20,037 nt of DNA, taken from positions 1-20,037 of IMG/VR virus record IMGVR_UViG_3300042549_001476; one strand, given 5' to 3'. The stretch is from a virus. The notes below the pieces were generated by a model that was not told the DNA's origin, did no database searches, and saw only the letters and a list, made by a program, of their open reading frames with translations. Made by a program: the position numbers and the translations under genes. Shown here piece after piece: positions 1-20,037 of this stretch (position 1 is its first letter; every line of letters begins with the position of its first letter).

Positions 1-172
1 TGATTGGGATTCTATGTATCAGTTCATTGAAGAACATGATGCGTTTCCTCTGCTAGAGAAGCGGTTGCATCAAACAAACATGCGACAGTTTCTTGAAGAG
101 AATCCAGATTTGTTACCTGCTGGGTTGCAGGCTGACAGTAAATACACCGTGGTCGTTAGAAGGAGCAAGTAA
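1..172 (+). CDS. C-terminal end of an unidentified phage protein (5' truncated by the window)
   Basis: The frame beginning at base 2 is open for 56 codons and ends in TAA at 170-172. The visible residues include MYQFIEEHDAFPLLEKRLH and end in KYTVVVRRSK. They look like a small mixed alpha/beta phage protein, but I do not recognise the family. The stop codon shares its last A with the ATG of the next gene (TAATG), so the two are translationally coupled and belong to the same early plus-strand operon as the HTH and primase-helicase genes. An AGGAG at 161-165 serves as the ribosome binding site of the next gene. No function is assigned. Confidence 0.7.
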   Translation, partial: DWDSMYQFIEEHDAFPLLEKRLHQTNMRQFLEENPDLLPAGLQADSKYTVVVRRSK

Positions 173-1056
173 TGAGCAACATTTCTATTTTTAAACAAGG
201 CGGAGCAGTAACATCGTCACGTGCTGAGGGCATGTCTGAGTTAGCTAAATCTTTAGTTACTAACACAAACAATAGCCGTCGTATTACGATGAACAAAGGC
301 AAGTTCTCACGCATGGTTGGTGGTGAACAAGCTGGTGGTAAGGTAACAGGTAGCATTAACGGAATCATTATTAATGCACTACCAAAAGTATCTCGTCAGT
401 TCTACGCTAAACCGTATGACCCAAATGGGGAGCCAACGCTACCTGATTGCTGGTCTAACCTAGGCGATGTACCTGATGCCAAGGCATCTAATGCGCAGGG
501 TTCTTCATGTGCAACATGCCCACAGAACGTAGATGGTTCAGGTCAAAGCGGTAAGGGTCGTGCATGTCGTTTCCAACGTCGTGTGGCTGTATTGCTTGAG
601 GGCGATATGAGCGGTGACATTTATCAGTTCAACATTCCGTCTAAGTCATTATTCGGTAAGGGTACTGGTAACGTGCATCCGTTTGAGAGCTATCTTAAGT
701 TCTTGCCAGCTAACGGTGAAAGCATTGACCGTATCGTTACACAGATTGCATTTGATGAGAACGAGACTGCTGACGTAGTTAACTTCACCCCAGTGCGTCA
801 TTTAACTGATGAAGAGATTGATGTTGTTGAGGCGGCGCAATCTTCTCCAGAGTGTAGAAACGTAGTGCAGTTAACAGTAGCACAGCAAGACGGCGTTAGA
901 AAGCTACCACAAGCAACTAAGCCAGCGCAAGCTGAAGCGGTAGAAGCTGAGGAAGTAGAAGAACCAGTTAAGCGTGCGTCCAAGAAGGCTGAACCAACTG
1001 CTAATGCACCTAAGCAGAACTTAGCTGATGTAGTAAGTGCTTGGAGCGATAACTAA
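172..1056 (+). CDS. Conserved phage protein with Cys cluster and acidic tail, possible ssDNA-binding protein
   Basis: This 294-aa protein has four closely placed cysteines (C93, C113, C116, C132; core CATCPQN then ACRFQRR) that could bind one zinc ion. A probable beta-rich region (about residues 135-210) follows, then an Ala/Glu-rich linker (about 240-262), a short Lys patch and the end LADVVSAWSDN. Start choice is clear: AGGAG lies 6 nt upstream and the ATG overlaps the previous stop. It sits directly before an HTH gene and a primase-helicase, so a DNA-replication role is plausible. The layout of a compact basic/zinc core, low-complexity linker and acidic end resembles phage single-strand binding proteins. 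That assignment is inference from layout and position; no OB-fold signature can be proven by eye. Confidence 0.85.
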   Translation: MSNISIFKQGGAVTSSRAEGMSELAKSLVTNTNNSRRITMNKGKFSRMVGGEQAGGKVTGSINGIIINALPKVSRQFYAKPYDPNGEPTLPDCWSNLGDVPDAKASNAQGSSCATCPQNVDGSGQSGKGRACRFQRRVAVLLEGDMSGDIYQFNIPSKSLFGKGTGNVHPFESYLKFLPANGESIDRIVTQIAFDENETADVVNFTPVRHLTDEEIDVVEAAQSSPECRNVVQLTVAQQDGVRKLPQATKPAQAEAVEAEEVEEPVKRASKKAEPTANAPKQNLADVVSAWSDN

Positions 1057-1058
1057 GC

Positions 1059-1289
1059 ATGAATAATAGGTATAGCTTAAGTATTATGCTTCTTAACCAG
1101 CAAGCGGAGCAAAACCGCTTGGGAGTTAAACTGGGTAAGAAGTGTATTAAGTTAGGCATCCCCGTGGCAGACGTAGCAGGTAGAGTAGGTGTAAGCAGAC
1201 AAACTGTTTACAACTGGTTCATAGGTGCATATGACCCAAAACCTGAGCTAGCTACGGTGATTACACAACTATTACGTAACTTAAAATAA
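1059..1289 (+). CDS. Small helix-turn-helix DNA-binding protein (Cro/repressor-like)
   Basis: This 76-aa protein has a clear helix-turn-helix at residues 35-54: PVADVAGRVGVSRQTVYNWF, the pattern of XRE/Cro-type regulators. A basic patch (KLGKKCIKLG) precedes it. The length fits a stand-alone Cro-like protein with no dimerisation or protease-sensitive domain. Its start is 2 nt after the stop of the preceding gene; a GGAG about 12 nt upstream is a weak ribosome binding site. A second ATG at 1086 is possible. A strong intrinsic terminator begins 20 nt after its stop, so it may close one transcript and control the primase-helicase downstream. Target operators are not visible in the window. Regulation of early genes is inferred. 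Confidence 0.85.
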   Translation: MNNRYSLSIMLLNQQAEQNRLGVKLGKKCIKLGIPVADVAGRVGVSRQTVYNWFIGAYDPKPELATVITQLLRNLK

Positions 1290-1308
1290 CGGGCTATGCC
1301 TAACGGCA

Positions 1309-1331
1309 GGGGGGAGCAGTCCCCCCTTTTT
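1309..1331 (+). terminator. Intrinsic terminator/attenuator between HTH and primase-helicase genes
   Basis: A perfect 7-bp stem GGGGGGA/TCCCCCC with loop GCAG (1309-1326) is followed at once by TTTTT (1327-1331). A small TGCC-TAAC-GGCA hairpin (1297-1308) precedes it. In the minus direction there is no T-run, so it acts on plus-strand transcription only. It lies 21 nt before the likely primase start, leaving little room for a separate promoter, so partial read-through (attenuation or antitermination) is likely. Confidence 0.8.
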
Positions 1332-1352
1332 GCCCCCAACGAAGAGATAAGA

Positions 1353-4229
1353 ATGACAAATATCGACCTATTATCAAGAGTGCAATCAGCGGAAGGCTGG
1401 TACGTGATATTGGGTCTGAACAACGGTCGTTATGCCGACCAGCAAATAGTTGCAACACGAGAAGAGTTTGACGAGCTAACAAACAAGTACGTTGCTAACC
1501 AGTGGGATGTTTACTTCGGGGTAGCAAAGTATGCGGAGAAAAAAGAAAAAGAGTTCCGCAAAAAGGAAAACGTACTTAATCTAAAAGCCCTATGGATAGA
1601 CCTAGACTGCGGACCAAGTAAAGCCGTCGTCAACGAAAAGACAGGTCGACCTGATGGATACATAGACCAAACGACAGCACTTCAAGAACTGCAAAGATTC
1701 TGCAAGACTATCGGTTTACCAAAACCGCTAATCGTTAGTTCAGGCCGAGGAATCCATGTATACTGGCCTTTAACAGCACCACTAGAGCGTTCTGAATGGG
1801 AACCCTTCGCCTCTAGACTTAATGAACTGTGCTTAACCCACAACCTTTATGTAGACAGCAGTGTGTTTGAAGCTGCTCGTGTGCTTAGAGTTCCAGGTAC
1901 ATACAACTTTAAAGATGTCCCAGCTAAACCAGTAGAAGTAGTATCTGATGCGCCTGACTACGATGCGCAGGCCCTTAAGGATATTCTGGGTGTTAGAGAA
2001 GTTGTAGTGCAACCCAAGCGGGAACTTTCTGAGTTACAAAGAGCTATGATGGCTAACACCGTTTCTCGATTTAGCAAGATTATGGTTCGCAGTGCTAACG
2101 GTGATGGATGTGCTCAACTGTTGTATCAATACAACAATCAAGAGTCCGTATCAGAACCTATGTGGTTTAACTCTCTTTCGATTGCACAACATTGTGTAGA
2201 TAGAGATACCGCTATTCATAAAATATCAGAGAAATACGAAGGTTATGATTACGATGATACTGAGAAGAAAGCACTCCACACACAGTTCCCTCAAACGTGC
2301 GCTACGTTCGAGAAGAATAATCCAGGTGGGTGTGAAGGGTGCCCTTGGAAGGGGCGTATCAAGTCACCAATTGTGTTGGGGAAAGAGGTTGTTAGGGCTG
2401 AGGAAGATGAAGACTTTATTGTTGAGGAAGCACCTGACGTACAAGTTACAGATAATGAGGAAGAGGCTGAAACAGTAACCTACACAGTGCCTAAGTTCCC
2501 ACACCCATACTTTAGGGGTAAGAACGGTGGCGTCTATGTAACACCCCCAGGCGAAGATGAAGCAGAACCTATTTGCGTATACGAGCATGATTTGTATGTT
2601 GTAAAACGTATGCGTGACCCAGACCCTGCAATCGGTGAAACAGTATTAATGAGGTTGCATTTACCTAGAGATGGTGTGCGGGACTTCGTCATACCGCTTG
2701 CTGATGTAGGCTCAAAAGATAAGCTACGTGAAACATTAGCAGCTAACGGCGTAGCTGGATACAAGAAGCAGACAGAGTTATTAGGTAACTTTGTTATGGC
2801 GTTTATTAAAGAGATGCAATATAAAAAGAAGGCGGAAGTTATGAGAAAACAATTTGGTTGGGCTGACAAGAACAGCAAGTTCATCCTAGGAGACCGTGAG
2901 ATTAGTGTAGATGGTGTGTTCCATAGCCCACCTTCACATGCAACAAAGCAGATTGCCGACTACATCGTGCCTATGGGTACCATAGATAAGTGGAAGGAAG
3001 TGTTTAATTTGTACGGTCAGCCAGGGTTAGAACCGCACGCATTTGCTGCTTTGACGGCATTCGGCGCCCCATTACTTATGCTTACAGGTCATAAAGGTGC
3101 AATCATTAACGTGATTCATAAAGACTCAGGCACAGGCAAATCCACAGCGTTGTATATGTGTAACAGTGTGTACGGGCACCCCGACAAGTTAACGGCTATT
3201 TGGAAAGACACACATGCGGCTAAGATGATTCGCTTGGGCTTAATGAATAACCTACCGTTCACTATTGACGAGATTACTAACCTCAAGCCTGAAGAGTTCT
3301 CAAACCTAGCCTACAGTATGTCTCAAGGACGCGGTGCAGACCGCTCTAAGTCTCAGACCAACGAACTACGTGTGAACGACCAGACTTGGCAAACCATATC
3401 ACTATGTAGTTCTAACGCTAGCTTCTACGAGAAACTTGGTGTGCATAAGAGCACCCCAGACGGCGAGATGATGCGTCTATTAGAGTACAAGATTGAGGCA
3501 AATAATATCATCCCGCCATCAATAGCCAAGCAGATGTTTGACTACCAGCTTAAAGAGCACTACGGACATGCAGGTGAGATATACATTCGCTATATACTGA
3601 ACAACCTTGAAGAAGTTAAGAGCAGTTTGATTGCCATCCAGCAGAAGATTGACGCTGAGATGCACCTCACTAACCGTGAACGATTCTGGTCAGCAGTTAT
3701 TTCGTGCAACATTACGGGTGGTTTGATTGCCAAGAACTTAAAGTTGCATGACTACGATATGCGCACCATCTACCTATGGGCCACTCAACAGATGCTTAAG
3801 GGTATTAGGGAAGACGTAGCTGCACCAGCTTCTAACTCAGCATCAGTGATTGGTGACTTTATTAACCGCCACATTCAGAACATGCTTATTGTGGATGACG
3901 AGGTAGACAAGCGTACTAATATGCACAACCTACCGAAGCAAGAACCTAAGGGTGACTTGGTTATCCGCTACGAGCCTGATACTAAGAAATTATTTATTGG
4001 TGCCAAAGCATTCCGCACGGACTGTGTAGAGACTCAGACTTCGTACAAGGACACCTTGCACGACCTAAAGACCAAGGGAATCTACGTTGGCGCTGGCAAT
4101 AAGCGCATGTCTAAGGGTATGAAGATTGTATCCCCAGGGGTACACGCACTTGAGTTTGATTGCTCAGTACCAGACTTTATTAACGTGGACGCTTTGATTC
4201 CTGTGCAAGATGAGAATACAGGGGATTAG
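1353..4229 (+). CDS. Primase-helicase fusion (AEP-type primase with DUF927-like/P-loop ATPase)
   Basis: From the ATG at 1353 the product is 958 aa. The N-terminal third resembles archaeo-eukaryotic primases: D83-x-D85 in LWIDLDC, S129-SGRGIH135-VYW, and D168 followed by RVLRVPGTYNFK. A Cys cluster C316-x10-C327-x2-C330 (GGCEGCPWKG) follows and may bind zinc. From about residue 370 the protein looks DUF927-like, with a Walker A DSGTGKST (K596), a Walker B FTIDE (D639, E640) and a later sensor-like stretch LCSSNASF. The likely role is making primers and unwinding DNA at the phage fork. The open frame extends up to an ATG at 1296, but that start has no ribosome binding site and would run through the terminator at 1309-1331; 1353 has a modest GAAGAG 7 nt upstream. 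Polymerase-type or helicase activity is inferred from motifs. Confidence 0.9.
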   Translation: MTNIDLLSRVQSAEGWYVILGLNNGRYADQQIVATREEFDELTNKYVANQWDVYFGVAKYAEKKEKEFRKKENVLNLKALWIDLDCGPSKAVVNEKTGRPDGYIDQTTALQELQRFCKTIGLPKPLIVSSGRGIHVYWPLTAPLERSEWEPFASRLNELCLTHNLYVDSSVFEAARVLRVPGTYNFKDVPAKPVEVVSDAPDYDAQALKDILGVREVVVQPKRELSELQRAMMANTVSRFSKIMVRSANGDGCAQLLYQYNNQESVSEPMWFNSLSIAQHCVDRDTAIHKISEKYEGYDYDDTEKKALHTQFPQTCATFEKNNPGGCEGCPWKGRIKSPIVLGKEVVRAEEDEDFIVEEAPDVQVTDNEEEAETVTYTVPKFPHPYFRGKNGGVYVTPPGEDEAEPICVYEHDLYVVKRMRDPDPAIGETVLMRLHLPRDGVRDFVIPLADVGSKDKLRETLAANGVAGYKKQTELLGNFVMAFIKEMQYKKKAEVMRKQFGWADKNSKFILGDREISVDGVFHSPPSHATKQIADYIVPMGTIDKWKEVFNLYGQPGLEPHAFAALTAFGAPLLMLTGHKGAIINVIHKDSGTGKSTALYMCNSVYGHPDKLTAIWKDTHAAKMIRLGLMNNLPFTIDEITNLKPEEFSNLAYSMSQGRGADRSKSQTNELRVNDQTWQTISLCSSNASFYEKLGVHKSTPDGEMMRLLEYKIEANNIIPPSIAKQMFDYQLKEHYGHAGEIYIRYILNNLEEVKSSLIAIQQKIDAEMHLTNRERFWSAVISCNITGGLIAKNLKLHDYDMRTIYLWATQQMLKGIREDVAAPASNSASVIGDFINRHIQNMLIVDDEVDKRTNMHNLPKQEPKGDLVIRYEPDTKKLFIGAKAFRTDCVETQTSYKDTLHDLKTKGIYVGAGNKRMSKGMKIVSPGVHALEFDCSVPDFINVDALIPVQDENTGD

Positions 4230-4382
4230 TTACGACATTAATTGGCGAAACTTCAGGGTAGGGACTTCATTTTTTCTGCCCTGCCTTGATGATAGTTCTG
4301 CTAAGAAAGAGGTTCTTCGTACAACAAAAAGATTGCGGGTTAAAGTTTTTATTAAAGTTGTTATTGAAGAAGGTGTAAAAGG

Positions 4383-4412
4383 TTTACGCATCTGGAGAAT
4401 TTAGTCTATACT
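4383..4412 (+). promoter_or_regulatory. Candidate sigma70-type promoter for a small RNA
   Basis: TTTACG (4383-4388), an 18-nt spacer and TATACT (4407-4412) match sigma70 hexamers at 4 of 6 and 5 of 6 positions. The expected start, about 7 nt downstream, falls at the first base of a hairpin at 4419. Downstream there is no plus-strand gene, only hairpins and a terminator, so a promoter here would make a short untranslated RNA. Confidence 0.35.
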
Positions 4413-4418
4413 CCGCCT

Positions 4419-4493
4419 AGCAGACACCTCAATCTGCTTTTCCTTGGAAGTTAGCTCCTTCCACTCTTCGGCCCCCACTTCGGTGGGGGTTTT
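4419..4493 (+). ncRNA. Candidate phage small RNA, about 75 nt, in the convergence zone
   Basis: The stretch folds as three consecutive hairpins: AGCAGA/TCTGCT with an 8-nt loop (4419-4438), TGGAAG/CTTCCA with a 7-nt loop (4445-4463), and a UUCG-capped terminator stem (4472-4489) ending in TTTT. A promoter-like element ends 7 nt upstream. The RNA would be complementary to the 3' end of any late minus-strand transcript that runs past 4494. It has no likeness to a tRNA: there is no TTC-type T-loop and no acceptor pairing. It could instead be only the structured 3' UTR of the primase-helicase mRNA. Confidence 0.35.
4472..4493 (+). terminator. Strong intrinsic terminator with UUCG tetraloop
   Basis: Perfect 7-bp stem CCCCCAC/GTGGGGG capped by TTCG (4472-4489), followed by TTTT (4490-4493). 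It ends plus-strand transcription of the replication arm exactly one base before the stop of the convergent giant gene. Read on the minus strand the same stem lacks a T-run (it is followed by CCGAAGAG), so it is a poor terminator for the late operon. Confidence 0.88.
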
Positions 4494-7400
4494 CTATCTG
4501 TAAGGATATTTGCTGGTTAGTTTGATGATGCGGTTACGCATCTCTTCGTCAGCTTCAACGATACCAAAGTAGGCTTCACTACGAGCTTTCATTGCATTCA
4601 TTCTAGCGTTGTAAATGGCATCAACATCTTTATCTAAATCTGGGTTCTTTCTAGCCCACTTAATCCAGTCATCAATAGCTTCTTGCATATACACTTCTTG
4701 GTCATTAAGCTGCGCAGTCTTAATACGCTTCATGATACTGTCGTAGTCTTTACGTACTTCAATCTTGTGCTTAATAACCATCTGTTGCATATCTCTACGC
4801 GTAGCAACTATAGTTGGGTTGAAACCCATACCTTTATAGATACGTTCTAGCACACCGATTTGCTCTTTGTCTACTAGTACAGCTTTATCTTTTTTGTTGG
4901 TTACACCTTCTTCTGCCCAACGTTGCTGTGCAATCATACCTTTAAGAAAAGCAGGGGAAGCTTTTTCTATAGCCTGTGATACGTTTCCATTACGCCAATC
5001 ATCATAAGCATCAGAGAAATTTTTAATCAATCCTAAACTTGGACCACCAATGTTAGTTATCAAAGCACTTAACATGCTATCAAAAGAAGAATTACTTTCT
5101 TGAGATTCTCTCCACCACATATCATTTAAAGATACTTTTGCGCCTACGTCTGCGCCTAGTAACACAGACAATGGGCCGTATAGTAGTAGTTCAGCTGTCT
5201 TATCACCAAATTTTTCTGGCATAAATATGTAGCGGAACCAGTAATCAACATCTTCTTCTTCAAAAGGTACTGGCTCATCTTCATCACGCATGAAAGACAT
5301 GATGCCTTGTATAATGCCAACAATCGCGCTATAGCCTAAGAATGCTCTAATACCACCAAACATACCTACCATGAGCAAACTGCCAAAGAACTCTGTAGCA
5401 CCTGCATCTAATTGCTTAAGTCCTTTTTCTCTACGTGTTTTAGCTTCTTGTTCAGCCTGCGCAACAAACTGAGGGTTTTGACGCATAGCATCGCGTTGAG
5501 ATGGTGGGATTGATTCCAACATCTCTTCCATAACTGTTTCTTTTGTTATGTTTTTGTAGACGCTTCTAGCACCTTTCCACATAGACAAGTAGTTGCGAAC
5601 AAAATACCCAGTAGCTTGCAACGGATACATTCTGTACTGAAACACTACTTGACCCGCAGGACCTTTAAACAAAGTAGGTCTGTTAAATCTGGTGTAGTTA
5701 AACATAGTGTCGTAAGTATTTTTTACTGACTCATCAACAGCTTGTTGGAATGCTTCACCATTAACACCCGGTGCTTTACCGTCTTTAACTGCTTTGTTAT
5801 ACGCAAGTTCAAAGGACGCCATAAACATAATTTCACGATTTAAACGCTCTGAATGATGAAATAACGCTCCTGTTAAATCCGCGGCAGTACGCGCAACTCT
5901 GCTTGTACCACTTGTAAACTTCTGTGACGGAGTTCTACTCATAGACATCAAGTCGTATGTTCTAGTAATTTCCGTAACGCCACGCTCCGCCGCTTCACTG
6001 AAAGCAGCGTTTAGCACAGGGTTGTTTCGCACGTGCTTAGAAAATCCAATAGATACAGGAGTCCAACCTACTTTATTACCACTAGCGTCAAACTTAGCAA
6101 AGGTAGTGTGGTCCCATACCTTCATGTAGGAAGCAAGCATTTTTGTTGCTTGTACTTTACCGTATCTAGCAGATAATGCGGGCCATCCGTACACCGAAAT
6201 AGCAGTCATATTAGTAATTGCAGAAGCTATCGATGTTAAGTAATACATGAATGACAACTGACCGAGACCGTTGGCAACGCGTTGACCCCACTCGTCTTCA
6301 TTCTGAGGGTGCACTTCATCTGTTACACGGCGGCGAATCTCGTCAATAAACTGACTTAATTTAGGTGCGTCAGGGTTGCCCTTTAAAGATTCATCAGCAG
6401 CATCTAAAGAGCTAAAAGCGTCAGGAGCGTACTTTAAGGATGAAAGCTGACCAGCACTTGTATATCCAGAACGCACAAAGTTTCGTAGCGCATCACCAGT
6501 AAAACCAGCGGTGCCCTTACGATGTATAAACTGCGAACGGAAACTTTGCTCAGGCATTGTGAGTAAGTACATTTGATACACAGCGTCTTTTAATGTTTCT
6601 TTATCGGGCACACCTTGCTGGCTGTCAATTGCCGCAAAGATGTCGGTTAGCATTTTGCTAGCCTCGGATGTTTTTTGACGTAAAGAACCGAGGTTGTTGC
6701 CAGACTCTAGTTCCATATCCGTACGCATTTGCTTTTCAGTACGCAAATCGCCAGCTTTTCTTAGCTCTGCCATACGAATCTGCACAAATCTGTTACGTTG
6801 ATATTCGCTCTCAAACATGTAGAACTCACGGGTTTGGCCCTTGCCAAAACTAACCCAGTATTGTCCATAACGCATTAGCGGGAAGTACACACCAATTTGT
6901 TTCTTACCTTCATAGCTAGAACGAATAGCCGACATCAATTTACCCTTAGGGGTGCTAGCATCATTAATATCGCCATCAATCTTAAGGGCAGAAATACGCT
7001 CGTCTAGAATCGCACGGTGCAAGTCAAAGATATTTTTGTAGTGACGTTTAATATCACGATAAATCTTTTGACCAGGGAACAAACCAGATTTAGGGTCGCG
7101 CTTGCCGTACTTAGATAGACCATTCCAAAGCTCGTAAGCCTGACGTATTTTGTTTTCTCGTTTAGTAATTTGACCTTCAAAAGCAGCCTGTTGGTTAGCA
7201 GCGGCCTTTTGTTTTTTCTTACGAATTTCAGCTAGTTCTTGGTCGTTATTAATAGCGTCTTCTACAGTAGGCTCTAGAGTGGGGTCTACTTCTTCAAGCG
7301 TTGTGTAGTGCATCAAACGAGCAAGTTCTTTAGCGCCTTTGTAATAATCCTTAGCAAAATCCACCCAAGGTTTAGCTTGTTCAGCTACGTGAGTTAACAT

Positions 7401-10400
7401 CTTCTGACGCATTACAGACATTTTTTCTGTAGCTCTTAGGATAGCGTCTATATTGCCACGAGTAGTTTCTGGCATTAATGACTTAGCCCAGTCCATAATT
7501 TGCGTAGTGGCAAGCACTTGCACCCAGGAACGAACTGTTTTGCTATCCATGGTGTCATAAGAAGCTACAAATATATTCTTTGCATCTTCCCATTTACGGG
7601 CTTTAATTAAGTCTCCAAGGAAACCGTCTACGTCATCAGCGGCTTCACCCCGTTGTATTTTCTGCAGTGTCCTATCTACTTTTATCTTTTTAGCCCTAGC
7701 AGCCTCTGGCAACTTAGCGGTCATCTGCTGTGCTTGTGTAAGCGGTGCTTGTAATAGACGTTCAGAAACAATAATCAAGTCCTGCATAGCAGAGTTAGTG
7801 CTCTCGTCCATACCAAAGAAAGCACGAATACCTTGAACAAAACGTGTGATACCGTTCTTTTTGTCTATTGCAGTAGGACCAATATTGCCAGTTCTACCTG
7901 GAACAATATGCAAGAACTCTTGAAATACTGGGTATGTCATACCGTAAGCAACAAACTCTTTCACGTCGTCAAACGCTTCAACTTTGCTGAACTCACTAAT
8001 CATGTCAATTAACTGAATCTGCAACGGGTCTGTAACTACGCCGTTCTTTACACCTGCTTCAAGTATACGGAAGTAAGCATAAGACTGATTCATGAGGTTA
8101 GTCATGTCAGCAACGGCTTTAGCTAGTTCTTGAGATACAGCAGTGCCAGCTTTGATAGCTGCTAGGTATTCGTTAATACGAGCAATGGTCGCACCGTGTA
8201 CAGCTTCATGCAAGAAGGTAGTGTTGTTGATACCACCGTTGCGGGCTAGATAGATTACTCTTTCTGTGCCTGATTCATAGTACAAACCGACGGCACCATC
8301 AAAAGCATCTCTACGGACTTGGTCTGGAATCTGAGAAGGGTCGTCAACAATAACAACTTTTACACCTTTTAGGAACGGCAATAGACGCTTAGCCAACAAC
8401 TTTTCAAACGCGTTACCATTACGTGCAACCCAATTTAGGGCTTGCTGGGCGTTTGTAAACTGTGTATAGCGGTTGTTATCAGTGCCGTCAGTAGAATCAG
8501 ATAAGTTAGACTGTTTAGCAGAACGTAATGCTGATTTAGCCATAGCCTTTCTAGCTTCGGCACGCTCCTTAGCAAGTGCAGTTTCTTCTTCTGGGATATT
8601 TTCTAGCGCTGCTTTAGCAGTTTTACCTGCTTTGTTATTACGATGTGCTGGGCTGTTAGCAATCTCGTATAGTGTATCAATAGCTGCACGTTGGTCATTT
8701 AGCAGTATCTGAGCCGCATCCATGGCTTCCGCATCAGTAGCGTAGTCATCAGCATTAAAGTCTTTAGACAAAATATCCGCAGCTCTTTCGGCATTACGGG
8801 TAGCATCACGGCTAGCTCCAGCCATTTGGTTCTGTTTAACTTTAGCTTCTGCTTGTTGTTCAGGGGCAGCGGGTTTACGACCTGGCTTACCTTTGATTAC
8901 TGGTGTTGTAGTAAGTGCAGCTTGAGGATTAACAGTTTGTTGTCCAAAAGCAAACCCTTGTTCATACGCTTTCTTTTCTTTACCTTTAAGGTCTGCAGAT
9001 AATTTAACACCGTCAAAACCTTGCGCCGCATCGTAAGCACCAAGTGAGTAGGCGTTTATTTGTTTTTGTACCCCTGGAGTTGGGGCACTATAAGTAAACG
9101 TACCGTCAGGGTTTTCTGTTTTAGGTGCGTTAAACACTTCTAAAGCTTGTGAGTTTGCTTTGCTTCTAATTTCCGCGGGTGTTAGTGCACTCGGCTGAGC
9201 CTGAGCTCCTCTTCCAATAGGAACAGCAGTTGTGCTATCTCCTGCCATTGTTGTTCCGACAGCTCCTGTAGTTCCAGCGGCGGTTCCTGCTGGTTGACCA
9301 GACACAGAAATGCCTGGCTGACCTGTTCCGGTGTCAGTTCTAGTAGTTCCAAGACCTGCCTCCCTTAATGTTTGGTTAGCCAACAATGTGGCACTTTCCC
9401 TGTTCATGCCTTCTGCTTCGTATTTAGCAACAAGAGTTCCAAGGGTTAATTCGGGTTCTGTTTCTTCTTTAGGAGCCCCAGTAAAGATACTAGTTACTCT
9501 ACCCTGTATTTCTTCCATAGAGTCTTTGAAGTCTTTGAAAAGATTAGATAGCGTGCTTGTAGCTTCTTTCTTATCCACAGCATCTTCGTCTTCAACCCCA
9601 AGGATAGACTCTACATATCTATCTTCAGCAGACTTCTCTTGCACCGGTGCCATAGTAAACCCAGCGGACTCAAGCATGTTGCGTGCTTGTCCTGCTTCAA
9701 AGCCCTTAACCATGTCGTCAATGGCTTTGTTTCTAGAGGCCTGTGCTACGGCGATAGGCACGTTTGCGGCTGCACCAAATGTACCACCTGCTGCTTCAGC
9801 CGCCGCAGCGTTAATTAAACGTTTGAAGTTATCTTTAGTAAGGACGTCGCCTTCTAGTTCTCCAAGGGCTTTCTCACCACCAAGTTGTAAGCCTTCTTGA
9901 GCAAAGCCTGTAGCAAACTCTTCTCCAATGGCTCTAGGTGCTTCTTTAAGCGCAGCTTTAGCAGCTTCTGTCTTAGTAAAATATTGAACGCCTGCTTTAC
10001 CTGCACGTTGACGAAGAATAGAACCTACTGGACCAGCTAAGTCCAAAACACCTACACCTAACGCAATAAGTGTATTGGCGTCCTGAGTTTTTCTAATGTA
10101 GTCTTCAATTGCATCGGCTTGTTCTTCAGGCGGTAAGTCTTTAACTTGCTTCTGAATATACTGCAAACGGTTGTTTATAGTCTCGCCCAGACCCATGGTA
10201 GTACCTAGAGCCATCGCACCAGCACCACCCGTAGTCAAGGCGGCAATCATAATAGGTGCCAACTGCACGGCACCAGAACCCATGTTGTAGCCCAACCAGT
10301 TAGTAAAGTCTCTAGCTGTTTCTATGTCTGTAAGGTCAGGAACACGACCTTTATATTTTTCTGCTTCTTTTGCGTACTCTTGAAACATACGCATTGAGTC

Positions 10401-11105
10401 TTGGATAAATTCTTTACGCTGACCAATCTGACCAATGAAGTTCTGCTTCATCTGCTCACGAACCTCAGGAGAAGCCTGTAAGTATTTCATTGCAGATTGA
10501 GAAGATAAACCAGCCTGTGATGCTTCAGCAGGGGTAGTAATCTTGCCTGCATCAATGGCGTTATACGTTTCTAGTGCGCTTTGTGCTGAACCAATTGCGC
10601 CTACATCACGAGCTAACCCTACACCTTCTTTAATAGACTTAAGACCAATAAATCCGGACGGTATGCCTTTCTCAACGAATTCTTCACCAAATGCAAATGT
10701 TTGTTCTGGGCGTGGCTTAGCAGCTTTTTCTTCGGCGGCTCTCTTTTGTTTAGCTGCTTCTAAAAGTTCTAGTGCTCCATAACCCATGTCAGCACGGGTT
10801 CGCATAGTAGCAATAGTATCTTCTAGGCTTGGACCTGTAGCAGGCTCAGCCATTTGCTCTGGTGTTAATGTAGTACCTTCTAAAACGCTACCTGTAGTTT
10901 TAGGTTTAGTAATATCAGGACCTTCACCACGCAACAACTGCTGACCAAAACTAGGCTTTTCCTCTTTAGTAGGAGCTTGAGTAGGTGCGGCTTCAGTAGT
11001 AGGGGCTTCTTGCGCTTTTAAATACGCAATGATTTTATCCCTAGCTAGATATGGGTCAGCCTCAGCGGACTCATACCTTTTACCCTGATATTCATAAACA
11101 GGCAT
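4494..11105 (-). CDS. Giant 2203-aa virion protein with metallopeptidase motif (polyvalent/internal virion protein)
   Basis: The last gene of the late operon encodes 2203 aa. It opens with a short conserved-looking unit (VYEYQGKRYES...AYLKAQ), then a charged linker. Hydrophobic Gly/Ala segments lie near residues 280-305 and 345-370 and resemble membrane-active parts of phage internal virion proteins. A zinc-peptidase motif H966-E967-A-V-H970 (FLHEAVHGAT) follows, with E1050 in VKEFVAYG as a likely third ligand. The C-terminal quarter (about 1720-1990), with LFKGPAGQVVFQYRMYPLQ and a hydrophobic stretch near 1905-1940, resembles the LPD38 domain of polyvalent proteins. Such proteins are packed in the capsid and enter the cell with the DNA; T7 gp16 and phage P1 DarB are analogues in role. 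AAGG lies 6 nt before the ATG, overlapping the previous stop. The order and role are inferred. Confidence 0.9.
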   Translation of the reverse strand: MPVYEYQGKRYESAEADPYLARDKIIAYLKAQEAPTTEAAPTQAPTKEEKPSFGQQLLRGEGPDITKPKTTGSVLEGTTLTPEQMAEPATGPSLEDTIATMRTRADMGYGALELLEAAKQKRAAEEKAAKPRPEQTFAFGEEFVEKGIPSGFIGLKSIKEGVGLARDVGAIGSAQSALETYNAIDAGKITTPAEASQAGLSSQSAMKYLQASPEVREQMKQNFIGQIGQRKEFIQDSMRMFQEYAKEAEKYKGRVPDLTDIETARDFTNWLGYNMGSGAVQLAPIMIAALTTGGAGAMALGTTMGLGETINNRLQYIQKQVKDLPPEEQADAIEDYIRKTQDANTLIALGVGVLDLAGPVGSILRQRAGKAGVQYFTKTEAAKAALKEAPRAIGEEFATGFAQEGLQLGGEKALGELEGDVLTKDNFKRLINAAAAEAAGGTFGAAANVPIAVAQASRNKAIDDMVKGFEAGQARNMLESAGFTMAPVQEKSAEDRYVESILGVEDEDAVDKKEATSTLSNLFKDFKDSMEEIQGRVTSIFTGAPKEETEPELTLGTLVAKYEAEGMNRESATLLANQTLREAGLGTTRTDTGTGQPGISVSGQPAGTAAGTTGAVGTTMAGDSTTAVPIGRGAQAQPSALTPAEIRSKANSQALEVFNAPKTENPDGTFTYSAPTPGVQKQINAYSLGAYDAAQGFDGVKLSADLKGKEKKAYEQGFAFGQQTVNPQAALTTTPVIKGKPGRKPAAPEQQAEAKVKQNQMAGASRDATRNAERAADILSKDFNADDYATDAEAMDAAQILLNDQRAAIDTLYEIANSPAHRNNKAGKTAKAALENIPEEETALAKERAEARKAMAKSALRSAKQSNLSDSTDGTDNNRYTQFTNAQQALNWVARNGNAFEKLLAKRLLPFLKGVKVVIVDDPSQIPDQVRRDAFDGAVGLYYESGTERVIYLARNGGINNTTFLHEAVHGATIARINEYLAAIKAGTAVSQELAKAVADMTNLMNQSYAYFRILEAGVKNGVVTDPLQIQLIDMISEFSKVEAFDDVKEFVAYGMTYPVFQEFLHIVPGRTGNIGPTAIDKKNGITRFVQGIRAFFGMDESTNSAMQDLIIVSERLLQAPLTQAQQMTAKLPEAARAKKIKVDRTLQKIQRGEAADDVDGFLGDLIKARKWEDAKNIFVASYDTMDSKTVRSWVQVLATTQIMDWAKSLMPETTRGNIDAILRATEKMSVMRQKMLTHVAEQAKPWVDFAKDYYKGAKELARLMHYTTLEEVDPTLEPTVEDAINNDQELAEIRKKKQKAAANQQAAFEGQITKRENKIRQAYELWNGLSKYGKRDPKSGLFPGQKIYRDIKRHYKNIFDLHRAILDERISALKIDGDINDASTPKGKLMSAIRSSYEGKKQIGVYFPLMRYGQYWVSFGKGQTREFYMFESEYQRNRFVQIRMAELRKAGDLRTEKQMRTDMELESGNNLGSLRQKTSEASKMLTDIFAAIDSQQGVPDKETLKDAVYQMYLLTMPEQSFRSQFIHRKGTAGFTGDALRNFVRSGYTSAGQLSSLKYAPDAFSSLDAADESLKGNPDAPKLSQFIDEIRRRVTDEVHPQNEDEWGQRVANGLGQLSFMYYLTSIASAITNMTAISVYGWPALSARYGKVQATKMLASYMKVWDHTTFAKFDASGNKVGWTPVSIGFSKHVRNNPVLNAAFSEAAERGVTEITRTYDLMSMSRTPSQKFTSGTSRVARTAADLTGALFHHSERLNREIMFMASFELAYNKAVKDGKAPGVNGEAFQQAVDESVKNTYDTMFNYTRFNRPTLFKGPAGQVVFQYRMYPLQATGYFVRNYLSMWKGARSVYKNITKETVMEEMLESIPPSQRDAMRQNPQFVAQAEQEAKTRREKGLKQLDAGATEFFGSLLMVGMFGGIRAFLGYSAIVGIIQGIMSFMRDEDEPVPFEEEDVDYWFRYIFMPEKFGDKTAELLLYGPLSVLLGADVGAKVSLNDMWWRESQESNSSFDSMLSALITNIGGPSLGLIKNFSDAYDDWRNGNVSQAIEKASPAFLKGMIAQQRWAEEGVTNKKDKAVLVDKEQIGVLERIYKGMGFNPTIVATRRDMQQMVIKHKIEVRKDYDSIMKRIKTAQLNDQEVYMQEAIDDWIKWARKNPDLDKDVDAIYNARMNAMKARSEAYFGIVEADEEMRNRIIKLTSKYPYR

Positions 11106-11116
11106 TGTTTACCTTA
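11101..11116 (-). promoter_or_regulatory. Stop-SD-start junction of the giant gene
   Basis: Read on the minus strand this is TAAGGTAAACAATGCC: the TAA stop of the 797-aa gene, the AAGG Shine-Dalgarno overlapping that stop, and the ATG of the giant gene. The same 16-base layout, one base different, recurs at 17585-17600 before the tail hub gene. Confidence 0.7.
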
Positions 11117-13507
11117 TTTTTTAGGTGGCAAATTGTCTACGTTAGTAACAGGTACTTCTAAATTCTGCTGCCGTCTTAAATGCTTACGCTCAAGAATAAG
11201 TTCACGTTGCGCAATTGCGTCTTCTAAGTCTTCAATATCTTTATTGTACTTGGCAAGTTTTTGAGGGTCTTTAGGCGGAGATTGAATTTTAAGCGTGTTC
11301 AATTGTTTTCTTAGAACACCCTTGTCGCCAATCTGAGGGTCTTTATCCATTTCAGCAGTGTATGTTGCTCTATCTCTAGCTTCTTGTGCGGCACCTCTGC
11401 CGCCAAATATTCTTTGAGCATTATCCATGGCTGTTTTTCTGACCGCTGGATTTGTAATATCTTTACCTTCTTTACCTAAAGCTGCCAACTCAACATTAAA
11501 TACTTGCATCAAGTCAGTTGTACGTTGTTGGTTTGTGTACTTAGCTTTATCGCGTTCAGCAATGTTCTTAAGCGCTTGGTCGCGTTCTTTGTCAGTGCCA
11601 GTAAGAATAGCCAGTTTATCTGCACGCTCTTGACCATATAGAGTTTGCTCACCTTTAGCAATACCTTCTTCGCGGGCTGTTGCGTCTTTACGACGTGCAA
11701 TAATTCCAGGAAGTGATTCTCTGGCTCCTTCAACAGCTGCAGATACAGTAGAACCGGGTCTATTCATACGGCTAAAGAAATCAATCATATTAAGACCAAC
11801 ATCGCTTTCGCTTTGTTTTCCTAACAAACCTTTTTGTTTTGTTAAAAACTCACGGTACTCAGGAGAAACAGCTTCGCCAATACCCATAGCTTTACGGCGA
11901 GCTTCTTGACGCGCAAATCCCTGTTCGTCACTTAATACTTGGTATGGGTCTGCGTATACTTTAGTAGGGTCGTACTCAACTTCACCTTCATCAGCAAAAG
12001 CAATGATGCCACCACTAGCAGCACTCATAGTATCCATAACAGGAGCTGGAGCCGCCGCTAAACCTCTACCCATACCCATACCTTGGTCTTGAGCAATAGA
12101 TTGTTCAGCTTGTTTAGCAGCTTGGTCTTCACGTTGTTTATCTAACAATACTTCATTAGCTAGAGCACGCATTTCTTGACTAGGGCTAGTTTGCGCAATC
12201 TTAGCAACTTGTGCAACACCGTTTGGGCTATCAACTAAAGCTTCTAGCTTAGCTCTCATTCCCATTTCTACTTCACTGCCTTCTAGACCAGCGTAGCCTG
12301 GCACCTTACCACCTTCTTTTAAGCCAAATGCTTTATAAGCACCAGCAGCGGTACCCAAACCAGAAATAGCTTGTGTAGCTAAGTTAGGTTGAGCTTGGTA
12401 AGACTGAGTTGTAGTTGCTTGCATTGGTAAACCACGAAGCATATTAGACATAAAGCCTAACTGCATCATTGGATACTGTTGAGCAGTAGCGTAATCTTGA
12501 ATCTGTTGATTGATAATGCCTTGCTGATACTGTTGTTGCTGGCTACCGAGTTGATTCTGTAAACCTAAACGAGCAATATCGGATTGCTGTTGAGCACCAC
12601 CTAAATTACCTAGTGTAGACGCAGCTTGACCTGCGCCTGCAAATCCAGCTTGTTGTGCGCCAACACCTTGAAGTCCTTGACCAATACCCTGCATACCAGC
12701 TTGAACACCCTGTAAGCCTGTTTGGATACCTTGTAGGCCTAAGTTAGCTCCAAACTGCTGAGCTTGCATGGCTTTATCGTAAGCGGACTGAGAACCCTGT
12801 GCTTGGATATTAGATAAGTTAGCTAATAAATTCTTCTCACGCTCTGCACCCATCAAAGCTTGACGAGCACCACCATATGTACCTTGACGAGCTGCACCTA
12901 AGTTAGCTTGTTGCCCAGCCATTTGCGCTTCACGCACGGCGTTCATCTTAGCAATATCAGTAACTTGCTGCTGATACGGAGACATAAAAGCCTGCATAGA
13001 CTGCGGACTTGTAACTTGTTGTGTAAATTGTTGCCCAGCACCAAAAGCTGGCATAGCGCCCATAAGACCTAGTTGACCTAAACCTGCACCTTGTGCGCCA
13101 TACATACCAGCTTGCCCAGCAGTACCTAACTGTCCCATGCCAGACATGCCAGCTAAACCAGTAGCAGCACCAAATTGACCTGGTGTTTGCATCTGACCAG
13201 CTTCACCATAAGTAGACTGCTGTAAACTAGAAGGACCAGCAAAATATTGAGTTGGGTCAGTTGAATAAGGTTGATACGGTTTAAACCCAGTTATTTCTGT
13301 ACCATCAGCACCAGGTTGTGTGTTAAACAACTGCTTTTGAGTAGCCTCCAACATCGAGGTGACGTAGGGCTTCGCATATTCAGGTAGGTTTGTCTGATAA
13401 GCTGTTGTTTGTGATGGTTGACTTCCGCCGCCACCACCACCAGAGCTAACGTGCGCTAATCTAGTACCATCGTGCATAAAGCCATTAAATTTATTACGTA
13501 TTAGCAT
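11114..13507 (-). CDS. Gly/Gln/Ala-rich internal virion protein
   Basis: 797 aa. After a Gly run (residues 23-28) comes a conserved-looking LPEYAKPYVTSMLEATQKQL segment, then Gly/Met/Ala-rich low complexity (about 110-160). A module follows with MSPYQQQVTD...GQQANLGAARQGTYGGARQAL (175-217), a pattern I associate with internal/structural proteins of environmental tailed phages. Residues 257-284 are four heptads beginning GLQG or GMQG. The second half (about 400-797) is charged and probably helical, with the motif ASGGIIAFADEGEV at 497-510. Compositionally it recalls ejection proteins such as T7 gp14/gp15 or P22 gp20, but sequence identity with them is not claimed. The ATG has AAGGAG 8 nt upstream and overlaps the end of the 152-aa gene by 14 nt. 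Role as an ejected or core protein is inferred from composition and neighbours. Confidence 0.88.
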   Translation of the reverse strand: MLIRNKFNGFMHDGTRLAHVSSGGGGGGSQPSQTTAYQTNLPEYAKPYVTSMLEATQKQLFNTQPGADGTEITGFKPYQPYSTDPTQYFAGPSSLQQSTYGEAGQMQTPGQFGAATGLAGMSGMGQLGTAGQAGMYGAQGAGLGQLGLMGAMPAFGAGQQFTQQVTSPQSMQAFMSPYQQQVTDIAKMNAVREAQMAGQQANLGAARQGTYGGARQALMGAEREKNLLANLSNIQAQGSQSAYDKAMQAQQFGANLGLQGIQTGLQGVQAGMQGIGQGLQGVGAQQAGFAGAGQAASTLGNLGGAQQQSDIARLGLQNQLGSQQQQYQQGIINQQIQDYATAQQYPMMQLGFMSNMLRGLPMQATTTQSYQAQPNLATQAISGLGTAAGAYKAFGLKEGGKVPGYAGLEGSEVEMGMRAKLEALVDSPNGVAQVAKIAQTSPSQEMRALANEVLLDKQREDQAAKQAEQSIAQDQGMGMGRGLAAAPAPVMDTMSAASGGIIAFADEGEVEYDPTKVYADPYQVLSDEQGFARQEARRKAMGIGEAVSPEYREFLTKQKGLLGKQSESDVGLNMIDFFSRMNRPGSTVSAAVEGARESLPGIIARRKDATAREEGIAKGEQTLYGQERADKLAILTGTDKERDQALKNIAERDKAKYTNQQRTTDLMQVFNVELAALGKEGKDITNPAVRKTAMDNAQRIFGGRGAAQEARDRATYTAEMDKDPQIGDKGVLRKQLNTLKIQSPPKDPQKLAKYNKDIEDLEDAIAQRELILERKHLRRQQNLEVPVTNVDNLPPKK
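12656..12739 (-). repeat. Four tandem 7-residue repeats (GLQGxxx) inside the 797-aa protein
   Basis: Residues 257-284 read GLQGIQT, GLQGVQA, GMQGIGQ, GLQGVGA: 21-bp units that have diverged at the DNA level but kept the G-[LM]-Q-G core. The spacing would place hydrophobic residues on one face of a helix with Gly/Gln on the other. Confidence 0.75.
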
Positions 13508-13952
13508 CTAGGTGCTCCTTGCGGTATTCTTCGTATCTTTCAAAATAAATATTCTTCCAGACTTCTGGAAGTATCTTTTTAGCTTTTTCAGCACCAACAC
13601 AAACATGCACTGCATAAGCAACAATATGCCCTGCGGCATACCTTAACCCATGGGCTATTTCTATTCCATGAGCATCTTTATCTTTTTCAAATTTATTAGC
13701 AGTTTCATACGCCGAAACAGTGGTTAGCCACATAGGCCATACTTGTTCTTGAATACTACGATAAAAGGGGTTAGCTTGTAAATAAACTAAACAAATTAAA
13801 AAGGCATTATTTATATCTACGTCGGTTGTTGGATTATCTTTATCAACTAAATCGTCCCAAGTATGTGATAAGTCAACAAACATGCGAAACATGTTGAGGG
13901 CGTCTTCATTACCCCCAAACCATTCTAGTTTGCCTTCCTTACTATTCATCAT
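13494..13952 (-). CDS. Conserved phage protein of unknown function, all-helical with DDxxD motif
   Basis: 152 aa, predicted mostly helical, with many aromatic residues and no signal peptide. A conspicuous motif, SHTWDDLVDKD (D33, D34, D37), sits in the first helix, and HGIEIAHGLRYAAGHIVAYA forms a later hydrophobic helix. The DDxxD spacing is that of the Mg-binding motif of isoprenoid synthase-fold enzymes, but the protein is about half the length of that family and lacks a clear second Asp-rich motif. I have an impression of similar proteins in other phages near tail genes, without known function. Its first ATG overlaps the stop of the 457-aa gene (ATGA); a second ATG follows at once. It ends inside the start of the 797-aa gene. 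A scaffold or accessory virion role is as likely as an enzymatic one. Confidence 0.85.
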   Translation of the reverse strand: MMNSKEGKLEWFGGNEDALNMFRMFVDLSHTWDDLVDKDNPTTDVDINNAFLICLVYLQANPFYRSIQEQVWPMWLTTVSAYETANKFEKDKDAHGIEIAHGLRYAAGHIVAYAVHVCVGAEKAKKILPEVWKNIYFERYEEYRKEHLDANT

Positions 13953-15322
13953 GCCGGCATATACCTATCTGCTTTAACCGCTGGAGCTTGTTTCTTTTTG
14001 CCAGTACGGGCGCGTCTAATTTTATCCATCATGCTGTATAGCTTCTTAGCGCCAGCATCTGTAGAGCCATTACCTAAATGAGATACAACATCCGCAGGTA
14101 CAACAAACTCACCATCAGCTAACCTAGCTGGTTGACGCTTACCAATAGTTGCAGGGATGGAATCAGACATACCATCGCCAGGACCCTTAAGCATACGTCC
14201 ACCGTCTGAGTAACCACCTATTGAACCCCCAGCAGCGGCTTCTTCAACATCACCAATACCTTTTATTGAAGTTTTAGGTTGTTTTGCTAAAAAGTTTTTA
14301 GGCATGTTAGTGCTAGAAGCAAGCTTTTTATTACGAATCCTAGTTGCTTCTAAAGCGTCTTTTCTAGCGGTATCTACGTCAGGGTCACGATAGATTCCAA
14401 CATCAGGAATACTTGCACTTCTAGGTAAATGACGTACTTGGCCTTGACTTGAATAAGCAGCAATACCACCAGCCGCCATGCCACCAACATCGTCCATAGG
14501 TTCGTCATCGTAAGTGCCCCCAGCAGCCATCATAATGTCGCCAGTAGAACCGCCTTGAGCGGCGTAACCTAGACCTGTAGGCCTATAGTATGGGTTTGGT
14601 TGTGGTGGAGTATATCCAGTAAAACTATCGCTTAAACGCATTCTTAGACGTTTATCGTATTCATCTGGTTCTATTGCGTCTGGTTGTTTAACTTCTGGTG
14701 TAGCTGCGTTAACTACAGACACACCCGCGGCAGGTAGTGTGTATCTAGGCAGAGCTTGGTACGCAACATCTCTACCTGCCTCAGACCCTAACTGCCCAAC
14801 ACCTTTAAACATGCTGCCAGTAGTACCTTTAGCGCCTTCGTACGCGGTTTGATAAGCGCTATTCGCAGTGTCACTTAATCCTGCTGAAGCAACTTCAGGA
14901 GACATTGTAGCTAAGTTAGTACTTCCAGCCAGATTAGCGGCCTCTGTAGCAGTAGCTGATGCACCAGCACTAGATAAACCTGAACCAATACCAGCACCGC
15001 CGTAAGCGCCTAGACCAGCCATCAACCCCTTGCCTAAGTCGCCAGTTCTAGCCGTTTCAAAACCACCTACTAGTCCAGCCGTACCCAAAGCACCTAAACC
15101 TGGAAACATCATATTTAGACCAATACCAGCAATCATAGGTAGCATCTTTTTAAGGAAACTAGCTTCTACAAGACCTGTATCAGGGTTAATACTTAGTGAG
15201 CCGCCTTTGGCCAAAGCTAATGCCTGTAAGCCTCGCACCTCGCCAGGAGTCATGTGAACAAGCATTGTGTCGCCGTTGCGACCTTTAGATGCTAAGTGTT
15301 GTGCTGCTACGTGTAGGCTCAT
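13949..15322 (-). CDS. Virion structural/internal protein with 'DGEFVVPADVV' C-terminal module
   Basis: 457 aa. The N-terminus holds GDTMLVHMTPGEVRGLQ and LSINPDTGLVEASF (17-56), a pattern recurrent in phage structural proteins. Hydrophobic Gly-rich stretches follow (about 58-90 and 96-120) and could insert in membranes. A Pro/Asp-rich middle contains MAAGGIAAYSSQGQV (282-296) and AAAGGSIGGYSDGGRM (362-377). The C-terminal module has GPGDGMSDSIPATIG and LADGEFVVPADVVSHLGNGS (380-420), then a basic tail. Position between the tail hub and the internal proteins fits a core or ejection protein. The start is ATG at 15322, with only a weak GGGG about 6 nt upstream; it follows a 39-nt gap after the 112-aa gene. 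Function is inferred from context. Confidence 0.87.
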   Translation of the reverse strand: MSLHVAAQHLASKGRNGDTMLVHMTPGEVRGLQALALAKGGSLSINPDTGLVEASFLKKMLPMIAGIGLNMMFPGLGALGTAGLVGGFETARTGDLGKGLMAGLGAYGGAGIGSGLSSAGASATATEAANLAGSTNLATMSPEVASAGLSDTANSAYQTAYEGAKGTTGSMFKGVGQLGSEAGRDVAYQALPRYTLPAAGVSVVNAATPEVKQPDAIEPDEYDKRLRMRLSDSFTGYTPPQPNPYYRPTGLGYAAQGGSTGDIMMAAGGTYDDEPMDDVGGMAAGGIAAYSSQGQVRHLPRSASIPDVGIYRDPDVDTARKDALEATRIRNKKLASSTNMPKNFLAKQPKTSIKGIGDVEEAAAGGSIGGYSDGGRMLKGPGDGMSDSIPATIGKRQPARLADGEFVVPADVVSHLGNGSTDAGAKKLYSMMDKIRRARTGKKKQAPAVKADRYMPA

Positions 15323-15361
15323 TTTTGCCCCGCTGGGTTAATTATGTTGAATGTTATCATA

Positions 15362-15700
15362 TTAAACTGTTGTAACCGTTACTGTTCCAGTTAATCCTAT
15401 TGTTGTTGACCCTGTAGCTAACGCGCTTACTGGATGGTGCCCTAGAGCATCTACCCAATATTCGCCATCCCACCAAACAGGATAGCCAAGAGTTGTATCA
15501 AAATAAAACTGCCCAATCTGCAAGTTTTGTGTAGGTCTGTTAGCTGTTGTACCGTTCTGTGGTGTAGATATGGCTACTAAAAAGGCATCTAAGTTATTAA
15601 AATAGATACGTAAATTCTGGTTAAGTTGGTCATCTCTACGATGGTCGTATTCAAACGGCGCAGATGGCAGTGCTGGGGCAACGAACTTTTTAATCGTCAT
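15362..15700 (-). CDS. Small conserved phage structural protein
   Basis: 112 aa. Residues about 50-85 contain NGTTANRPTQNLQIGQFYFDTTLGYP... and WWDGEYWVDALG, a motif recurrent in small phage virion or fibre-attachment proteins (roughly 'NRPT...GQxYFDTTLGxPxWWdG.W'). The N-terminal part is charged and likely helical; the last 20 residues are Thr/Val/Gly-rich beta. Its ATG overlaps the stop of the tail hub gene (ATGA), so it is co-translated with it. Possible roles are tail assembly or fibre attachment; neither can be decided here. Confidence 0.83.
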   Translation of the reverse strand: MTIKKFVAPALPSAPFEYDHRRDDQLNQNLRIYFNNLDAFLVAISTPQNGTTANRPTQNLQIGQFYFDTTLGYPVWWDGEYWVDALGHHPVSALATGSTTIGLTGTVTVTTV

Positions 15701-17589
15701 CTCTTACCATCCGGGCGCATATCTAAACGTGGGCTACCTAACTGCCATTGCGTATCTAAACCCGTAGATTCTATTTTTAAAGCAACTTGACGTGCACGGG
15801 CTCGCAAAAATACTTGGTCAGTAAATTGATTAACCGTTGTTTGTATAACGCGTTGTGTGTTGCTAGTATTTGACTGATACGCACTACCTGGGAAGTTGCG
15901 TGGGCGTATAACAAAATTAGCCTCTGGATTAGCGGCGCTAGACCCAGCAAAGTTAATGTCAGGAATAATACGACGAGTTAACATAAACTGGTCACCCTCG
16001 GCAATGTCAAAGTCAGACGACTGAATATACGCCGTCATAGGTAAGGTATCATCGTTAGTGCCGTCTTCATGGTTGTATAAATAACTTAACTCGTTAGTAG
16101 TATCGGCATCAATTGCTTGTGGAAACTGACGTAATGGGCTATCTAACCAGGCTGTGCGGTCAATTGTTCCGTAGTACCAAATGCGCTCTAGGTGGTTAAA
16201 GATAACATATGCGTTATTAACGTTTGAATTAGCTGTTGGGTACATCCACCAAACTTCGTTCCAACCTTCGTTTGTTCCGCACACAATTTGGTCAGTTTGA
16301 TTCAAGTTAATATTAGTAAATACGTGGTTACGTAGTGTGCACGGTAGTGTTTCTACTCGGCCTGTATAAACATAAAACTTATCTTTACCCATCCAGAAAG
16401 TCATGTTGTTAACAATAGTCACTGCACGAGGACCAATAATAGATAGGTTGTCGCCAATCTCTTGTAAAGCAAATACGTCGCTTGTACCAGTAAATTGTAA
16501 TGAACTTAGTGTAGCCTCAGTAAATACAAGAATCTCTTGTTTGGTTGGTATAGCCCGTACAATTTCTGAACCACGAGAAACACGAATAAAACCAGCAGAA
16601 TTAGTTACAAGCGGGGTCCACATGCCAGGGTCATCTTGAGAAGCCCAACGAATAAGTAATGGGTCAAAGTCTGTAGACCCCCCAGCATAAGGTTGGCAAC
16701 CAAAAGCTAATAAGTGTTTATCATTCTGTGACACTAAAGTCTGCATTGCTTTGGTAGGTACATCAGCCGCACCACTCAAGTCTTCTAACAATATAGCTCT
16801 AGTAGCTAAAGCACCGTCAGGTGTTGCATTTGTACCGCGCGCCCAATAGTAAATAGGACCGTTACGAATATTCATAACCAAGTCGTTATCAAACTGGTCA
16901 AACCACCAATCTTGTTGTGGTAAGTTAACTGGGTCTGGACTATTTAAACCCCAACCAAAATTATCGCCCCATAAACCGGTACCCCAACCATAACCTGCTG
17001 TAGTAGAAGCAAATCCAACGTCAATCTCAAAAGATAGATTAATACCCGTACCACCACCTGTAGCACCAGATGCGGCATTTGTACCAACAACAAAAGTAAA
17101 CGCATTAACGTTAATAACAGTAGCAACTTCGTGTGTAGCGTTAAGCGTAGCCGCGGTAATACCGCCAACAGACGTAGCACCTGCTATATCAATGTAGTTA
17201 CCTTCAATAGCGTTAGCACCCACTGCGACAATAGTTACTACACCGGAGCCATTAGTTGTGGTTATGCAGTTATCTGTAACTGTAGTAGTTAGTGTCGGCG
17301 TAACAGGGCGTAGTGGTGTAATGTCAAAAAAATTACCAGCTACTTCAATATAAACTTTTTTGTTAGTACCACAAGCCAAGAAGTTATCTGCGTAAGACGT
17401 AATCCACCCAAACAACTGCCGACATACACCAAGCATAAATTCAGGTGTAGCTTTTACCCAACCACCAATTTTTTCAGGAAAACCTGAGCGAAAACGAATT
17501 TTGTCGCACTCATTCCAACCACCCTCGTTAGTGTAGTTAGTTTGGTCTCTATTGACCCCAGGCTTAAATTGTAGCTTTTGGAATGGCAT
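15697..17589 (-). CDS. Tail hub / packaged-DNA stabilisation protein (P22 gp10-like)
   Basis: 630 aa, rich in beta strands and aromatics. The N-terminus GVNRDQTNYTNEGGWNECDKIRF... GFPEKIGGW and repeated units such as GPRAVTIVNNMTFWMGKDKFYVY and WNEVWWMYPTA resemble the beta-propeller tail hub family that includes P22 gp10 and the tubular B-type proteins of podoviruses. An inserted beta domain spans about residues 98-190. The protein would connect the portal side of the tail tube to fibres or a needle. AAGG lies 6 nt before the ATG and overlaps the stop of the endolysin gene. Presence of this gene with no visible tape-measure gene supports a short-tailed phage. Family naming is from recognition, not alignment. 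Confidence 0.85.
   Translation of the reverse strand: MPFQKLQFKPGVNRDQTNYTNEGGWNECDKIRFRSGFPEKIGGWVKATPEFMLGVCRQLFGWITSYADNFLACGTNKKVYIEVAGNFFDITPLRPVTPTLTTTVTDNCITTTNGSGVVTIVAVGANAIEGNYIDIAGATSVGGITAATLNATHEVATVINVNAFTFVVGTNAASGATGGGTGINLSFEIDVGFASTTAGYGWGTGLWGDNFGWGLNSPDPVNLPQQDWWFDQFDNDLVMNIRNGPIYYWARGTNATPDGALATRAILLEDLSGAADVPTKAMQTLVSQNDKHLLAFGCQPYAGGSTDFDPLLIRWASQDDPGMWTPLVTNSAGFIRVSRGSEIVRAIPTKQEILVFTEATLSSLQFTGTSDVFALQEIGDNLSIIGPRAVTIVNNMTFWMGKDKFYVYTGRVETLPCTLRNHVFTNINLNQTDQIVCGTNEGWNEVWWMYPTANSNVNNAYVIFNHLERIWYYGTIDRTAWLDSPLRQFPQAIDADTTNELSYLYNHEDGTNDDTLPMTAYIQSSDFDIAEGDQFMLTRRIIPDINFAGSSAANPEANFVIRPRNFPGSAYQSNTSNTQRVIQTTVNQFTDQVFLRARARQVALKIESTGLDTQWQLGSPRLDMRPDGKR
17020..17298 (-). 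other. Inserted beta domain within the tail hub (FCCH-like)
   Basis: Residues 98-190 contain VVTIVAVGANAIEGNYIDIAG, then GGITAATLN, VINVNAFTFVV and GATGGGTG. This Gly-turn pattern is like the small beta domain known as E1 FCCH that appears in phage tail proteins. It interrupts the propeller sequence between DITPLRP and FEIDVGFAS. Confidence 0.45.
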
Positions 17590-17600
17590 GGTTTACCTTA
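17585..17600 (-). promoter_or_regulatory. Stop-SD-start junction of the tail hub gene
   Basis: Read on the minus strand: TAAGGTAAACCATGCC. TAA is the endolysin stop, AAGG the ribosome binding site, ATG the tail hub start. It matches the junction at 11101-11116 in 15 of 16 bases. Confidence 0.7.
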
Positions 17601-18029
17601 AACAAATGGGCGGGTGCCTGCACGGTCTATAATAAGCGTTTGTCCTCTTGGTGTCGAGCCTTCTTCGTTGGGAATGCTAATGTGGGTCCATGAGTCAAAC
17701 TCGCGAATTAATTGGTCAAATGGCAGTCTAGCTTCAATAATGGCTCGGCAAACTTGGTCAGGATTCATACCTGGAATACGAATATCAGCTGCACAGCCAA
17801 CCATATGCTGACTAGACTTAGACCCACCAACGTGCGCATTTACTGCTGGACCACGATAAGCGGAGTTAATCATTACAGGTTTACCACCAAGAGCAGCTTT
17901 AACTGTTTCCAAGAACTCAGCCAATCGTTGTAAATTAGCCAATGCTGTAGCATCAGGAGTGTTGTCCAAGTTATTACGTTCAGCGGTCTCGCTGGCAGTT
18001 AGTTCAGCTAGTGTGAAATTGGGTGTCAT
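17598..18029 (-). CDS. Endolysin, M15-family zinc peptidase
   Basis: 143 aa, a complete single-domain peptidase. It starts with FTLAELTASETA, a common entry of the M15_3 family, and carries SAYRGPAVNAHVGGSKSSQH75MVGCAAD82IRI and EFDSWTH116ISI. H75, D82 and H116 are the expected zinc ligands, and E110 is a likely catalytic residue. Family members cut peptide cross-links of peptidoglycan (D-Ala-D-Ala carboxypeptidase or L-Ala-D-Glu peptidase type); the exact bond cannot be told. No signal peptide is present, so release would depend on the holin encoded just upstream. Its ATG overlaps the holin stop (ATGA), as expected for a lysis cassette. Confidence 0.93.
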   Translation of the reverse strand: MTPNFTLAELTASETAERNNLDNTPDATALANLQRLAEFLETVKAALGGKPVMINSAYRGPAVNAHVGGSKSSQHMVGCAADIRIPGMNPDQVCRAIIEARLPFDQLIREFDSWTHISIPNEEGSTPRGQTLIIDRAGTRPFV

Positions 18030-18430
18030 TTTTTATCCTTTGATTTCATATCCATGATTTTCTCAAGAGTACGACCCCCAAAGTAAAACGACATGATAAG
18101 CATACCCCATTGACCTAATAGTTCAACATACGGCTGATGGACATTAAGTTCAAATGCACTACCAATACCAAAAATTGTATATACAAAAAGAATAAATATA
18201 AGTGTTCCTGGTCTGATGTTTTTAGATAGCCAGCTATCACTAGCCATATCAGCTTCATGGCGTTTGGTCAGTTCTTGGTTTTCAATATTGTCGGCATTAA
18301 GTTCAGCTAGGCGCCCTTCTTGTTGCATTTGCAATAACTCTTTTTGGGCTTTTGCTTTGGCTTCAGGGTCAGGAATAAACTTGTCAAGCACTTTCATGCC
18401 AACGTCTAGTAGGGCTGCAATAGGTAGCAT
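18026..18430 (-). CDS. Holin, GTA-type 3TM family
   Basis: 134 aa. An N-terminal hydrophobic/amphipathic helix (1-19), a charged region DPEAKAKAQKELLQMQQE (21-38), then DSWLSKNIRPGTL before a membrane segment (about 75-95) and a second one (about 103-119), with a basic Lys-rich C-terminus. This layout and the 'SWLSKxxRP' motif are those of the holin family described in gene transfer agents and many phages. It opens the inner membrane to the endolysin at the end of infection. AGGA lies 9 nt upstream of the ATG, one base after the previous stop. Number of true membrane passes (two or three) is uncertain. Confidence 0.88.
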   Translation of the reverse strand: MLPIAALLDVGMKVLDKFIPDPEAKAKAQKELLQMQQEGRLAELNADNIENQELTKRHEADMASDSWLSKNIRPGTLIFILFVYTIFGIGSAFELNVHQPYVELLGQWGMLIMSFYFGGRTLEKIMDMKSKDKK

Positions 18431-18431
18431 A

Positions 18432-18884
18432 TTAGTTTCCTAATCGGTTAGTTGTTGCGCGTTTTAATGTATTCATCTCAGAGCGTAGTGTAGAACTTGT
18501 CACATCTAGCTCAACTTTTTGTGCAGCCATGCCAGAACGTAGTTCTTTCTGTGTGCTTTCTGCAACAATCTTAGCTTCACGAGCAGCCATCAATGCCTCG
18601 GCTAAACGCTCTTGCATCTTAGCAATGACCTCACGCTGGTCTGCTACCTTCTCTTCTAGTATCTTAACCTTGCGCTCTGCGGCTGATGCTGATGAGGCAG
18701 TGTCGCTGTAGCCTTCATACATCTCTTTGACTTCGTTAAACTTGGTAATGCCTGTATAGCCAGCACCTAAAATAGCAGGTACACCAGCAATAATAAAGCC
18801 AGCCACCATTGTGTTCTGCTTGGCCCAAGTCACCCACTTATCTACGAAGCCTTGCACCTTGTCTAGTTTCTCTAAGTCACTCAT
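18432..18884 (-). CDS. Membrane-anchored coiled-coil protein, possible i-spanin
   Basis: 150 aa. One membrane segment at about 26-46 (MVAGFIIAGVPAILGAGYTGI) is followed by a long coiled coil (about 67-145) rich in Ala, Glu, Lys and Arg. A single N-terminal TM followed by a coiled coil, located directly before holin and endolysin, matches the general plan of an inner-membrane spanin (Rz-like). Its ATG overlaps the stop of the secreted Cys-repeat protein gene (ATGA). No lipoprotein o-spanin with a canonical lipobox is seen. Alternatives: a holin regulator or membrane-bound structural protein. Confidence 0.85.
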   Translation of the reverse strand: MSDLEKLDKVQGFVDKWVTWAKQNTMVAGFIIAGVPAILGAGYTGITKFNEVKEMYEGYSDTASSASAAERKVKILEEKVADQREVIAKMQERLAEALMAAREAKIVAESTQKELRSGMAAQKVELDVTSSTLRSEMNTLKRATTNRLGN

Positions 18885-19861
18885 TGCTCAAATCCTAAGT
18901 CTTGGTTGTAAGCAGGCTGGTTAAAGCCCTTTTGTTGCAACAGGTCCATCATTATTGAGTCCTGCATCAGTATGTTGTTTGGTATCCCACCCACTAGCTG
19001 TGGTTCGGAGAATACGTTCGGTTGCTGTAGTCCAGGTTTCACAAATAGCTCCAACGACAACACAAGGCCAACCACCGACTGCGTCTTTCCCTTTGGGGGT
19101 GGGGATTGGGATGCCTGTGTAGTCGATGTTGTCTGCGAATCCGTCTTTGTCTGTGTCTGGGTCTCTGTACTGGCGGTCGGGGTCGTTTCCGAGTTCGGCA
19201 CAGTATTTTGGGTCGGTGCAGTTACAGGTGAGGATTGGATTGTTGGGGCAGATATGGTCGAAGTTGGACTCGTTGGACTTGCTGGGTTCACAGGCGAAAC
19301 AGGGTTGGTCGGGTTGCTTACCGATTTCTTGCAAGTGTCTGATGTAGTCACCCAAGGTTGCCACACTGGACTTCCATACGGATTCGGACACGTCGAGGAA
19401 CGAGTCTGGGTAATGCTCCCCGTATAGCCTGTCTGGCAGCTGAGCGTTTGTTGTTGGCTGCTTACTTGACATGTTGGTGGGTTTTGGACGCAGGAGTCTT
19501 GGATTTTGAACCAGTCGGTTTGGACTGGCTGACCATAGCTACCTGTCGGGCAGTTGGTTTCTTTTTTCCAGGTTTGCGTGCCGCTGAAGTTGACGGGGCA
19601 ATTTCTTGTTTCGGTTTGCGCTGAGTAGGTGCAGGTGACGACTTGCGGGGGCGGGTTTGCTTGGGGGCAGCTTGGGGAGATGCCTGGGAACGCTTGGCAC
19701 GCAATGGCTTGGCACTGGGCGAGGGTTGTTCCACCGTCAACGAAGAGGGAGCTGTAGACTGGCGCCCCATTAGACCACGTACTAGCATAACAAGCCGCTT
19801 GAACATTATTGCTCCTTAGAATCAGTAGACTTAAGCTCAACAAGAGGAGGAACCGAACCAT
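18881..19861 (-). CDS. Secreted Cys-repeat, Thr/Pro/Ser-rich protein (TspB/adhesin-like)
   Basis: From the ATG at 19861 the product is 326 aa. It begins with a clear signal peptide (MVRFLLLLSLSLLIL...NNVQA) with a probable cut before ACYAS. Two repeats of about 45 residues follow, each with four Cys: C77-x10-C88-x15-C104-x19-C124, and C131-x10-C142-x15-C158-x18-C177. The second reads CQVSSQQQTLSCQTGYTGS... and ITQTRSSTCP. They recall Cys-rich repeats of filamentous-phage TspB/minor coat-type proteins. A Thr/Pro/Ser/Gln linker (about 185-260) leads to a partly hydrophobic tail (SVVGLVLSLELF...DLLQQKGFNQPAYN). The open frame extends to 19930, but only the Met at 19861 gives a signal peptide. 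Its ribosome binding site is weak. It overlaps the upstream gene by 56 nt and couples to the next gene by ATGA. Role unknown; lysis (outer spanin-like) or adhesion are possibilities. Confidence 0.75.
   Translation of the reverse strand: MVRFLLLLSLSLLILRSNNVQAACYASTWSNGAPVYSSLFVDGGTTLAQCQAIACQAFPGISPSCPQANPPPQVVTCTYSAQTETRNCPVNFSGTQTWKKETNCPTGSYGQPVQTDWFKIQDSCVQNPPTCQVSSQQQTLSCQTGYTGSITQTRSSTCPNPYGSPVWQPWVTTSDTCKKSVSNPTNPVSPVNPASPTSPTSTISAPTIQSSPVTAPTQNTVPNSETTPTASTETQTQTKTDSQTTSTTQASQSPPPKGKTQSVVGLVLSLELFVKPGLQQPNVFSEPQLVGGIPNNILMQDSIMMDLLQQKGFNQPAYNQDLGFEQ
18921..19472 (-). CDS. Alternative-frame ORF nested in the secreted protein gene (doubtful)
   Basis: An open frame of 183 codons lies wholly inside the secreted protein gene, one base off (-1). 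It has Cys-rich stretches (QPCFACEPSK, CPNNPILTCNCTDPKYC) and an Asp motif DPDTDKDGFADNID, which looks like a calcium-binding type 3 repeat. But TQTQTKTD in the main frame converts mechanically to such Asp-rich text, and a Thr/Pro/Ser-rich main frame rarely yields stops in this frame. The start ATG has no Shine-Dalgarno, though it overlaps the end of the preceding nested frame by 11 nt. Third positions are unusually C-rich. Translation is possible but unproven. Confidence 0.2.
   Translation of the reverse strand: MSSKQPTTNAQLPDRLYGEHYPDSFLDVSESVWKSSVATLGDYIRHLQEIGKQPDQPCFACEPSKSNESNFDHICPNNPILTCNCTDPKYCAELGNDPDRQYRDPDTDKDGFADNIDYTGIPIPTPKGKDAVGGWPCVVVGAICETWTTATERILRTTASGWDTKQHTDAGLNNDGPVATKGL
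19462..19806 (-). CDS. Alternative-frame ORF with strong start signals, basic Lys/Pro/Ser-rich (doubtful)
   Basis: An open frame of 114 codons, in a third frame relative to the secreted protein and the 183-codon ORF. It has the best start in this stretch: AAGGAG 5 nt before an ATG that overlaps the TAA of the upstream gene (TAATG). The product would be short and strongly basic (MFKRLVMLVRG, then Ser/Pro/Ala/Lys/Arg runs), with no domain I recognise. It may be an artefact of reading the Cys/Thr-rich gene in another frame, or a small nested gene like Rz1 within Rz. Confidence is low on coding, higher on the start signal being real. Confidence 0.3.
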   Translation of the reverse strand: MFKRLVMLVRGLMGRQSTAPSSLTVEQPSPSAKPLRAKRSQASPQAAPKQTRPRKSSPAPTQRKPKQEIAPSTSAARKPGKKKPTARQVAMVSQSKPTGSKSKTPASKTHQHVK

Positions 19862-20037
19862 ATAATTTCTTAAACTTTTCAGGGTAGCGTTTAATCCACT
19901 CGTTACGTGCAGCATCACCAACGAGACCATCTATCGGGCAAGGCGTGCCTGACATCATCATGGCATCCCAGTTTTCTTCACGAGCTGAACAAGCAATAGC
20001 AACCGCAGCTACTTTAAGACCATTGTTAGATAAGAAT
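19806..20037 (-). CDS. C-terminal end of a conserved phage protein (5' part beyond the window)
   Basis: The minus-strand frame entering from the right edge is open for 76 codons and ends in TAA at 19808-19806. Visible text includes SAREENWDAMMMSGTPCP and AARNEWIKRYPEKFKKLYG, then VPPLVELKSTDSKEQ. It looks like a small conserved phage protein in the late operon just upstream of the lysis genes, but I do not recognise a function. The end of this gene overlaps the start of the secreted protein gene (19861) by 56 nt in another frame. Confidence 0.75.
   Translation of the reverse strand, partial: FLSNNGLKVAAVAIACSAREENWDAMMMSGTPCPIDGLVGDAARNEWIKRYPEKFKKLYGSVPPLVELKSTDSKEQ
19812..19817 (-). promoter_or_regulatory. 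Near-ideal Shine-Dalgarno before the TAATG junction
   Basis: AAGGAG on the minus strand, 5 nt before ATG 19806 and inside the last codons (Lys-Glu) of the upstream gene. It supports initiation at 19806 in the frame of the 114-codon ORF, not in the frame of the secreted protein whose signal peptide is encoded across it. Confidence 0.6.

Follow-up and report, generated by a model that had tools for sequence, protein, structure and literature searches.

The window analysed here, that is the whole stretch of DNA under study, is a 20,037-base IMG/VR virus record in which the genes of interest lie on the minus strand in the order gene X (its 3' part, cut by the window end), a secreted-protein gene hereafter abbreviated as sec, a 150-aa gene, a three-transmembrane holin and an M15 endolysin. 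Two further frames, hereafter called 114 and 183 after their length in codons, lie within sec in its +1 and +2 frames, respectively. The features are the following.

19806..20036, minus strand: gene X, 3' part, truncated where the window ends; an exported late protein that contains Cys
18881..19861, minus strand: sec, 326 aa; start ATG at 19861 conserved among homologues, dNN/dSN of 0.3-0.4, homologue in phage MW202481
19796..19861, minus strand: signal peptide of sec, MVRFLLLLSLSLLILRSNNVQA, sharing its DNA with the gene X 3' end; recognised by eye, hydrophobic in all homologues
19812..19817, minus strand: Shine-Dalgarno-like AAGGAG ahead of the 114 ATG, read from the sequence
19322..19792, minus strand: folded Cys-rich beta-repeat part of sec, residues 24-180; AlphaFold2 model and invariant cysteines
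19462..19806, minus strand: 114, +1 frame, 114 codons, predicted product basic and rich in K/R/P/S/A; start overlapping the gene X stop, frame open across homologues
19462..19472, minus strand: stop/start overlap of 114 and 183, 11 nt, ATGTCAAGTAA; the 183 ATG is without Shine-Dalgarno
18921..19472, minus strand: predicted gene 183, +2 frame, 183 codons, product Cys-rich and acidic, without signal peptide; evidence from selection, composition and motif
18884..19306, minus strand: Thr/Pro/Ser/Gln linker, disordered, with the C-terminal segment of sec, residues 186-326; pLDDT 30-44; most of 183, Cys core included, lies over it
19200..19256, minus strand: conserved Cys core of the 183 product, HICPNNPILTCNCTDPKYC; residues invariant in homologues
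19122..19157, minus strand: acidic stretch of 183, DTDKDGFADNID; in homologues elsewhere a second Cys cluster stands just ahead of it
18432..18884, minus strand: i-spanin-like gene, 150 aa, assigned by eye from an N-terminal membrane helix and a coiled coil
18026..18430, minus strand: three-transmembrane holin; PF11351, phrog_3427
17598..18029, minus strand: M15 peptidase endolysin; PF08291, phrog_894

The ORF containing sec spans 18881-19930 and its conserved internal start is that at 19861, preceded by a weak Shine-Dalgarno. The initial annotation had given the coordinates of sec, 114 and 183 correctly, and its description of 114 as having a near-perfect Shine-Dalgarno and stop-start coupling is borne out by the AAGGAG motif and by TAATG, in which the TAA of gene X overlaps the 114 ATG by one nucleotide; the 11-nt overlap of 114 with 183 and the DxDxDG-like text of the latter are likewise present. 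Its statement that all three minus-strand frames are open over much of 0.9 kb has to be narrowed, since mostly two are open, sec and one other, and all three only for about 75-80 nt around 19462-19538, where the open 183 frame extends ahead of its ATG, and again over the gene X tail, of which the final ~18 codons are common to the signal-peptide region of sec. At the other end, an ATGA overlap joins the sec stop to the i-spanin-like gene. Elsewhere in the window, positions 4494-11105 encode a protein of 2203 aa that matches families of giant phage proteins, DarB-like antirestriction among them.

Same-strand, out-of-frame nesting in a late gene that neighbours holin and endolysin recalls the embedded spanins, including lambda Rz/Rz1 (Kongari et al. 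2018, PMC6139136), a parallel that the initial annotation had implied. Under this interpretation a nested frame would encode the outer-membrane lipoprotein partner of the 150-aa protein, for which the +1 nesting and the membrane helix and coiled coil seen by eye would be suitable. However, a lipobox of the form [LVI][ASTVI][GAS]C was found neither in sec, where the sites read QAAC in the window and QANC, AQSC and SNYC in homologues, nor in 114 or 183, which also carry no export signal; moreover, the nested frames sit within sec and not within the separate gene that is likely to encode an inner-membrane spanin-like protein. Other differences from Rz/Rz1 are that nested and host genes do not form an i-spanin/o-spanin pair, that two successive nested ORFs span nearly the whole host gene and that the product of 183 has a Cys core. 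The parallel does not hold in these respects, and an Rz/Rz1-type arrangement appears most improbable. The i-spanin-like gene stays beside sec in the other lineages checked, and family searches with its product gave no significant match.

The host gene sec is real, as indicated by its signal peptide, its folded Cys-rich repeats and the homologue in MW202481, which is 32% identical. Its AlphaFold2 model reaches a pLDDT of about 90 or higher over residues 80-180 and is disordered from residue 186 on. A Foldseek search with this model gave chance-level hits only (none with E <0.001), and neither Pfam nor PHROGs gave a significant match to sec, nor did a PDB sequence search with its profile. Close relatives (L003, L006, L018 and others) have gained or lost whole Cys-rich repeat units in sec, each change being a multiple of three bases.

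When IMG/VR was scanned for sec and for the 183 product, and the deposited phage MW202481 was added, the set came to 70 distinct sec genes, of which one is that of the window and 69 are further homologues, mostly from IMG/VR contigs; the locus belongs to a family of uncultured aquatic phages. In nearly all of these homologues the +1 frame opens at the gene X stop and contains no stop for 76-230 codons, and the +2 frame usually succeeds it near its end and runs close to the sec stop; where a stop interrupts the +2 tile, the frame is usually open again within some 1-45 codons. The same layout is found in divergent lineages with sec identity down to 31-45%. Within the window's clade every insertion or deletion preserves the frame, and in most members the 114/183 overlap is exactly 11 nt and the 183 stop lies exactly 40 nt ahead of the sec stop. 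Among the loci with the Cys core of 183, the 114 stop is offset by -8 from the 183 ATG in 24 of 55 and lies between -35 and +40 nt of it in 50 of 55.

The results of our analysis strongly support 183 as a real gene, having its own start, its own stop and a conserved protein motif. The initial annotation had left nested genes and low complexity of sec side by side as explanations of the open frames. If Thr, Pro, Gln and Cys codons of sec, which seldom yield stops in other frames, were all that mattered, both ORFs would be by-products; yet when the window's sec is shuffled synonymously, the stretch of 183 should contain 5.5 stops (P of none 0.0007), and under the codon usage of the phage itself 13.4. 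The signal grows much stronger when homologues are included; in the window's clade and its near relatives 4-8 stops are expected in shuffles and 9-20 under own codon usage, with none over 126-213 codons (P 0.000-0.006 in the shuffles). The product is also enriched in Cys (8 vs 2.9+-1.4 in synonymous shuffles) and in acidic residues (27 D/E vs 17.7+-2.9), both excesses recurring in relatives, and the codon-position pattern over 183 is reversed.

Substitution patterns point in the same direction. The dNN/dNS values reported here come from our own implementation of the dNN/dNS idea and not from a published program; for the frame of 183 the ratio is 0.59-0.65 (0.65 [0.48-0.88] in 15 close loci), vs control values of 2.1-3.2 when four neighbouring genes are read with the same shift. 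Over 183, changes nonsynonymous in both frames are rarer in the 15 close loci than those silent in 183, and dSN/dSS is 0.29. Synonymous variation is lowered in the overlap, with dSN of 0.32-0.39 as compared with 0.54-0.69 in two neighbours across the same 15 loci. By clade the ratio is 0.40 in L72 and 0.66 in L129, and it is 1.53, a control-like value, in the L29 clade, which has no recognisable 183 and shows no drop in synonymous rate; pooling the data gives 0.88, several small clades lying near 1. These comparisons were the checks suggested in the initial annotation: because homologues are without stops in the 114 and 183 frames and synonymous variation is reduced, nested coding is supported, strongly for 183 and moderately for 114.

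Conservation between clades exceeds that of sec precisely where the Cys core lies. The Cys core, which overlies the disordered part of sec, is more similar between clades in 183 than in sec (0.76 vs 0.47 in one comparison and 0.65 vs 0.40 in another), so that it is kept where the overlapping linker is not; in the N-terminal part of 183, over the last repeat of sec, it is sec that is more alike. The core pattern occurs in 55 of 65 divergent homologues, and the family is kept across phages in which the host gene is <40-50% identical. The start codon tells a similar story: at every examined locus of the window's clade and of the L26, L72 and L28 clades, the 183 ATG is built on an A-ending Thr or Ser codon at a PP[TS]C site, vs 45 of 681 (6.6%) A-ending codons at the other [TSPA]C dipeptides of these genes, and lineages that do not have 183 show ACG or ACC at this site. 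Low complexity alone is thus refuted for 183. It does account for the basic composition of the 114 product, which equals the shuffle mean, and the openness of 114 in the single sequence is not rare (P 0.04); the combined p value for 114 discussed below, with its flat control, stands against it there as well, and as an account of both frames it is very unlikely.

We have also considered the GC content at third codon positions, which is 0.54-0.58 in sec, 0.27-0.33 in the other late genes of the window and 0.42 in the spanin-like gene. Its use as proof of overlap is weakened by low-GC3 lineages that keep 183; the high value of sec (0.56 vs 0.32) may reflect overlap constraint or, in part, transfer from a phage of higher GC, given that L026 retains 183 at a GC3 of 0.32.

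The conserved region of the 183 product has the form HxCxxxPxxxCNC...CA, of the H-C...C-x-C...C type. In 32 homologues of 183, C75, N77, C83 and C85 are invariant, with C91 and H73 nearly so; in 22 distant homologues C89 and C91 (A7 numbering) are invariant, A7 itself having C81, C89, C91 and C96 as well as a second cluster. This second cluster, CPx5-7Cx4Cx2-3C, is found in 34 homologues of 183, and close relatives differ in whether they have it, the change being in each case a multiple of three bases. The 183 products contain peptide sequences such as HICPNNPILTCNCTDPK and YCAELGNDPDR. A reading of the DxDxDG text as an EF-hand or TSP3-like calcium-binding loop of the form DxDxDGxxDxxD was rejected, as the first two Asp are not kept (PAKDGFSDN, AEQDGFSDN), L026, L129 and other homologues do not have the loop, and Pfam gave no match. 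The invariant Cys/His set is what is expected of a zinc-binding Cys protein, and we tentatively suggest that 183 may be a small cytoplasmic late protein with one or two zinc-binding Cys clusters; the AlphaFold model of 183 (pLDDT 46) gives no fold and is too poor for an assessment of metal-site geometry.

Searches with 183 and its distant homologues gave no significant match in Pfam or PHROGs, and a PDB sequence search with the 183 profile gave none. Genome contigs gave one weak repeat match, in a MAG. The 183 gene was absent from the deposited phages searched, and viral contigs searched with a narrower 183 alignment gave 11 loci. In the databases searched, the 183 product thus seems to occur only in overlapped form and to be annotated in no collection, the family being invisible there because it lies under another gene.

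For 114 the evidence is of a different kind. Shuffles of the window's sec lead to 2.3 expected stops in the 114 stretch, with the P of 0.04 quoted above, and own codon usage to 2.4; single-genome P values range from 0.0005 to 0.47, none of them decisive. Combined by Fisher's method over 20 lineages <55% identical, and assuming that the lineages are independent, openness has a p of about 4e-13, as against 0.99 when the other frame is followed from that start, which indicates that the frame is kept open beyond chance. Its dNN/dNS is 0.63 [0.46-0.83] in the window's clade, the only clade below 1, and 0.95 [0.85-1.06] when pooled, vs 0.80-1.06 in controls. Neither Pfam nor PHROGs gave a significant match to its product. 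The proposal that 114 is selected to be basic, as a histone- or disruptin-like protein would be, is unsupported, with a net charge of 24 vs a shuffle mean of 25.3. The exact AAGGAG motif varies in homologues and the stop-start coupling with gene X is kept. Because openness exceeds chance but pooled dNN/dNS and charge are control-like, we regard 114 as quite likely to be translated; it may encode a basic protein that evolves fast or serve chiefly as a conduit bringing ribosomes to 183.

The conduit alternative, in which 183 is real and 114 is merely translated, or untranslated, with only its openness and stop position mattering for ribosome delivery, has somewhat less than an even chance. It is consistent with the lack of amino-acid-level constraint on 114 outside the window's clade, with the drift of its product from K/P-rich to hydrophobic composition among homologues and with the tie between its stop and a 183 ATG that is without Shine-Dalgarno, given that bacterial reinitiation requires overlaps or very short distances (PMC10666635, PMC6728339). 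Against it stand the low dNN/dNS of 114 in the window's clade and the presence of a long, open +1 frame (P 0.001-0.016) in L029, L032, L145, L148 and MW202481, all of which have no recognisable 183.

In L029 (3774-4205), L145 and L148 a long +2 frame of 144-193 codons nevertheless follows a stop. It does not contain the conserved motif and its dNN/dNS is control-like; it may be a decayed gene, a different gene or a product of chance. An earlier supposition that 183 is young and absent from all outgroups was dropped when a wider search found it in the majority of distant lineages. On a tree of gene X, in which the long rows L068, L128 and L145 were misread, the lineages without 183 need three changes, gain vs loss being not settled.

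It could also be argued that the chain of 114 and 183 is ancestral and sec an overprinted newcomer, in line with the better Shine-Dalgarno of the 114 start in the window. We regard this as improbable, since the fold, cysteines and signal peptide of sec are retained in lineages without recognisable 183, and an exported protein occupies the same position in Pelagibacter and Roseobacter phages. There, gene X homologues are followed by the exported protein and then by a membrane-helix/coiled-coil gene ending in NPLG or NRLG. The Pelagibacter phages HTVC202P and HTVC115P and one Roseobacter phage have this trio; because it stands together in both groups the host module is widespread, and it may constitute an uncharacterised envelope or lysis module. 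The overlap with 183 is seen in the uncultured group only. Gene X itself (19806-20036; L034, L035, L036, L037) has a conserved SGTPCPxxGxIGDAA and is exported, a full-length homologue with signal peptide being present in L003. In the latter contig, a fatty-acid-desaturase-like gene (1607-2392; histidine boxes HRLLSHGSY, HRLHH and HNNHH, identified by eye) lies between tail genes and gene X and is possibly an auxiliary metabolic gene.

The best overall explanation, to which we give a probability of about 0.85, is a dual-coding locus in which sec would be overlaid by a translation relay running from the gene X tail through 114 to 183. The evolution of the sequences shows protein-level constraint on sec and 183, a stop-free 114 and the maintenance of start and stop positions along the relay. 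The exported, disulfide-type sec is encoded along the whole stretch, the gene X tail overlying its signal peptide, 114 its folded part and 183 its last repeat and disordered linker, with the 114/183 relay presumably superimposed on the older sec gene. Ribosomes ending gene X would restart at the overlapping 114 ATG, and those ending 114 would restart at the 183 ATG without a Shine-Dalgarno, both starts overlapping or lying very near the upstream stop (TAATG for 114; the -35 to +40 nt range for 183). Sec would be initiated independently, inside gene X, and then exported, and it might act with gene X and the spanin-like protein in the periplasm, in lysis or envelope disruption, a role that we propose with low confidence. 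The fuller version, in which the sec coding sequence is shared entirely with three genes of a coupled relay, 183 being a widespread Cys-cluster family known only in overprinted form and 114 a functional third product, has about even odds.

Long overlaps in tailed phages are thought to be rare and are discarded by gene callers. In overlapping genes generally, the usual division of labour places the conserved core of one product over a disordered region of the other. Overlaps in tailed dsDNA phages usually measure a few nucleotides (PMC8903798). The locus resembles overprinted viral genes (PMC8227390) in that the disordered part of an older protein is overlain by the conserved part of a gene in another frame, but differs in being that of a tailed dsDNA phage of about 60 kb and in its retention across very divergent phages. 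The coupling seen in TAATG between gene X and 114, in the short 114/183 overlaps and in ATGA between sec and the next gene resembles termination-reinitiation coupling (PMC6728339, PMC10666635), with the difference that a third gene encloses the two coupled ORFs and that coupling is here read from sequence. The deposited phage MW202481 (Podoviridae sp. ctXG6705) has a sec homologue (UOF77515) after a gene X homologue and an open +1 frame of 112 codons; it differs in having no 183 gene, and its sec homologue is 32-37% identical and annotated 'transport protein tonB'. In the literature searched we found no description of the 183/sec overlap.

The secreted late gene thus appears to contain a conserved, unannotated overlapping gene, 183, and probably a second one, 114. 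With lineages that have or have not 183, and that have or have not its second Cys cluster, the locus constitutes a natural comparative series, which bears on how overlapping genes divide constraint, the core of one product being placed over the disordered linker of the other.
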